Made by a program: the position numbers and the translations under genes. Of a DNA stretch of 64,000 nt, positions 1 to 64,000 are shown piece after piece. This stretch comes from Hyphomonadaceae bacterium ML37 (lineage in GTDB: Bacteria; Pseudomonadota; Alphaproteobacteria; Caulobacterales; Maricaulaceae). Within the stretch, counting starts at the first letter, position 1, and every line of letters starts with the position of its first letter. The notes below the pieces were generated by a model that was not told the DNA's origin, made no database searches, and saw only the letters and a list, made by a program, of their open reading frames with translations. The stretch lies in the NCBI GenBank assembly GCA_027627685.1, contig CP091241.1, positions 496,001-560,000 on the forward strand. Direction: 5' to 3'.

Positions 1-89
1 CCCAGGCCACGCCGGAAAAGGGCGCCCAGATTGTCGCGGCGGCCCGGGACTCCCTGGTGCGCGACGTGGAGGCCTTCTTCAAGGGCTAG
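1..89 (+). CDS. C-terminal end of a possible creatininase family protein (partial)
   Basis: Only the last 28 codons are in the window, read in the frame starting at base 3 and ending at the TAG at 87-89. The residues (ATPEKGAQIV near the start, ending VEAFFKG) form an amphipathic helix like the C-terminus of creatininase / creatinine amidohydrolase family enzymes, where an ATAEKG-type motif leads into the last helix. This rests on resemblance over a short stretch. The gene runs in from the left edge, so its start and catalytic part are not visible. Confidence 0.4.
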   Translation, partial: QATPEKGAQIVAAARDSLVRDVEAFFKG

Positions 90-101
90 AGCTTTAACCG
101 A

Positions 102-190
102 CCTGACTGCGTCAGGCCGCACGCTCCAGCTTTTGATCTGGACCGCAATTTTTCCGAAAACCGGTTCCCACTTTTCGGATTGCGCTCTGG
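102..190. repeat. Intergenic palindromic repeat of a type common in alphaproteobacteria
   Basis: A short hairpin (CCTGAC / GTCAGG, 102-116) is followed by a larger dyad. Its left arm is GCAAT (145-149), TTTT, CCGAAAA (154-160); its right arm is TTTTCGG (172-178), ATTGC (179-183). The core, CCGAAAA-CCGGTTCCCAC-TTTTCGG, matches from memory a dispersed intergenic repeat seen in many copies in Rhizobiales and relatives. It lies between two convergent genes and could also end transcription. No second copy was found in this window. Confidence 0.55.
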
Positions 191-191
191 G

Positions 192-983
192 CTATTTGCG
201 AACCAGAGGCCACAGGAGTTCGCGGCGCGCGCTGACTGGCGCCATGGCTTCGATGCCGTAGGTCTCCGGGTAGCGCCGCGTGATCAGCGCGGTGCCGAAC
301 AGCACGTCCCAGAAGAACAACAGGTTCCCGTAATTGCCCTTGTACCGCGTGACGCCGTCCGTGGCGTCCAGACCGTGATGGGCGGCGTGGGTGGCGGGGG
401 TGGAGATGGTGCGCTCGATAAGCCACATCAAAGGCGACAGCGCCTTGATCCGGTAGAGCGGCTCGTCCCAGCGCCAGCTGGAATGGGCGGCGAAGATGAC
501 CGTCATCTTGATGATCAGATAGACCACGTAGACTGGTCCGAACCCCAGATGGACCAGCACCGCCGAGATCCAGATGCCCGGCATGAGCAGGTAGTAGAAA
601 AGATTGTTCCGGTAGACGATCCGCACGCTCATATAGGCGCCCGAATGATGGGCGCGGTGCAGATTGTAAAGCCAGGGAATCTGGTGGTTCAGCCGGTGCC
701 ACCAGTACTGGGTCATGTCGTCGCCGACGAGCAGGATCAGAACCATCGCCCAGATGGGCAGGAAGGCCAGCGCGCCCGCCGAGCCCGGACGGATCATCTC
801 CACCAGCAGCGGCGCCACCGCGAAGATCGCCGGCACGGTCAACAGGATGATGGTGAGGGTGGACACCGCCTCGATGAAGGCGTCGCGCGCGCTCGCGCGG
901 TCCTTCGGGTTGAACCGGCCCAGCAAGATTTCCAGCAGGGCGAAGCCGATGAAAATCGCCGGAATGATGATCTGGTAGGCCAT
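192..983 (-). CDS. Sterol desaturase / fatty acid hydroxylase superfamily protein
   Basis: A 263-residue membrane protein with the histidine clusters of the non-haem di-iron hydroxylase family: HRLNH (about 96-100), HRAHH (about 109-113) and HAAHH (about 199-203), plus H167. Hydrophobic segments lie near 4-22, 40-62, 75-95 and 130-165. Members hydroxylate or desaturate lipids, sterols or carotenoids at the inner membrane; the substrate cannot be told from sequence. I chose the ATG at 983; an upstream in-frame start at 1052 would run into the divergent LysR gene's promoter region. It is divergent from that LysR gene, which may regulate it. Confidence 0.85.
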   Translation of the reverse strand: MAYQIIIPAIFIGFALLEILLGRFNPKDRASARDAFIEAVSTLTIILLTVPAIFAVAPLLVEMIRPGSAGALAFLPIWAMVLILLVGDDMTQYWWHRLNHQIPWLYNLHRAHHSGAYMSVRIVYRNNLFYYLLMPGIWISAVLVHLGFGPVYVVYLIIKMTVIFAAHSSWRWDEPLYRIKALSPLMWLIERTISTPATHAAHHGLDATDGVTRYKGNYGNLLFFWDVLFGTALITRRYPETYGIEAMAPVSARRELLWPLVRK

Positions 984-1064
984 GGCGCTCCCCGGTGCGT
1001 ATCGCAATCCAGACTGGACCGCACCACGCATAACATCCAATATCAAAAACACATTCTGTCATGC

Positions 1065-1985
1065 ATGGAGGTTATGGTTTTGGAGGTCCGTGAAGCGCGT
1101 CTCCTGACCGCCTGTGCCCGTGAGGGTACGCTGACGGCGGCTGCGCAAGCGCTCAATGTCTCCCAACCTGCAGCGTCGCGCACCTTGGCGCTGATCGAGG
1201 CGCGCCTGGGCGGCGCTCTGTTCGACCGGAGCGGACGGCGTCTGATCCTGACACCGCTGGGCGAGGCAATCCTGCCGCGCGCCACGGCGCTGGCGCAGCA
1301 AAGCGCGGACCTGATCGCCCAGGCGCGGGCCTGGCGCACGGGCGAGGCCGGCGTGCTGACCCTGGGCGCCGGTCCCGCCGTCGCCTTCCATCTTCTGCCG
1401 GGGGCTCTGGCGGTCTATTACCAGGACGGGCGCCGGGTCCGGCTGCGCGTGCAGGCAGGCGCCTCTGAACAGCTTGTAGAGGCGGTGCGCAGCGGCGCGC
1501 TGGACATGGCGGTGTGTGACAGCGAGCCGGCCGAGGCTGATTCGGCCCTGGCGGTGACTGCGCTTTCCGGCGCCGGAATCGCGGCCGCCGTCCGGCCCGG
1601 ACATCCCGCCCTTTCGGGCGCACCGCTGGCCGACTTTCCGTTCGTTTCAGCCACGCCGCCCGCGCGCATGCGCCGTCCGGTCTGGCCCTGGCCGTCAGCG
1701 GACGCCAATCTGGTCAGTGATGATTACGCCCTGCTGGCGCAGGTCTGCGCGGTGTCTGACCATGTGCTGGTCGCGCCCGAACCCGTCCTTGCCCGGCTTG
1801 TCGCCGAACGGATTTTACGCCTCGCCAGCGCGCCCTTTGAAGGACTTGTCGTGCGTCCTGGCGTCATCACGCGCGCCGGCGCGCCCGACAGCGCTGCGCG
1901 CGAGGCGCTAAGGCGTGCCCTGATCTGCGCCGCCGGCGGTTGCGCCGCAGCTCAGGCCGCGTCGGTGAGGCGCCCGCGGAACTGA
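1065..1985 (+). CDS. LysR-type transcriptional regulator
   Basis: A 306-residue protein with an N-terminal LysR helix-turn-helix (about residues 10-65: [19 protein letters not shown], then [14 protein letters not shown]) and a C-terminal substrate-binding domain of about 200 residues. The effector is unknown. Two in-frame ATGs lie at 1065 and 1074. GGAGG sits only two bases before the second, too close to be its ribosome site, so 1065 is preferred, weakly. LysR regulators often control a divergent neighbour, here the hydroxylase. Its 3' end overlaps the convergent chemoreceptor gene by 34 bp. Confidence 0.9.
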
Positions 1986-3412
1986 ACCAGCTCCTCGCCC
2001 AGACGGTCAGCCGCTGAGGCGAGGCCCCGCGCGGCGTCCTCGAACCGGGCGGCGGCCTCGTCGGCGCGGGCCGCTGCGCCGGTGACGGCGCCGGCCTCTT
2101 CGCCCACGCGGGCGGTGGAGCCTGCCGCGTCGGCGGCCAGGCGGGCGATCTCATCAGTGGCGCAGGACTGTTCGGCGAAGGCGTTGCGCGCGCTGGAGGA
2201 GGCTTCGCGGATGTCGGAAATGGTGCGGGCAATGCCGGTGAGGGCGCTGTTGGCGGAGGCGGCCGCCGTACGCATCGCTTCGATCTTGCTGCGGATATCG
2301 CCGGTGGCGCGGGCGGTCTGGACCGCCAGCTGCTTGACCTCGCTGGCCACCACGGCAAAGCCGCGCCCGGCATCGCCAGCGCGCGCCGCTTCGATGGTGG
2401 CGTTCAGCGCCAGAAGATTGGTCTGTTCGGCGATGGCGCTGACCAGTTCGGCGATGTCCTCGATTTCGCGCGCGGCATTGTGCAGCTCCTCCATGGAGCC
2501 GCCGGCGCGGCCGGCTTCGGTCTCGGCGCGGATGGAAATCTCGTCGGCGGCGCTCAAGGTGCGGGTCACTTCGGCGATAGAGGCGGCGAGCTCCTGAGCC
2601 GCGGAGGCCACGGCCTCCACATGGGCGCTGGTGTCGCGCGCCTGACCGGCGGCGCCTTCGGCGCTGGTGCGCGTGGCGCCCGCATCCGTGCGCAGCTGAC
2701 CGGCGAGCTGGCCCAGCTCGCCCGAGGCGGCCTGAAGATCGGTGAGGACGGCGGTGACGCTTTGCTCAAAGGCGCTGGACACTGACGCGATGGTCTCGCG
2801 CGAGCGGGTGATCTCCTCCTGACGCGTGCGGTCGGCGGCCAGCAGGCCGTCGGCTTGCGCGCGGGCGGTTTCCGACTGGCTGAGCGCCGCATCGGCCTCG
2901 CCCAGCGCGCGGGCCACGCCGCGCGCCAGCCAGATCAGCAATGCGGTCTGGGCGACCACCACCACCGCGTGGAACACCACGCGCCACACATCGCCCCCGT
3001 CGGGAAACACGGCGGCGGGCAGGGCGAAATTCAGCACCAGATGGTGCACGGCCGCCGTCGCCGCCGCGGCCAGCAGGGCGCGCCAGTCCACCAGCACGGT
3101 GACGGCGGCCAGCGCGGCGAAGAAGGTCATGTGCATGTCGATCTGCCAGGCATGTCCGCTGAGCAGGAAGGTCAGGGCGGCCGGGCAGGCCATCATGGCG
3201 GCGGCGAACACCGCGCGCGTTGTCCAGGCGTCCGGCGCCGCCCGCCAGGACAGGCCGGCCAGCGCGGTGATGGCGGCCAGGATCAGCGTGCCGGCCAGCG
3301 CTTTCGTCGGGTCGATGACCAGGCCTGCGGCCAGATATACCAGCGTAAAAGCGCACTGGGCGGCGAACAGGACGCGCAGGGCGCGGGCGCGGACAGTCTG
3401 AAGGCGGGTCAT
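1952..3412 (-). CDS. Methyl-accepting chemotaxis protein with a six-helix membrane sensor
   Basis: A 486-residue chemoreceptor. About six hydrophobic helices fill residues 10-165 with almost no periplasmic domain. A cytoplasmic MA signalling domain follows, with the conserved hairpin tip ([20 protein letters not shown], near 330-350) that contacts CheA and CheW. The membrane part carries several histidines: [16 protein letters not shown] and FHAV. No HAMP domain is apparent. The start overlaps the stop of the upstream small gene by 4 bp (ATGA), so the two are probably translated together. The ligand is unknown. Confidence 0.93.
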
Positions 3413-3756
3413 GAGCGGGTGTCCTCAGCGAAAGTGCGGGCGCAGCCGCCCAGAATGACGGGATCAGCGATCAGCCACGCGCCGGCCTCGCGCAAGGCGG
3501 CGCGGCTTCCGGGATGATCGAGATTAACGATGAGCGTGCCGGGCGCGCCGCCAAAGCGCACAATATCGACCCCGGCGCGGGCGGCGGCCCGGGCGAGTTC
3601 GGACGGCGAGGCGTTGGGCGCGAACGCTACGGCGGCCTGTCCGGTCTCGGGCGCGGCCAGCACGGCGCCGGCCACAGGCAAGCCCGCGCTCAGCGCCAGA
3701 CAGGCGCCGAGAGACAGGGCAGGTATGACAGTTGTTTGCGGTGCGTGGCGGGCCAT
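3409..3756 (-). CDS. Small exported protein coupled to the chemoreceptor gene
   Basis: 115 residues with a hydrophobic N-terminal segment (about 11-35) ending in AxA-type sites, so probably exported or membrane anchored. The remainder is a small alpha/beta-like domain ([20 protein letters not shown], then [20 protein letters not shown]) with no family I recognise. It overlaps the downstream chemoreceptor by 4 bp. A periplasmic partner of the receptor is a reasonable guess but nothing in the sequence proves it. Confidence 0.65.
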
Positions 3757-3831
3757 GCCGGTCCTCTGGCGAACTGGCGCGCAGACTGGCCCGGCACGGT
3801 TAATTTTGAGTGCGCGTAATGACGGCCTGGC

Positions 3832-4800
3832 TCAACCCCAGGGCCCTCCAAATCCGCCACGCGGCGCGTCATCGCCGTCGACCGATCCGCCCCAGGGACC
3901 ATGATGGCCCCAGGGCCCGGCGGGCGGGGTGGGGGCCGAGCCGCCCAGCTCGCGCAGGCGGGCGATCCGGTTGGCGGTCGCCGGGTGGGTGGAGAACAGA
4001 TTGTCCGCGCCCTGGCCGTTGAGCGGGTTGATGATGAACATGTGGGCGGTGGCCGGGTTGCGTTCGGCGCTTTCATTGATGGTGCGCCGCGCGCCGCGCT
4101 CGATCTTCTCCAGCGCGCCGGCGAGCCATTGGGGCTGGCCGCAAATCTCTGCGCCGACGCGGTCGGCCTCATATTCGCGGGCGCGCGAGATCGCCATCTG
4201 GACCAGGCTCGCGGCAATCGGCGCCAGGATGGCCAGCGCCAGCGCCGCGATAATTCCGCCGCGCTCGCGCCCGCCGCCGAAGAAGAGGGCGAAATTGGCC
4301 AGGAAGCCGATGGCGCCCGCAATGGTGGCGGTCACAGTCATGGTCAGGGTGTCGCGCATTTTCACGTGGGCAAGCTCATGGGCCATCACACCCATGACCT
4401 CCTGCCGGTTGAGCTGGGCCAGCAGGCCCGTGGTGGCGGCCACGGCGGCGTTATTGAGATTGCGGCCCGTGGCGAAGGCGTTGGGCTGGGGGTTGTCGAT
4501 GATGAAAATGCGCGGCACCGGCATGCCGGCGCTTTCGGCCAGGCGCGCGGTGTCGGACGCGTATTGATGCAGGCGCGGATCGCGCTCCTCGGGCAGGATT
4601 TCACGCGCGCCATGCATGCGCAGCACGATCTTGTCGGCGTTCCAGAACGCAAACAGATTCATCGCCGCCGCCACGCCCAGCGCCAGGATCGCGCCCACGG
4701 CGCCGCCGATCAGATACCCCACCCCCATGAACAGGGCGGTCATCGCCGCCAGCAGCATGAAGGTCCTCAAACCGTTTGCAGTCATGTGCGCTGTGTCCAT
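3832..4800 (-). CDS. htpX: Protease HtpX (M48 zinc metalloprotease)
   Basis: A 322-residue inner-membrane metalloprotease that degrades misfolded membrane proteins. Two N-terminal membrane helices (about 12-33 and 34-52) precede the catalytic motif HELAH (141-145); the glutamate ligand lies in REYEADRVG further on. A hydrophobic pair of helices follows the active site, and the C-terminus is rich in Gly, Pro and Trp. In-frame ATGs lie at 4851, 4800 and 4785. I chose 4800, with a modest AGG just upstream, because 4785 has no ribosome site. It is divergent from the DUF1674 gene. Confidence 0.95.
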
Positions 4801-4865
4801 CCTGACTTGGCCCTTGGGGCCGTGAGCTCTATCTATCTGGGCAGCGATCAACGGAACTGCAAGCG

Positions 4866-5069
4866 ATGACCGGCCCGTCTGACATGGAACATAAACCGCT
4901 GAGCCCGGCGGCCCAGCGCGCGCTGGCCGAGGCCGAGGCGCGGCGCGCAGCTTCTGAGCTCGAAGCGGCGCCCGAGACCGAGCTCGAGACCGAGCTGGGG
5001 GGGCCCAAAGGGCCTGAACCCACGCGCTATGGCGACTGGGAGAAAAAGGGCATCGCCCACGATTTCTGA
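4866..5069 (+). CDS. DUF1674 protein, SDHAF4-type succinate dehydrogenase assembly factor
   Basis: 67 residues ending in the family signature [19 protein letters not shown] (about 45-63). DUF1674 proteins are the bacterial relatives of mitochondrial SDHAF4, which binds flavinylated SdhA during assembly of succinate dehydrogenase. The N-terminal half is a charged Ala/Glu helix. A perfect 8-bp dyad (AGCGTTAA / TTAACGCT, 5069-5090) begins at the stop codon; with no following T-run it is a poor intrinsic terminator. Confidence 0.9.
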
Positions 5070-5124
5070 GCGTTAACCAAGCTTAACGCTCGCAGGCTCT
5101 GCAGGCTGTGTTAAACTGGCACAC

Positions 5125-5586
5125 ATGAGCTGGATGATCGCCGCCCTCGCTGCCGCCCTGAACGCCGACCCGGCCCTCGCTGGCGGGCCGGACCATTATT
5201 ATGGCGAGGCGGCGGCTTACAAGCCGGCGCGCTCGCCCTACGACGCGCCGTATGAAGCGCGACCCCGGCCCGGCGATGACATGCGCCGGCCCGACGCTCC
5301 CCATGTGGCGCCCTACGACGCTCGCTACGATGCGCCGTATGCGCAGCCCCGGCTCGCGCCGCACGAGGAACACGCGCCTGTGACGGCTTACCGGAGCGCC
5401 CACGCGCCGCGGCCTGTGCAGCTGTCGCCGGACTTCTTCCACGGACCGCTCATAGGCGGCGTCGAGCGTCCGCCGGTTCACCTCTACCCGGCGCGCCACG
5501 GCTATGTGATCCATGGCGGGCGGTCAGGCCCGGTCTCCGCCGGTCAGGCGGCGGCTGCGCGGGGTCTTGGGAGTAAATCCAAATAG
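5125..5586 (+). CDS. Hypothetical exported Tyr/Pro/His-rich protein
   Basis: 153 residues. A short hydrophobic N-terminus (MSWMIAALAAALNADPALAG) looks like a signal peptide cut near residue 19. The mature part is low in complexity: repeated Tyr-Asp-Ala-Pro-Tyr-type units (SPYDAPYEAR, APYDARYDAPY) and many Pro, Arg and His. No family recognised. It probably ends at the hairpin at 5604-5638. Confidence 0.6.
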   Translation: MSWMIAALAAALNADPALAGGPDHYYGEAAAYKPARSPYDAPYEARPRPGDDMRRPDAPHVAPYDARYDAPYAQPRLAPHEEHAPVTAYRSAHAPRPVQLSPDFFHGPLIGGVERPPVHLYPARHGYVIHGGRSGPVSAGQAAAARGLGSKSK

Positions 5587-5603
5587 CCATTGGCGCCCAA
5601 ACG

Positions 5604-5638
5604 CAAAACGGCCCGGCGTGATGCGCCGGGCCGTTGCG
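5604..5638. terminator. Strong hairpin between convergent genes, probable bidirectional terminator
   Basis: Perfect 11-bp stem ACGGCCCGGCG (5608-5618) with CGCCGGGCCGT (5624-5634) and a 5-base loop. Read on the minus strand it is followed by TTTTGCGTTT, so it fits best as the infC terminator, while also lying just past the plus-strand gene ending at 5586. Confidence 0.8.
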
Positions 5639-5658
5639 TGTGTGTCCGGTGCGGCGCG

Positions 5659-6198
5659 TTAGCGCGGCGACAGGATCATGGTCATCTGGCGGCCTTCGAG
5701 CTTGGGCTCGAACTCCACCTTTGCGGTCTCGGCGAAATCGGCCTTGACCCGGTTCATCACGTCCATGCCCCGGTCCTGGTGCGCCATTTCGCGGCCCCGG
5801 AAGCGCAGGGTGACTTTCACCTTGTCGCCTTCTTCAAAGAACCGGGCCATCGCGCGCGCCTTGACCTGATAGTCATGCACATCGATGCCCGGACGCAGTT
5901 TGATTTCCTTGACGTCCTGCGTCTTCTGGTTCTTTCGGGCTTCCGCCTTCTTTTTCTGTTCCTGGAATTTCAGCTTGCCGTAATCGATGATCTTGCACAC
6001 GGGCGGATCAGCGTTGGGCGAAACCTCGACAAGATCCAGACCTGCTTCTTCGGCGGCTGCGAGAGCCGAGTCGAAGGGCACGATCCCTTGTTTCTCGCCA
6101 TGTTCATCGATCAGGAGCACCCGCGGTACGCGGATCTCCCGGTTGATGCGCGGGCCCTCTTTTTTGGGCGGCGGCGCGGCATGCGGGCGTCGAGCTAT
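5659..6198 (-). CDS. infC: Translation initiation factor IF-3, probable ATA start codon
   Basis: IF-3 binds the 30S subunit, blocks early 50S joining and checks the start codon. The 179-residue product has the N-terminal domain ([16 protein letters not shown]), the basic linker ([16 protein letters not shown]) and the C-terminal domain ending [12 protein letters not shown]. No ATG, GTG or TTG lies in frame at a sensible place. An ATA at 6198 sits seven bases after GGAG and gives the expected N-terminus [16 protein letters not shown]-3 genes often use rare starts (ATT in E. coli) for autoregulation, so this is credible. Downstream of two glycosyltransferase genes. Confidence 0.93.
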
Positions 6199-6265
6199 GC
6201 GTCTTCTCCATGGAAGCTGACAATTGGAACGCCATAATACAGGTTCTGGCGCTGTTCGGGTAGGG

Positions 6266-6293
6266 AATATCGCGAGGATGCGCCCAAATGCAA
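6266..6293 (-). promoter_or_regulatory. Possible infC promoter
   Basis: On the minus strand, TTGCAT (6293-6288) and GATATT (6271-6266) are 16 bases apart, about 70 bases upstream of the proposed infC start and just past the end of the upstream gene. The match to a housekeeping promoter is moderate and was found by eye. Confidence 0.25.
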
Positions 6294-6298
6294 GGCGC

Positions 6299-7285
6299 TC
6301 ACGCCGCCACGCCCGCATCGGCGAAGCCGCCGGCGCAGCGCATCGCCTGCACCGCTTCGGCGGCGTTGATCTGCGCAAGGGTGGGCGCGTGCATCAAAAG
6401 CGTCGGCGAGGCGCCGCGCGGGGCGCTGTACACCGGGGCGGTGTCGCCGGGATGAAACAGGACGGCGGGCGAACCGGCGGCGACGATGAGGTGCAAGAGC
6501 GCCACATCCTCGCCAAAGGCGCACTGGGCCTGGCGGCCCAGCCCGGCCAGCTGGATCAGATTGGCGCGGCCCGTCAGATCGCGGGCGCCCGGTGTGATAT
6601 GGGCGATGTAGCGTCCCAGCTCGCGGGTGGACGGTCCGCCGACAATCACCGGCTCCACGCCCTTCTGGCGCAGCTCATGGGCCAGAGAGGCCCAGCGTTC
6701 CTTGGGCCAGCGCTGGGCGGGCGGGCTTTCATCCCCGGCGGGGCAGAACAGGGCGTAGCGCGGCTGCAGCCCGAAATAGGCCGGGTCCAGCGTGCGCGAG
6801 CGCTTGGCCACGAAATCCACCCAGTCGAGCTCCGGCCCGGCGGCTTCGCCCAGCGCGTGACCGACCCGGCAGAGGCCTGCCGCGCCCAGCCTGTCAGCGA
6901 CCTGGTCCAGCGGATGGCCCGGCTTTTTGGGATCGTGAAGCGCCTCAATCCAGCGCACGCTGGCGAAGCGCATGGCGCCGCGAATCTTGCTGGAGGCTGC
7001 GCCCGCGCCCAGATCATAGACGACGTCAAAGCCTGAATTACGCGCCGCCTTCATGCGTTCGAAGAAATTCTTCTTCGCCGTATCGCCCAGCGTCGTCTCC
7101 ACCGCATTGAAATACGGGCAGTATTTCAACAGGCCCTCATAATCGGGACCGGTCAGAAGCGTGATGCGCGCGGTGCGGTGATGGCTGCGGATCAGGCGCG
7201 CAGCCGCCAGCATGCGCACCACGCTGGTGAGGTCACCATCGTGGAGCACGAGAATTTGTTGTTTGTCGGCCTCGCCCGGATTCAT
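6299..7285 (-). CDS. Glycosyltransferase family 9 (heptosyltransferase-like)
   Basis: A 328-residue GT-B fold protein resembling ADP-heptose:LPS heptosyltransferases. It starts [20 protein letters not shown], carries the mid-protein region [19 protein letters not shown], and ends with the donor-site region [18 protein letters not shown] and [16 protein letters not shown], where family 9 enzymes bind the nucleotide sugar. It probably adds a sugar to lipopolysaccharide or another surface glycan. It starts four bases after the upstream glycosyltransferase stops, so the two form one transcript. Confidence 0.82.
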
Positions 7286-7289
7286 GACG

Positions 7290-8414
7290 CTACTCTAGAA
7301 GTTCGCGGTAGACCTGCAAGGTGGACTCTTGCAGCGCCTGTTTTGAGAACAGCTCGATCACCCGCGCCCGGGCCTGCCGGGACAGGGCTGCCCGGGCTTC
7401 AGGCGTTAGCGGCAGCGCTGCGTGCAGTGCAGCGCGCCAGGCCTCCAGATCGCCCGGCGCGGCCCGCCAGCCGGTCTGCCCATCGGCCACCACCTCGCGC
7501 GCGCCGCCATGATCGGCCGCGATTACCGGCGCGCCCATGGCCTGCGCCTCGGCGGCGGTGCGCCCGAAGGCTTCCGGCTGCAAGGACGGGCAAACCACCA
7601 CATCGGCCGCCAGATAGGCAGCCGCCATATCGCTCTCATGACCGGGCAGCACCAGCGTGATGCCTGCGGCCTGCGCCTTCGCGGCGAGCTCGTCCTGATA
7701 GGCGTCCCGCCCCTGGGCGTCGCCAATACACACCAGCCGGAAGGGCCGCCCAGGGCCGCTCCATCCCGCCAGCGCCTCGATCATGAAGGCCTGACCCTTC
7801 CAGCGCGTCAGCCGCCCGGGGAGCAGGATCACGGCCTCCTCGGGCTCTGCGCCCCAGCGCGCGCGAATTTGCGCGATGCGCTGCGGGCTGACCGTCTCCG
7901 GGTCGAAGACATCGAGATCCACTCCGCGGGGAATGACCCGCAGCCGGTCCTCGCCCACGCCATGTTCGGCGCGCACATGGTCCGCGATGAAATTGGAGTT
8001 GGCGATCACCCGCTCGCCCGAGGCCATCACGGCGTTGTAGGTGCGCTTCAGGCCGGAGCCTGCCGAATACGTCCCGTGATACGTGGTCACAAAATGCGCG
8101 CCCATGCGGCGCGCCGCCCAGCGCCCGCTCCAGGCCGGGGCGCGCGAGCGGGCATGGACGATGTCCACGGCTTCAGCCTTGATCAGGCGGGTCAGCCGCC
8201 CCGCATTGCGCCACAGCGTGAGCGGGTTTTTCGATTTCATGTCGAGGCGCACCAGCTCGCCGCCCGCGTCCGCCAGCGCGCCCTCCAGCCGGCCGCCGCG
8301 GCTCGCCACGAGGCAGCGCCCGCCCGCGCGGGTCACCGCCTCGGCGATCTCGATCGTGGTGCGCTCGGCGCCGCCGGCGTCGAGTTCGGGGATGAGCTGG
8401 AGTATCACCATCAC
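7290..8414 (-). CDS. Glycosyltransferase family 4 (group 1)
   Basis: 374 residues of GT-B fold. The N-terminal domain opens LQLIPELDAGGAERTTIE, typical of the family. The C-terminal domain has LLPGRLTRWKGQ and the EX7E-type motif in PEAFGRTAAEAQAMG, which bind the donor nucleotide sugar. It acts on the cytoplasmic side of the inner membrane, most likely in surface polysaccharide or LPS core synthesis. First gene of a pair with the GT9 gene and divergent from the esterase at 8521. ATGs at 8414 and 8411 are both possible starts. Confidence 0.9.
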   Translation of the reverse strand: MMVILQLIPELDAGGAERTTIEIAEAVTRAGGRCLVASRGGRLEGALADAGGELVRLDMKSKNPLTLWRNAGRLTRLIKAEAVDIVHARSRAPAWSGRWAARRMGAHFVTTYHGTYSAGSGLKRTYNAVMASGERVIANSNFIADHVRAEHGVGEDRLRVIPRGVDLDVFDPETVSPQRIAQIRARWGAEPEEAVILLPGRLTRWKGQAFMIEALAGWSGPGRPFRLVCIGDAQGRDAYQDELAAKAQAAGITLVLPGHESDMAAAYLAADVVVCPSLQPEAFGRTAAEAQAMGAPVIAADHGGAREVVADGQTGWRAAPGDLEAWRAALHAALPLTPEARAALSRQARARVIELFSKQALQESTLQVYRELLE

Positions 8415-8520
8415 ATGCGTCCGCCTTGCCGCGCTGCACGGCCCGCGTCATGTACCCTCATCGGATGCGCGCGCCAACAGCGCGCCGCGCCAGCCACACT
8501 ACACCCGTAGAGGCCCCGCC

Positions 8521-9276
8521 ATGACTGACCCCGCCGCCGCGCCGCTGGACTATCTAGACCGGGAGGGCGCCCGCCTCGCCTATGCGCGCCGGCGCGGGCG
8601 GGGTCCGGGCGTGTTGTATCTGGGCGGGTTCGACTCCGACATGGGCGGGACCAAGGCGACCGCGCTGGACGCCTGGGCGCAGGCGGGCGGGCGCGCGCTC
8701 GTGCGCTTTGACTATTTCGCCCATGGCGCCTCGGACGGGGACTGGGACGACGCCGACATCACACGCTGGCGCAGCGACGCGCTGGCGGTGCTCGATCAGG
8801 CCACGGACGGGCCGCAAGTGCTGGTGGGCTCCTCAATGGGCGGCTGGCTGGCCATCCTGGCGGCGCTGGCGCGGCCCGAGCGGGTCAAGGCGCTGCTGCT
8901 GATCGCCCCGGCGGTGGATTTCACCGAAACCCTGATCTGGGAGCGCCTGCCCTTGCATGCGCGCGAGGCCATTGCCCGCGACGGCAAATGGACGCGCCCC
9001 GGCGGCCCGGGCGGCCAGCAGGTGATCACCGCGCGCCTGATCGAGGACGGGCGGCGCTGGCTGTTGCTGGACGCGCCTATCCCGCTCACCTGTCCGGTGC
9101 ACATCCTTCAGGGCTGGCAGGACCGCGACATGCCGTGGAGCCATTCGGTGCGCCTGATGGAGCACTTGCCAGACGCGCCGGTCACCCTGACGATGACGCG
9201 CAGCGGCGATCACCGGCTGGTTGAGCCGGATGATCTGGCGGAGCTTATTCGCGTGGTGGAGGCGATGTCGGCATGA
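8521..9276 (+). CDS. Alpha/beta hydrolase (ABHD10-like esterase)
   Basis: 251 residues. The nucleophile elbow is GSSMGGW (Ser near 101), with FDYFAHGASDGD upstream, a candidate acid in the WQDRDMP region and the catalytic His in SGDHRL near the C-terminus. The layout resembles bacterial relatives of ABHD10, an acyl-protein thioesterase / acyl-glucuronide esterase; the true substrate is unknown. AGAGG lies upstream of the ATG. The stop overlaps the next gene's start (ATGA), implying coupled translation. Confidence 0.85.
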   Translation: MTDPAAAPLDYLDREGARLAYARRRGRGPGVLYLGGFDSDMGGTKATALDAWAQAGGRALVRFDYFAHGASDGDWDDADITRWRSDALAVLDQATDGPQVLVGSSMGGWLAILAALARPERVKALLLIAPAVDFTETLIWERLPLHAREAIARDGKWTRPGGPGGQQVITARLIEDGRRWLLLDAPIPLTCPVHILQGWQDRDMPWSHSVRLMEHLPDAPVTLTMTRSGDHRLVEPDDLAELIRVVEAMSA

Positions 9277-9896
9277 TCGGCCAGCTATACGAGACCCATG
9301 TCCTGCCCCATCTGATCGGCTGCGCCTGCGGCGCGCCGCAGATAATGAAGCAGCGATCACGCCTGATCCCGCAGGCCAGGGGCCGGGTGCTGGAGGTCGG
9401 GTTCGGGACCGGGACCAATCTGTCCTTCTATGATCCGGCGGCCATCACCGAACTTGTCGCGCTGGAGCCCTCTGAGGGCATGCGCCGCAAGGCCGCGCCG
9501 GCCATTGCCGGCTTTCCGGTCCCGGTGACCTGGCTGGCCGAGGGCGCCGAGACCGCCGCGCTGGAGCCCGCAAGCTTTGACACCATCGTGCTCACCTATA
9601 CGGCCTGCACCATTCCGGACCCCGACCGGGCGCTGGCCGCCCTGCGCCGGGCGCTGAAACCCGGCGGCCAGCTTTTGTTCAGCGAGCATGGCTTGGCGCC
9701 GGATGAAGGCGTCGCCCGCTGGCAGCGCCGCATCGAACCGGTCTGGAAGCCGCTGGCCGGCGGCTGTCACCTGACCCGTGATCCCGCCGCGATGATCACC
9801 CGCGCCGGGTTTAACATCACCCGGATCGAGGCGGGCTATCTGCCCAAGACGCCAAAGATCGCGGGATACAATACGGCGGGGTATGCGGTGGGGTGA
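9273..9896 (+). CDS. Class I SAM-dependent methyltransferase
   Basis: 207 residues with the SAM-binding glycine motif EVGFGTGTNLSFY (about 35-47), the acidic motif LEPSEGM, motif II FDTIVLTYTACTI and the post-motif LRRALKPGGQLLFSEHG. Resembles small-molecule or phospholipid methyltransferases of the UbiE / PmtA type. Substrate unknown. Translationally coupled to the esterase upstream. trpF starts 50 bases further on. Confidence 0.85.
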   Translation: MIGQLYETHVLPHLIGCACGAPQIMKQRSRLIPQARGRVLEVGFGTGTNLSFYDPAAITELVALEPSEGMRRKAAPAIAGFPVPVTWLAEGAETAALEPASFDTIVLTYTACTIPDPDRALAALRRALKPGGQLLFSEHGLAPDEGVARWQRRIEPVWKPLAGGCHLTRDPAAMITRAGFNITRIEAGYLPKTPKIAGYNTAGYAVG

Positions 9897-9945
9897 GGCG
9901 CCATCCGCTTCCTCATCCCTTGAGCCCGGCCTATATCCCGAGCCC

Positions 9946-10599
9946 ATGAGCACGATCGTCAAAATCTGCGGCCTCAATGACGCCGCCGCCGTGGACGCCG
10001 CTGTGGCGGCGGGGGCGGCGTATCTGGGCTTCATCATATTCCCGCGATCTCCACGCGCGCTGACGCCGGCCGCCGCCGGGGCGCTGGCGGCGCGAAAAGG
10101 ACCGGCGCGATCGGTCGCGGTGCTGGTGGACCCCGATGATGCGCTGCTGGGCGAGGTGCTGGTGCGCATGAAGCCCGACATCATCCAGCTGCATGGCGAT
10201 GAAAGCCCGGCGCGCTGCCAGGATGTGCGGTCTTATGTGGGCGAGGGCGTGTGGAAGGCGCTGGGCGTGTCGGATCGCGCCGATCTGGACCGGGCGGCGC
10301 GCTGGCGCGGGGCGGTGGACGGGTTCGTGTTCGACGCCAAACCGCCCGCCGGCGCCGACCGGCCCGGCGGGCTGGGAATCGGTTGGGATTACGCTCTCCT
10401 GAACGGGTTTGACGCCGGCGCGCCCTGGCTGCTGGCCGGGGGACTGACCGTGGACAGCGTGGCGGACGCCATCCGGCAGAGCGGCGCGCGCGGCGTCGAC
10501 GTGGTGTCCGGCGTGGAATCAGCGCCCGGCGTCAAGGATATTGCGAAGATCGAAGCCTTTATCGCTGCAGCGCGATCTGCGCGCCCGCTTGCGCCGTGA
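9946..10599 (+). CDS. trpF: Phosphoribosylanthranilate isomerase
   Basis: 217-residue TIM barrel catalysing the third step of tryptophan synthesis from chorismate, the Amadori rearrangement of phosphoribosylanthranilate. The N-terminal KICGLN carries the catalytic Cys (residue 8). [10 protein letters not shown] and the C-terminal phosphate-binding region [16 protein letters not shown] are characteristic. The ATG at 9946 gives the standard N-terminus. It lies 49 bases ahead of trpB, as is usual in alphaproteobacteria. Confidence 0.96.
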
Positions 10600-10648
10600 G
10601 CCGCAAGCGGCTTGTCTCTCACCCCGCCTCAACTCTCAGGACCGTCCC

Positions 10649-11860
10649 ATGACCAAGCCCAACGCCTTCTCCCAGTATCCCGACGCGGCCGGGCGCTTTG
10701 GCGCCTATGGCGGACGCTATGTGGCCGAGACGCTGATGCCCAACATCCTGGCGCTGGAGGCGGCCTATGCTCAGTACAAGGATGATCCGGACTTCGTCGC
10801 CGAGTTTGACCTGTTCAGCCGCGATTTCGTGGGCCGGCCAAGCCCGCTCTATTTCGCCGAGCGCCTGACCGAGGCCTTTGGCGGGGCGCAGATCTGGTTC
10901 AAGCGCGACGAGCTCAATCATACCGGCGCGCACAAGATCAATAACTGCCTGGGTCAGGTCCTGCTGGCCAAACGCATGGGCAAGACGCGCATCATCGCCG
11001 AGACCGGGGCGGGCCAGCATGGCGTCGCCACGGCCACGGTGGCGGCGCGGTTCGGCATTCCGTGCGAGGTGTTCATGGGCGCCACGGACGTGGAGCGCCA
11101 GAAACCCAATGTGTTCCGCATGAAGCTCCTGGGCGCCAAGGTCCACGCCGTCACCTCCGGGCGGGGCACGCTGAAAGACGCCATGAACGAAGCGTTGCGC
11201 GACTGGGTCACCCATCCCGACGAGACCTTCTATGTGATCGGCACGGTGGCGGGGCCGCATCCCTACCCGATGATGGTGCGTGATTTTCAGTCCGTGATCG
11301 GAAGAGAGGCGCGCGAGCAAATGCTCGAACGTCTGGGCCGCCTGCCCGACGCCGCCGTGGCGTGCATTGGCGGCGGGTCCAACGCCATGGGGCTGTTTTA
11401 TCCCTTCCTGGAAGACGAAAGCGTGCGCCTGATCGGCGTGGAGGCGGCGGGCAAGGGCCTCGACACGCCCGACCACGCCGCCAGCCTGAATGGGGGCAAG
11501 CCGGGCATTCTGCACGGCAACCGGACTTATCTCCTGCAGGACGCCGATGGTCAGATCACGGAAGGTCACTCCATTTCCGCCGGTCTCGACTATCCCGGCA
11601 TCGGGCCGGAGCACGCCTTCCTGCACGATATGGGACGGGCCGAGTACCGGTCCGCCACTGACGCCGAGGCGCTGGAAATGTTCCAGATGTGCGCCCAGCT
11701 CGAAGGCATTATCCCGGCGCTGGAGCCCGCCCACGCCCTGGCGCGCACCCGCGATCTCGCCCGGGAACTGGGCAAGGACGCCGTCATCCTGATGAATATG
11801 TGCGGCCGCGGCGACAAGGACGTGTTCAGTGTGGCCGGCGCGCTGGGGGTGGAGCTGTAG
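10649..11860 (+). CDS. trpB: Tryptophan synthase beta chain
   Basis: 403 residues, the usual TrpB1 length. It joins indole to serine using PLP. The PLP lysine is in [10 protein letters not shown] (Lys 96); the phosphate is held by GGGSNAMG; the ETGAGQHG motif and the C-terminal NMCGRGDKD are present. The expected partner trpA is not downstream: an unrelated gene starts four bases after the stop. TrpB needs TrpA for efficient indole supply, so trpA must be elsewhere or have been lost. Confidence 0.97.
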
Positions 11861-11863
11861 GGG

Positions 11864-12313
11864 ATGCCTGCATCTGATTTGAGTGTGAACCCGACAAGCC
11901 AGACGTCGTTTGAGTGCAGCAACTGCCGCACGACGACGCGGCGCTTCTGGGGGGAGATAGTCGAGAACGCCCAGACTCAAGCAGTCTATTACGTGACCTG
12001 GTGCAAGCAGAGCAGTGAGCATTATCCTCGCTTCGATCTGCTCATCGGGTCTTGGGGCGACAACACGTCCGCAGATGATCGCCATCTTGTGGCCGTCGAA
12101 TTCCGAGTGGTGGCTGGCGAGCCTTCCTTCATGGTCATCGACGCTCAGATTGATCGCTATAGGCCGCTTGCCTCGATGGCCTTGCGCCGGTCCGACGTCA
12201 TCGGCACGCCGGACCAGTCACGGGTTTTCGACATGGTCGACGCCATCTGGTTTGGCGACTGGCTTATTGAGGAAATGCACTCGGATACGGCGAAGGCCGC
12301 GCGCAATTCGTAG
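11864..12313 (+). CDS. Hypothetical protein downstream of trpB
   Basis: 149 residues with no family I recognise. The N-terminus has a CSNC pair and one more Cys (WCKQ), and the middle is beta-rich (LVAVEFRVVAGEPSFMVIDAQ) with several Trp. The ATG lies just after the trpB stop in the place normally held by trpA. Base composition looks less GC-rich than neighbouring genes, by eye. Together with brnTA it may be an acquired patch. Confidence 0.6.
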   Translation: MPASDLSVNPTSQTSFECSNCRTTTRRFWGEIVENAQTQAVYYVTWCKQSSEHYPRFDLLIGSWGDNTSADDRHLVAVEFRVVAGEPSFMVIDAQIDRYRPLASMALRRSDVIGTPDQSRVFDMVDAIWFGDWLIEEMHSDTAKAARNS

Positions 12314-12386
12314 GCAAGCGATCATCCGCGCCTGACGCGAGACAATGCCTCGAACTTCATGGCCATTTAAATCTCTCAGGCCCGAG

Positions 12387-12438
12387 GCGCGAAATCCGGT
12401 TGGCGGATTCGCGCAGAGGGCGTAGATGTGCGCCTCTG
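12387..12438. other. Two adjacent hairpins upstream of brnT
   Basis: First dyad: GCGCGAAATCCG (12387-12398) with CGGATTCGCGC (12404-12414), one base bulged. Second: CAGAGG (12414-12419) with CCTCTG (12433-12438). They lie in the 140-base gap between the unknown gene and brnT and may end upstream transcription or be a small repeat element. Confidence 0.45.
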
Positions 12439-12458
12439 AAGCGAGCGGGGACGCTTGT

Positions 12459-12482
12459 TTGTAACGACAATTGTAGCTACAA
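12459..12482. promoter_or_regulatory. Tandem palindromes, candidate BrnA operator
   Basis: Two abutting dyads of the form TTGT-N4-ACAA: TTGTAACGACAA (12459-12470) and TTGTAGCTACAA (12471-12482). The second sits inside the 14-bp perfect palindrome ATTGTAGCTACAAT, and its last base is the A of the brnT ATG. BrnA antitoxins are known DNA-binding autoregulators, so this is the natural operator candidate. Confidence 0.6.
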
Positions 12483-12769
12483 TGCAGTTTGAATGGGATG
12501 AGGCCAAGGACCGCGCCAACCGCACCAAGCACGGCATCGGGTTTGACGAGGCTGCCGAATTGTTCTTCGGCGACTATGTCTTGATCCCGGCCCGCGCAGG
12601 TGCCGGTGGGGAAGAGCGATGGATAGCCGTCGGTCCTCTTAGCGGGCGTCCGGTGATCGCCGTTGTGCACACGGACCGCTCGGGCCGCATCCGCATCATC
12701 TCGGCGCGGCCTGCGCGTCGAGAGGAAAGGAGACGCTTTCATGGGACGTATCGTGCGGGTGAATCTTGA
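12482..12769 (+). CDS. brnT: BrnT family toxin of a type II toxin-antitoxin system
   Basis: About 95 residues with the BrnT signature: FEWDEAKDRANRTKHGI at the N-terminus and RIRIISARPARREERRRF at the C-terminus. BrnT is a RelE-fold ribonuclease that stops translation and is neutralised by BrnA. The ATG at 12482 gives the normal N-terminus but has no clear ribosome site. A TTG at 12455, preceded by GCGGGG, would add nine residues; I cannot settle which is used. The end overlaps brnA by 29 bp, the classical toxin-first order. Confidence 0.9.
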   Translation: MQFEWDEAKDRANRTKHGIGFDEAAELFFGDYVLIPARAGAGGEERWIAVGPLSGRPVIAVVHTDRSGRIRIISARPARREERRRFHGTYRAGES

Positions 12770-13034
12770 AGACCTGCCGCCCATCTCCGAGGAGCGCCTG
12801 CGCGAGATCGAGGCGATCCCCGACGAGGACATCGACTTTTCCGATATTCCGGAACTCACCGAAGAAGACTTCGCGCAAGCCGTCTGGCATCCCGGCTATG
12901 GCAAGAAGCAGGTGACGGTGCGGCTGGACCGGGACGTGCTGCACTTCTTCAAGCAGGGCGGACGCGGCTATCAGACCCGCATGAATGCGGTGCTGCGCGC
13001 CTATATGGAGGCCGTGAAAAAGGCTTCGGCCTGA
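12741..13034 (+). CDS. brnA: BrnA family antitoxin
   Basis: 97 residues. The C-terminal half matches BrnA antitoxins: KKQVTVRLDRDVLHFFKQGG then QTRMNAVLRAYMEA, a ribbon-helix-helix DNA-binding and dimerisation region. The N-terminal half (DLPPISEERLREIEAIPDED) is the acidic part expected to wrap the toxin. A good ribosome site (GGAG) precedes the ATG at 12741, which lies inside the end of brnT. It should neutralise BrnT and repress the operon through the TTGT-N4-ACAA palindromes. Confidence 0.92.
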   Translation: MGRIVRVNLEDLPPISEERLREIEAIPDEDIDFSDIPELTEEDFAQAVWHPGYGKKQVTVRLDRDVLHFFKQGGRGYQTRMNAVLRAYMEAVKKASA

Positions 13035-13065
13035 CCGCTTGCGGAAAAAAGCACGCCAGACAGCA

Positions 13066-13096
13066 AACGGGCCGGACGCGTTGCGCCCGGCCCGTT
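13066..13096. terminator. Hairpin terminator between brnA and the convergent lipoprotein gene
   Basis: Stem ACGGGCCGG (13067-13075) with CCGGCCCGT (13087-13095), extended by an A-T pair, with an 11-base loop. It lies between two converging genes and can serve both strands; T-runs are weak on either side. Confidence 0.7.
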
Positions 13097-13123
13097 GCTT
13101 TGGTCAAGTCTGGATGAAGCCGA

Positions 13124-13699
13124 TCAGTTCTCTTCGGCGTCCGGCGCGGTGTCGCGCACTTCGAACACCTGGTTCACGGTCTGGCCGTTTTCAAACACCA
13201 GTTCGATCAGCACCTCGCCCGTGGCGAGCACGTCACGGTCAATTTCGAACAACATCATATGATCGCCGCCCGGCGCCAGCGAGATCGAGCCACCCGACGG
13301 CACGTCGAGGCCCTCGACGCGGCGCATGCGCATGACGTCGTCTTCCATCGCCATGGTGTGCAGTTCCACGCGTCCGGCGGCATTGGTGCGCGCATCAACC
13401 AGACGGCCTTCGGCATTGCCAGCGGTCACCGTCATGAAGGCGGCGGTCACGTCACGGCCCGGCGGGGGATTGCGGATCCAGGCGCCGACAACCGTGTAGG
13501 CGGTCGGTTCGGACGCCGCGGCGGGCTCCTGCGCGGCCGGGGTCTGGTCCATGGATTCCTGGACACTGGCATCAGAGGCGACGTCCTGAGTGGACGGGCT
13601 TGTTGCGTCGGCGTCGTCATAGGAGGCGGGGGCGGCGGGGTCATTGCAGGCTGCGAGCGCGAGCGCGGAGGCGGCGGCGAGCCAGATTGTGTGACGCAT
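13124..13699 (-). CDS. Copper chaperone PCu(A)C family lipoprotein
   Basis: 191 residues. The signal peptide ends in a lipobox (ALALAAC, Cys 18), so it is probably a membrane-anchored periplasmic lipoprotein. A low-complexity Ala/Thr/Ser/Asp linker follows, then a PCu(A)C domain from about residue 70. Copper-binding motif: ELHTMAMEDDVMRMR followed by GGDHMMLF, fitting the family's H/M pattern. These proteins deliver Cu(I) to the CuA site of cytochrome c oxidase. The ATG at 13699 has AAGGA upstream; a TTG at 13723 is less likely. Confidence 0.9.
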   Translation of the reverse strand: MRHTIWLAAASALALAACNDPAAPASYDDADATSPSTQDVASDASVQESMDQTPAAQEPAAASEPTAYTVVGAWIRNPPPGRDVTAAFMTVTAGNAEGRLVDARTNAAGRVELHTMAMEDDVMRMRRVEGLDVPSGGSISLAPGGDHMMLFEIDRDVLATGEVLIELVFENGQTVNQVFEVRDTAPDAEEN

Positions 13700-13800
13700 G
13701 GGGAGGGGTCCTTGTCTTGCCAACCGGCGCAGACAGACCCGCGCCGGACGGAGATGTTATGTGGGGATGACAAACCTGTAATGCAAGCGCGCGGCGTGTA

Positions 13801-14844
13801 TCAGGCTTTCCAGTAGCCGACCCGGTCACGCACTTCAGCGATCACCGGTTCGGCGGCGGCGCGGGCGCGCTCGGCCCCGCGTATCAGGATACGGTCAATC
13901 TCTGCCGGGTCCGCGATCAGGCGGGCGTATTCATCCGCGATAGGCGCGATGAACTGCACCGCGATGTCGGCGAGCTTCGGCTTGAAGGCGCCGAAGCCCT
14001 GACCAGCATGATCGTTCAGCACAGCCTGCGCACTGATCCCGGTCAGCGCCGCGTAGAGACCCACCAGATTGCGCGCCTCGGGCCGGGCGTCGAGCTCGGC
14101 TGTGGTGGCGGGCAGGGGCTCGGCGTCGGTCTTGGCCTTCTTGATCTTGCGCGCGATCGCATCGGCGTCGTCGTGCAGATTGATGCGCGAATTGTCGCTG
14201 GGATCGGATTTGGACATCTTTGCCGTGCCGTCTTTCAGCGACATGATGCGCGCGCCCGCGCCAGACGGCGGGATCACCGGTTCGGGCAGGGGCAGCACGG
14301 CCTCACCGCCGCCAAAGTCGCGGTTGAAGCGGGCGGCGATGTCGCGCGACAGCTCCAGATGCTGTTTCTGGTCCTCGCCCACGGGCACGTGGGTCGCCTT
14401 GTAGATCAGGATGTCAGCCGCCTGCAGCACGGGATAGGTGAACAGGCCGACGCTGGCGCGCTCGGCGTCCTTGCCGGCCTTGTCCTTGAACTGGGTCATG
14501 CGCTCCAGCCAGCCCAAACGCGCCACGCACTGGAAAATCCAGGCGAGCTCGGCATGGGCAGGGACTGCCGACTGGGCGAACACCGCGCTGCGGTTCGGGT
14601 CCACCCCGGCGGCGATATAGGCGGCTGCGGCGCTGCGCACGCGGCCCGGCAGTTCGGCCGGGTCATGGGCCACGGTGATAGCGTGCATGTCCACCACGCA
14701 GTAGAAGCAGTCGGCCTTGCCTTCCTGCAGGCGCACCCAGTGTTTGAGCGCGCCCAGATAATTGCCGATATGCAGCCCGCCTGTGGGCTGCATGCCCGAC
14801 AGGATGCGTTCAGGGCCGGAATAGACGGGCAGGGCGTCGCTCAT
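13801..14844 (-). CDS. trpS: Tryptophanyl-tRNA synthetase
   Basis: 347-residue class I aminoacyl-tRNA synthetase. The HIGH-type motif is GLHIGNY (residues 25-28 HIGN) and the KMSKS loop is exact (209-213). [15 protein letters not shown] and [15 protein letters not shown] are typical of bacterial TrpRS. It attaches tryptophan to tRNA-Trp. The ATG at 14844 gives the expected N-terminus. Downstream of murJ on the same strand, probably part of the glnD-murJ-trpS transcript. Confidence 0.97.
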
Positions 14845-14933
14845 GGGTGATCCATATCTGGTCAGTCGCGAAAGAACAGGGCGCGGTGATAGCCTCGCGC
14901 CTCGCAAGGCTCAAGCGTGAACGGCTTGCCGGG

Positions 14934-16508
14934 TCAGGACGCGTCCGGCTTGCGCCGCACCAGATCGCGCAGGTCTGAGGGCTTGAGCGCCCCGACGGCG
15001 AGCGCTGCTGCGCCATAGACGGCGGCGCCCAGCGCCACCACCGCGCCGAGCACGATCAGCTTGCCGGGATACTCGCCGAGGGCGGGGGCCAGCCCGGTGA
15101 TCCAGTCTGCGCCCGGTCCGGCCATGGCCCAGACCGCGGCGCCCATGACAGCCGCTGCGAGCACCTGTCGGGGCAGGCGGGCGATGAGGCGCGCGTCCAG
15201 CCGCCACAGCCCGCGCGTCAGCAGGGTGCGCGCCAGCAGCGCCACATTGATCCAGCCCGCCACGCTGGTGGCGATGGCCAGACCCAGAAAGCCCATGCCG
15301 CCGAAGAACAGCGTCACGGCCAGCAGAAAATTCACCGCCACCGAGACCAGCGCATAGCGCATGGGCGTGGCCGTGTCCTCGCGGGCGAAGAAGCCGGGGG
15401 TCAGCACCTTGATCAGGATGAAGGCCGGCAGGCCCGCGCCGTAGGCGATGAGGGCCAGCGCGGTGTTGGCGGTGTTCTCGGCGGTGAACGCGCCCCATTC
15501 GAACAATCCGCCGACCAGAAAATGCGGGATCACCAGAATGGCGGCCACGGCGGGCAGGGTGAGCGCCAGCGATATCTCGATAGAGCGGTTCAGGGTGTAC
15601 TGGCCGCCGGCCTCGTCCCCGGCGCGCAGGCGGCGGGCGAGGTTGGGCAAGAGCGCCAGGCCCATGGCGATGCCGATCACGCCCAGCGGCAGCTGGTAAA
15701 GCCGTTCGGCATAATTGAGATAGGAGCGGGCGCCCTCCTCCAGCATGGAGATCGAGGAGGTGACCAGCACATTGATCTGGGTGACGCCCGCCGCCACCGA
15801 GCCGGGCACGCCCAGCACGATCAGGCGCTTGACCCGCGGCGTCACGCGCGGCGCGCGCAGTGTGAGCTTTAGCCTGGCCCGGCGTGCCGCCAGCACCAGC
15901 AGCACGACCTGCATCACGCCTGACACGGTCACGCCGATGGCCAGCCAGACGGCCAGCGCTTCGCGGTCTGCGAACTCGAACAGCAGCACCCCGATGAGCA
16001 CGAGATTGAACAGCATGGGCGCGCCGGCGGCCGTGGCGAACCGGCCATGGGAATTGAGCCCGCCGCCGATCAGCGCGGTCACCGTCATGCACAGCAAATA
16101 GGGCATCATGATCTGCAACAGCAGAATGCCCAGTGCGAACAGGTCCGGATCATTCACCTGCCCTGGAAAGAAGGCGTAGCCGATCCATGGCGCCAGCAGC
16201 TGGATCGCCACCACCACCAGAAGCGTGACCGTGACGAGCACGCTCAGCGCCTCGCTGGCGAAGGCGTCGGCTTCGTCCTTGCCCTTGCCTTCCAGCTCGC
16301 GCGCATAGAGCGGCACGAAGGCGGCATTGAACGCGCCCTCGGCCAGCACGCGGCGGAAGGTGTTGGGGATCACCAGCGCCTGGAAAAACACGTCGGCCAC
16401 CGGCCCGGCGCCCAGGCGCCCGGCCATCAAGCTCTCGCGCATCAGGCCGAGGATTCGGCTGCCCAGCGTGAAGGCGCTCACCACGCCGAGATTGCGAAAC
16501 AGCCTCAC
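14934..16508 (-). CDS. murJ: Lipid II flippase MurJ
   Basis: 524 residues with about 14 membrane helices, of the MviN/MurJ group in the MOP exporter superfamily. It opens LFRNLGVVSAFTLGSRILG and has GAGPVADVFFQALVIPN and NAAFVPLYA. It flips lipid II across the inner membrane for peptidoglycan synthesis. Its start overlaps the stop of glnD by 4 bp, a gene pair kept in many alphaproteobacteria. Confidence 0.96.
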   Translation of the reverse strand: MRLFRNLGVVSAFTLGSRILGLMRESLMAGRLGAGPVADVFFQALVIPNTFRRVLAEGAFNAAFVPLYARELEGKGKDEADAFASEALSVLVTVTLLVVVAIQLLAPWIGYAFFPGQVNDPDLFALGILLLQIMMPYLLCMTVTALIGGGLNSHGRFATAAGAPMLFNLVLIGVLLFEFADREALAVWLAIGVTVSGVMQVVLLVLAARRARLKLTLRAPRVTPRVKRLIVLGVPGSVAAGVTQINVLVTSSISMLEEGARSYLNYAERLYQLPLGVIGIAMGLALLPNLARRLRAGDEAGGQYTLNRSIEISLALTLPAVAAILVIPHFLVGGLFEWGAFTAENTANTALALIAYGAGLPAFILIKVLTPGFFAREDTATPMRYALVSVAVNFLLAVTLFFGGMGFLGLAIATSVAGWINVALLARTLLTRGLWRLDARLIARLPRQVLAAAVMGAAVWAMAGPGADWITGLAPALGEYPGKLIVLGAVVALGAAVYGAAALAVGALKPSDLRDLVRRKPDAS

Positions 16509-19330
16509 CGCCCGGCGCTCGCAGGAATGGGGGCAGGCCCGGCGCCGGACGGGGTTCCCAGCGCCGCCTCAGCCTCGACGAGTACCGCTTCGAGCGCCTT
16601 GGTGATGGTCTCCAGAAGCGCCGGATCATCGGGCTTGGCGCCTTTGCAGGTGACGTAGAATGTGTCCACCGCGCGCTGGCCATAGCCGTCAATGCGCGCC
16701 GCCTGCAAGGACAGGCCGAGCCCCGTCAGCGTGTGCGCCAGCGCATGCAGCAGGCCCGGCCGGTCGCGGCCCGAGGCTTCGATCACCAGCGCATTGTCGG
16801 CGGCCTCGAGGTCCAGCTTCACATAGGGGCTGACCGCAAACGCCGCCTCGCGCCGGCGCAGGGGCTGGACCGGCAGGCGCCAGCCGGGCGCCAGCCCGTC
16901 GCGCGCGGCGCTCTCCACGGCGTCTTTCAGGCGCGAGCGCGCGCGCGGGTCGGACCAGCCGAACGGGCGTCCGCCGCCCTCCTGGACGAAGAATACGTCA
17001 AAGGCCTGGCCGCCATGGGTGGTGGCGACCTGGGCGCCCACCACGTTCGCGCCTTCGCGCGCCAGGGCGCCGGCGATGTCGGCGAACAGCCCGTCGCGGT
17101 CGGGCGCCAGCACCATCACCTCACAGGCCGAGCGGCGCTTGTCGATGCGCACGCCTGCGGCGATGTCGCGGCCCATGGCGGCGCTGGCGCGGACAAACGC
17201 CGCGTGGCGCAGCCGGTCGCTCTCGGCGAAGGCCAGCCAGTAGGGATCATCCATCTCGCCGATCCAGCGCTCGGCGAAGTCTGCATCAAATCGGCCGACC
17301 ACAGACCGGAAGGCGGCGCGGGCGGTTTCGGCGCGGGCGGCCAGGCGCGCGCGGGCCGCGTCCTCGCCGCGCTCCCCGCCCTCGGCCAGCACGGCGGCGG
17401 TGGCCTGATAGAGATCGCGCAAGAGCTGGGCTTTCCAGCCATTCCACACGCCCGGACCCACCGCGCGGATATCCACCACGGTCAGAATGGTCAGGAGCCG
17501 CAAGCGCTCCAGCGTGCCGCACAGGCGCGCGAAATCGAGCACGGTGCGCGGGTCGGAAATGTCGCGGCGCTGGGCCGCATCGCTCATTTCAAGGTGGTTG
17601 GCGATTAGCCAGGCGGTGAGCTCCACCTCGTTCTCGTCCAGCCCCAGGCGCGGCCCGGCAACCCGCGCATTGGCGGCGCCCTCCACGCACTGGTCGCCCT
17701 TGCCCTTGCCGGTATCGTGCAGCAACACGGCCAGATGCAGCGCCCGGCGCGACGAGATTTTCTGCGCCAGGCTGGTGGCCAGCGGGTGATCGCCCGCCAG
17801 CTTGCCTTGCTCGATCAGACGCAACAGGCCCAGCGCGTTGAGCGTATGCTCGTCCACGGTGAAGCGGTGATACATGTTGAACTGGGTGCGCGCGACGATA
17901 TCGCCGAACTCGGGGATATAGGCGCCCAGCAGCCCCGCCTCGGTCATGGCGCGCAGGGTCATGCGCGGATCCTCGGCGTCCAGCAGCACCGCAAAGAAGC
18001 TGCGCGCGGCGCGCGGATCGCTGCGAAACGCGTCGTCGATCAGGCGCAGGGACTGGCCGATGCGCGCCACGGCGTCCGGGTGCAGATCGTAATGGCGCGC
18101 CGCCGCCGCCTCGAACAGGCGCAGCATCATCACCGGATCGGATTCAATCGCCGCCGGATCGGCGAAGGTCAGCCGTCCAGCGCGCAGCGTGAAGCCTTCC
18201 TCGGCCAGGCCTTCGGCGTCCGCCATGCCGTCGGACGGCAGGAACCGCCCGGCGGCGCCCGGCGCGTCTTTCAGCTCGTCAGCCTCCAGCTTGGCGCAGA
18301 CCAGGCGGGTGAGCGCGCCCACATCGATGGCTTTGAGGAAATAGTCGCGCATGAAGGCTTCCACCCCCAGCGCGTCGGCGCGGTCGTCATAGCCCATGCG
18401 CACGGCCACGCCGGGCTGCATGTCGAAGCTCAGCCGGTCGTCCTTGCGTCCCACCAGGGCGTGCAGGTGGAAGCGCACGGTCCAGAAGAAATCGGCGGCG
18501 TTGAGATAGCGCTCCACATCGGCGACGGATAACAGGCCCGCGGCCACCCAGCGCTCCATGGCGTCGGCGCCGTAAAGCACCTGAGCCAGCCAGCGCACGG
18601 TCTGCAGATCGCGCAGGGCGCCCTTGCCGTCCTTGATATGGGGCTCGACGGCGTAGCGGCTGTCGCCCTGACGGTCGACGCGTTCATCGCGCTCGGTCAG
18701 CTTGGCGGCGGCGAAGGCGCCCGCGCGCTCGCCCAGCAATTCCTCTTCGAACGCGCTCAGCAGTTCACGCACCAGGCGCACATCGCCGGTCAGGCTGCGG
18801 ATATCCAGAAGCGCGGTGCGCTCCGAGACGTCGTCACGCGCCAGCGCGATCGCCTCTTTCACCGTGCGGATGGCGCCGCCGCCCACGGGCAGACCGCTAT
18901 CCCACAGGGCATAGAGCGTGCGCTCGACAATCAGCGTGGCGTGCTCGGGGGCGGGATCATCGACCAGGAACAGCAGATCGATATCGCTGTGCGGGGCCAG
19001 CTCGCCCGCGCCATATCCACCTACCGCGCACAGCGCCAGCCCCGGCGTGCGCGCGCCCTGATCGGTCAGATCGCTGGCGATGGAATCATACAGCGCGCGC
19101 AGCACGGCGTTCATCACGCCGGACAGGGTCCGCGCCGCCTCCAGCCCGCCGCTGGCGCCCTGAAGACGGGATTCGGCATGGGCGCGGCCGCGGGTGAGAT
19201 AGGCTTTCAGCTTGGCCAAAGCGGCCTGACGCTCCGCCGGCTGGTCCCAGCCCTTGCGCGTGGCGGCGGCGAGCTCTGCGCGCAGGCGCAGGCCGTCAAG
19301 CGAGGCGGGAAGGGATGTGGGCCGGATCAT
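16505..19330 (-). CDS. glnD: PII uridylyltransferase / uridylyl-removing enzyme
   Basis: 941 residues, full length. Domains in order: nucleotidyltransferase with GGYGAGELAPHSDIDLLFL (about 107-125), a helical linker, an HD domain with LLHDTGKGKGD (near 535-545) that removes UMP, and two C-terminal ACT domains (from about 725 and 835) that sense glutamine. GlnD modifies PII proteins to report nitrogen status. Upstream of murJ with a 4-bp overlap; 33 bases downstream of the DUF2855 gene. Confidence 0.97.
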   Translation of the reverse strand: MIRPTSLPASLDGLRLRAELAAATRKGWDQPAERQAALAKLKAYLTRGRAHAESRLQGASGGLEAARTLSGVMNAVLRALYDSIASDLTDQGARTPGLALCAVGGYGAGELAPHSDIDLLFLVDDPAPEHATLIVERTLYALWDSGLPVGGGAIRTVKEAIALARDDVSERTALLDIRSLTGDVRLVRELLSAFEEELLGERAGAFAAAKLTERDERVDRQGDSRYAVEPHIKDGKGALRDLQTVRWLAQVLYGADAMERWVAAGLLSVADVERYLNAADFFWTVRFHLHALVGRKDDRLSFDMQPGVAVRMGYDDRADALGVEAFMRDYFLKAIDVGALTRLVCAKLEADELKDAPGAAGRFLPSDGMADAEGLAEEGFTLRAGRLTFADPAAIESDPVMMLRLFEAAAARHYDLHPDAVARIGQSLRLIDDAFRSDPRAARSFFAVLLDAEDPRMTLRAMTEAGLLGAYIPEFGDIVARTQFNMYHRFTVDEHTLNALGLLRLIEQGKLAGDHPLATSLAQKISSRRALHLAVLLHDTGKGKGDQCVEGAANARVAGPRLGLDENEVELTAWLIANHLEMSDAAQRRDISDPRTVLDFARLCGTLERLRLLTILTVVDIRAVGPGVWNGWKAQLLRDLYQATAAVLAEGGERGEDAARARLAARAETARAAFRSVVGRFDADFAERWIGEMDDPYWLAFAESDRLRHAAFVRASAAMGRDIAAGVRIDKRRSACEVMVLAPDRDGLFADIAGALAREGANVVGAQVATTHGGQAFDVFFVQEGGGRPFGWSDPRARSRLKDAVESAARDGLAPGWRLPVQPLRRREAAFAVSPYVKLDLEAADNALVIEASGRDRPGLLHALAHTLTGLGLSLQAARIDGYGQRAVDTFYVTCKGAKPDDPALLETITKALEAVLVEAEAALGTPSGAGPAPIPASAGR

Positions 19331-19363
19331 GGGCGTAGTTCTACGCCAGCCCGCCCCGCCCTG

Positions 19364-20449
19364 TCAGCGCTCTTCCACCTCGACCACCAGCGCTTCGCTG
19401 GCGGGCACCTGGCCGCGCACCAGCGCCTGATAGGCGCCCAGAGCCTCAGGTCCGCCGGTGAGGCTTCGCCAAGCCAAGAGATCATCCGCCGCCGCCACGA
19501 AATGGGACCAGGCCTCGCCCTGGCGTTTGGCGAACCCGTCCGGTCCCCACTGCGCGATGCGGTCGCGGGCATGGTCGGGGGCGAAGAAGAAGGCGGGTCT
19601 GGGTCCGGGCAGATCGGATGCCGGCGCGCTGTCATCCCAATGGGCGCCCCCGACGCGGATATTGGCTTTCAGGTTGGCGCCGAACCGCCCATGCAGGGCC
19701 CGGTTCACCTCCGCCGCCCCGGCGAAATCCACGATCAGCCGGGCGGGGGCGGGGTCCATTGCGGCGATGTCGTCATAACCGGTGATGTCGTCATACAGCC
19801 CCGACGCCTCCACAAAGGCGGCGTTGCGCGACGAGGTCAGCGCTTCGATGCGCAAACCCTCGGGCCGGTCGCGGCCCAACAGGAAGGCGAGCGCCAGTGC
19901 GGTCTTGCTGGATGCGCTGGTCAGGGTGAGGCGGTTCGCGCCCTGGAAGGCCGCCTCGCGCAAATGCGCATCGATCAGGAAGGAGGTGAGAAACAGCGGC
20001 TGCAGCACCATCTGCGCGGCTTCGCGCTGCGGGTCATAGGCCGGGTCGGCGGCGCAGCGCACATAGCGGTTATACACTGCCGGCAGGGCGGAGCGGTGGT
20101 CTGCCGCATCGACAAAGCTGTCAGGGCGGATCTTGCCGGGGGTGACCACCAGCTCGCTGGCGGCGGGGAAGTAGCCATAGACCCGCTCGCCCAGGTCCAG
20201 TCCCGGCGCGCGGCTTTCAGTCACCTGGGCAAAGCCCCAAACCGGCAGGCGCCCGCGCCCGTCCGCGCCGGGGAAGAAGCGCCAATAGCCCATGGCCTGC
20301 CCGAAGGCGGCATAGGTGATGTTGTTGGCGGTCAGCGCAAAGCGGCGCACGGTCAGGCGGGCTTCGCCCGCGTTCAGCGCGCGCGGCGGGTCCTCAACGA
20401 TGTCGGCGTGCGTTATGTCAGCTTGATCAATGCTCAGCGCCCAGCCCAT
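19364..20449 (-). CDS. DUF2855 family protein, dehydrogenase-like
   Basis: 361 residues. The N-terminal region (RFALTANNITYAAFGQAMGYWRFFP) and the central LTSASSKTALALAFLL resemble the DUF2855 family, which looks like medium-chain dehydrogenase/reductases without a clear catalytic zinc site. The mid-region may bind NAD(P)H. Function unknown; neighbours suggest no pathway. It lies 29 bases after ppk2 and 33 before glnD, so is probably cotranscribed. Confidence 0.8.
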   Translation of the reverse strand: MGWALSIDQADITHADIVEDPPRALNAGEARLTVRRFALTANNITYAAFGQAMGYWRFFPGADGRGRLPVWGFAQVTESRAPGLDLGERVYGYFPAASELVVTPGKIRPDSFVDAADHRSALPAVYNRYVRCAADPAYDPQREAAQMVLQPLFLTSFLIDAHLREAAFQGANRLTLTSASSKTALALAFLLGRDRPEGLRIEALTSSRNAAFVEASGLYDDITGYDDIAAMDPAPARLIVDFAGAAEVNRALHGRFGANLKANIRVGGAHWDDSAPASDLPGPRPAFFFAPDHARDRIAQWGPDGFAKRQGEAWSHFVAAADDLLAWRSLTGGPEALGAYQALVRGQVPASEALVVEVEER

Positions 20450-20478
20450 GGCCCTCGTCTCCCTCAGTGTCGAGATTA

Positions 20479-21234
20479 TCAGTGGTGCAGGTGTGCGTCC
20501 GGCCGGTCATCGGATGACCAGCGGCGCAGCACGGCCGGGTCCGGGTCGCCATAGTCTTCGGGCAGATCCGGGCAGGTGGCGCTGCGCAGGATGTCGCGGA
20601 TGATCGCCAGGCGCGCCGCGCGCTTGTCATCGGCGTTCACCACCCGCCAGGGGACCGGATCGCCGGTGACGGCCAGCATCGTGTTGCGCGCTTTCGAATA
20701 GGCGTCGAACTTCTTGAGGGCGACGGCGTCCACGGGCGAGATTTTCCACGATTTGAGCGGATTGACCCAGCGGTCTTCCAGCCGTTTGGCCTGTTCGTCA
20801 CGCGACAGGTCCAGATAGTATTTCAAGAGCACCAGCCCGTCATTGACCAGTATGCGCTCGAACGGACCGACATTTTGCAGAAAGGCCTTGTGCTCGGCAT
20901 TGGTGCAGAACCCCATCACCGGCTCCACGCCGGCGCGGTTGTACCAGGACCGGTTGAACAGCACCATTTCGCCGCCTGCGGGCAGATGCTCGGTCCAGCG
21001 CTGGAAATACCAGCTCGACCGGTCGCGCTCGGTGGGCTTGCCCAGCGCCACCACACGGGTGTCGCGCGGCGACTGGTGCTGGACGATGCGCTTGATCACC
21101 CCGTCCTTGCCCGCCGAATCGCGCCCTTCCAGAATGATCAGGCAGCGCGCCTCGGTGGCGATCAGGTGGCGTTGCAGGGCCACCAGTCCGATCTGGAGGC
21201 GCTTGAGTTCGCTTTTGTAAATTTTCTTGTCCAT
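20479..21234 (-). CDS. ppk2: Polyphosphate kinase 2
   Basis: 251 residues. Walker A is in ILEGRDSAGKDGVIKRI (about 34-50); other PPK2 landmarks are SPRDTRVVALGKPTERD, the lid region RWTEHLPAGGEMVLFNRSWY and ERILVNDGLVLLKYYLDLS. PPK2 makes nucleoside di- or triphosphates from polyphosphate. The ATG at 21234 starts MDKKIYKSEL, the usual N-terminus; an upstream in-frame start would add an unlikely 24 residues. First gene of a long minus-strand run. Confidence 0.94.
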   Translation of the reverse strand: MDKKIYKSELKRLQIGLVALQRHLIATEARCLIILEGRDSAGKDGVIKRIVQHQSPRDTRVVALGKPTERDRSSWYFQRWTEHLPAGGEMVLFNRSWYNRAGVEPVMGFCTNAEHKAFLQNVGPFERILVNDGLVLLKYYLDLSRDEQAKRLEDRWVNPLKSWKISPVDAVALKKFDAYSKARNTMLAVTGDPVPWRVVNADDKRAARLAIIRDILRSATCPDLPEDYGDPDPAVLRRWSSDDRPDAHLHH

Positions 21235-21378
21235 CGCCGGCCACCCTGGGCCTGCGCGCGCCTCAAGTCGAGGCTGGCGCGCGGCGCCGCCTGTCCAAAC
21301 CGTCATATCATGTTGGCTTGTGCGGCGCGCTGATTGGGCTAAACAGGCTCGCCCCAGCCCTTGCGGACGAGCCCCGCC

Positions 21379-22353
21379 ATGTCAGTCCATGCGATTGAAA
21401 CGCGCGCCCTGTCGCGCCGCTTTGGCGAAAAGCGGGCCGTGGACGGCATCGATATGGAGGTGCGCCGCGGCGAGATTTTCGCCGTGCTGGGGCCCAATGG
21501 CGCAGGCAAGACCACGCTGGTGCGCATGCTGGCGACGCTTTTGCGTCCCTCTGGCGGCAGCGCGCTGGTGCTGGGCCACGACATCGAGCGTGAGCCGCGC
21601 GAGGTGCGCCGCAAGATCAGCCTGACGGGCCAGTTCGCCTCGGTGGACGAAGACCTGACCGGGTTTGAGAACCTGCTGTTGCTCGCGCGCCTGTCAGGGC
21701 TCAAAGGCGCCGAGGCCAAGGGCCGCGCCATGGACCTGCTGGGCGCGTTTGATCTCGCTGACGCGGCCGCCAAGCAGGCGAAAGCTTATTCCGGCGGCAT
21801 GCGGCGCAAGCTGGATATCGCATCCAGCCTCATCCGCCGGCCCGAGCTGCTTTTCCTTGACGAGCCGACCACCGGGCTCGATCCGCGCTCGCGCAATCAG
21901 GTCTGGGATATTGTGCGGGGCCTGGCGGCCAGCGGCACGACCATCCTTCTGACCACGCAATATCTCGAAGAGGCCGACCAGCTGGCGGGCGAGATCGCTG
22001 TGGTGGATCACGGCCGCATCATTGCGCGCGGAACCAGCGCGCAGTTGAAGGCGAAAGTCGGCGGCGGCGTGTTGCAGATCAGCCTGGCGGGTGCGGACCG
22101 GCGCGAGGAGGCGTCCGGCCTGCTGGCCGGGCTGCTGGACGGCGAAGTGCGCGCCGGCGGCAATGGCCTGTCCCTGAGCGTGGATGTGTCTGATCCCGAT
22201 GCGGGGCTCGCCGCGCTCTCCGCTCTGTCGTCGGCTGGGATTGAATTGTCGGGCTATAGCCTCAGCCAGCCGAGTCTGGATGAAGTCTTCTTCGCGCTGA
22301 CCGGACGCCCGCCGGAGGCGGAGGACGGGCCAGCACCGGAGGTCGCGCCATGA
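21379..22353 (+). CDS. ABC transporter ATP-binding protein (DrrA type)
   Basis: 324 residues. Walker A LGPNGAGKTTLVRM, ABC signature YSGGMRRKLD, Walker B ELLFLDEPTTGLDPRSR and the switch region TTQYLEEAD mark a drug/ABC-2 exporter ATPase of the daunorubicin-resistance DrrA family, including its typical C-terminal extension of about 80 residues. Start ATG at 21379; a TTG 18 bases upstream is less likely. It overlaps its permease by 4 bp. Confidence 0.93.
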   Translation: MSVHAIETRALSRRFGEKRAVDGIDMEVRRGEIFAVLGPNGAGKTTLVRMLATLLRPSGGSALVLGHDIEREPREVRRKISLTGQFASVDEDLTGFENLLLLARLSGLKGAEAKGRAMDLLGAFDLADAAAKQAKAYSGGMRRKLDIASSLIRRPELLFLDEPTTGLDPRSRNQVWDIVRGLAASGTTILLTTQYLEEADQLAGEIAVVDHGRIIARGTSAQLKAKVGGGVLQISLAGADRREEASGLLAGLLDGEVRAGGNGLSLSVDVSDPDAGLAALSALSSAGIELSGYSLSQPSLDEVFFALTGRPPEAEDGPAPEVAP

Positions 22354-23183
22354 GCGACACGACGACGCCCCTCAAGCAGGCCGCCGAGACGGTGGTGCAA
22401 TCGGCGCCGGCCATGGCCGCCAGCCCGCCCCATGCGGTGTCGGTCAGCCTGACCTATGCCTGGCGGGCGCTTTTGAAGATCAAGCACATGCCCGAGCAGC
22501 TGTTCGACGTGGTGGTGACCCCCATCATGTTCACGGTGATGTTCACCTATCTGTTCGGCGGCGCGCTGGCGGGCTCGACAGACGCCTATCTGCAATTCCT
22601 GCTGCCGGGCATTCTGGTGCAGACGATTGTTTTCACGTCCGTTTATACCGGATTCACGCTCAATACCGACATTTCCAAGGGCGTGTTCGACCGCTTCCGC
22701 TCCCTGCCCGTCTGGTCGCCGGGGCCGATCGCCGGGGCGATGCTGGCCGATGTGTTCCGCTTCACGGCGTCGGGGTTGATCGTCTTCATCATCGGCACGC
22801 TGATGGGCTACCGCCCCGAGGGCGGCTTCATCGCGGTGATCCCGGCCCTCATGCTGCTCAACGGGTTCGCGCTGGGCTTTGGCTGGATCTTCACCGCGCT
22901 GGCTCTGTCGGTGCGCACGCCCTCCACCGTGATGACGCTGGCCTGGCTGGTGCTGATGCCGCTGACGTTCGCCTCCAATATCTATGTCGATCCGGCCACC
23001 ATGCCGGGCTGGCTGCAGGCGGTGGTGTCGGTCAATCCGGTCAGCCTGCTGGTGACCGCCATTCGCGACATCATGGCCGGAACGCCGGACCTGCGCGCCG
23101 TCCTGCTGGCCCTGCTGGCGCCGGGTCTGATCGCGGCCGTATTCGGTCCCATCACGATGTGGCTTTACCGCAAGGAGCGTTAG
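22350..23183 (+). CDS. ABC-2 type permease (DrrB type)
   Basis: 277 residues with six predicted membrane helices and the ABC-2 permease pattern (FDVVVTPIMFTVMFTYLFGG, then FLLPGILVQTIVFTSVYTG). The 40-residue N-terminal stretch before LTYAWRALLKIKHM is cytoplasmic. It pairs with the ATPase upstream to form an exporter of unknown substrate, possibly hydrophobic compounds or lipids. Translationally coupled to that ATPase. Confidence 0.92.
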   Translation: MSDTTTPLKQAAETVVQSAPAMAASPPHAVSVSLTYAWRALLKIKHMPEQLFDVVVTPIMFTVMFTYLFGGALAGSTDAYLQFLLPGILVQTIVFTSVYTGFTLNTDISKGVFDRFRSLPVWSPGPIAGAMLADVFRFTASGLIVFIIGTLMGYRPEGGFIAVIPALMLLNGFALGFGWIFTALALSVRTPSTVMTLAWLVLMPLTFASNIYVDPATMPGWLQAVVSVNPVSLLVTAIRDIMAGTPDLRAVLLALLAPGLIAAVFGPITMWLYRKER

Positions 23184-23256
23184 GCGAGCACGGGGCGCAG
23201 GCCGGGCCCGCTTCAAGGCTTGCGCCGCGCCAGCCTGACAGGCGAAGGTGGCCGTG

Positions 23257-24642
23257 ATGCGATATCTTGGCCCTGCGATTTTCACCCTCATCGCCCTGAT
23301 CGCCGCCGCCGCGGCGGGCTGGCATGTGCTGACCCGCAATCCGGACGGCCTGTCCCTGCGTGATCTCGGCCAGACGGCTGGCGAAGCCTATGTGTTCGGC
23401 TATCCCCTGGTGCTGATGGAGGAGACGCGCGCGGTGATGCTGGCGCGGGTCGAAGCTGAAGGCGAACCGGGTGCGATCAACACGCTGCATCACCGCCGCG
23501 ACCTGCCGCAGGCCGGGGATGACACGGTGGTGCGGCCCAATCTCGATACGCTGTATTCCATCGCCTGGCTCGACCTGTCTGACGGTCCTGTTGTGCTGCG
23601 CTGGCCGGATATGGGCGAGCGCTACTGGCTGTTGCAGGTGCTGGACGCCTGGACCGATGTGGCCGGCGCGCCGGGTTCGCGCGTGGCGGGTTCAGGGCCG
23701 GGCCTCGCCTTCATCACCGGTCCGGACTGGGACGGGCCGGCCCTGCCGGGCGCTGTGCATGTGCGGGTCTCCACCCCCATGGCCTGGCTGATCGGGCGCA
23801 TCGAGATCGCGCCGGGCGAAGACTTTGCGCCAGTTCATGCCCTTCAGGACGCCATCTCGCTCACCGCGCCACCGCCCTCAGCCTCGGCGCGGATGGGCGA
23901 TGCCGGCCTGCGACCGTCCGATGCGGTGGCGGCGCTGGCGCCGAATGAATTCTTCACGCGCCTCGCCGCGCTAATGGCGCTGAACCCGGCCAGGGCGGAG
24001 GATGCAGAAATGACCGCGCGCCTGGCCGCGCTGGGCGTTCACCCGGAAACCGGCGCGGTTGACTGGAGCGGGCATGGGCCGCTGGCGCGCCGGGTGATGG
24101 GGCGCGGGGTAACGGTGGCGCGCACCAGACTGGCCGAAGCCGACCGCCAGCCGCCCGGGCCGGAGGGCTGGCGCACGCTGACTGAGGGGCTGGGCGCGTA
24201 TGGGACCAATTACGCCCTGCGCGCCGGCGTGGCGCATATCGGGCTGGGAGCCAATCTGGCGGCGGATGCGATCTATCCCAACACGTCGGTGGATCGCGAC
24301 GGCCAGCCGCTGCATAGCAGCCACGCCTACATTCTGCGCTTTGAGCCCGGCGCCCTGCCGCCGACGGACGCATTCTGGTCGATCACGCTCTATGACGTGG
24401 ATGGTTTTCTGCCCGAGGGCGCCGGCTGGCGCCATGCGCTCGGCGACCGGGACGATCTGACCTACGATTCAGATGGCGGACTGACCATCAGGATTTCCAC
24501 CGAACCGCCCCAGGCCTCCCCGGATTCCAACTGGCTGCCGGCCCCGCCGGACGCGCCCTTCGCCCTGACGGCGCGCCTCTATGCGCCCGGCGAGACGGCG
24601 CTGTCTGGCGAGTGGACCATGCCGGGCGTGGAGCGGCGCTGA
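23257..24642 (+). CDS. DUF1254/DUF1214 domain protein
   Basis: About 461 residues. An N-terminal membrane anchor or signal (about 5-25) is followed by DUF1254 (GEAYVFGYPLVLMEETRAVM, VRPNLDTLYSIAWLDLS) and a C-terminal DUF1214 region (NTSVDRDGQPLHSSHAYILR, FWSITLYDVDGFL). Such proteins are exported and widespread but have no settled function. GAAGG lies a normal distance before the ATG at 23257, while an in-frame GTG at 23248 is too close to it. Confidence 0.85.
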   Translation: MRYLGPAIFTLIALIAAAAAGWHVLTRNPDGLSLRDLGQTAGEAYVFGYPLVLMEETRAVMLARVEAEGEPGAINTLHHRRDLPQAGDDTVVRPNLDTLYSIAWLDLSDGPVVLRWPDMGERYWLLQVLDAWTDVAGAPGSRVAGSGPGLAFITGPDWDGPALPGAVHVRVSTPMAWLIGRIEIAPGEDFAPVHALQDAISLTAPPPSASARMGDAGLRPSDAVAALAPNEFFTRLAALMALNPARAEDAEMTARLAALGVHPETGAVDWSGHGPLARRVMGRGVTVARTRLAEADRQPPGPEGWRTLTEGLGAYGTNYALRAGVAHIGLGANLAADAIYPNTSVDRDGQPLHSSHAYILRFEPGALPPTDAFWSITLYDVDGFLPEGAGWRHALGDRDDLTYDSDGGLTIRISTEPPQASPDSNWLPAPPDAPFALTARLYAPGETALSGEWTMPGVERR

Positions 24643-24689
24643 GGCGCGCGCTCTTGTACGGCGCGGCGCGCGCGGGCAGGCTTGGCGTG

Positions 24690-25574
24690 ATGATGTCCGC
24701 CCGCCCCGCGAAAGCCGCCATGACCAGATTATCCGCTGCCCGCCGGGCCGTCGCCGGCCTCATGGCGCTCGCCGCAATGGGGTTGCTGGCCGCCTGCGCC
24801 GGTGGTCCCCTGATCGACACCCGCCATGCCAGCGAGGCTCATGACAGCCGGGTGCGCTATATCATCGTGCACTATACGGCGGTGGATTTTGAAGAAGCCC
24901 TGCGCCTGCTGACGCAAACCGGGGTGAGCAGCCATTATCTCATCGACCGCGATCCCGCCCGCATTCACCGCCTGGTCCCCGAGCGCCGCCGGGCGCGCCA
25001 TGCGGGCGTCTCCAGCTGGCGCGGGGAGACCTATCTCAACACCGCTTCGGTCGGGATCGAGATCGTCAATCGCGGGTATGACTGGGGCGCGCCGGAAGAC
25101 TGGGAACCCTATGACGAGGCGCAGATCGCGGCCGCCGCCTGGCTGATCGCCGACATCGCGGCGCGCAACGAGATTCTCCCCCACCGCATTCTGGGCCATG
25201 CGGAGGTTTCGCCGGGACGCAAGTCTGATCCCGGGCCGTTGTTTCCGTGGCGGCGCCTGGCGTGGGCCGGGCTCATTCCGTGGCCGGACGAAACCCGGCT
25301 GGAGGCGCTGACCGCGCAGTATCAGGAGGCGCTTCCCGACGCGGCCTGGCATCAGGCGCGCCTGCGCCGGCACGGCTACCCGATTCAGGAAACCGGCGCG
25401 TGGGACGATCAGACCCGCACAGTGCTAACCGTCTTCCAGATGCGCTTCCGCCCGGCCCGCCATGACGGCATGACCGACGCCCAGACGGCGGCGCTGCTGG
25501 ATCTGGCCACGGACCCGGACGGGTTGATGATGCGCGGGTCTGACGGCATTTCGCGGGCGTACCGGGGCCGCTAG
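24690..25574 (+). CDS. N-acetylmuramoyl-L-alanine amidase, AmiD-like lipoprotein
   Basis: 294 residues. The signal peptide ends in a lipobox (MGLLAAC, Cys 36), so it is probably lipid-anchored. An amidase_2 domain follows, with zinc-ligand candidates in RYIIVHYTAVDF, HRILGHAEVSPGRKSDPGPLF and VGIEIVNRGYDWG. A C-terminal peptidoglycan-binding domain (RLRRHGYPIQETGAWDDQTR) follows. This matches E. coli AmiD, which cleaves the amide bond between MurNAc and the stem peptide. ATGs at 24690, 24693 and 24720 are all possible; the last still leaves a full signal. Confidence 0.93.
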   Translation: MMSARPAKAAMTRLSAARRAVAGLMALAAMGLLAACAGGPLIDTRHASEAHDSRVRYIIVHYTAVDFEEALRLLTQTGVSSHYLIDRDPARIHRLVPERRRARHAGVSSWRGETYLNTASVGIEIVNRGYDWGAPEDWEPYDEAQIAAAAWLIADIAARNEILPHRILGHAEVSPGRKSDPGPLFPWRRLAWAGLIPWPDETRLEALTAQYQEALPDAAWHQARLRRHGYPIQETGAWDDQTRTVLTVFQMRFRPARHDGMTDAQTAALLDLATDPDGLMMRGSDGISRAYRGR

Positions 25575-25610
25575 CCGATTGGGCTGGTCCCGGCGCCAGA
25601 GGACCGTGCG

Positions 25611-25631
25611 CCGCAAGAAATCTGCTTGCGG
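25611..25631. other. Small dyad after the amidase gene
   Basis: Perfect 7-bp arms CCGCAAG (25611-25617) and CTTGCGG (25625-25631) with a 7-base loop, in the 109-base gap before the beta-propeller gene. No T-run follows, so either a weak terminator or a protein-binding site. Confidence 0.35.
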
Positions 25632-25683
25632 AATGTCTACGACGCTGCTCCAGTCTGCACGAGCTTGCAGGGGAGTTCGGGAC

Positions 25684-27633
25684 ATGCCGGGATCGGGAAT
25701 GAATGTCGTGCGGCGGGGTCTGATCGCTGTTGTCGCCGCGTCGCTTGTTAGCTTGGGCGCGGCAGGCTGTACGACCGTCCAGCGGCCGGACACGGCGAGC
25801 CTGCCCAGCTTCACCTCCGATGAGGACTTGCGCGAGTTTCTGGCGCCCGGCGGCGATCTTATGGTCGCCGCGCGCGTTCCGCCGCCGCCTGCGCCCCCGC
25901 CACCCCCGCCGCCGCCCGCCCCGCCAGGGGCCTCACCGTCCGCCCCTGCACCCTCCGCCGCGCCGCAGGAGAGCGTCACGGTCACCGCCTCGGTTTCGAC
26001 GGAGAACGATTCCATCACCAATGTGCAGGTCGCCGGGGTGGATGAGGGCGGGATCGTCAAGGTCAGCGGGGATTATCTGGTCATCCTGCGGCGCGGGCGC
26101 CTGTTCACCGTGTCCACGGCGGACGGGGATCTGCGCGCCGTGGACACAATCGACGCCTATCCGCCCGGCGCCAGCGCGCGCTGGGACTGGTATGACGAAA
26201 TGCTGGTGTCCGGCGATCTCATCGTGGTCATCGGCTATAGCTATCGGCGCGGCGGGACCGAGATCAACCGCTTCCGTCTGGCTGCGGACGGGACGCTGAC
26301 CTTCATCGATTCCCATCATCTGAGATCAGACGATTATTATTCGGATCGCAATTACGCCTCGCGCCTGATCGGTGACCGGCTCATCTTCTACGCGCCGCTG
26401 TCGTTCCAGTGGAATTCACGCGACGTGCTCGACGATATGCCGGGCCTGAGCCGCTGGACGCCCGACCGCGAGGGGCCGGAATTTGAACGCATCGCCAGCG
26501 CCAGCAATGTCTTCATCCCCGCACCTCTCCGCGCCCGGGGCGCGGAGACGGTGGAGGCCATGCACACGGTCACGCAGTGCGATCTGGCGGAGCCGGAGCT
26601 GCGCTGCAAGGCGACCATCGTGCTGGGGCCGGAGTCGCGCACCTTCTTCGTCGCGCAGGACGCGGTCTATGTGTGGGTCAGCGCTCCCCGCATGGCGGAG
26701 GATGACAGCCAGAACTTCCTGATCCGCATCGCGCTCGGCGACGGACCGCCCAGCGCCGTGCAGGTGGAGGGCGAACCACTCGACCAGTTCTCTTTCAACG
26801 CCAATACCGCCCGCAGCCGGATTGACGTGCTGGTCGCCGACGAGGGCTATGGCGATGCGATGTGGAACGCGGATCTGACGCGCGGCCGCCCGGCTTTGCT
26901 GCGCCTCCCACTCGCGCGCTTCGGAGATGGCGGCGGGGCGGCGCCCGCCTCCGACTATCAGTTCCTGCCGGGCGACGAGGACGCCTATCTCGACCGCAAC
27001 CGCTTTATCGGAGACCGGCTGCTCTACGCCCTCAGCCGCTGGCGTGGCGGGAAGAGTGATTACTCGCTCGTGGTCGTGCCGGTGGAGGGTGGCGAGCCGG
27101 TTGAGTTTACCGTGCCTGAAGGCGTCGACCGGATCGAGCAGCTGGGCCGCGACGCGGTGGTGGTGGGCGGCGAGGAGGCGGCAGTCTTCCTCACCGTTGA
27201 TTTGATGGAACCCGAGCCCTCCATCATCGACCGCTATGTGGAGCGCGGCGCGCGCGAGGCGGAATCGCGCAGCCACGCCTTCTTCTACAATCCCGATACG
27301 GCCAGCCCGAACGGCGCTGACGGCCTGCTCGGCCTGCCCGTGATCAATCGCGGCGCCAGGGCAGCCGGTGCGGACATGCTGTTCCTGCGCCGTGATGATC
27401 GCCGGCTGTCAGACTATGGACGGCTGGAGTCCGAGGCGCCGGCGGGCGTGGATGATGGCTGTCAGGCGTCCTGCGTCGACTGGTATGGCGATGCCCGTCC
27501 GATCTTCCTGCGCGGTCGCGTGTTCGCGCTGCTGGGCTATGAGCTGGTGGAGGGCGACGCCTCGGGCGCGCGCATTCGCGAGACGCGGCGCATCGATTAC
27601 ACGCCGCAGCCTGAAAGGCGGGCGGGGAAGTAG
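25684..27633 (+). CDS. Secreted beta-propeller domain lipoprotein
   Basis: 649 residues. The signal peptide ends LVSLGAAGC (Cys 29), probably lipidated. A Pro-rich spacer (about 62-90) with runs of up to eight prolines follows, then one large domain from about 105 onward. Motifs ITNVQVAGVDEGGIVKVSGD and LDQFSFNANTARSRIDVLV match the secreted beta_propel family, made of repeated beta-sheet blades. Function unknown; archaeal and bacterial members are cell-surface proteins. A second ATG at 25699 is also possible. Confidence 0.85.
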   Translation: MPGSGMNVVRRGLIAVVAASLVSLGAAGCTTVQRPDTASLPSFTSDEDLREFLAPGGDLMVAARVPPPPAPPPPPPPPAPPGASPSAPAPSAAPQESVTVTASVSTENDSITNVQVAGVDEGGIVKVSGDYLVILRRGRLFTVSTADGDLRAVDTIDAYPPGASARWDWYDEMLVSGDLIVVIGYSYRRGGTEINRFRLAADGTLTFIDSHHLRSDDYYSDRNYASRLIGDRLIFYAPLSFQWNSRDVLDDMPGLSRWTPDREGPEFERIASASNVFIPAPLRARGAETVEAMHTVTQCDLAEPELRCKATIVLGPESRTFFVAQDAVYVWVSAPRMAEDDSQNFLIRIALGDGPPSAVQVEGEPLDQFSFNANTARSRIDVLVADEGYGDAMWNADLTRGRPALLRLPLARFGDGGGAAPASDYQFLPGDEDAYLDRNRFIGDRLLYALSRWRGGKSDYSLVVVPVEGGEPVEFTVPEGVDRIEQLGRDAVVVGGEEAAVFLTVDLMEPEPSIIDRYVERGAREAESRSHAFFYNPDTASPNGADGLLGLPVINRGARAAGADMLFLRRDDRRLSDYGRLESEAPAGVDDGCQASCVDWYGDARPIFLRGRVFALLGYELVEGDASGARIRETRRIDYTPQPERRAGK

Positions 27634-27770
27634 GCGGGAGGTTTTGGGGAGGCGGGGCAGGGCTGCCTGGGGATGCGTGCCGCCGCCCGGGGCGCGCAGC
27701 ACCGCCCTGGCGCGCAACACCGTCGCGCGCCGGCCATGTCATCTCAATTCAACGATGGACAGCGAATAAA

Positions 27771-27845
27771 TGGAGCGGGCGATGAGATTCGAACTCACGA
27801 CCCTCACCTTGGCAAGGTGATGCTCTACCCCTGAGCTACGCCCGC
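27771..27845 (-). tRNA. tRNA-Gly (anticodon GCC)
   Basis: On the minus strand the cloverleaf is complete: acceptor GCGGGCG (27845-27839) pairs with CGCCCGC (27781-27775), with discriminator T and an encoded CCA (27773-27771). The anticodon stem-loop reads ACCTT-GCC-AAGGT with anticodon GCC; the T-loop contains GTTCGAATC. No repeat of its 3' end was seen nearby, so no sign of integration here. Confidence 0.97.
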
Positions 27846-28005
27846 TCATAATCCTGCGTGACAGGGCCCCGGCCAAGGCCGGGAGGCGGGTATATCGCGC
27901 ATCGCGCCAGGTTTGGCAAGCCCGCCTGTTCACCGCATCGGCAGTGCGGCGGCGGGCCTCGCCAAGGCTTGCACGCGCCTGCCGGACAAGGCTAATCGGG
28001 AGGTC

Positions 28006-28539
28006 ATGACACACGCGCCGCAACCGCCCGCCCCGCCGGTCAGCCGGGCCGATCTGTTCGCCTTTTTTGACGCGCTGGGCGTCGCCCATCGCACGGTGGA
28101 GCATGCCCCGGTTTTCACGGTGGCCGAGGGCGAGGACATCAGGGCGGACATGCCCGGCGGGCATACCAAGAATTTGTTTCTGAAGGACAAGAAAGGCGAG
28201 CTGGTGCTGATCAGCGCGCTGCAGTCGACGCAGATTGCGCTCAACCAGCTGCACAAATTGATCGGCGGCGGGCGACTGTCGTTCGGGTCGGCGGAGCTGC
28301 TGGTAGAGGCGCTGGGGGTCACGCCCGGCTCGGTGACGGCGTTCGCCATCATCAATGATCCAGGCCATCGCGTGCGCTTCATTCTGGACCGGGCGCTGAT
28401 GGACCATGAGATCGTGAACTTCCATCCCCTGAAGAATGACGCGACCACGGCGCTGACCAGCGCTGACCTTCTGCGCTTTGTGCGGGCGCTGGGCCGTGAG
28501 CCCGAGGTGCTCGACCTGGCCGCCCTCAGCGCCGGTTGA
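28006..28539 (+). CDS. YbaK/ProX-type aminoacyl-tRNA deacylase
   Basis: 177 residues of the YbaK / prolyl-tRNA editing domain family. Key features: [38 protein letters not shown] with the catalytic-type Lys, [21 protein letters not shown] and [12 protein letters not shown]. It hydrolyses mischarged tRNA, typically Ala-tRNA-Pro for this subgroup. GGGAGG precedes the ATG at 28006. A tRNA-Gly gene lies upstream on the other strand. Confidence 0.93.
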
Positions 28540-28614
28540 GGCTTGCAAGCGCGCGCGCAAGCGGCCACCTAGAGCGCAAGCGGTTCGACACATCTTTCTC
28601 GAGGAGCAGACCCC

Positions 28615-29538
28615 ATGGAGATTATTGGCGCCAGCGGCCAGAGCCCGGCCCCGTCCGCTGCGGGCGGTGATGACCTCATCCGCAACGGCACAGACAAGAG
28701 CTTCATGGCCGACGTGATCGAGCCGTCCAAGACCGTGCCCGTGCTGGTGGATTTCTGGGCGCCCTGGTGCGGCCCGTGCCGCCAGCTGACCCCCGTGATC
28801 GAGGCCGCCGTGCGCGCGGCCAAGGGCGCGGTGAAGCTGGTGAAGATCAATATCGATGAAAACCCCGGCATTGCCGGCCAGCTGCGCATCCAGTCCATCC
28901 CGGCCGTAATCGCCTTCCAGAACGGCCAGCCGGTGGACGGCTTCATGGGCGCCCTGCCCGAAAGCCAGATCAAGCAGTTCATCGCCCGCCTGTCCGGCGC
29001 GGTGGATGGCGCGGCGGTGGAGGATCTGATCGCGCGCGCCCATGAGGCCTTGGCGGCGGGCGATGCGGGCGGCGCGGCGCAGGATTTTGCCCAGGCGCTG
29101 CAGATGGACAAGGACAATCCCGAGGCCATCGCGGGGCTGGCGCGCCTCTATCTGATGAGCGGCGATCCCGATCAGGCCAGGGCGCTGATCGACAGCGCGC
29201 CCGAGACCAAGAAATCCCACCCCGCCATCGCGTCCGTGCGTGCCTCCATGGAGCTGGCCGGTGAAGTAGAAGGGGCCGACGACCTCGACGCCGCCGAGCG
29301 GCGCGCCTCGAAAGCCGCCAGCGATCCCGAAGCGCAGTTCGCGCTGGCCCGGGCGCGTCTGGCGGCGGGCGATATGGAGGGCTGCGTGGACGCGCTGCTG
29401 GTCTCCATATCGCTGGACCGGGAATGGAACGAGTCCGCCGCGCGTCAGCTCCTCCTGCGCGTGTTCGACGCCTCCGGCCCCATGTCGGAGCTGGCCAAGT
29501 CCGGCCGGCGGCGCCTGTCGTCCATCCTGTTTGCGTGA
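28615..29538 (+). CDS. cnoX: Thioredoxin-TPR protein, CnoX-like chaperedoxin
   Basis: 307 residues. N-terminal thioredoxin fold with WCGPC (Cys 52 and 55) and the cis-Pro loop IPAVIAF, then a TPR-like helical domain (about 135-300). This matches CnoX (YbbN). The E. coli protein lacks a redox-active CXXC, whereas Caulobacter CnoX keeps it, as here. CnoX protects substrates during bleach or oxidative stress and hands them to GroEL. GAGGAG precedes the ATG. Confidence 0.9.
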   Translation: MEIIGASGQSPAPSAAGGDDLIRNGTDKSFMADVIEPSKTVPVLVDFWAPWCGPCRQLTPVIEAAVRAAKGAVKLVKINIDENPGIAGQLRIQSIPAVIAFQNGQPVDGFMGALPESQIKQFIARLSGAVDGAAVEDLIARAHEALAAGDAGGAAQDFAQALQMDKDNPEAIAGLARLYLMSGDPDQARALIDSAPETKKSHPAIASVRASMELAGEVEGADDLDAAERRASKAASDPEAQFALARARLAAGDMEGCVDALLVSISLDREWNESAARQLLLRVFDASGPMSELAKSGRRRLSSILFA

Positions 29539-29555
29539 GGTAAACCTGCGCGGCG

Positions 29556-30932
29556 CTAGAAGCGGGCGCGCAGGCCGACCGCCACATAGCGCGGGCGATA
29601 ATTGACGCGCTGCAGTTCGGTGGTCCGGTTGTCGAAGAAGACCTGATCGCCCGAATTGGGGTTCCAGATCGCGCCGATCCGGCCGCCGTGCTCATATCCG
29701 GCGCTCAGATTGACCGATACATTCTGACTGACAGGCAGGTTCACACCGGCTTTCAGCGATCCGGTGAAGTCCCAGTCCCGGCGGCTGTCTGTCGTGTTGA
29801 TCGTGAAGTTCTGATCAGATGGCGGACAGATATTGCACAGGACCGTTTCCTCGCTGCGCAGGCTGGAGCGGGTGTTGGCCAGGCCGGCCGTCGCCTTGAA
29901 GAAGGGGATGAACGGCCCGATCGAAAAGTCGCCCGGCCGTCCCCCGGCGCGGATGCCGATATTAAGGCCATAGCGGTCATTGCTGGCGCGCTGGTCGCGC
30001 GATTGCTCGATATTGACGCCGCCGCCGGTATGCTGGCTCCAGCCTTCGAAATCCTGGACCATGGAGGCGTAGTAGAGCGTGATGAAAAGCTGCGCGCAGG
30101 CCAGCGAGTCAAAACCCCGGAACCCGTAATCGCCGCTGACGTCCCAGGCCCGCCATTCATTGCGGGCTTCATGGACCGAGCCGAAATTGCTGACATTGAT
30201 TCCGGACGAGCCGGACGGCGAAAGCGCGCCGTAAACAAAGCCGCTGTCGCCGCTTCCGCCCGGGGCGATCACTGTCATGTCGCTTTGCGTTTCGCGGCTG
30301 GTGCGAAAGCCAATAGAGGCTCCAGGCTGAATGCGTGTGCGCCCGCTAACCGTGCTCGCCACCGGCGGCTCAGATGTGACGGGCACGTTGATCGCGGCGC
30401 CATAGGCGTGCGCGTAACCTGTTCGTGACGTGGCCGCGCCGAAGCGCTCGCCGCTGGACGGGGTGTCGCGCTGGAAACCGATGCCGGTCCCCGGCAGGTT
30501 CAGATTGGCCCGCCCGTAGTGACCGGAAACACCGAACCTGAGAGCGTCTGCCGGCTGCCAGGGAGGCGGCGTCAGATCGCCATAGGGCCGGCGTCCGGCC
30601 AGCAGATCGTCCAGCAGATCGAGATACTCTCTGAGGGCCGGATCTCCGCCGTCAGCTCTGGTTTCGCTGCCTGAACGGATCAGTTCGGACGCAGTGTCTT
30701 CACGAAGGCGCTCGACTTGCTGGCGTTGCCGGGGCGTCAGCGTGTACTGGCGCGCCGCGCCCCGCACCCGCGCCGCTGTCACCGTCATGCCGGCCGCGGC
30801 CTGAGTGTTCTCATGCGCGCCGGCCTGGCCGTCAGTGGCGGCAGCCGGGCCCGCAAAGGCGAAAAGGGCGGTGGCCACGCCGGCTGCGCCCGCCAATAAA
30901 GAGGTCCGTCCTGTGACCGGATGTCTGGACAT
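29556..30932 (-). CDS. Hypothetical outer-membrane beta-barrel protein
   Basis: 458 residues. A signal peptide (about 1-33, ending GPAAA) is followed by a helical stretch (TPRQRQQVERLREDTASELI) and a linker rich in Pro and Asp. From about 140 onward there are alternating beta strands typical of a barrel, ending in a terminal Phe (VAVGLRARF), the usual outer-membrane assembly signal. Three cysteines sit in the barrel (LACAQ, LCNICPP). No family recognised. It lies directly downstream of the cupin-LuxR regulator on the same strand, which may control it. Confidence 0.7.
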   Translation of the reverse strand: MSRHPVTGRTSLLAGAAGVATALFAFAGPAAATDGQAGAHENTQAAAGMTVTAARVRGAARQYTLTPRQRQQVERLREDTASELIRSGSETRADGGDPALREYLDLLDDLLAGRRPYGDLTPPPWQPADALRFGVSGHYGRANLNLPGTGIGFQRDTPSSGERFGAATSRTGYAHAYGAAINVPVTSEPPVASTVSGRTRIQPGASIGFRTSRETQSDMTVIAPGGSGDSGFVYGALSPSGSSGINVSNFGSVHEARNEWRAWDVSGDYGFRGFDSLACAQLFITLYYASMVQDFEGWSQHTGGGVNIEQSRDQRASNDRYGLNIGIRAGGRPGDFSIGPFIPFFKATAGLANTRSSLRSEETVLCNICPPSDQNFTINTTDSRRDWDFTGSLKAGVNLPVSQNVSVNLSAGYEHGGRIGAIWNPNSGDQVFFDNRTTELQRVNYRPRYVAVGLRARF

Positions 30933-31037
30933 TAATCTGCTCCCCGAAAATCAAACCCTGACGGGCAAGGATGTGCCGCCGGCTGACCCCCGATGCCGAG
31001 GGGAGGACAGATAATGACGTTTCAACCTGAGGCGTCG

Positions 31038-31826
31038 TCATCCATTTGGATGAGGCGCCAGGGCGTCCTTGCCGATCACGCCCAGAAACGTGACGGTGGC
31101 CCGGATGATGTCCGCCTGGGTGCGTGCGCCCATCTTGTCACGCAGTCGGGCGGCATGGGTGCGCACCGTGTTGATGCTGACAGCGCGCGCGCGGGCGATG
31201 TCCTGAAGGCTGAGGCCTGCGGCCAGCGCCAGGGCGACATTGAGCTCTGATGGCGTCAGCCCGTACAGGGCGGCGAATTCCAGCCGCGCGTGTTCGCCAG
31301 GCTCGGCTGTGCCCGCCAGCGTCAGGTCCACCGTCACGGCGGCGAACACGGCGGCTGTCTCACCGCGATTGGCCCAGGCATGGGCAGTGCGGCGCTGGAC
31401 CACCGTATCGAAGGGATAAAGCGTGACCTCGCTGTCCGACAGGATCAGCGTCAGCTCGCCCTGCAGCACAGTGATGTAGTCGATGGTGTCGGTCCGGTGC
31501 ATGCCGGGGTGATGAGCGGTGTCCACGCGCACGGTTTCAGTGCCCTCGAACGCGGCCGCGTAATAGGCGTCGAGTTGCTCAGGGGTGATGTGGGGCCGGT
31601 CGGGCGGCACGATGATGAACTGGAACGTGGTCGCGCCGCGCGGCGGCGCCAGCGGCAGGCGTACGATCTCCTGGTGGGGCGGATCGCGCAGGGCGTCGGC
31701 ATTGCGCCGGGTGAACCAGTGGACTGCCCGGAAATCACCGGGCGAGACATGCGAATCCTTCAGGACGTAGGATTTGCCCTGTGCGTCTGCGGCGGTCACG
31801 ACCCGGCGAAAACTGCGTTTGGCCAT
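31038..31826 (-). CDS. Cupin-domain LuxR-type transcriptional regulator
   Basis: 262 residues. The N-terminal two-thirds contain a cupin-like barrel (TIDYITVLQGELTLILSDSE, VTLYPFDTVVQRRTAHAWAN) with His candidates for metal or ligand binding. The C-terminus is a LuxR helix-turn-helix (about 192-250: LTPSELNVALALAAGLSLQD, then VSINTVRTHAARLRDKMGA). An unusual one-component layout: the cupin would sense a small molecule and the HTH bind DNA. Divergent from thiD; upstream of the beta-barrel gene. A strong dyad at 31856-31880 lies 30 bases upstream of the start. Confidence 0.88.
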   Translation of the reverse strand: MAKRSFRRVVTAADAQGKSYVLKDSHVSPGDFRAVHWFTRRNADALRDPPHQEIVRLPLAPPRGATTFQFIIVPPDRPHITPEQLDAYYAAAFEGTETVRVDTAHHPGMHRTDTIDYITVLQGELTLILSDSEVTLYPFDTVVQRRTAHAWANRGETAAVFAAVTVDLTLAGTAEPGEHARLEFAALYGLTPSELNVALALAAGLSLQDIARARAVSINTVRTHAARLRDKMGARTQADIIRATVTFLGVIGKDALAPHPNG

Positions 31827-31855
31827 GCGGTCTCCCGGTCATGAGCGGGCGCAGG

Positions 31856-31880
31856 CTTTCAGATCACGGCAATCTGAAAG
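31856..31880. promoter_or_regulatory. Perfect dyad, candidate operator of the cupin-LuxR regulator
   Basis: CTTTCAGAT (31856-31864) and ATCTGAAAG (31872-31880) are perfect inverted arms around a 7-base spacer, in the intergenic region between the regulator and thiD. The 25-bp size and position fit a dimeric regulator binding site. No T-run follows, so not a typical terminator. Confidence 0.5.
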
Positions 31881-31963
31881 GAGGGGACGATATTGCAGCC
31901 TCCCCATGCGCCGCTAGATTGGCGCGCAAGAGCAAACCCCGGTTCCGGAGGCCAAGGCAAGCC

Positions 31964-32827
31964 ATGAGTGATGCAATCGACGAGTTCGGCCCCGAAGAGC
32001 AGAGGGGCCGCGTGCTGGTGATCGCCGGATCGGACTCCTCGGGCGGGGCGGGCATCCAGGCCGACATCAAGACCGTGACGGCGCTGGGCGGTTATGCCGC
32101 GACGGCCATCACGGCCGTGACGGTGCAGACCACGATGGGCGTCAGCGCGGTGCATCCCGTGCCGCTGGACATCATCACCGGCCAGATCGGCGCCGTGCTG
32201 GACGATATCGGCGCGGATGCGATCAAGACCGGCATGCTGGCGAGCGCCGATGTGATCGAGGCGGTGGCCAGGGCGCTGGATGCGGCGAAGGCGCAGGCGA
32301 TCCCGCTCATCGTGGATCCGGTGATGGTCACCTCGTCCGGCGCCCGGCTGGTGGATGACAGCGCATTGGCGGCGATCAAGTCGGTGCTGGTCCCGCGCGC
32401 GGCGCTGATCACGCCCAATATACCCGAAGCCGAGGCGCTGACCGGGCTGTCAATCGAGGACCTGGACGGCCAGCGGGCCGCCGCCGAAGCGCTGCTCAAG
32501 GCGGGCGCGCGCGCCGTGCTGGTGAAGGGCGGGCATCTTGAAGGCGGGGACGTGATTGATTGTCTGCTCACGCGCAACGGCATGCGCCTGTTCACCCGTC
32601 CGCGCCTGCGCACCCGCCACACCCACGGGACGGGCTGCACGCTCGCGTCGGCTATCGCTGCGCTGATGGCCCAGGGCCTGGCGCTGGACCGGGCGGTGGA
32701 GCAGGCCGGGGATTATCTGCACGAGGCGATCCGCCAGGCGCCCGGCTTCGGCAAGGGCTCAGGACCGGTGCATCAGGGCTGGACGGTGCAACGCAGCTTC
32801 GCCAGCGCGCCGGTGCGCGAGGGGTAG
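31964..32827 (+). CDS. thiD: Hydroxymethylpyrimidine / phosphomethylpyrimidine kinase
   Basis: 287-residue ribokinase-family enzyme making HMP-PP for thiamine synthesis. Signatures: VLVIAGSDSSGGAGIQADIK near the N-terminus, VVDPVM-type region IVDPVMVTSSG, TPNIPEAEALTG, and the anion-hole HTHGTGCTLASAIA with the catalytic Asp equivalent near the C-terminus. The ATG at 31964 gives the standard start with a short extension. No TPP riboswitch was found in the 137 bases upstream. Confidence 0.95.
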   Translation: MSDAIDEFGPEEQRGRVLVIAGSDSSGGAGIQADIKTVTALGGYAATAITAVTVQTTMGVSAVHPVPLDIITGQIGAVLDDIGADAIKTGMLASADVIEAVARALDAAKAQAIPLIVDPVMVTSSGARLVDDSALAAIKSVLVPRAALITPNIPEAEALTGLSIEDLDGQRAAAEALLKAGARAVLVKGGHLEGGDVIDCLLTRNGMRLFTRPRLRTRHTHGTGCTLASAIAALMAQGLALDRAVEQAGDYLHEAIRQAPGFGKGSGPVHQGWTVQRSFASAPVREG

Positions 32828-32858
32828 AGGTCAGGGGCCGGGTCGGGGGGTCAGCCAG

Positions 32859-34364
32859 TCAGGGGTCGAGATCCAGCTCGTACAGGTCATCGAAGGTGAG
32901 CACCCGCCCGGCGCCCGCAATGGCCTCGGCGATGTCCGGCTGGGCGGCGAGGGCGAGAAGGTTGGCGCGCGCCTGTGTCTGGACATCAAAGGCCGTGGCG
33001 CGCTCGTGGGTTCGGTAGTCATGAAGCATGGCCAGCACCGTCTCGGCGCCGCCGGGCGTGCTCACCTCCTCGCGCAACACCGCCTCGGCCTCTTCAATCC
33101 GGCCGATGTGCAGCAGGGCCCTGAGATAATCGGTCGAACCGCCGTCCCGCAGGTTTTCCAGTTGCGCCTCTGCGTCGTCCCGGTCGCCGGCCTGAAAGGT
33201 TGCGACCGTGCGTACGCGCGCCACGATGGCGTGGCCCCGGCTGGTCAGCATGTCCTCGTCGACCTGTTCAAGCGCGTCCAGCGCCTGCTGACCCCGCCCG
33301 GCCATGACATGGCGATGGGCGATATCGACGATATGGCCGCCCGCCATCTCGGGCCGGTCGGTCGCTCCGGCCGTATGCGCCGCGCGCCAGTACATCGCCT
33401 CGGCTCCATCGTCGTCGCCGCGGGCGCGCAGGACATCGCCCAGCCGCGTGTACAGATTGGCATGATACTCCCAGGCGTCCGGGAATCGCTCGCCAGCCTC
33501 AACGCGCTCGAGCAGAGACTGCGCCACCGCGTGCGCGCCATCCAGATCACCCAGATGCAGCAGGTTGGCGGATAACATGACGCCGGTGCGCAGGGCAGGC
33601 CGGCGCGATTGCAACTCGGCCCGCAGCGCCTCGGTCTCGCGCTGCAGCCCCCTGCGGACCTCGGTGAGTTCGTCAAATCCTGACCAGGTCCACAGCTCCG
33701 CGTACCGGCGCGCCGCGCGCAGATCGATCAGGGCGGAGGCGCCGACCAGGCGGCGCGCCTCATCCATCGCCTCGTTGATCCGGCCCCGTTTGACATGGGC
33801 TTCGATGACCATCTGGCGCACCCAGTCCAGACCGGCGGGACCTTCCGGCGGCGTCCACCGGCGCAGCAGCGCGTCCAGGAACGCATCCAGCTCCGCCTCG
33901 TAGCCGAAACCGCGCAGGCCCTGCGCAACAGATTCAAGGTGATTGGGGCGGACCTGCTCAAAGAGTCCTTGTTGCGCAGCCGGAGCGGCGACTTCCGCTG
34001 CGGCTTCCGGCCAGCGCGCGTCGAGAGTGTGGATCATGAACAGGTAATAGCCGAGACCAGGCAGGCCGGGGTGGATCTCCCGCGCCTCCAGCATGTAGGG
34101 AAGCGCGCTGTCGTGGTCGCGTTTGAAATAGTGCGCGGCGCCCATTTCCATCGTGACTCCCGCCCGGAAAAGGGCGGGGAGCCGGGCATAGGCCGGCAAG
34201 TCTTGAAGCGCCTCGCCGGTGGTCAGAACGTCGTCCCACCGTTCTTCATTGATGGCGCTGAAGAACTCCAGCCCGAGGCGGGTCGGATCATCCGACGCTG
34301 ACGCCGCTGTATGCGCCCCTGCAAATATCGCCAGCGCAGCCGCGGCGGCTTTCAACCATGTCAT
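32859..34364 (-). CDS. Exported helical-repeat (TPR-like) protein
   Basis: About 501 residues. A clear signal peptide (MTWLKAAAAALAIFAGAHT, cut near 23) is followed by helical pairs of TPR-like spacing throughout: repeated Ala/Leu/Glu helices such as YHANLYTRLGDVLRARGD and GAEAMYWRAAHTAG. No catalytic motif. Probably a periplasmic scaffold; partner unknown. GGGAGG precedes the ATG at 34364, which I prefer to the in-frame ATG at 34406. Confidence 0.75.
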   Translation of the reverse strand: MTWLKAAAAALAIFAGAHTAASASDDPTRLGLEFFSAINEERWDDVLTTGEALQDLPAYARLPALFRAGVTMEMGAAHYFKRDHDSALPYMLEAREIHPGLPGLGYYLFMIHTLDARWPEAAAEVAAPAAQQGLFEQVRPNHLESVAQGLRGFGYEAELDAFLDALLRRWTPPEGPAGLDWVRQMVIEAHVKRGRINEAMDEARRLVGASALIDLRAARRYAELWTWSGFDELTEVRRGLQRETEALRAELQSRRPALRTGVMLSANLLHLGDLDGAHAVAQSLLERVEAGERFPDAWEYHANLYTRLGDVLRARGDDDGAEAMYWRAAHTAGATDRPEMAGGHIVDIAHRHVMAGRGQQALDALEQVDEDMLTSRGHAIVARVRTVATFQAGDRDDAEAQLENLRDGGSTDYLRALLHIGRIEEAEAVLREEVSTPGGAETVLAMLHDYRTHERATAFDVQTQARANLLALAAQPDIAEAIAGAGRVLTFDDLYELDLDP

Positions 34365-34435
34365 GACGCCGCCCTCCCGCGTGAGGCGAACATGATGGGC
34401 AGGCACGGGCGGTGTGGCAAGCCGGTTTCAGGCGT

Positions 34436-35371
34436 TCAGCCCGCCCGGCCGCACACCCGGTCAGTCCAGTCGGCGAAGTCGGACATGGCCTGCTCATAGC
34501 CCAGATCGTGCAGGGTTTCGTGGCGTCCTTGCGGGTCGAAGCGCATGGTCACGTCGGTGAAGCGTGCGGCGTGGAGGCGCGCTGCGAGGGTCTTCACGGC
34601 CGCGCCCTGATCGACCACCGGGTCCTGGCCGCCGGCGGCGAGATGGATGGGCAGATCGGCGGGCATCAGGCGCAGCGCCGCCTCGTCTTCACTGCGCAGC
34701 GTGCCTTCGACCAGGCTGCGCCACATGGAGATCGACGCCGGCCAGCCTGCCATGGGGTCGGCGATATAGGCGTCCACCTCCTCGGGCAGGCGCGACAGCC
34801 AGTCATACTCGGTACGCGCGTCTTTGAACTTGCGCCCCCACGCCTTGAAGGTCAGCGCCTCCATCCAGGTCGAGGGATCGGTCGCTTTCTTGAACAGGGC
34901 TTCGATGGACAGGACCGTGCGGATCAGGTCCGCGCGCGAGCCCATGGCCAGATTGGCGTTCCAGATACCCAGCCCGTCCACCGCGCCCTTGCGGGCCATG
35001 GCGTGGGTCATGGCGGTGACACCGCCCATGGAGTGACCAAACAGGATCAGCGGCAGGTCTTCGAACCGGGCGCGCAGATGGTCCTCCACCGCACGGGAGT
35101 CGGCCACCACCCGGCTCCAGCCATCGCGCGCCGCAAATACGCCGCGCGGCGCGTCCGGCGCGATGGTTTCGCCATGTCCGCGCTGGTCCTGCACGGCCAC
35201 ATGATAGCCGCGCGCGCTGAGAAACTCCGCAAAGCGCTGATAGCGCCTGGAATGCTCGGCCAGACCGTGATGGATCTGGATGATCCCGCGGGCGCCGCCC
35301 TGCGCCTGCGCCACCCGCAAGCGGATGTGCGCGCCGGTCGGGCTTTCGAGGGTTTCAGCCTGGAAGCTCAT
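34436..35371 (-). CDS. Alpha/beta hydrolase, monoacylglycerol lipase-like
   Basis: 311 residues of the serine aminopeptidase / lysophospholipase family. Nucleophile elbow GHSMGGV, oxyanion region IQIHHGLAEHSRRY, VQDQRGHGET, acid in AGGQDPVVD and histidine in GRHETLHD. The layout fits monoacylglycerol lipases, which release fatty acid and glycerol, and the divergent neighbour is glycerol kinase, so the two may serve glycerolipid use together. AGGAGA lies nine bases before the ATG at 35371. Confidence 0.9.
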   Translation of the reverse strand: MSFQAETLESPTGAHIRLRVAQAQGGARGIIQIHHGLAEHSRRYQRFAEFLSARGYHVAVQDQRGHGETIAPDAPRGVFAARDGWSRVVADSRAVEDHLRARFEDLPLILFGHSMGGVTAMTHAMARKGAVDGLGIWNANLAMGSRADLIRTVLSIEALFKKATDPSTWMEALTFKAWGRKFKDARTEYDWLSRLPEEVDAYIADPMAGWPASISMWRSLVEGTLRSEDEAALRLMPADLPIHLAAGGQDPVVDQGAAVKTLAARLHAARFTDVTMRFDPQGRHETLHDLGYEQAMSDFADWTDRVCGRAG

Positions 35372-35446
35372 GGAAAGGCGTTCTCCTGCGCGCGTCAAAC
35401 GGTTAGCGTTGCGCCGGGCACCATAGCCGCGCCGGGGGAGGACGTC

Positions 35447-36928
35447 ATGGCACAAACCGCATTGCTCGCCATTGATCAGGGCACCACATCCAGCCGGGCG
35501 TTGGCGTTCGATCTGACCGGGCGCGTGATCGCCACCGCGCAGGAGGAGTTCGCGCAAGGCTATCCCCGGCCGGGCTGGGTGGAGCATGACCCCGAAGTGA
35601 TCTGGGCCACGGTGCTGTCCACTGCGCGCAAGGCGTTCAGCGCCGCGGAGGATCAGGGATACCGGATCGCCGCGCTGGGCGTGACCAATCAGCGTGAGAC
35701 CACGCTCGTTTGGGACCGCGCCAGCGGGCGGCCCATCCACAACGCCATTGTCTGGCAGGACCGGCGCACGGCGGATTCCTGCGCCCGGCTGCGCGCGGAC
35801 GGGGCGGAGGAGATGGTCGCCGCGCGCGCGGGCCTGGTGCTCGATCCGTATTTCTCCGCTACGAAGCTGGCGTGGATTCTCGACGCCGTGCCCGGCGCGC
35901 GGGCGCGGGCGGAGGCGGGCGAGCTGGCCTTCGGGACCGTCGAAAGCTTCCTTATCTGGCGCCTCACCGGCGGGCGGGTGCATGTCAGCGACGCCACGAA
36001 CGCCAGCCGGACCAGCCTCTATAATCTCGCGCAGGGCGACTGGGATGACGAGCTGTTGCGCCTGTTCGCGATCCCGCGCGCCGTGCTGCCGGTCGTCGCC
36101 GATTGCGCCGGAGAGTATGCGCAGACTGATCCAGTGATCTTCACCCGGCCCGTGCCCATCAGCGGCGCAGCCGGCGACCAGCAGGCCGCCGCCATCGGGC
36201 AGGCCTGCCTCAAGCCAGGCGAGATGAAGTCCACCTACGGCACGGGCGCCTTCATGCTGGTCAATACTGGTGATGCGCCTGTGCGGTCCCGGGCGCGGCT
36301 TCTCGCCACCACCGCCTGGCGTCTCGGTGGCCGCTCATCCTTCGCGCTGGAGGGCTCTGTGCTGTCAGCGGGCGCCACCATCCAGTGGCTTCGCGACGGG
36401 CTGGGCCTGATTTCGCGGGCGTCGGAAGCGGCCGGCCTCGCCGCCGGGGCTGATCCGGACAGCGGCGTGTATCTGGTGCCGGCTTTCTCCGGCCTCGGCG
36501 CGCCGCACTGGGACCCGGACGCGCGCGGGATCATCACCGGTCTGACGCGCGGATCGGGCAAGGCGGAGATCGCACGCGCGGCGCTCGACAGCGTCGCCTA
36601 CCAGACCCGCGATCTCCTCGCGGCCATGCAGGCGGACGGGGTGAATGTCAGCACACTGAAAGTCGATGGCGGCATGGCGCGCGACGCGGGCTTCCTGCAG
36701 CGCCTGTCCGATCTGTGCGCGGTGGAGACGGTGCGCCCGGTCAATACTGAATCCACCGCCTGGGGCGCGGCGTTTCTGGCGGGGCTGGGCGCGGGCCTGT
36801 TCAACTCCATCGAGGATGCGCGCGCGCTCTGGCGCGCCGACCGCAGCTTCCGCCCCGAACTCGACACGGCTGCCCGCACCCGCCTGCTGGCGGGCTGGGA
36901 CGCGGCGGTGAAGCGGGCGCTGGGGTAG
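35447..36928 (+). CDS. glpK: Glycerol kinase
   Basis: 493 residues of the FGGY kinase family. ATP and substrate regions are clear: LLAIDQGTTSSRALAFD at the N-terminus, GVTNQRETTLVWDRASG, GAAGDQQAAAIGQ, STYGTGAFMLVNTG, and GLGAPHWDPDARG. It phosphorylates glycerol to glycerol-3-phosphate. GGGGGAGG precedes the ATG. No glpF or glpD is adjacent; the divergent lipase gene is the only functional neighbour. Confidence 0.97.
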   Translation: MAQTALLAIDQGTTSSRALAFDLTGRVIATAQEEFAQGYPRPGWVEHDPEVIWATVLSTARKAFSAAEDQGYRIAALGVTNQRETTLVWDRASGRPIHNAIVWQDRRTADSCARLRADGAEEMVAARAGLVLDPYFSATKLAWILDAVPGARARAEAGELAFGTVESFLIWRLTGGRVHVSDATNASRTSLYNLAQGDWDDELLRLFAIPRAVLPVVADCAGEYAQTDPVIFTRPVPISGAAGDQQAAAIGQACLKPGEMKSTYGTGAFMLVNTGDAPVRSRARLLATTAWRLGGRSSFALEGSVLSAGATIQWLRDGLGLISRASEAAGLAAGADPDSGVYLVPAFSGLGAPHWDPDARGIITGLTRGSGKAEIARAALDSVAYQTRDLLAAMQADGVNVSTLKVDGGMARDAGFLQRLSDLCAVETVRPVNTESTAWGAAFLAGLGAGLFNSIEDARALWRADRSFRPELDTAARTRLLAGWDAAVKRALG

Positions 36929-36931
36929 GCG

Positions 36932-37507
36932 CTACACCCTCTTGCTGACAGCAATCGCCGCGTGGCAGCCGGCTTTGATCGCGGCGGAGAGAAGCGGGTA
37001 GCCCGGCGCACTGCGCGCGCCTTCGTCCACGGCGAGATTCTTGTGAGCCACCTCCTCGTCGCGGAAGCGGGTGATGCGGTCAACAAGCTCGGTTTCGCCC
37101 ATGGCGTGGAGCTGGGCGATCTGCTCGTTGTAATGTTCTTCGATCACCGTCTCGACCGCTTCGGTGCAGGCATGGGCGGCGCGTTCGCCCATCAGGGCGG
37201 TGACGGCGCCCAGCGCATAACCGGCCGCGTTCCAGATCGGCGCCAGCACGGTGGGGCGGGCGCGCCCGGCGCGGATATCGCCGTCAAAGGCGTCGAGATG
37301 GTGCTGCTCGTCCGCCTCCATCTCGCGCAGCTGGCGGGCGATACGCGACGTGGCGCGGTTTGATCCGAACACCGCGCGCTGGCCCTTGTAGATGCGCACC
37401 GCGCCATATTCGCCAGCATGGTCCACGCGGAACATCGCCGCGATGGCGCGCGGATCACGGGCGGGGCCGGGGCGGCGGACGGGGCGGCGTTCAAACGGTG
37501 CGCTCAT
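36932..37507 (-). CDS. coq7: Demethoxyubiquinone hydroxylase
   Basis: 191 residues of the Coq7 di-iron family. Iron-ligand regions: RVDHAGEYGAVRIY, EMEADEQHHLDAF, ETVIEEHYNEQ and FRDEEVAHK. It performs the penultimate hydroxylation of ubiquinone synthesis at the membrane. AAGGAG precedes the ATG at 37507. Its start overlaps the stop of the ExoD-DsbB fusion gene, so the two are coupled. Confidence 0.96.
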   Translation of the reverse strand: MSAPFERRPVRRPGPARDPRAIAAMFRVDHAGEYGAVRIYKGQRAVFGSNRATSRIARQLREMEADEQHHLDAFDGDIRAGRARPTVLAPIWNAAGYALGAVTALMGERAAHACTEAVETVIEEHYNEQIAQLHAMGETELVDRITRFRDEEVAHKNLAVDEGARSAPGYPLLSAAIKAGCHAAIAVSKRV

Positions 37508-38847
37508 GATGCGCTCCTTGCGGGCTTGCGAAACAGGACAATGAGGGAGATAGCGCACAGCGCGCCGCTGAACAGCACATTGTATCCGGCCATGGAAATC
37601 CCGAAGAGCGACCAGTAGACCTCGTCGCAGGCGACCAGAACCTGAGGCGTGTCCATCTGGGCCATCATATCTTCCAGCGTTACGCCGGTCATGTCCGCCG
37701 CGGGGCAGCGCGTATCCAGAAGACCGTATTCCAGCCCGGCATGGCGCACGGCGCGCCATGTGGCGAAGGCGAACAGGCCGGCCATCAGCGCGGAGCCGGC
37801 GCGCACGGCGAGACCCGGCAGGGGCGGGCCAAACCGGTAAAGTGCGAACAGCACGATCCCGGCGATCAGCGGCCAGACATGGGCCCAGCGCTGGTCGATG
37901 CACAGCGGACAGGGCGGCAATCCGCCGAATATCTCGAACGCAAACGCGCCCGCCAGCAGGGCGCCGGACCCGGCCGCACCCAGCAGCGGCCAGACATCCG
38001 GGCGCAGGGCCTGGTCAACACCGCGCAGGACAGGATGAGCCGGGGTCTCCATGGCCCTGACCCTAGCGGGTTCATCGCCCGCCGGGGAGGGGGCGCGTCG
38101 CCGCAGGACGCGCGAGAGCGCGATCCCGGTCAGCACAAGCGCCCCGGTCCCGGCGGCCAGGACATGCGGATTGCCGGCGCCCCAGCCCGCTGCGGCCCGC
38201 AGCGCGTCGCTCAGAAGATCCAGAAACGCCAGTCCGAACAGCGCAAAGCCGACGATCAAGAGGGTGATCCAGCCCAGGCCCAGCACCAGCCCGGCCAATA
38301 GAACCAACCCGTCGCGGGTGATCAGGCCGATGGCGGCGATGGCGATGCCGATGCCCGGCGCGGTGTTGGTGGTCGGCAGAGGCACCAGGATCGACGTGCA
38401 GAACACCACAAACAGAACGCCCGTCACCCGCTCGCCAATGGGCCCCGTCAGAACGCTCAGGCGCGGGCGGGCCAGCATTTCGATCCAGCCGAACCATTTA
38501 CGTGCGCCTTGCGCCGTGCGCTGGAGCGACGCCAGGCTCAGGCGCCGCGCGCCGAATTTGGCCGGCATCCAGGGCTGGTCGCGCCCGGCGGCCATCTGCA
38601 GGGCCAGCGCCATCATCGGCAGGGCGACGATCTGGGGCACGCCATAGAGGAAAGGTATGCACACCGGGATCGCCAGGACGAACAGGATCACCCCGAAAGC
38701 CCGCTCATTGAGCCTCGCGCCGAGCTCGGCCAGGGTCAAACCCTCCGGCGGCGCTTCGGCGGCGATGACCTCCAGCGCCGCGATCAGGCCGCGGCGCGGC
38801 GCGGCGGCATCGGGTGAGGCGTCTGCTGAGGCGTCTGGGCCGGACAT
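37504..38847 (-). CDS. Fusion of an ExoD domain and a DsbB domain
   Basis: 447 residues in one open frame. Residues 20-215 match ExoD (exopolysaccharide synthesis) proteins: LTLAELGARLNERAFGVILF, AIPVCIPFLYGVPQIVALPM, VPLPTTNTAPGIGIA. From about 280 the protein is DsbB: four membrane helices, CPLC (313-316) and the second pair C381 and C407, the layout that reoxidises DsbA using quinone. A helix at about 228-247 joins them. An internal ATG at 38052 (Met 266) might give DsbB separately. Overlap with coq7 is notable because DsbB needs ubiquinone. Confidence 0.85.
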   Translation of the reverse strand: MSGPDASADASPDAAAPRRGLIAALEVIAAEAPPEGLTLAELGARLNERAFGVILFVLAIPVCIPFLYGVPQIVALPMMALALQMAAGRDQPWMPAKFGARRLSLASLQRTAQGARKWFGWIEMLARPRLSVLTGPIGERVTGVLFVVFCTSILVPLPTTNTAPGIGIAIAAIGLITRDGLVLLAGLVLGLGWITLLIVGFALFGLAFLDLLSDALRAAAGWGAGNPHVLAAGTGALVLTGIALSRVLRRRAPSPAGDEPARVRAMETPAHPVLRGVDQALRPDVWPLLGAAGSGALLAGAFAFEIFGGLPPCPLCIDQRWAHVWPLIAGIVLFALYRFGPPLPGLAVRAGSALMAGLFAFATWRAVRHAGLEYGLLDTRCPAADMTGVTLEDMMAQMDTPQVLVACDEVYWSLFGISMAGYNVLFSGALCAISLIVLFRKPARSAS

Positions 38848-39023
38848 GGCGGCTCCTGGGCAGGCACCGGAGGGGCGCGGAGAGGTGAGGCCTCACCGAT
38901 AGGCGGGAATGGCCGGCGCAATCAAGTGCGCGAGGAAGGTCGCGCCCGGCCCGTAGCGGCGCCCGCGCCTCTTCACACCGCGCCCGGTTTGAGGCATGGA
39001 AAGCGTCCAGTCATCGAACATGC

Positions 39024-39110
39024 GCGGGCGTGGCGGAACTGGTAGACGCAGGGGACTCAAAATCCCCCGGCCGCAAGGCCTTGTCGGTTCGAGTCCGACC
39101 GCCCGTACCA
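39024..39110 (+). tRNA. tRNA-Leu (anticodon CAA)
   Basis: 87 bases including an encoded CCA. Acceptor GCGGGCG (39024-39030) pairs with CGCCCGT (39100-39106, one G-U-type end pair), with a long variable arm (CGGCCGCAAGGCCTTG) as expected for a class II tRNA. The anticodon stem-loop GGGGA-CTCAAAA-TCCCC gives CAA, reading UUG. Its 3' 64 bases are repeated exactly at 40420-40483, marking it as an integration target. Confidence 0.97.
39047..39110 (+). repeat. Left copy of 64-bp direct repeat (attachment site within tRNA-Leu)
   Basis: The segment from the 3' side of the D-stem to the CCA end is identical to 40420-40483; the bases on either side differ (A versus G before, GTAC versus TCCT after). 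A tRNA 3' end duplicated this way is the mark of tyrosine-recombinase integration, in which the incoming element restores the tRNA. Confidence 0.9.
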
Positions 39111-39254
39111 GTACAAAGCCAAATTCGGCCTGCTGCTGAACTGGTTACAAAGCTTGGTGCTCTCTCGCGGTGGCAGCGCCGTTCGATGTCCAGCGGGGGT
39201 TGGGCTTTCAAGCCTGCGTCAAAGCCAGGCCGGATTTGTTTACATGTCGCCATC

Positions 39255-39306
39255 ACGTGTTAAAAGTTACGCATATTTTTAACGTGAGCGCTGCAACGTG
39301 TTAAAA
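39255..39306 (+). promoter_or_regulatory. Triple ACGTGTTAAAA-type motif at the fic promoter
   Basis: Direct copies at 39255-39265 and 39296-39306 are 41 bases apart, about four helical turns. Between them is an inverted variant TTTTAACGT (39277-39285). The right-hand copy contains the GTG start codon (39298-39300). This looks like an operator set, possibly bound by the winged helix of Fic itself. Confidence 0.55.
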
Positions 39307-40407
39307 TCCACCTATACCATTCCGTCCCTGCCGCCGCCCGTCGAGCTGGAGACCGTGCCCGTGCTCAAGGCTCTGGCGGCAGCCAATCGCGCTTTGGCCG
39401 AGCTGAAAGGCCGGGCGGGAAACATCCCCAATCAGGGCATCCTGATCGACACGCTGGTTTTGCAGGAGGCGAAGGCCTCATCCGAGATAGAGAATATCGT
39501 CACGACCCATGACGAGCTGTTTCAGGCCGATCTCTTCCCGGATGGCCCGCTCTCTGCGGCGGCCAAGGAGGTCGCGCTGTATCGCGACGCGCTGAAGCTC
39601 GGCTATGACCGGATGCAGACCGCTGATCGTCTCATCACCAATAACCACCTGATCGAAGTTTTCCGCCTTCTCAAAGGGCGCGATGACGGATTCAGGACCC
39701 TCCCTGGGACCGCCCTGAAGCACGACCGCACCGGCGCAATCGTCTATGTGCCGCCCCAGGACGGGGGCCAGATCGTCGCGCAGATGTCAGCGCTGGAATA
39801 TTTCATCAACGCCGATGACGCTTGCGCGCTTGACCCGCTGATCAAGATGGCGGTGATCCACCATCAGTTTGAGAGCATCCACCCTTTCCCGGACGGCAAC
39901 GGACGGATAGGACGCATACTGAATGTCCTGTACCTCAGCCGCACGGGCCTCCTGGATATCCCGATCCTCTATCTCAGCCGCCACATCACACGGACCAAGA
40001 ACGATTATTACCGCCTGCTGCAGCAGGTCAGAGACGCGCAGGGCGGCGCTGAATCGTGGCAGGCTTGGGTGCTCTACATGCTAGAGGCGGTGGCCAGCAC
40101 GGCCTCCACCACGCTCGGCCTGGTGGAGGCCATCCGCGGGCAGATGGCTGGCATGAAGCATCATATGCGTGAAGACCTGCCCAAGCTCTATTCGCAAGAC
40201 CTGCTGAACAATCTGTTCCGTCACCCCTACACCCGCATCGATTTTGTGATGCAGGATCTGGGCGTCACACGTCAGACCGCCGCCAAATATCTCGACACGC
40301 TGGCGAGCCACGGCTTTGTGCGCAAGCATCAGGCCGGACGGCACAACTACTACATCAATGCCGCCCTGGTCGGGCTGTTCATTGATCCCCCGGAGGGGAA
40401 TGGGTGA
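39298..40407 (+). CDS. fic: Fic family protein AMPylator with N-terminal inhibitory motif and C-terminal winged helix
   Basis: 369 residues, close in layout to SoFic of Shewanella. Domains: Fic N-terminal domain with the inhibitory motif SSEIEN (61-66, pattern S/T-xxx-E-N, class II); Fic core with exact catalytic motif HPFPDGNGRIGR (195-206); and a C-terminal winged helix (about 309-362: DFVMQDLGVTRQTAAKYLDT). It should transfer AMP from ATP to protein hydroxyls and be held off by its own glutamate. Start is GTG inside a repeated motif. It is the only gene of the tRNA-Leu unit. Confidence 0.93.
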   Translation: MLKSTYTIPSLPPPVELETVPVLKALAAANRALAELKGRAGNIPNQGILIDTLVLQEAKASSEIENIVTTHDELFQADLFPDGPLSAAAKEVALYRDALKLGYDRMQTADRLITNNHLIEVFRLLKGRDDGFRTLPGTALKHDRTGAIVYVPPQDGGQIVAQMSALEYFINADDACALDPLIKMAVIHHQFESIHPFPDGNGRIGRILNVLYLSRTGLLDIPILYLSRHITRTKNDYYRLLQQVRDAQGGAESWQAWVLYMLEAVASTASTTLGLVEAIRGQMAGMKHHMREDLPKLYSQDLLNNLFRHPYTRIDFVMQDLGVTRQTAAKYLDTLASHGFVRKHQAGRHNYYINAALVGLFIDPPEGNG

Positions 40408-40419
40408 TGGAAACGAAGG

Positions 40420-40483
40420 CGCAGGGGACTCAAAATCCCCCGGCCGCAAGGCCTTGTCGGTTCGAGTCCGACCGCCCGTACCA
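40420..40483 (+). repeat. Right copy of 64-bp direct repeat (truncated tRNA-Leu)
   Basis: Exact copy of 39047-39110, ending at CCA. It lacks the acceptor 5' strand and most of the D-arm, so it cannot fold into a working tRNA. It starts 12 bases after the fic stop codon and marks the right end of the inserted unit. Confidence 0.9.
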
Positions 40484-40576
40484 TCCTCTCTCGATCCGCT
40501 AATCGAAATTCACTCACGGTTCAGACCGCGCTGGGCTATGCTCGCGTCTCGGCGTTGCGCTGGAGGGAGACGCGTC

Positions 40577-40798
40577 ATGAAGTTTCTGGCTGATCTGTTC
40601 CGCCCGATCCTGACCATAATCGTTACGGTTCTGGTGGGTGCGTTCCTGGCGTCGGTGTTCTGGCCGCCAGCCAATGTCTGGATTGTCGATCTGATCCCCG
40701 CCTGGGGTCATCTCACGCCCGCGATCGAGCAATGCCGCGAGTGGCTCGGCATTCACCAGCCGGTGGAAGACACGCCCTGGTGGCGCTTCTGGGACTAG
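40577..40798 (+). CDS. Small single-pass membrane protein
   Basis: 73 residues: one membrane helix (about 9-30, ILTIIVTVLVGAFLASVFW), then a short soluble tail ending in a Trp-rich TPWWRFWD. GGAGGGAGA precedes the ATG. No family recognised. It is the first gene right of the tRNA-Leu unit and converges on cydC, with only three bases between stops. Confidence 0.65.
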   Translation: MKFLADLFRPILTIIVTVLVGAFLASVFWPPANVWIVDLIPAWGHLTPAIEQCREWLGIHQPVEDTPWWRFWD

Positions 40799-40801
40799 AA
40801 A

Positions 40802-42523
40802 TCAGCCGCTCCAGCCGGGGAAGAGGCGCGCAAACGCGCCCCCGGCTTTGGCCAGCGCGTCCGGCGCGCCGCGTTCGATGACGCGGCCCTGATCCATCAC
40901 CGCCACCTCGTTGACCAGCGCCAGCAGGCGCGGGCGGTGGGTGACGATCAGGGCGGAGCGGCGCGCATCCTGATCGAGCCAGCGCGCCAGGCTGTTCGCG
41001 ATCTCGGCTTCGTTGTCGGCGTCCAGACCTTCGGTCGGTTCATCCAGCAGCAGCACCGGCGCGCCCCGCAAATAGGCCCGCGCCAGCACCAGGCGGCGCG
41101 CCTGGCCGCCCGAGACGAGCGCGCCCTGTTCGCCGATCCACGTCTCCAGTCCGTCGGGCAGATCGCGCACGAAAGCGTCTGCGCTGGCCAGCGCCAGCGC
41201 GTCCCACAGCGCCGCGTCATCGGCGTCAGGATGGGCGAGGCGCAGATTCTCCGCCACCGTGCCGGACAACAGCTCGGCGCGCTGACCGGCCAACGCCAGG
41301 CGCGCACGCGCCGCGCCGGGATCAAGCGTTGCGAGCGAGGCGCCGCCGAGCGTCACCGCTCCGGCCTGCGGCATATAGAAGGCCAGCGCCAACCGGATCA
41401 GCGAGGATTTGCCTGCGCCAGACGATCCCACGACGGCGACGCGCGCGCCCTCGGGCAGCGCCAGATCGAGCCCGTCTAGCGCCGGCCGGTCCGCGCCGGG
41501 ATAGGTGAAGCGCACGTTTTCGAACGACAGATCATGCCCGGCCGGCGCAGCGGCGGGATGTGGAGGGCGAGTGCTGACCGGCGCCATCTGCGCCAGCGCG
41601 CGCATGCGCCTCGCGGCGGCGCGGGTCTGGCCAAGCTGCTCGCCGGCCTGCACCATGGGCGCAGCGGTTTCAAACAGGGCGAAGCCGGCAAAGCCCGCCA
41701 GCGCCGCGAGGGCCGGACCGGCGCCGCCCGCATGGGCGGCGGCGAAGCCGGCCACCAATGCAACAGGTGCGGCCAGGCCCAGCACAGCCGCGTGAAACCG
41801 TCCCTGAGCGGCGAGCGCCCGCTGGGCGTTGATCCAGTCCCGGCTGGCGGCTTCCAGTCTGGTGATCACGCGCGTCTCTGCGCCGCCCGCTTTCAGATCA
41901 GCCAGACCCGCAGCGAGATCGGCTGCTTCAGCGCGCGCCCCGGCGCTGGCGCTGATCACGGCGGCGCCCGGCGCCTCGCCGCTGCGCGCGGCGATGAAGG
42001 GCAGGAGGATGGCCGAGACGGCGTAGACGCCCAGCACCGCTGGCAGGGCCGAGGGCGCGGTAAGCGCCAGCAGCACGCACGCCCCGGCCACGACCGCCAG
42101 CGCGGCGGCGACGGGGGTCAAAAGGCGCATGAACAGTCCGTCCAGCGCGTCCACATCGCGGGTGACACGCGCCAGCAGATCGCCGCTGCGCATCCCCGTC
42201 AGCGGTCCCGGCGCCAGCGGCGCAGCGGCGTCGAACACCCACAGGCGCAATCGGGCGATGGAGCGGAAGGCGCCGTCATGGCTGGCGAGGCGCTCGAGAT
42301 AGCGCAGCACCGGACGCATCAGGGCGAGGATGCGCAAGCCCCCGCCGCCAATCAGCGCCCCGAACGCCAGCCCGGCGCCGGCGGCGGCCGCAGCCGACAC
42401 CCAGCCTGCCAGCGAAAACAGGGCGAGCCCGGCCAGTGCTGCGAGCATGGCGAACACGGCGCCCAATGCGAGCCGGAACCGGTCCTCCCGGGCGAGGGCG
42501 AGAAAATAGATGAGGTCCTTCAT
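40802..42523 (-). CDS. cydC: Thiol reductant ABC exporter subunit CydC
   Basis: 573 residues: six-helix exporter membrane domain (about 1-290) and ATPase domain with Walker A VVGSSGAGKSSLIRL, signature LVSGGQARRL and Walker B PVLLLDEPTEGLD. CydDC is a heterodimeric exporter moving cysteine or glutathione to the periplasm and is needed to assemble cytochrome bd; haem binding is also reported. Start overlaps the cydD stop by 4 bp. cydAB is not in this window. Confidence 0.94.
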   Translation of the reverse strand: MKDLIYFLALAREDRFRLALGAVFAMLAALAGLALFSLAGWVSAAAAAGAGLAFGALIGGGGLRILALMRPVLRYLERLASHDGAFRSIARLRLWVFDAAAPLAPGPLTGMRSGDLLARVTRDVDALDGLFMRLLTPVAAALAVVAGACVLLALTAPSALPAVLGVYAVSAILLPFIAARSGEAPGAAVISASAGARAEAADLAAGLADLKAGGAETRVITRLEAASRDWINAQRALAAQGRFHAAVLGLAAPVALVAGFAAAHAGGAGPALAALAGFAGFALFETAAPMVQAGEQLGQTRAAARRMRALAQMAPVSTRPPHPAAAPAGHDLSFENVRFTYPGADRPALDGLDLALPEGARVAVVGSSGAGKSSLIRLALAFYMPQAGAVTLGGASLATLDPGAARARLALAGQRAELLSGTVAENLRLAHPDADDAALWDALALASADAFVRDLPDGLETWIGEQGALVSGGQARRLVLARAYLRGAPVLLLDEPTEGLDADNEAEIANSLARWLDQDARRSALIVTHRPRLLALVNEVAVMDQGRVIERGAPDALAKAGGAFARLFPGWSG

Positions 42524-44229
42524 GCCGCCTCGGCCCTGATCTGAAGACTGACCACATGGAAGCAGGCGGCGCGCACGGCGGGTGAATGGGTGGCGATGAT
42601 CACCGTGCGCCCGCGCGCGGCGACGCTGAGCGCCTCCACAAAACGCTGCTCGTTCTCGCCATCGAGATGGGCGGTGGGTTCATCCAGCAGGATCAGCTTG
42701 CGGTCAGCCGCCAGCGCACGCGCCAGCGCGATGCGTTGGGCCTGACCGCCCGACACGCCCGCGCCCTGCTCGCCCAGCCGCGTGTCGAGGCCGTCGGGAA
42801 GGCTGGCGGCGAACTCCATCACCCCGGCGGCCTCGGCGGCGGCGAGGATCGCCCCTTCGGGCAGGTCGGGATCAAACAGGGCGATATTCTCACGCACGCT
42901 GCCGTGGAAAAGGCGGGCGCGCTGCCCCACCCAGCCCGCGGCGCCGGCCAGCGGCGCGGCGAGGGCGGTGTCATCGAGGCGAATCTCGCCCCCCGTCAGC
43001 GGGGCATAGCCCATGAGAAGCTTCAACGCCGTGGACTTACCCACGCCCGACGGCCCCCACAGCGCGGTGATCTCCCCGGCGGGCGCCGTGAAGCTGAGCG
43101 GCGCCAGCCCTTCACGTCCGCCAGGATAGCGGCAGGCGGCGTTCATGAAGCGCACTTGAGGCGCTGACGCGATCACGGGCGCAGGGCGCGCGGCAATTGC
43201 ATTGGCGCCGTCATCTTCGAACAGGGGCGCCAGCGCCTCGGCGGCGGCTTCGGCGTCGGCGCGGTCATGATAGGCGGCTGCCACGCGCCGGAACGGCATG
43301 TACACCTCCGGGGCCAGCAGAAGCGCGAACAGGCCGGCCTGCGCGCTGACGCTGGCCCCAATCGAGACTGGCCAGGCGCCGCTGAGCGCCAGCGCAGTCT
43401 GGATCGCCACGCCGGCGGTGGCGGCGGCGGCGATCAGCTCCAGAGCGCCCGAAGACAGGAAGGCGGCGCGCAATATCGCCATGGTGCGCAGGCGGAAGGC
43501 CTCGGCGGCGCTGGCGAGACCTTCGCGTTCGCGCGCGGCGGCGTCAAAGGCATTGAGGGTTTCCAGCGCCTGGAGCCGGTCATTGAAGCGTCCGGCCATG
43601 CGGCGCAGCGTGTCCATCTGGCCGCGTGCCGCAGCGGCGGCGCCCATGCCGGTCAGGGCCAACGCCAGCACCAGAACCGGGGCGCTGGCCAGATAGATCA
43701 GTCCCGCCGCCGGGCTCGCCCACAGCGCCAGACCGGCGAGCATCAGGGGCGCCGGCGCGGCCAGACGCGAGACGGGCAGGAAGCGTGAGAAATAGCCGTC
43801 GAGCTTTTCCACCCCCTCGATCAGGGCTGACGACAAGGCCCCGCTGTCGTGACGTTCGGTGAAGCCGGGACCGCGCACTGCCAGCGCATCGGCGGCCGCG
43901 CGGCGCACATGGGTGCGCACCCGGGCGCCGGCCTCGAACCCGGCGCGCGCTTCGCCCCACTGAACACCGGCGCGAATGGCGGCGAAGACGGCGGCCAGGG
44001 CCGCCCAGGTCCAGGGCGATCCGCCGGCGATCAGGGCTGCGACCGCGCCGGCGGCGCACCAGGCAAAACCCGCATAGAGCAGCGCTTGGGCCAGACCCAG
44101 CGCCGACCCGAGCCAGGACAGGCCCGCCGAGCTGCGGCCCCAGGCGGACAGCAGGGCGCCATGCGCGCGCCGCGCCTTGGCGGCGGCGTCAGCCGGGGTT
44201 GGGAGGGAGGCGGTGAGCGTCTCTGGCAT
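42520..44229 (-). CDS. cydD: Thiol reductant ABC exporter subunit CydD
   Basis: 569 residues, partner of CydC. Membrane domain about 30-320, then ATPase with Walker A LWGPSGVGKSTALKL, signature GVSGGQAQRIALARAL and Walker B KLILLDEPTAHLD. The N-terminal half has VRTHVRRAAADALAVRGPGF and the family's RFLPVSRLA region. Encoded first in a cydD-cydC operon, 158 bases from the end of the upstream XRE regulator gene. Confidence 0.94.
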   Translation of the reverse strand: MPETLTASLPTPADAAAKARRAHGALLSAWGRSSAGLSWLGSALGLAQALLYAGFAWCAAGAVAALIAGGSPWTWAALAAVFAAIRAGVQWGEARAGFEAGARVRTHVRRAAADALAVRGPGFTERHDSGALSSALIEGVEKLDGYFSRFLPVSRLAAPAPLMLAGLALWASPAAGLIYLASAPVLVLALALTGMGAAAAARGQMDTLRRMAGRFNDRLQALETLNAFDAAAREREGLASAAEAFRLRTMAILRAAFLSSGALELIAAAATAGVAIQTALALSGAWPVSIGASVSAQAGLFALLLAPEVYMPFRRVAAAYHDRADAEAAAEALAPLFEDDGANAIAARPAPVIASAPQVRFMNAACRYPGGREGLAPLSFTAPAGEITALWGPSGVGKSTALKLLMGYAPLTGGEIRLDDTALAAPLAGAAGWVGQRARLFHGSVRENIALFDPDLPEGAILAAAEAAGVMEFAASLPDGLDTRLGEQGAGVSGGQAQRIALARALAADRKLILLDEPTAHLDGENEQRFVEALSVAARGRTVIIATHSPAVRAACFHVVSLQIRAEAA

Positions 44230-44387
44230 GCGCCTTCGCGTCAGATTGCGCGCCGTGCAGGGAGCGCGCGGCGATCACGAAAGGGGCGGTATAAACGAAA
44301 TGCAGCGCCGGGCGCCAAGCCCTTGCAGGCAGGGCATGAGAATATGCCACGGGGCTGGACTGCACCAGGCGGCGCCCGGCCGACGCG

Positions 44388-45044
44388 TCAGCCCGCCATG
44401 GCCCGCGCCCGGGCGCCCGGCAGCTGATCGAAGCCCTGGACCCCGACCGGACCGTCCCATTGGCGAATCAGGTCGTCAAACTCGTTCGCGGCGACCGGTT
44501 GCGTCGTGCCGTGAATGAACCAGCGTCCCGTCTCGTCGCGCACCGGCACCAGCGTGCTGCAGAAATGCAGCGGGGCGCCCGTGACGCGATCCTGCGCCGA
44601 CCAGACCGCCTCCATAAGCGCCATCCGGCCGTCAAATCCGCCTCTGTCAATCAGAGCGCTGACGCCGGCACAAACCTCCGGCGTGTCGCCCGGATCAAGG
44701 GCCGAGCCGATTTCCAGCGCCGGCGCGCCCGGCGCCAGCGTATCACTGAGCTTGATCGCGGCATGGCTCGCGGTTTCCACCCACAGGGCGCCATCGCGCA
44801 GGCTGAGCAGATACATCACGTGAGGGGAGTATTCGACGACGGCCTTGAACGATTCAAAGACGGGCCGGTGTTCGGGCGCTGTCAGAACGGCGCGCAGGCG
44901 CGCTTCCACCTCGGTTGACGGGCGCTGCACGCCGCCTTCCAGACGCGAGATATAGGCCTGGCTCACCCCGAGAAGATCGGCGGCCGCGGCCTGCTTGAGA
45001 TTGTTACGCGCCCGGAAGGCGCGCAGTTCATTGCCCCAGATCAT
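44388..45044 (-). CDS. XRE-family helix-turn-helix regulator with PAS-like C-terminus
   Basis: About 218 residues from the ATG at 45044 (AGGA five bases upstream); an ATG at 45077 would add eleven. The XRE helix-turn-helix is clear at the N-terminus: FRARNNLKQAAAADLLGVSQ, AYISRLEGGVQRPS. The C-terminal 140 residues (FESFKAVVEYSPHVMYLLSL, LHFCSTLVPVRDETGRWFIH) resemble a PAS-like sensor. Divergent from the acyl-CoA synthetase across an AT-rich region, so that gene is the likely target; cydDC downstream is another. Confidence 0.82.
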   Translation of the reverse strand: MIWGNELRAFRARNNLKQAAAADLLGVSQAYISRLEGGVQRPSTEVEARLRAVLTAPEHRPVFESFKAVVEYSPHVMYLLSLRDGALWVETASHAAIKLSDTLAPGAPALEIGSALDPGDTPEVCAGVSALIDRGGFDGRMALMEAVWSAQDRVTGAPLHFCSTLVPVRDETGRWFIHGTTQPVAANEFDDLIRQWDGPVGVQGFDQLPGARARAMAG

Positions 45045-45125
45045 TGATCCTGAGAGCCCTTCTGCAAAATCAGCCATCGGCCACGACGGACATTTCCATA
45101 TCAGGTTTGCAGTCAATATGAATAA

Positions 45126-45150
45126 ATTATGCACATGATCACTGATTATG
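45126..45150. promoter_or_regulatory. Repeated ATTATG in the AT-rich regulator / acyl-CoA synthetase promoter region
   Basis: ATTATG occurs at 45126-45131 and 45145-45150, 19 bases apart (about two turns), inside a locally AT-rich stretch from about 45090 to 45165, conspicuous in this GC-rich sequence. It is the likely promoter and regulator-binding region; no exact operator can be named. Confidence 0.35.
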
Positions 45151-45280
45151 TTCATTCAAGCGATGCGTGAAAGGGCTGCGCACCGGGCGCCGCGGCGTTC
45201 TTGACCCTCGCCGCCCTCGCCGTACTGTCCTGTCAAAGCACGCGCTGGCCGAGCGCGCCGCGCTCCGGGAGGGATATATC

Positions 45281-47095
45281 ATGGGTCTGATATCGGCGAT
45301 CCGCCGGGAATTATTCTACATTACCGAGCTGCGCCGCCTGCTCGGCGCGCTCCAGTCCATCACCCCGGACTCCGAAACGCTGACGCCCGATCTGCTGGAG
45401 GCGAGCGTGGATGCGCACGCCAAGCGGGTCGCCTTCCTCGATGAAGACAATCGCCAGATCACCTATGCCGAGTTCGACGCCTATGCGAACCGGATCGCCA
45501 ACTGGGCCGTGGAGGCGGGCGTCGAGCCGGGCGGCACGGTGGCGCTGTATATGGGCAATCGCTGGGAATATGTGGCGGTCTGGTATGGCCTGACCAAGGT
45601 GGGCGTGATCGCCGCCCTGCTCAACAATCAGGTCCAGGGCCAGGCGCTGGCCCATGGCGTCACCATTGCAGGCGCTGATCATCTGATCGTGGAGGGCGCG
45701 CTGGCGGGCCAGTATCTGACGGCGCGCGACGCGCTGGACGGCAAGACCCGGGTTTGGGTCACCGACGGCGCCCAGGGCGAAATCGAGGACGCATCCGATT
45801 TCGACGCGGCGCTGGCCGGGACGTCCGATACGCGGCCTGACCGTTCGCGGCGGGCGCATCTGCGCGCCAAGGATCCGTGCCTGAAAATGTACACTTCGGG
45901 CACCACCGGCCTGCCCAAGGCGGCCATCGTGGCCCACACCCGCGCGCTCTACTATCTGCAGGTGTTCGGCGTGGCGGCGAAGGCGAAGAAATCCGACCGC
46001 ATGATGATGGTTCTGCCCATGTATCACGCCACAGGCGGGCTGTGCGGGGTGGGCGCGGGCCTGTCGTTTGGCGGAGCGGTGATCGTGCGGCGCAAGTTTT
46101 CCGCCAGCCGGTTCTGGGCCGATGCGGTTGAGACCAAGGCGACCATGTTCATGTATGTCGGTGAGCTGTGCCGGTTTCTGGTCGCCGCCGATCCGGCGCC
46201 TGAGGAGAAAAAGCACAAAATCCGCGTGGCCATCGGCAATGGCTTGCGCCCCGATGTCTGGCCGCGCTTCGTGGAGCGCTCGGGCATTCCGCGCATTCTG
46301 GAATTCTATGGCGCGACCGAAGGCAATGTCGGCCTGCTCAATCTGGATTCAAAGCCGGGCGCCATCGGCCGGGTGCCGCCGCTTTTGAAGAAGCGCTTCA
46401 ACATCAAGCTGGTGCGCTTTGACGTGGAGAAGGAAGAGCCGGTTCGCGGCGCGGACGGGCGCTGCATCCCCTGTCAGCCCGGCGAGGTGGGCGAGGCCAT
46501 TGGCGAGATCCGCCACGATGATGCGCGCTACCGCTTTGACGGCTATGAGGATGAAGAGGCGACGAAAAAGAAAGTGCTCACCGGCGTGTTCGCCGAGGGC
46601 GACCGGTATTTCCGCACCGGCGATCTGATGAAGGCGGACAAGCTGGGGTACTATTATTTCATCGACCGGATCGGCGACACCTTCCGCTGGAAGTCGGAGA
46701 ATGTGTCCACCAACGAAGTCGCAGAAGCGCTGGGCGTTCACCCCCATGTGGTCCAGGCCAATGTCTATGGCGTGGAGGTGGAGGGCTATCCCGGCCGCGC
46801 CGGCATGGCGGCGCTGATCGTGGCCGACGGCTTCGATCTGGACGCCCTGCATGCCCATGTGCACCGCGAGCTGGCCGCCTATGCCCGCCCGCTCTTCATC
46901 CGGCTGCACAAGGAAACGCCGGAGATGCACACCACCGGGACGTTCAAGCTGAAGAAGGCCGATCTGGTCAAGGAAGGCTGGGACCCCGAGACCATCACCG
47001 ATCCGGTCTATGTCGACGATTCCGAGGCGGGGCGGTATGTGCCGCTGACGCCGGAGATTCGCCGGCAGATCGAAAGCGGGGAGCGGCGGGTTTGA
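45281..47095 (+). CDS. Long-chain acyl-CoA synthetase (FATP/VLACS type)
   Basis: 604 residues of the ANL superfamily. AMP-binding motif YTSGTTGLPKAA, the YGATEGN motif, RYFRTGDLMKADKLGYYYFI and the C-terminal GTFKLKK lysine region are present. The N-terminal region (ITYAEFDAYANRIANWAVEA, YMGNRWEYVAVWYGLTKVG) is that of very-long-chain / fatty-acid-transport-protein acyl-CoA synthetases. It activates fatty acids for uptake or degradation. GGGAGGG precedes the ATG at 45281. Divergent from the XRE regulator. Confidence 0.93.
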   Translation: MGLISAIRRELFYITELRRLLGALQSITPDSETLTPDLLEASVDAHAKRVAFLDEDNRQITYAEFDAYANRIANWAVEAGVEPGGTVALYMGNRWEYVAVWYGLTKVGVIAALLNNQVQGQALAHGVTIAGADHLIVEGALAGQYLTARDALDGKTRVWVTDGAQGEIEDASDFDAALAGTSDTRPDRSRRAHLRAKDPCLKMYTSGTTGLPKAAIVAHTRALYYLQVFGVAAKAKKSDRMMMVLPMYHATGGLCGVGAGLSFGGAVIVRRKFSASRFWADAVETKATMFMYVGELCRFLVAADPAPEEKKHKIRVAIGNGLRPDVWPRFVERSGIPRILEFYGATEGNVGLLNLDSKPGAIGRVPPLLKKRFNIKLVRFDVEKEEPVRGADGRCIPCQPGEVGEAIGEIRHDDARYRFDGYEDEEATKKKVLTGVFAEGDRYFRTGDLMKADKLGYYYFIDRIGDTFRWKSENVSTNEVAEALGVHPHVVQANVYGVEVEGYPGRAGMAALIVADGFDLDALHAHVHRELAAYARPLFIRLHKETPEMHTTGTFKLKKADLVKEGWDPETITDPVYVDDSEAGRYVPLTPEIRRQIESGERRV

Positions 47096-47649
47096 CGCCC
47101 GACGCGATCCTCAAATTCTGGTTCAACGAGGCCGGGCCCAAGCGCTGGTTCGGTGGCGGCCCGGCGTTCGACGCTGACGTGCGCCGGCGCTTCGGCAGGA
47201 TGGCCCATGATTACCGCACCGTGCGCACGGTGGACGGCCATCCCTGGATGGCGCAGGCCGACAGCGCCTTGGCGCTGGTCCTGGTGCTGGACCAGTTTCC
47301 CCGCAATATCTGGCGCGGCTCCAATGCCGCCTTCTCGCTGGACGCGCTGGGGCTGGAGGCGGCGCGCCTGATGCTGGACGCCGGTCAGGACATGGCGCTG
47401 GCGCCCGACCGGCGCGTATTCGCCTATATGCCCTTCATGCATTCGGAAGCTCTGGCCGATCAGGATCTGTGCGTGCGCCTGTGCGACGAGCGGCTGCCCG
47501 CCGGAAACGATACGCTGCGCCATGCAGTGGCCCACCGCGACATCATCGCGCAGTTTGGCCGCTTCCCCTATCGCAACGCGGTGCTGGGACGCCCCGATAC
47601 GCGCGAAGAAGCCGAATGGCTCAAATCTGGCGGATATCGCCCGGGCTAA
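47092..47649 (+). CDS. DUF924 family protein
   Basis: 185 residues with family motifs ILKFWFNEAGPKRWFGGGP, LALVLVLDQFPRNIWRGSN, FAYMPFMHSE and IAQFGRFPYRNAVLGR. DUF924 is an all-helical TPR-like domain of unknown function, common in proteobacteria. Start is a TTG whose TG is shared with the TGA stop of the acyl-CoA synthetase; GGGGAG lies upstream. Probably cotranscribed with it. Confidence 0.88.
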   Translation: MTPDAILKFWFNEAGPKRWFGGGPAFDADVRRRFGRMAHDYRTVRTVDGHPWMAQADSALALVLVLDQFPRNIWRGSNAAFSLDALGLEAARLMLDAGQDMALAPDRRVFAYMPFMHSEALADQDLCVRLCDERLPAGNDTLRHAVAHRDIIAQFGRFPYRNAVLGRPDTREEAEWLKSGGYRPG

Positions 47650-47811
47650 CCCGTCCGCCGCCGATCCGGCGCCCGGCAAAACACGCCCCCCGGCAGGGAT
47701 GACTCGGCGCGCCGGGCGTGCGCCTCGGCTAACGCGTTGAAATTACATGCGCTCGCTCTGGCAGGCGGCTTGCAGACCGGAGCACAGGTTTCATTGCTGG
47801 AGAGCTCATCC

Positions 47812-48042
47812 ATGCCCGCCGCCCGTCCGTCCCGCATCACGCCCCAGGATATCCGCATGATTGCCTTCACCCTGGTGGAGCGCCACGGCGCCCAGGCGCT
47901 GGGCTATGCCGATCAGGCGGTGTGGGAAATGGAAGACCAGGGCGAGGCCGAGTGCGCCGACGCCTGGCGCGCCCTGCGCTCGGAGATCGAGGATGCGCTG
48001 TCGGGCCGGATCGTGCGCAGCCAGCCCGTGCGCCTGCATTGA
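47812..48042 (+). CDS. Small helical protein of unknown function
   Basis: 76 residues, predicted all-helical: ITPQDIRMIAFTLVERHGAQ, ALGYADQAVWEMEDQGEAEC, ADAWRALRSEIEDAL. GGAGAG lies before the ATG at 47812; an in-frame ATG further upstream at 47737 would add 25 residues of poor quality. I do not recognise a named family with certainty. The 162-base gap before it shows no other feature. Confidence 0.6.
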   Translation: MPAARPSRITPQDIRMIAFTLVERHGAQALGYADQAVWEMEDQGEAECADAWRALRSEIEDALSGRIVRSQPVRLH

Positions 48043-48145
48043 TTTTGGCGAATGACAGGATGATCCATGATCGTATTCCGGTCATGGTCCGGTGTGATAT
48101 TGCATGTGCACAAGAACTGCCTCTCGCCCGGAGCCTGCCTGACTG

Positions 48146-49066
48146 ATGAGCCGAGATCAGAACACTGTTGAGAAGTGGATGGAGCAGTCCGGGATCGCGG
48201 AGCTGTTCAGCACCCAGCGCACCACGCAGGCCATGCGCGACGCGCTGGCGGGCGCGCGCGATCTGCTCGACGTGCCGCCGCCGCCTGTAGAGCATTGCGA
48301 CGATATCACTTTGCCGGGTGCGGAAGGCGATCTGGCGGCTCGGGTCTACCGGCCCTATGGCGCCATCGAGGGCGCGGGCCTTCTGTTCTTCCATGGCGGC
48401 GGCTTCATGGTCGGCGGGCTGGGCAGCCACAACGCCCTTTGCCAGCGGCTGGCGGCGGTGTCCGGCGTGCCGGTCTGCTCGGTGGCGTACCGGCTGGCGC
48501 CCGAGCACCCGTTCCCGGCAGCCGTGGACGATGCGCGGGCGGTGCTGGACGCCGCCCTCGGCGGGGCGTTGTCAGAGCACGGATTTGATCGGGCGAAGCT
48601 GTCCGTCGGCGGGGATTCGGCCGGCGGCAATCTGGCGGCGGGGCTGGCGCAATATGCGCGCGGGCGGCTGGCGTTTCAGCTGCTGATCTATCCGCTCTTG
48701 CAGCTGGCCGAGGTGAAAAAGGCGCGTCCGCGCTGGCAGGAGGGACCGATCCTGTCGGTGCGCCTGCTGGAGGATATTGTGAAGGTGTATCTGGCTGGCG
48801 CCGACGCGTCGGATCTGCGCGCCTCGCCCCTGTTTGAAAACGATCTGTCGGGCGTGGCGCCCGCCTATATCCTGGCCGCTGAATTTGACCCGCTGATGGA
48901 TGAGGACCGCGCCTATTCCGAGCGGCTGGCGGCCAGCGGCGTGCCCGTGACGTTCAAGCTGTGGAACGCCTCGCCCCACGGATTCCTGAACATGTCACGT
49001 CTGGCGCCGGCCTGTATTCCGGCCATCGAGCATGCCGCCAAGGCGCTGGCGAAAGCCTATGCATGA
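48146..49066 (+). CDS. Alpha/beta hydrolase, hormone-sensitive lipase family esterase
   Basis: 306 residues of bacterial esterase family IV. Oxyanion motif LFFHGGGFMVGG, nucleophile in GGDSAGGNLAAGLA, acid in EFDPLMDED and His in SPHGFLNM. An N-terminal cap (about 1-50) is present. It hydrolyses short or medium acyl esters; natural substrate unknown. Some in-frame starts downstream are possible but lose the cap. Confidence 0.92.
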   Translation: MSRDQNTVEKWMEQSGIAELFSTQRTTQAMRDALAGARDLLDVPPPPVEHCDDITLPGAEGDLAARVYRPYGAIEGAGLLFFHGGGFMVGGLGSHNALCQRLAAVSGVPVCSVAYRLAPEHPFPAAVDDARAVLDAALGGALSEHGFDRAKLSVGGDSAGGNLAAGLAQYARGRLAFQLLIYPLLQLAEVKKARPRWQEGPILSVRLLEDIVKVYLAGADASDLRASPLFENDLSGVAPAYILAAEFDPLMDEDRAYSERLAASGVPVTFKLWNASPHGFLNMSRLAPACIPAIEHAAKALAKAYA

Positions 49067-49124
49067 GCGCCCGTCCGGCATCCCCTGCTTGCATCTCCGC
49101 CGTCCGGACATTAGCTCAACGGGT

Positions 49125-50561
49125 ATGATCCTGCCCCCGGCCTACCGGCCTGACCCCAGCTTCGCCGCCCTCGGGCCTGACTTCGCCGACGCAGTGGCGC
49201 CGGCCGATTTTCCCAAGGCCGAGCCGCGCTACTGGAACCATCGCTGGGCCCGCGAAATGGGGCTGGACGGGCTCGACGCGAAAGCGCGACGGCGTCACTT
49301 TCACCGCTTTGAGCCGTTGCCGGACAATCAGTCCGCGCCGCTGGCGATCCGCTATCATGGCCACCAGTTCCGCACCTATAACCCGCAGATCGGCGACGGG
49401 CGCGGCTTTCTGTTCGCCCAGGCGCGCGACAGCCGCGGGCGGCTGCTGGACTTCGCCACCAAGGGATCAGGCCAGACACCCCATTCGCGCAGCGGCGATG
49501 GACGCCTCACCCTGAAAGGCGCGGTGCGCGAAGTGCTGGCGGCCGAGATGCTGGAGGCGCTGGGCGTCTACACCAGCAAGGCGTTCTGCGTGTACGAGAC
49601 CGGCGAGGCGCTGCATCGCGGCGATGAGCCCTCACCCACGCGCTCTGCCGTGCTGACGCGCCTCTCCCATTCCCATGTGCGGTTTGGCGCCTTCCAGCGA
49701 CATGCCTATTTCGACCGCTCCGACCTGGTGGGCGAGCTGGCGGCTTATGCCGTTGAGAGCCTGGTGCCCGAGGCGGGCGCGCATCCGGGCGGCCTCGGAG
49801 TCGGCCTGCTCGACGTGGCCTGCCGCCGGTCGGCGCAGCTGGCGGCGCAGTGGATGGCGGCGGGCTTCGTCCACGGCGTTCTCAACACCGACAATCTGGT
49901 GGTGACGGGCGAGAGCTTTGACTATGGCCCCTGGCGCTTCCTGCCGCATTTTGAACCGGGCTTCACCGCCGCCTATTTCGATCACTCGGGGCTTTACGCC
50001 TATGGCCGCCAGCCGGAATCGGTGTTCTGGGCGCTGCAGCAGCTGGGCGGTGCGCTCAGCCTGATCGCCGAGCGCGAGGCGCTGATCGAGGCATTGTCGG
50101 GCTTCCCCGAACACTACAAGCGCGCTGTACGCACCGCCTTCCTGCACCGGCTGGGGCTGGAGGCGCTGGATGACGAGGCCGATGGTGCGTTCGTGACGGC
50201 GTTTCTCGACGCGATGAAGGTCACCCGCTTGCCCTTCGAGGCGGTGTTCTTTGACTGGTTCTGCGGCGATCAGGGGCGCGCGCTGGCGAGCCCGCGGGCC
50301 GGGACTTACAAGTCCGAGCTGTTCGCATCCGTCCGTGACGGCGTGGCCGCCCGGGAGCCGGTGCGGCCCGAGCGCCTGGAGCATGCCTATTTCGCGCGAT
50401 CCGAGCCGGTACATCTGGTGATCGAGGCGGTTGAGGGGCTCTGGGCGCCGATTGCCGAAAACGATGACTGGAGCGCGTTTGAAGCGGCGCTGGAGGCTAT
50501 CGGCGAGGCCCGGGCGGGCTATGATCTGGGACAAGGGCAGCCCGGATTTCTGCAGGACTGA
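49125..50561 (+). CDS. selO: Protein adenylyltransferase SelO
   Basis: 478 residues of the YdiU/UPF0061 family, a pseudokinase that AMPylates Ser, Thr or Tyr of target proteins. Family motifs: YHGHQFRTYNPQIGDGRGF, DFATKGSGQTPHSRSGDGR with the ATP-gripping Lys, FVHGVLNTDN and the DYGP motif replacing DFG. SelO is linked to redox homeostasis. The ATG at 49125 gives the normal N-terminus. With Fic, a second protein AMPylator within 10 kb, though the two are unrelated in fold. Confidence 0.95.
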   Translation: MILPPAYRPDPSFAALGPDFADAVAPADFPKAEPRYWNHRWAREMGLDGLDAKARRRHFHRFEPLPDNQSAPLAIRYHGHQFRTYNPQIGDGRGFLFAQARDSRGRLLDFATKGSGQTPHSRSGDGRLTLKGAVREVLAAEMLEALGVYTSKAFCVYETGEALHRGDEPSPTRSAVLTRLSHSHVRFGAFQRHAYFDRSDLVGELAAYAVESLVPEAGAHPGGLGVGLLDVACRRSAQLAAQWMAAGFVHGVLNTDNLVVTGESFDYGPWRFLPHFEPGFTAAYFDHSGLYAYGRQPESVFWALQQLGGALSLIAEREALIEALSGFPEHYKRAVRTAFLHRLGLEALDDEADGAFVTAFLDAMKVTRLPFEAVFFDWFCGDQGRALASPRAGTYKSELFASVRDGVAAREPVRPERLEHAYFARSEPVHLVIEAVEGLWAPIAENDDWSAFEAALEAIGEARAGYDLGQGQPGFLQD

Positions 50562-50565
50562 TGTG

Positions 50566-51360
50566 ATGGACCAACTGCAATTGCTGGCCGCGCCGGGCTT
50601 CGCCGCGCCGGGGGTCGTCCATGCCTTCACCACGCGCACCGGCGGGGTCAGCGAGGGGCCCTATGCCAGCCTTAACCTGTCCTGGTCGCGCGGCGACGAC
50701 AAGGCGCGGGTGGAGGAGAACCGGGCGCGGGTGGCGCGGGCGCTGGGCGGGGTCGAGCTGGTGTTTCTCAATCAGGTGCATGGCGCGGTCGTCCATCGCG
50801 TGGACCGCAAGCCCGAAGGCGTCTGGTCGGCGGGCGAGGGCGACGCGCTGATCACCGACCGGCCCGGCCTCGCCCTGTGCGCCCAGACGGCGGACTGCAC
50901 GCCGGTGCTTCTGCACGACCCCGAACACCAGGCTATCGCGGCGATCCATGCCGGCTGGCGCGGGGTCATCGCGCGGGTCATCCCCGCGGCGCTGGCGGCG
51001 ATGCAGGCGGCTTACGGCACGCGGGCGGGCGCCGTGCGCGCCGCCATTGGCCCGGCGGTGTCGCGGCCCAATTACCGGGTCGGGCCGGAAGTTCTGGCGC
51101 AGTTTGAAGCCGAGTTCGGCGCGCTGGACGAGGCGCTTGCGGGTCCGCGCGACGCGCAAGGCGGGGCGGGGCTGGACGTGGCCGGGGCCTGCGCGCGCCA
51201 GCTTGTGGCAGCGGGCGTCAGCACCGATGCCATTGCGCGCTTGCCCCTTTGCACATTTGCCGACGAGGCGCGCTTCTTCTCCTGCCGCCGGGCGGCGCGC
51301 GACGGGCATGCCGGCGCGTTTGGCGGCCAGTGCGGGATTATCGCGCTTACCCCCGGCTGA
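50566..51360 (+). CDS. pgeF: Purine nucleoside phosphorylase PgeF (laccase domain, YfiH)
   Basis: 264 residues of the YfiH/PgeF family. Metal-site motifs: FLNQVHGAVV, CAQTADCTPVLL and AIHAGWRGVI, holding the His-Cys-His zinc site. N-terminal region VVHAFTTRTGGVSEGPYASL is diagnostic. Members remove wrong amino acids (L-Ser) from UDP-MurNAc or cleave purine nucleosides. Four bases after selO; the codon before the ATG is GTG, so the exact start may be 50563. Confidence 0.94.
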   Translation: MDQLQLLAAPGFAAPGVVHAFTTRTGGVSEGPYASLNLSWSRGDDKARVEENRARVARALGGVELVFLNQVHGAVVHRVDRKPEGVWSAGEGDALITDRPGLALCAQTADCTPVLLHDPEHQAIAAIHAGWRGVIARVIPAALAAMQAAYGTRAGAVRAAIGPAVSRPNYRVGPEVLAQFEAEFGALDEALAGPRDAQGGAGLDVAGACARQLVAAGVSTDAIARLPLCTFADEARFFSCRRAARDGHAGAFGGQCGIIALTPG

Positions 51361-51424
51361 TCTCGGTCCCGGCCCTTGTGCGAATCCGGCGCCGCCGCGA
51401 TAAGCGGGGCAGGAGGCTGCGTTC

Positions 51425-52765
51425 ATGATGCAACTGGCTATGGAATCCTGGATCTATCTGGGCGGGGTCGCGGCGATCCTGGCGGTGCTGATCGTGCTGG
51501 CGGTGCGCAAGCCGCAGGCCCCTGCGGGCGTCGATCTGGCGCGCTTCGACGAGGTGCGCGCCGAACGCGATGATTGGCGCGCCGATGCCGAGGCGCGCGG
51601 AAGCGAACTTGCCGAAGCCCGCGAGCGGATCGCCCGGATGGAAGCGGAAATGACCGCCGCTCGCACGCACCACGCCGAAAAGCTCGCCGAGTTGGAGAAG
51701 GCGCGCCACGCCCTGTCAGAAGCGTTCGAAGCGACCGCGGCCAAAGTGCTCAAAGCCAGCGGCGAGGAGCTGCATACCCGCAGCACAACTACCCTCACTG
51801 AGATGCTCAAGCCCTTGCGCGAACAGCTCGATGGCTTTCGTAAACAGGTGGTGGAGGATTCCGAAAAGCGCGTCGGCCAGACCTCCGCCCTGCATCAGCT
51901 GGTGCAGACCCTTCACGCGGATGCGCGCACCATGTCCAGCGAAGCCAAAAATCTCGCCAACGCGCTGCGCTCGCAGTCGAAAATCCAGGGCGACTGGGGC
52001 GAGATGGTGCTCTCCAGCATTCTGGAGAAGGCCGGCCTGCGCGAGGGATCGGAATTCCAGACCCAGACCAGCGAGACCGGACCGGACGGGGCGCGCCTGC
52101 GTCCGGACGTGGTGGTCGCCATGCCCAATAACCAACGCCTGGTGATCGATTCCAAGGTCAGCCTGACCGCATTCGAGCGCTGCGTGAACGCCGAGACTGA
52201 CGAGGATCGCGGCGCGGCGCTGAAAGCCCATCTGGCCTCGGTGCGCGCCCATATCCGCTCGCTGGGGGACAAGGATTACGCCCAGCTCTACGAGGGGGTG
52301 AGCTTCACGCTCATGTTCATTCCGCTGGAGGGTGCTGCCTCGGTGGCGCTGCAGAATGATCCCGAACTGGCCGCCTTCGCCTGGGAGCGTGACGTCATGA
52401 TCGCCACGCCCACCACGCTGATGATGGCCATGCGCACGGTCCATAATCTGTGGACCATCGACCGCCAGAACCAGAACGCCCGCGACATCGCGCAGCGCGC
52501 CGGCCTGCTCTATGACAAATTCGAAGGCTTCCTCACCGATCTCGACAAGGTGGGCGACCAGATCGGCCGCGCCCGCGGCAGCTGGGAGGAGGCCCGCAAG
52601 AAGCTGGTGGATGGCCGGGGCAATCTGGTCTCGCAGGTGGAGACGCTCAGAAAGCTCGGCGCCAGCACCAAGAAGCGTCTGGGCGACAACTGGCTGGATT
52701 CGGCAGGCGAAGACGAAGTTGACGAGGCCGAGGCCCCGCCCGCCATCGAAGACGGGCGCGGCTGA
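51425..52765 (+). CDS. rmuC: DNA recombination protein RmuC
   Basis: 446 residues. One N-terminal membrane helix (about 9-27), a long coiled coil (about 40-130), then the RmuC domain with QSKIQGDWGEMVLSSILEKA, RLRPDVVVAMPNNQRLVIDS, a PD-(D/E)XK-nuclease-like core, and DKDYAQLYEGVSFTLMFIPL. RmuC limits DNA inversion at short inverted repeats. The start may be 51425 or the Met five codons later. Confidence 0.95.
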   Translation: MMQLAMESWIYLGGVAAILAVLIVLAVRKPQAPAGVDLARFDEVRAERDDWRADAEARGSELAEARERIARMEAEMTAARTHHAEKLAELEKARHALSEAFEATAAKVLKASGEELHTRSTTTLTEMLKPLREQLDGFRKQVVEDSEKRVGQTSALHQLVQTLHADARTMSSEAKNLANALRSQSKIQGDWGEMVLSSILEKAGLREGSEFQTQTSETGPDGARLRPDVVVAMPNNQRLVIDSKVSLTAFERCVNAETDEDRGAALKAHLASVRAHIRSLGDKDYAQLYEGVSFTLMFIPLEGAASVALQNDPELAAFAWERDVMIATPTTLMMAMRTVHNLWTIDRQNQNARDIAQRAGLLYDKFEGFLTDLDKVGDQIGRARGSWEEARKKLVDGRGNLVSQVETLRKLGASTKKRLGDNWLDSAGEDEVDEAEAPPAIEDGRG

Positions 52766-52778
52766 CGCATCGGACCGC

Positions 52779-54575
52779 TCAGGCCGCAGCGCGCTTGGCG
52801 GCGTAGTCCTGCAGTGCCTGCGTCACAGCCGCCATCGCGCCGGTCCAGTCACGATAGACTTTCCCGGCGAAGGTGCGGGTCTGGGGATACCAGAGCATCT
52901 CGCGCTGGCCGAGCATGGCCCAGGTCACCAGGCTGGGGCGGATGAACCAGACATTCCCGCCCACGGCTGCCGCCAGATTGGTGCTGGCGTTCATCGGTCC
53001 GAGCACCAGATCACACGCCTTGCCGATGGCCGCCACGCCGTCGAGATCATTCTTGAGATCAAGGTCTTCAGGCGTATGGATGCGCACGCCGAAACGCTTT
53101 TCCGCGGCTGCAATCTCGTCTGCGGTTTCGCCATACTGCAGGTTCACGAAGGTCACCCCCGGGGTCTTCAGGACCGGCGCCCACAGATCGAAGGCGGCGA
53201 AGTGTTTGGACCGCGTGGCGTCCATCTTCAGCGATTTCCAGAGCAGGCCGACTTTCAGACCCGGGCCCATGGCGGCGAGCTGCTCGCGGAACGCCTCTAC
53301 CCGCGCCTCGTCAGCGATCAGAAAGGCGGGACGGTCCGGGAAGCTCTGCGTATCAGGCCGGAAGGCGCGCATCAGGCTGCCAATGGGCGACCAATGGTCA
53401 TGGTCGCCCTCGCGCACCAGATCCGGCGCGCTGCGATGCTGGCGGCCTTCGCGTTCGATCGTGTAGTGGCGCGCAATTGTCGCGTTGGGGAATGAACGTT
53501 GGAACAGCGGGATGAGGCGCTTTTCACACGCCAGGCGCAGCGCCCCATCGGGGCCCAGCGCCTCGATCACGTCAGGCAGGATATTGGCGAACAGCACCTC
53601 GTCGCCCAGCCCCTGCTCACCGAGCACGACCAGCGTCTTGCCCTTGAGCTCGCCCTTGTCCGTCCCGTTCCATGATCGTCCGGGGACCAGGAAATTGGTG
53701 GCGTGGCGGTAGTGCATGTTGCGCCGCCACTCATACCATTCCCAGCCCTTGGCGATCTGACCGGCGGCCAGCAGCGTGTGTGAATAGCCGTGGCTGGAGA
53801 CGACCTTGTCCTGTTCCGTGGCGGGGTTTTCCAGCGCGGCCTCGAAATGGGGCAGGGCGGCCTGCGCGTCGCCATTGAGCTCCAGCGCATAGGCCATGTT
53901 GTGATGGGCGCGCGCAAAGCCGGGCTTCAGGCGCAGGGCTTCGGCGAAGAAGGTCAGCGACTGGTCCGGCTGGCCCCAGTCCATCAGCGTGGTGCCCAGC
54001 GCATTCCACAACTCGGTGGTTTCGGGCGCGGCGTAGATCGCGGCGCGCAAAAGTTCGACGGAATCCTCGTAGCGGCCCTTGTCGCGCAGCACGCCGGCCA
54101 GATTGATGACGCCGCTCGGGTTATGGGGCTTGAGCTGCAGCTGCAGGCGCAGGAATTTCTCCGCGCCGTCGAGCATGTTGAGCTTCCACGCCGCCATGGC
54201 GAGGTTGGAATAGATGTCCGGATTGTTTGGCTCCAGCCGCCAGGCGCGCTCATAGAACTCCAGCGCCTTGGACAGGCGGCCCAGCCGCTCCAGCGCCAGC
54301 GCCATGGCCTGATTGGCGATGGGCAGATCGGGGTTGAGCGTGAGCGCGTCCAGGCACAGGCGCGCCGCCTTTGCAGCGCCGGCGGGGCCGGTGTCCATTT
54401 CCCGGGTCGCGCGGCGCAGCAATGCCAGCGCCTTGGGATTGATCTTGCGCAAGGCGATGGCGGCGAGATCGAGGGCGGGGGCGGAGGCGGGACCGGCGGC
54501 CTCGACCTCCACTTCGCGCAGACCCTCTTCGCGGCCGGCGGCCAGCTCGGCTTCAAGATCAAGAACGGGATGCAT
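52779..54575 (-). CDS. TPR protein with C-terminal glycosyltransferase-like domain (FlbA-like)
   Basis: 598 residues. TPR repeats fill about 60-290 (LALERLGRLSKALEFYERAW, PNNPDIYSNLAMAAW and similar), then a GT-B-like domain (about 330-590: GKTLVVLGEQGLGDEVLFAN, LVLGPMNASTNLAAAVGGNV) as in TPR-containing glycosyltransferases. It is divergent from flbT-flaF, where Caulobacter has flbA and flagellin-modification genes, so a role in flagellin modification or assembly is likely. Direct evidence of glycosyltransferase activity is lacking. Confidence 0.82.
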   Translation of the reverse strand: MHPVLDLEAELAAGREEGLREVEVEAAGPASAPALDLAAIALRKINPKALALLRRATREMDTGPAGAAKAARLCLDALTLNPDLPIANQAMALALERLGRLSKALEFYERAWRLEPNNPDIYSNLAMAAWKLNMLDGAEKFLRLQLQLKPHNPSGVINLAGVLRDKGRYEDSVELLRAAIYAAPETTELWNALGTTLMDWGQPDQSLTFFAEALRLKPGFARAHHNMAYALELNGDAQAALPHFEAALENPATEQDKVVSSHGYSHTLLAAGQIAKGWEWYEWRRNMHYRHATNFLVPGRSWNGTDKGELKGKTLVVLGEQGLGDEVLFANILPDVIEALGPDGALRLACEKRLIPLFQRSFPNATIARHYTIEREGRQHRSAPDLVREGDHDHWSPIGSLMRAFRPDTQSFPDRPAFLIADEARVEAFREQLAAMGPGLKVGLLWKSLKMDATRSKHFAAFDLWAPVLKTPGVTFVNLQYGETADEIAAAEKRFGVRIHTPEDLDLKNDLDGVAAIGKACDLVLGPMNASTNLAAAVGGNVWFIRPSLVTWAMLGQREMLWYPQTRTFAGKVYRDWTGAMAAVTQALQDYAAKRAAA

Positions 54576-54760
54576 GGCAGGCTCCTCACAGGCGGTCTGA
54601 AACCGAGACAGGCGCGCTTCGCTTAAGGTTCCGCTAACAAGGCGCGGCGCGCGCCGCAGCTTTCCCGGGTCAGGGCAACGCTTTTTTCACCTTGGCTGGA
54701 CACAGTGCGCGTGACGCGTCCATCTTTGGTGTGCGCCATCCGTCACGGGGGAGTCTGTCC

Positions 54761-55159
54761 ATGCCGCTCAAGCTGTCGCTGAAACCCGGCGAGCGATTCG
54801 TCCTCAATGGGGCGGTTGTGGAGAATGGCGACCGGCGCGCCACGCTGATGCTTCAGAACAAGGCCAGCGTCCTGCGTGAAAAGGACATCATGCAGGAGCA
54901 GGACGCCGACACCCCGGCCAAGCGCATCTATTTCCCCGTGATGATGATGTATCTGTCCTCGTCGAGCTCCGACGGGCTTTACGATGCGTTTGTGGTGCGC
55001 ATGACCGAATTCATGGGCGCCGTGACCAATCCGGACATCCTGCAGCAATGCGTGGAGGTGAGCCGCGATGTGATGAGCGGCGAGTATTACAAGGCGCTGC
55101 TGCGCTGCCGCAAACTGATCACCTATGAGGCCGAGCGCCTCGGTACGAGCGGGCGTTAG
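54761..55159 (+). CDS. flbT: Flagellin synthesis repressor FlbT
   Basis: 132 residues with the FlbT family pattern: PLKLSLKPGERFVLNGAVVE, ANDREATLML-like stretch DRRATLMLQNKASVLRE, and RDVMSGEYYKALLRCRKLIT. In Caulobacter, FlbT binds flagellin mRNA and blocks its translation until the hook is built. GGGGGAG precedes the ATG. Nine bases ahead of flaF; the two form the usual pair. Confidence 0.95.
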   Translation: MPLKLSLKPGERFVLNGAVVENGDRRATLMLQNKASVLREKDIMQEQDADTPAKRIYFPVMMMYLSSSSSDGLYDAFVVRMTEFMGAVTNPDILQQCVEVSRDVMSGEYYKALLRCRKLITYEAERLGTSGR

Positions 55160-55168
55160 AGCTGTTCC

Positions 55169-55537
55169 ATGTCATATCAGGCCTACCAGACCGCCAGCGC
55201 CCGCACTGAAGATGCGCGCACCACCGAGTACCGGCTCATGGGGTTTGTCACCCGCGAGCTGATGTCAGTGCGCGATGCCGGTCCGTCTGACATCCGCAAG
55301 AAGGCCAAGGCGCTCGACCGCAATCGCCGGGTCTGGTCGGCCTTCGCCGCAGACTGCGCGAGCTCGGGCAACGCTCTGCCGGAAAATCTGCGCGCCGGGA
55401 TCATCTCCCTGTCGATCTTCGTGTCAAAAGAAACCAGTGCGGCCATGCGCGGCGACACCGATCTTGACACCCTCATCGACATCAACCGCACCATCATGCA
55501 GGGCCTGGCGCCGGCGGCAGAAGCGGCGGCGAGCTGA
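55169..55537 (+). CDS. flaF: Flagellar biosynthesis regulator FlaF
   Basis: 122 residues of the FlaF family: YQTASARTEDARTTEYRLMG, ALDRNRRVWSAFAADCASSG and LRAGIISLSIFVSKETSAAM. FlaF promotes flagellin translation and secretion, opposing FlbT. The flagellin genes often found beside this pair are not in the window. It converges with yggS, with only six bases between stops. Confidence 0.95.
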   Translation: MSYQAYQTASARTEDARTTEYRLMGFVTRELMSVRDAGPSDIRKKAKALDRNRRVWSAFAADCASSGNALPENLRAGIISLSIFVSKETSAAMRGDTDLDTLIDINRTIMQGLAPAAEAAAS

Positions 55538-55543
55538 GATATT

Positions 55544-56227
55544 TCAGGCGGTTGGACGCGCGCCGAACAGCGCCGATCCCACCCGCACAGACGTGGCGCC
55601 CAAGCGGATCGCCAGCGGGTAGTCCGCGCTCATCCCCATGGACAGTTCTTCCACGCCGCATTCGCGCGCCAGCTTGGCCAACAGGGCGAAATGCAGGCTG
55701 GCTGGTTCCGCCTCGGGCGGGATGCACATCAGGCCTTCAATCTCCAGACCATGCTCTGTGCGGCAGCGTGCAACGAAGGCGGCGGCTTCGGCCGGATCGA
55801 TGCCGGACTTCTGCGTCTCGCGGCCGGTATTGACCTGCACATACAGGCGCGGACACCGCCCGGTCTTCACCATGGCCTTGGCCAGGGCAGCGGCCAGGCG
55901 CTCGCGGTCCAGCGTCTCGATCACGTCAAACAGGGCACAGGCGGCCTCGGCCTTGTTGGTCTGCAGCGGCCCGATCAGGCGCAGCTCCAGGTCCGGCAGG
56001 CCTTCGCGGCGATGGGCCCAGCGAGCTTCAGCCTCCTGCACGCGGTTCTCGCCGAACACGCACTGGCCGGTGGCGAGCATGGCGTCGATGCGCTCATCCG
56101 GCTGCTGTTTGGACACCGCCACCAGCGTCACGGCGTTTGCCGGGCGCCCGCCCGCCTTGGCGGCGGCGGCGATCCGCTCAAGGATGGCGGTGCGCGATTG
56201 CGCGATGGAGGCGTTGAGATCGGACAT
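55544..56227 (-). CDS. yggS: Pyridoxal phosphate homeostasis protein YggS (PLPBP)
   Basis: 227-residue TIM barrel that binds PLP on the Lys in VTLVAVSKQQPDE. Other family motifs: FGENRVQEAEARW, LRLIGPLQTNKAEAA, YVQVNTGRETQKSGID and LSMGMSADYPLAIRLGATSV. It maintains free PLP and has no known catalytic activity. The ATG at 56227 is only five bases from the start of the divergent gene, so the two promoters must lie inside each other's coding regions. Confidence 0.95.
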   Translation of the reverse strand: MSDLNASIAQSRTAILERIAAAAKAGGRPANAVTLVAVSKQQPDERIDAMLATGQCVFGENRVQEAEARWAHRREGLPDLELRLIGPLQTNKAEAACALFDVIETLDRERLAAALAKAMVKTGRCPRLYVQVNTGRETQKSGIDPAEAAAFVARCRTEHGLEIEGLMCIPPEAEPASLHFALLAKLARECGVEELSMGMSADYPLAIRLGATSVRVGSALFGARPTA

Positions 56228-56232
56228 GACCC

Positions 56233-56826
56233 ATGGCGTATGATGCAGCGGAGCGGCTGGCAAGGCTTGCGATGAGGCTGGATGGCCCGCGCGGGCGCCT
56301 GCCGGCGCTGTTCGCGCTGACCGACCCGGACCGGACGCCCGATCCGCTGGCGCTGGCGCGCGCAATGCCGCCCGGGACGGGGCTGATATTGCGCACCTTT
56401 GGGCGCCCGGCGCTGGCGGCGATGGCCGGTGATCTGGCGGACATCGCCCGGGCGCGCGATCTGGTGTTTCTGGTCGCGGCGGATCCTGAACTGGCCGCGC
56501 GCTGCGGCGCGGACGGGGTGCACTGGCCCGAGCGCATGCTGGCCCGGGCGGTGCGGGCGCGCTTTCCAGTCATGACTGCGAGCGCTCATCGTCCCGGCGC
56601 CATTCGGCGCGCGGCGGGTCTGGTGGATGCGGTGCTGGTCTCCACGGCGTTTGCATCGGCAAGCCCCAGCGCCGGACGGCCCATGGGCGTGTTCCGCATC
56701 GCTGCCGCAGCGCGCCGGGCGCGCTTGCCGGTCTATGCACTGGGCGGAGTCACCGGGGCGACCCTGCCGCGGCTGAGCGGGCTCGGGATTTCCGGCGCCG
56801 CGGCGGTGGCAGGTGTGTCGGACTAG
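56233..56826 (+). CDS. Divergent ThiE/TenI-like protein
   Basis: 197 residues with partial features of thiamine phosphate synthase barrels: LFALTDPDRTPDPLALA, CGADGVHWPERML, MTASAHRPGAIRRA and LPVYALGGVTGATLPRLS. The region that normally reads GxGPxxxTxTK is replaced by VSTAFASASPSAG, so catalysis is doubtful; a TenI-like or diverged role is likely. Starts five bases from yggS on the other strand; the last three bases of its stop share a CTAG with the convergent acylase gene. A later ATG at 56274 is also possible. Confidence 0.72.
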   Translation: MAYDAAERLARLAMRLDGPRGRLPALFALTDPDRTPDPLALARAMPPGTGLILRTFGRPALAAMAGDLADIARARDLVFLVAADPELAARCGADGVHWPERMLARAVRARFPVMTASAHRPGAIRRAAGLVDAVLVSTAFASASPSAGRPMGVFRIAAAARRARLPVYALGGVTGATLPRLSGLGISGAAAVAGVSD

Positions 56827-59135
56827 CGCGGCGCCAGCGTCAGGAGGCGCGCCCCGTCGGGCAATGCGTCCGGCGTCCAGTCATCGCGAATCTCGACGCT
56901 CTCGCCCGCCGCCCAGCGCACCGCCAGATCGCGATAGTGGGGCGAGAGTGGATGCCCCGACTGTCCCGGCGCATGCATGAAGCGCGAGCGGTTCAGGTCA
57001 GCCAGGTCATAGACCGCCCTCAGGCTGGCCGCATGGACCGAGTCGTACGCGCCCGACGCATAGCTGAAATGGTTCACATTGATGGTGGAGCCGTCGCCGG
57101 GCACGGGCTGGCGCACCTCGAACATGGCGCCAACAAGAGGAATATCGGCCAGCGGGTGGGCGAAGCGGGCCTGATGGGCCTCGCCCCAGCGCCAGGCGTC
57201 GATATTGCGGCCATAGGCGCTGGCGGTCTCGGCCATAGCGGCGTCCAGCGCCAGTCCCGCCGTCACCGCGCAGGTTTCAGTCTGGCTGGTGCGTACATCA
57301 TCGCACCAGCGCGACGCCTCGCCGGTGAGGACATCGTCGAGAAACACCCGGCGCGGCTGGTTGAACCAGGGCGCGGCGGGGCCGAGCTCATCCATCCACA
57401 CGGCGGCGGACAAAACCCGCATCCAGGCCGAGAAGATCAGGCCCTCCGGCCCGTCCGCGTCCAGCGATCCGTCCCAGCGCTCCAGCCGGGCCAGGGCCTG
57501 CACGCCCAGCTGGCTTTCCGGCGTCGCGCTGAGCAGGGCGGGCAGGAGGCGGCGCGCCTGATGTGAGGTCACATCCATCTGGATATCCTCGAAGCCCGCC
57601 ACATCATGCAGCTCGGCCTCGTCCAGGCGGGTGTCGATGCGGGCGGCGCGATAGGGGTCGAAAAGGCCGGGCAGGGGGTGCGGGTAGGCGTCGGAGACGA
57701 CCCGGTTATTGCCCGACACGATCCGTCCGCCGCGCGGATTGACGATGCGGGGCAGATCGTCGAACGCGATGAAGCCGGTCCAGTCGCCGGCCTCGTCACG
57801 CAAGGGCATCAGGCCCGCCGTGGTGTAGCCGATGGTCCCGTCGACGCCGGCATAGAGCATGTTCTGCATGGGCGCGGTCCAACCGCGTCCCGCCTCGACG
57901 AATTCGTCCCAGCCCTCAGAGCGCATGATGGCGAACACACCGTCGGCGACGCGGTTTTCCGGGTGGGTGACGGTGGAGCGGCGCACCACGGCGGCGTCGG
58001 CGGGAAAGCCCGCCAGATCAAACCAGTCGGGATCCAGGATGGGTCCTTCGGCCGTATCCTCCACCACGATATCCACGGGCGTCCGGCGCCCGCGTACAGT
58101 GATGGCTTCGGTGCGAGTGGTGATGTCCAGCGCCTCGCGATCACGCGCCACCAGATCAATGACGTCAAACCCGGTATTGGTGAAACCCCACGCGCCATGG
58201 GCGTTGCGGCCCAGCACCACAAAGGGCGCGCCGGGCAGGCTGGCGCCGATGACCGGACCGAAGGAGAGATCAAGACGCACCAGATACCAGATCGACGGCG
58301 CCGACAGGCCCAGATGCGGATCATTGGCCAGCAGGGGCCGGCCTGTGCGCGACTGCGCGCCCGACACCACCCAGGCGTTGGAGCCGGGCATGGCGTCCGG
58401 CTGGGATTGCGCGCCGGGCGCCGGGAGGGGGCGGACCTGCACCGGGCCGAAGGCGTCGCGGACATCCTCGTCCTGCAGCGTTGTCGGGGCCCAGTCGGGA
58501 TAGGGCGCCAAGAACTCGGCCAGGCGCTGGGCGTCGAGCACGCTTTCAAGGCGCACCCGCGCCAGGTCCTGCTCGGCGCCGCTGGCCAGATCATGAGCGA
58601 GATAGGCCACCATCGCCGCGGAATCTTCCGGCGTCCATGGCTCGGGCCGGGCGCGCAGGAGGATGTATTCGGGCGCCGGTGCGCCTTGCGCCAGGCGCGC
58701 ATTGACGCCGGCGGTATAGGCTTCCACAGCGAACCGTGTCTCTGGCGAGACTCGCTGCGCGATGTCCTGGGTCAGGCGCTCATAGCCCAGCGTGCGCGTG
58801 CGGACATCGGCGGTGAGGAGGTCGGGACCCAGCAGTTCGGACAGGCGCCCGCGCACAAAACGGCGGGCCAGATCCATCTGAAAAAAGCGCTCGGAGGCAT
58901 GAGTGAAGCCGAGGGCGAAATAAACGTCGCTGTCTTCGTCCGCGAAGATATGCGCTACGCCGTCGGCATCACGCACCACCCGCGCTGTGCCGGACAGACC
59001 GTCCAGCATCAGCGTGCCGGTCTCAACCGGTTTGGAGGCGTGGAAACGCTCCACCACATAGGCGCTCAGGCCCGCCAGAGTGAATACGGCCAGCGCGGCG
59101 AGCGCGATGGCGCCGCGGATCAACCAGCGTGTCAT
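56823..59135 (-). CDS. Penicillin acylase family protein (Ntn hydrolase)
   Basis: 770 residues. An N-terminal membrane anchor or signal (about 8-28) is followed by the alpha-chain region (GTARVVRDADGVAHIFADED), the autocleavage site with nucleophile Ser 252 in MPGSNAWVVSGAQS, and the beta chain with NDPHLGLSAPSIWYLVRLDL. Such enzymes hydrolyse amides, including beta-lactams and acyl-homoserine lactones; substrate unknown. Its stop shares CTAG with the convergent ThiE-like gene. Confidence 0.93.
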   Translation of the reverse strand: MTRWLIRGAIALAALAVFTLAGLSAYVVERFHASKPVETGTLMLDGLSGTARVVRDADGVAHIFADEDSDVYFALGFTHASERFFQMDLARRFVRGRLSELLGPDLLTADVRTRTLGYERLTQDIAQRVSPETRFAVEAYTAGVNARLAQGAPAPEYILLRARPEPWTPEDSAAMVAYLAHDLASGAEQDLARVRLESVLDAQRLAEFLAPYPDWAPTTLQDEDVRDAFGPVQVRPLPAPGAQSQPDAMPGSNAWVVSGAQSRTGRPLLANDPHLGLSAPSIWYLVRLDLSFGPVIGASLPGAPFVVLGRNAHGAWGFTNTGFDVIDLVARDREALDITTRTEAITVRGRRTPVDIVVEDTAEGPILDPDWFDLAGFPADAAVVRRSTVTHPENRVADGVFAIMRSEGWDEFVEAGRGWTAPMQNMLYAGVDGTIGYTTAGLMPLRDEAGDWTGFIAFDDLPRIVNPRGGRIVSGNNRVVSDAYPHPLPGLFDPYRAARIDTRLDEAELHDVAGFEDIQMDVTSHQARRLLPALLSATPESQLGVQALARLERWDGSLDADGPEGLIFSAWMRVLSAAVWMDELGPAAPWFNQPRRVFLDDVLTGEASRWCDDVRTSQTETCAVTAGLALDAAMAETASAYGRNIDAWRWGEAHQARFAHPLADIPLVGAMFEVRQPVPGDGSTINVNHFSYASGAYDSVHAASLRAVYDLADLNRSRFMHAPGQSGHPLSPHYRDLAVRWAAGESVEIRDDWTPDALPDGARLLTLAPR

Positions 59136-59215
59136 GCATAACCCTCCCCGGCGACCGTGACCGGCCGCACGCAGGGGAGAGTATCAGGCGCGGCGCGCGC
59201 TGGCAGGGGGCATTG

Positions 59216-59827
59216 TCAGACCGGCAGACCGCGGGTGCGCAAGGCGGCGCGGGCGGCGGATTCGCCGGTGAACAGCTCGGCCTGGAAGCCGGCGGCGCGC
59301 GCTGCGGCCACATTCTCTTGGCGGTCGTCGAGGAAAACCACCTGGGCCGGGTCGAGCCCGATACGGGCGCGCGCAATGGCGTAGATCGCCGGATCAGGCT
59401 TCACCACGCCTTCATCGCCAGAGACGATCACATCGCGAAAACGTGCGATGGACGGGAAGGTGTCATAGAGGTGCGGGATTTTCTCGGCCGGATAATTCGT
59501 CAGCGCGTATTGCGCGATGCAGGCTGTTTCCAGCTCACCCACCAGCGCCTTCATGCCGGTGATCCAGCCGTCGAACATCTCCGGCCAGCGGGTTTCCCAC
59601 GCCTCGATCAGTTCCGCTTTTTCGGGATGGGCCTCGATGAGCGCAAGGCGGTTTTCGGCCATGGGCACGCCGCGATCATGCGCCTGATGCCAAGCCATCG
59701 TACAAACGCCGCCGAGGAAGTCATCCACGGCGGCGTCAGAGGTCAGAAGTTTGGTGTAGAGCCGGCGCGGATTCCAGTCGGCAAGCACATTGCCGATATC
59801 CCACAGGACCGCACGCGCGCCGGGCAC
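59216..59827 (-). CDS. HAD family hydrolase
   Basis: 203 residues of HAD subfamily IA. Motif I is LWDIGNVLADWNP, with only the first Asp of the usual DxD (second position Gly/Asn as in several phosphatase-like members). Motif II ALTNYP and motifs III and IV (VVKPDPAIYAIA, QVVFLDDRQENV) are present. Probably a phosphatase or dehalogenase-like enzyme. It is followed at once by rpmJ upstream on the same strand. Confidence 0.88.
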   Translation of the reverse strand: MPGARAVLWDIGNVLADWNPRRLYTKLLTSDAAVDDFLGGVCTMAWHQAHDRGVPMAENRLALIEAHPEKAELIEAWETRWPEMFDGWITGMKALVGELETACIAQYALTNYPAEKIPHLYDTFPSIARFRDVIVSGDEGVVKPDPAIYAIARARIGLDPAQVVFLDDRQENVAAARAAGFQAELFTGESAARAALRTRGLPV

Positions 59828-59837
59828 GGCGCGTCGC

Positions 59838-59963
59838 TTAGCCGGCGCGCGCTTTGAAACGCGGGTCGGTCTTGTTGATCACATAGACCTTGCCGCGGCG
59901 GCGCACGATCTGGCAGTCGCGGTGGCGTCCCTTGAGGGAGCGAAGGGAGCTGCGGATTTTCAT
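59838..59963 (-). CDS. rpmJ: 50S ribosomal protein L36
   Basis: 41 residues: it starts [20 protein letters not shown] and continues [20 protein letters not shown]. Only one Cys remains, so this is the zinc-independent C-minus type of L36, as is normal in alphaproteobacteria. It lies at the small-subunit-facing edge of the 50S. Ten bases upstream of the HAD gene's start and 95 downstream of rplS, all on the minus strand. Confidence 0.96.
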
Positions 59964-60057
59964 CGTCTCGTCTCGCTTTGCCAGCGCCAGGCGCCGGTGA
60001 AAAAATGTGAGCGCGGTTGCTACGGCAAGCCCCGCGAGGAGTCAACGCGCGAAGGCG

Positions 60058-60489
60058 CTATTCCTCGCCGGGAACCTGAACCTTGGCTTTCTTGGCTGCG
60101 CCCTTGGCGGGGCGGGCTTCGATGCCGCGGCCCGTGGTGCGCTCGGTGATCCGGGCCGATTTGCCGCGGCGGTCGCGCAGATAGTACAGCTTGGCGCGGC
60201 GCACTTTACCCTTGCGCTTGACCTCGATGGACTCGATCAGCGGGGAGTGGACCGGCCACACGCGCTCGACGCCTTCGCCGAAGGAAATCTTGCGCACAGT
60301 GAAGTTCTCGTTCAGGCCGCCGCCGGCGCGCCCGATGCACACGCCTTCAAAGCGCTGCACGCGCTGGCGTTCGCCTTCGCGGATCCAGACATTGACCGAC
60401 AGCGTATCGCCGGCGGAGAAGTCAGGAATGACTTTCTCGCCAAGGACGCGGACGGCTTCTTCCTGCTCGAGCTGCTGGATCAGGTTCAT
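60058..60489 (-). CDS. rplS: 50S ribosomal protein L19
   Basis: 143 residues. Family motifs: [60 protein letters not shown] and [20 protein letters not shown], with a Lys/Ala-rich C-terminal extension common in alphaproteobacteria. L19 sits at the subunit interface. ATGs at 60495 (overlapping the trmD stop) and 60489 are close; GGAG is better spaced for 60489. Coupled to trmD. Confidence 0.97.
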
Positions 60490-60491
60490 GG

Positions 60492-61190
60492 TCATTCTCC
60501 CTTGCGCCGCTGATATCTCTGCCAGAGATCGGGTCGGCGCACGCGCGTTATCTCTTCGGCCATTTCCTTGCGCCACCGGGCGATCCGGCCATGATCGCCT
60601 GACAGCAATACTTCCGGGATGTCCCGCTCCTCCCAGACCCGCGGACGGGTGTAGTGGGGGTATTCGAGCAGGTCCCCTTCAAAACTCTCGTCTACCGTCG
60701 ACTCGATCTTGCCGAGCACGCCGGGGATCAGCCGCACGCAGGCCTCTATGAGGACCATGGCGGGCGCTTCGCCCCCGGCAAGCACGGCGTCGCCGACGCT
60801 TACCTCAATCATGCCGCGCGCTTCGACGACCCTTTGGTCGAGGCCTTCGAAGCGGCCGCAAAACACGACAACGCCCGGCCCGGCCGCCCAGTCCCGGACC
60901 ATGGTCTGGGAGAGCGGCGCGCCGCGCGGTGTCATGTGGATCAACGGCCTGTCCCCACGGGACACACTGTCGATCGCCGCTGCCGACACGTCGGGGCGCA
61001 GCACCATGCCTGGGCCGCCGCCAGCTGGCGTGTCGTCAACGGAGGCGTGCTTATGACGGGAAAATGTTCGTATGTCCACCGTCTCTAGCGCCCAGAGTCC
61101 GTTGCGCCGGGCGGTGTCGAGCAGTGACACGCCCAAGGGTCCCGGGAAGGCTTCCGGGTAGAGGGTCAGGACTGTGGCGGTGAAGCTCAT
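60492..61190 (-). CDS. trmD: tRNA (guanine-37-N1) methyltransferase
   Basis: 232 residues of the SPOUT-fold TrmD family. Motifs: [60 protein letters not shown] and [20 protein letters not shown] forming the knotted SAM site. It methylates G37 of several tRNAs and prevents frameshifting. rimM and rpsP, which usually precede it, are absent upstream here; a secreted unknown lies there instead. Confidence 0.97.
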
Positions 61191-61243
61191 GGCGCGCGGT
61201 GTATGGGCCAGCGCGCCCGCGCGTGCAAGGGCGGGGCGGGCGA

Positions 61244-61849
61244 TCAGGGTGCGGCGGCAGGCGCCGGTTCCTCAGGCGGGCAGACCTCGTTGCTCTCGGG
61301 CGCGGGAAGGGGTGCGCGATCGCCCCCGATACTGAATATCATGGGCAGCACGATGCAACGGCCATTATGCGCCCCGATCACGCGCACCGTGAGGGCGGCG
61401 CGTTGTACTTCATACACAAAGGCTTGACGCACCTCGTCATCCCCCGTGGTGTTGCAGGCGCTGCGCGGGTTGATCAGGGCGCCATCGGCGCCTACCGCAC
61501 CGCCCGTGAGGCAGTGTCCCTCGTCGCCGCGCGCCAGAGCCCGCGGCGGAAAGTCCGGCTGGCGGTGCACGAGCCTCTGCGCAGGCAGGCTCCAGCCTGA
61601 CGGCGTGTCGGCGGGCAAGACAGTCACCGCGCCCGCGGCGATCCAGACTCCGTCCGGCAGGCGGATCGCGTCGAGGCTTGCCTGCACGAGAGCCTGCGCG
61701 TCAGGTGCATCCGGGCAGCTTGCGGTCAGGGTGGCGGCGTCAGGTGTCCTGATGAGATCGCACACGAGGGGCGGAGGCGGCGGCGCGGGCCGGTGAACCA
61801 TGGGCGGCGGCGTTGCGGCCAGCAGCGCGGCGGTGACCATAAGCAGCAC
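61244..61849 (-). CDS. Hypothetical exported protein
   Basis: 201 residues. A short signal peptide ([15 protein letters not shown]) leads into a Pro-rich linker and a domain with four or more cysteines ([33 protein letters not shown]), suggesting disulfides in the periplasm. The stretch [20 protein letters not shown], with [13 protein letters not shown], loosely recalls TonB C-terminal-like domains (FPPRA, then GVDxxGxV), but I am not sure. Between trmD and pdeM. Confidence 0.65.
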
Positions 61850-61956
61850 GCGTTGGCCTCCCTAAAAACCGGATTGTCACGCCGGTCACGAACGCCGGGC
61901 GATCCTGCCCGCGACTGCGGGCGCTGGCAATCGGGCTGGTGCGTCAGACATGTGTC

Positions 61957-62661
61957 TCAATCGGGCCGCAGACGGGCGGCCGGCACCGGATAGACCCGGC
62001 CCGTCCCGATCACCACGGCGTCGGGCGTGCGGGCAAACAGGGCGGTGAAGGCTGCGTCACGCACATTGAGCCCGCCCGCATAGGCCCCGAAGGCCGGCAG
62101 CACGAGCCGGGTTCCATCCGTCGCGAAACAGCGCCGGCGCACCGAACGGCCGGTTCCGTTGATGCGCGCACAGGGGTGGAGATGGCCCGCCACCTCGCCC
62201 GGCGCGGGCCCCGCCTGCGGTTCATGGCGCAGCACCAGCGAGCCCAGCTGCAGCCCGGCCATACGCTCGCCGCCGAAGCGGGCGGGCGGAACGGGATCGT
62301 GATTGCCCTCGATCCAGATCCAGCGCGCGACGGAATTCACAAGCGCTGTGAGGGCTTTGGCGTCACCCTCATGCATCCGTCTGTCCGCGCCCAGATCATG
62401 AAAGCTGTCGCCCAGCGCGATGACGCAGGCAGGTTTGAGGCGGGCGATTGCGCCGGCGAGGCGCGTCAGGGTCGCGCGGGTGTCGTAGGGCGGCAGCATC
62501 TGGCCACGGGCGGCGAAGGCGCTGCCTTTCTCCAGATGCAGGTCCGCACACAGCAGCGTGTTGCTCGCGAGATCCAGCGCGGCGCCCGACACATCCGGTT
62601 GCAGGCGTGCGCCATTGACTGTGATGACCGGCGCCAGGGTCTCTCCGGTGGGCCCGCTCAT
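61957..62661 (-). CDS. pdeM: Ligase-associated DNA damage response endonuclease PdeM
   Basis: 234 residues of the calcineurin-like phosphoesterase family. Metal-site motifs: LLCADLHLEKGSAFAARGQM, VIALGDSFHDLGAD, WIEGNHDPVPP and AGHLHPCARING. PdeM is one of four proteins usually encoded together with an ATP-dependent DNA ligase and an Lhr helicase. Its start overlaps the stop of the exonuclease gene by 4 bp; the ligase and helicase genes are not between them. Confidence 0.92.
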   Translation of the reverse strand: MSGPTGETLAPVITVNGARLQPDVSGAALDLASNTLLCADLHLEKGSAFAARGQMLPPYDTRATLTRLAGAIARLKPACVIALGDSFHDLGADRRMHEGDAKALTALVNSVARWIWIEGNHDPVPPARFGGERMAGLQLGSLVLRHEPQAGPAPGEVAGHLHPCARINGTGRSVRRRCFATDGTRLVLPAFGAYAGGLNVRDAAFTALFARTPDAVVIGTGRVYPVPAARLRPD

Positions 62662-63677
62662 TCGCCGTCCTCGTCATAGCCGGCGAGCGAAAGGGGTCTG
62701 GCTTCAAGGCCTTGCAGCTGCGCCCAGCGCATCAACGCATCCTCGCGCCCGTGGGTGATCCACACCGCCTCGCGCGCGCATTCTTGAATAGTGGCGGTCA
62801 GCTCGTCCCAGTCGGCATGGTCGGAAATGACCAGCGGCAGTTCCGCCCCGCGCTGGCGGGCGCGGGCGCGCACACCCATCCAACCGGATGCAAAGGCGAT
62901 TACTGGGTCAGGGAAGCGCCGCGCCCAGGGCGTCTGGAAGGCGGAAGGCGGGGCGAGGATGATCTGGCCAGCAAAATCAGTCTTTTCGCCGCCCTCATCC
63001 TTCACGGTCGCGGGTCTGAGATCACCCAGCTCCACGCCATGATCGCGGTAAAGATCACACAGTGTGGCCAAGGCGCCATGGATGTAGAGCGGGGCGTCAT
63101 ATCCCGCCTCCCGGATCAGGGCGATCACCCGCTGGGCCTTGCCCAGCGCGTAGGCGCCGACCAGATGCGCCCGGCCCGGATTGGCCGCGACGCTGGCCAG
63201 CAGGCGGGCGATCTCGCCCCCATCGTCCGGGTGGCGGAAAACCGGCAAACCGAATGTCGCTTCAGATACATAGATGTGAGAGGGGACCGGCTCGAAACGG
63301 GCGCAGGTGGGGTCGCGGCGGCGCTTGTAATCGCCCGATACCGTGATCACCAGGCCCCGCCATTCCAGCCGCGCCTGGGCGCTGCCCAGCACGTGGCCGG
63401 CGGGATGGAGACTGACCGACACCTCGCCCATGCGCACCGTCTCGCCAAAGGCAAGCGATTGTCTTGTTTCAGTAAATTCAGCGCCATAGCGGGCCGCCAT
63501 GATGGCGAGGGTTTCCGGCGTCGCGGCCACCGCGCCGTGACCGGCGCGGGCGTGGTCGGCATGGCCGTGGGTGATGAGGGCCCGGTCTGAAGGGCGCACC
63601 GGATCAATGAAAAACCCGCCCGGTTCGCACCACAGGCCTTGAGGCGTTTCGCGCAAGAGATCAGCTGGCCGGATCAT
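62658..63677 (-). CDS. Ligase-associated DNA exonuclease
   Basis: 339 residues of the beta-CASP metallo-beta-lactamase fold. Metal motif LITHGHADHARAGHG, then HPAGHVLGSAQARLEW, ITVSGDYKRRRDPTC, FGLPVFRHPD and VISDHADWDEL. This family is the exonuclease of the ligase-associated repair cluster (exonuclease, ligase, Lhr helicase, PdeM). Here it is directly coupled to pdeM. Confidence 0.93.
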   Translation of the reverse strand: MIRPADLLRETPQGLWCEPGGFFIDPVRPSDRALITHGHADHARAGHGAVAATPETLAIMAARYGAEFTETRQSLAFGETVRMGEVSVSLHPAGHVLGSAQARLEWRGLVITVSGDYKRRRDPTCARFEPVPSHIYVSEATFGLPVFRHPDDGGEIARLLASVAANPGRAHLVGAYALGKAQRVIALIREAGYDAPLYIHGALATLCDLYRDHGVELGDLRPATVKDEGGEKTDFAGQIILAPPSAFQTPWARRFPDPVIAFASGWMGVRARARQRGAELPLVISDHADWDELTATIQECAREAVWITHGREDALMRWAQLQGLEARPLSLAGYDEDGE

Positions 63678-63780
63678 GTCATGGCGATATAGCCCGGGCG
63701 CGGCCCGGTCCAGCCGCTTGCGCGCGCCTTATCCGCCGGGCAGGGTGAGGATAGTGAGGGGATAGCGGGGAACAAAATCC

Positions 63781-64000
63781 ATGAATCGGGTGACAAAACT
63801 GGCCGCTGTGGGGTTGTCGGCGGTGCTTGTGGTGACAATCGCCGGCGCTTTTGTGTTCGGGCTGCGCCTGACCCCGCTGGAGCTGCGATCCTTCGACCCG
63901 GATGCGGCGATTTTGGCGGCTGAGGCCTATGATGCCGAGATCACCCGCGATGAGTGGGGCGTGCCCCGGGTGATCGGGGCCACGGGCGCCGACGCCGCGT
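63781..64000 (+). CDS. Penicillin acylase family protein, N-terminal part
   Basis: The first 73 residues are visible: a membrane anchor or signal (about 7-27), then EAYDAEITRDEWGVPRVIGA, which matches the alpha-chain start of penicillin acylase / acyl-homoserine lactone acylase family enzymes. The gene runs off the right edge. GGGGAA lies upstream of the ATG. A second family member is at 56823-59135. Confidence 0.82.
   Translation, partial: MNRVTKLAAVGLSAVLVVTIAGAFVFGLRLTPLELRSFDPDAAILAAEAYDAEITRDEWGVPRVIGATGADAA

Follow-up and report, generated by a model that had tools for sequence, protein, structure and literature searches.

A lone SoFic-type fic gene between copies of the tRNA-Leu(CAA) 3' end, a probable one-gene CIME-like islet

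Defence genes turn over quickly, yet many of them have no visible mobility gene. Genomic islands that target tRNA genes by a tyrosine integrase duplicate the 3' end of the gene, leave the tRNA intact and have an exact empty counterpart in relatives. Cis-mobilizable elements (CIMEs) are bounded by repeats of their target gene and have neither integration nor transfer genes, and their accretion, with the resulting tandem arrangement, is described in the passages cited (PMC5704250, PMC3146451). As a precedent, 15 Dehalococcoides ssrA islands without an integration module "might be" CIMEs, in the wording of one of these sources (PMC3146451). In integron cassette arrays without an integrase (CALIN), gene cassettes are moved by the integrase of another element, as stated in the part of the source that is cited here (PMC11389934).

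The locus described here lies in a window of 64,000 nucleotides, the whole stretch of DNA that was analysed, and the genome of the window is referred to as G000. It shares the duplicated 3' end, the intact tRNA and the exact empty site with integrase-bearing tRNA islands but has no integrase. With CIMEs it has in common the attL/attR-type repeats at the target gene, the lack of integration and transfer genes and, in two other genomes (G006 and G521), the tandem geometry of CIME accretion. It differs from them in that a single gene is carried in 1.37 kb with no neighbouring island, and in that similar one-gene units, with other SoFic alleles, are found at another tRNA in another phylum. Compared with CALIN, tRNA repeats stand in place of attC sites, and there is no array.

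Table 1. Features of the tRNA-Leu(CAA) locus, in coordinates of the window
Feature	Position	Strand	Basis
tRNA-Leu(CAA), intact, target gene	39024..39110	+	ARAGORN; Rfam tRNA 53 bits
Left 64-bp repeat copy (tRNA 3' part; attL-like)	39047..39110	+	Sequence identity
Right 64-bp repeat copy (tRNA stub; attR-like)	40420..40483	+	Sequence identity
fic leader, 187 bp	39111..39297	+	Between tRNA and fic start
fic, SoFic-type class II Fic protein, 369 aa + stop	39298..40407	+	Pfam, PADLOC, solved chains
Palindromic half-site pair GTGTTA...TAACGT, probable SoFic operator	39257..39285	+	Pattern search
Third half-site GTGTTA overlapping fic start codon	39298..39303	+	Start-region alignment
156 bp identical to G007, possible recent exchange tract	38955..39110	+	Flank comparison

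As listed in Table 1, the left copy of the repeat closes an intact tRNA gene, and the right copy is identical to it at 64 of 64 positions. When one mismatch is allowed, the repeat reaches 67 nt (39044-39110 and 40417-40483, with a spacing of 1373). The 25 bases at the 3' end of the repeat have two occurrences in the window, both exact, and this motif had no occurrence with up to two mismatches in 100 shuffles. Elsewhere in the genome, nothing closer to the tRNA tail was found than a different tRNA-Leu (81%) and a 26-base 5' piece. The repeats enclose the leader, fic as the single credible gene, and 12 bp; the other open reading frames listed (50 aa or longer) extend out of the tRNA, overlap with the leader or with fic in a different frame, or are antisense to fic, and are taken as chance. 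The initial annotation had described a 64-bp duplication with the intact tRNA first, and one gene plus a leader without integrase between the repeats, which is what was found. The unit has a G+C content of 59.4%, against 67.8% for the window, and none of the 1.3-kb segments sampled every 200 bases across the window was lower.

Neither a recombinase or integrase gene nor a transposase is present in the unit, and it is not classed as a transposon or IS. Phage_integrase has five matches in the G000 genome, the nearest about 262 kb away, and an integrase with specificity for tRNA-Leu(CAA) was not found. A paralogue was considered as the source of fic and rejected: the second fic gene of the genome (G000:C1:1200588-1201613) is 33% identical and has one in-frame TAG.

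The fic product matches the Pfam families Fic_N, Fic and SoFic-like_C, as well as solved SoFic chains in a structure search. The PADLOC SoFic profile aligns with residues 8-361 of 369 at 371.8 bits, which is a full-length match. By the usual definitions of the Fic motifs, the inhibitory motif SSEIEN at residue 61 and the catalytic motif HPFPDGNGRIGR at residue 195 are both intact. The protein resembles the SoFic entry PDLC03963, which PADLOC lists as anti-phage: the profile match covers nearly its whole length, and it has the Fic motif, the inhibitory motif at the N terminus and a SoFic-like C-terminal domain. It differs in that only 12 bp lie between the stop codon and the repeat, so that the unit has no AS1-type downstream antitoxin gene, and in its NCBIfam score: the SoFic equivalog gives 364.6 bits, below the cut-off of 550 bits, and the function assigned by homology is for this reason not certain. 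Anti-phage activity is reported for other SoFic proteins in the cited part of PMC12249575, and the G000 gene is probably an anti-phage gene as well. Like those proteins, for which this has been reported, its product would probably act by abortive infection, AMPylating a target once the cell is infected. Outside the genus, the nearest relatives among the matches listed are 69-74% identical; they comprise plasmid records (20 listed of 313) and the SoFic proteins of G164 and G048, at 72% and 70%. To judge from the hosts of these plasmids, G000 is probably an alphaproteobacterium.

An operator-like palindrome is found upstream of the SoFic genes of the window (39257-39303) and of L062, L141, L142 and L169-L174, and in weaker form in L061, L143 and L166. 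The pair of half-sites is present in 10 of 13 SoFic upstream sequences, G000 included, and the three that miss the strict pattern nevertheless look similar. In 8 of the 10 it is placed 41 bases before the start codon. Resampled sequence gave an expected count of 0.06. This figure is optimistic, as the same sequences had been viewed before the pattern was defined and as the surroundings of the gene are similar in three plasmids (L171, L173, L174). In most cases a third half-site lies over the start codon, L062 being without it. One structure entry of the same family, 3eqx, bears the title transcriptional regulator. The leader palindrome is thus best described as a putative, probably autoregulatory SoFic operator. 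Integrase arm sites in the leader were considered and are disfavoured, because GTGTTA/TAACAC recurs upstream of SoFic genes on plasmids and other replicons, mostly at one distance from the start codon. Upstream of the SoFic genes of L068, L132 and L138, sites of the type TATAG...CTATA are seen instead.

For comparison within the genus, 15 genomes were used, including G000. The initial annotation had proposed a search for an empty site in relatives, and had held that fic with both repeats in the same order in all close relatives, with a vertical phylogeny and no empty site anywhere, would refute its reading. This is excluded, since exact empty sites were found in G011, G007 and G002: there, the tRNA 3' end is followed directly by the sequence that comes after the stub in G000, as is characteristic of tRNA genomic islands. 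Insertion at tRNA-Leu(CAA) is established. G011 is also the nearest relative of G000 by flanks; trees group the two with a support of 0.998 (upstream stretch, four genomes) or 0.977 (five genomes). G005 and G014 are likewise without the unit, since in both the tRNA and the cydC side of the locus are separated by about 0.4 kb. About 2.9 kb of different sequence occupies the site in G001, G003 and G013, another arrangement is found in G004, G009 and G010, the contig ends in G012, and G008 has no close tRNA match. Close SoFic relatives (E up to 1e-20) are confined to G000 and G006, the four further fic matches of the genus being 31-35% identical, and G000 has the one intact unit.

In G006, 9.9 kb of sequence lie between the intact tRNA and the end of its contig. 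A second contig opens with 1.1 kb, after which come a stub of the tRNA, the leader of fic, the fic gene itself with about 0.8 kb missing from its interior, a broken right repeat and cydC. The ends of the two contigs (C15 and C14) overlap by exactly 141 bases, and because of these common bases they are taken as neighbours, with a stretch of about 10.8 kb from tRNA to stub. Contig C22, which has an integrase near its end, was tried as the missing part of this stretch and discarded: no shared sequence was found, and C15 and C14 overlap each other instead. One gene of the stretch, of 973 aa, matches Galactosyl_T and occurs in 1 of the 15 genomes (no match at 1e-20 in the other 14); another matches MptE-like. 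The stretch appears to be complete, no integrase was recognised in it, and the five Phage_integrase matches of G006 are all on other contigs. The stretch itself (L059 266-10166 and L047 1-1086) is perhaps a second integrase-less insert at tRNA-Leu. The arrangement in G006 is that of insertions in tandem at a single tRNA, as described for CIME accretion (PMC5704250).

Between G000 and the G006 relic, the fic leader is identical at 158 of 189 aligned positions and differs at 31. The left and right ends of the unit agree in the two genomes, and for this reason the unit is considered to have been single-gene in G006 too. It had been suggested that the same unit, or larger islands with an integrase, might be found in this tRNA in related genomes; the decayed unit of G006 answers to the first part, and no larger ancestor was found.

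This bears on the two origins offered by the initial annotation, an eroded island or a cassette moved in trans, both of which are possible. If erosion took place at the site, an ancestor would have received an integrase-bearing island in this tRNA, of which only fic and the end repeats were kept. CIMEs are held to arise by decay, according to the cited passage of PMC5704250, and a possible decay series can be drawn from SoFic genes in tRNA-associated islands of gammaproteobacteria: L122 has an intact integrase, L073 a truncated piece that can be aligned to it (with no Pfam family match by itself), and in L067 none was seen with a home-made integrase profile built from a few seeds, which may miss some. 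Erosion in place is disfavoured, and we regard it as unlikely, because G006 has the same one-gene ends, which means that the unit was reduced before or at entry, and because the 64-bp stub of G000 is unmutated while the leader differs from that of G006 as given above. The empty site of the nearest relative also argues against it.

The age of the G000 copy was considered in the same comparison. If the insert had been present since the split of G000 and G006, about 5 changes would be expected in the stub by our own estimate, and there are 0. An old vertical insertion, made in the ancestor of G000 and G006, lost in G011 and kept alike in its repeats by gene conversion, would account for the presence of the unit at the same site in both genomes and for a leader divergence (16%) close to that of the flanks (about 15%). 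It requires both a precise loss in G011 and homogenisation of the repeats, and the two G000 copies have a common variable arm, unlike the tRNAs of G006 and G011; we judge it quite improbable. The perfect repeat had been attributed either to recent insertion or to selection on the repeat. Recent insertion is the better supported of the two, since decayed versions of the repeat are seen both in G006 and in two units from the genus to which Rufibacter immobilis belongs (see below).

Next to the repeat, G000 is identical to G007 over the 156 bp that end at the tRNA 3' end, and just upstream the identity is 82-85%; the informative part of this tract is the 69 bp before the tRNA, which is itself conserved. 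From 40517 on, G000 is closer to G011 than to G007 in 7 of 8 windows, the one at 40617 being about equal. These data suggest a recent exchange around the tRNA between the lineages of G000 and G007, in either direction. They also introduce a third origin beside the two named above, homologous recombination with no integrase, in which tRNA-fic-stub DNA of a relative crossed over upstream of the tRNA and within the identity of stub and tRNA. Both the tract and the change of nearest relative downstream are as this would predict. However, G007 itself is empty, the exchange could have run either way, the conserved tRNA and the equal window weaken the comparison, and the founding insertion is left unexplained. 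We treat this origin as a tentative possibility.

A similar unit was found in Rufibacter immobilis (L116, G521), a member of the Bacteroidota. Here a tRNA-Phe gene is followed by a lone SoFic gene in a unit of 1.47 kb with a 60/60 repeat. The tRNA-Phe regions of all 16 genomes of its genus were taken: three have complete lone SoFic units (G521, G541 and G542), G545 has a fragment, and 12 have none in the stretch examined. G541 and G542 have alleles that are 81% alike and 49% identical to that of G521; with two SoFic lineages so distant, at least two lone-SoFic insertions have occurred at the same tRNA-Phe. The stubs of G541 and G542 have decayed to 79-85%. G521 has one more tRNA stub, 20 kb further along; next to it is an integrase-like gene of 416 aa whose arm and core-binding domains are over the Pfam cut-offs and whose Phage_integrase score is 26.9 bits (cut-off 27.1). 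At the tRNA-Phe site of G533 (L200, 1100-3200), repeated copies of the tRNA terminator surround other small genes, which suggests further small inserts.

Lone units of 1.37-1.49 kb are hence present at two different tRNAs and come from three SoFic lineages. Such recurrence would fit an actively mobile one-gene cassette, excised as a circle and inserted by an integrase acting in trans, in the way integron-integrases move arrays that have none of their own. The integrase-like gene at the same site in G521 points in this direction, as do the two SoFic modules, 88% alike, near different tRNAs of one Phenylobacterium genome, and the nine further bases that tRNA and stub of G006 have in common beyond CCA, as if two elements had a common end. 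Against it, no shared subterminal sites were identified, the repeats of the leader being accounted for as operator; no integrase for tRNA-Leu(CAA) was seen, and intact units number one in 15 genomes of the genus. Ongoing mobility of this kind appears rather unlikely to us.

Taken together, we hold with moderate confidence that the G000 unit is a one-gene CIME-like islet and that the present copy came in recently, in a form reduced to a single gene beforehand. A SoFic-type gene with a probable operator of its own was inserted at the 3' end of tRNA-Leu(CAA), with duplication of the tRNA tail. In this proposal, a tyrosine integrase directed to tRNA genes, encoded by a larger element or by a helper, would have performed the founding insertion, and what is left would be a CIME-like remnant that keeps both repeats and no mobility gene. 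The G000 copy would then have come recently, as one gene, in one of two ways: through the integrase of a helper, or through a homologous exchange in which the tRNA stub paired with the tRNA gene of the recipient. The lack of a larger ancestor of this exact unit, and of an integrase for the site, counts against the proposal.

The single-gene form of a defence island and its recurrence seem to be new; no title or abstract start on a lone SoFic unit in a tRNA gene appeared in our literature search, the longest result lists of which were viewed in part. With one gene, exact ends, empty sites and recurrence elsewhere, the insert is a very small natural case for how defence genes move, and the G000 islet lends itself to tests of excision by integrases and of homologous transfer through the tRNA repeat. 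As a speculation that we put forward with some doubt, certain defence genes that have no recombinase might move from one tRNA 3' end to another as cassettes of a single gene. The repeat would then have two roles: integrases borrowed from other elements could use it as an attachment site, and it could act as a homology arm matching the tRNA gene of any recipient. SoFic, self-contained with its own operator, might be such cargo in G000 and in Bacteroidota.

The association of SoFic with tRNA genes was also examined more widely. In the order of G521, 121 places were listed, of which 111 were examined (30 with 1.5-kb flanks, 80 further ones and G521) and 10 left out; 9 of the 111 were dropped for want of a tblastn match at 1e-30. 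A tRNA lies within 3.5 kb in 1 of the resulting 102 loci, which is the index G521 itself, and a general location of SoFic at tRNAs is rejected for this order. Among the best 80 of 166 SoFic loci, fic has 14 tRNAs at a distance of up to 2.5 kb and is on the 3' side of every one of them; at 2.5-6 kb the 3' side prevails by 8 to 3. At up to 1.2 kb the count is 11 tRNAs, where the density at 2.5-6 kb would predict 5.3; near-duplicates (L076/L079; L132/L133/L138) inflate all these counts.

Some individual loci can be added. In L072 (Parachlamydiaceae), a 3.6-kb tRNA-Thr island has a 44/44 repeat and no integrase seen with the home-made profile. SoFic stands directly beside integrases in L097 and L250. 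On L097 (1-5400), a metagenome-assembled contig titled Alistipes, an integrase, SoFic, a small ORF and a MobA/VirD2-like relaxase follow in a row and probably form a mobilizable element. The alike modules of Phenylobacterium (L132 and L138, genome G526) are compared over 1,262 bp of leader and gene; they lie near tRNA-Arg(acg) and tRNA-Ala(ggc), and no bounding repeat was found for either. Finally, on the minus strand of L148 (G027:C24:12000-15999, at about 850-2624), a tRNA-Leu is split in its anticodon region by about 1.7 kb. Within this insert, Rfam recognises the core of a group I intron (RF00028, 55.7 bits), and an ORF of 440 aa resembles a tyrosine integrase (Phage_integrase at 25.1 bits, just under the cut-off); the integrase-like gene is thus located inside the group I intron of a tRNA or next to it.
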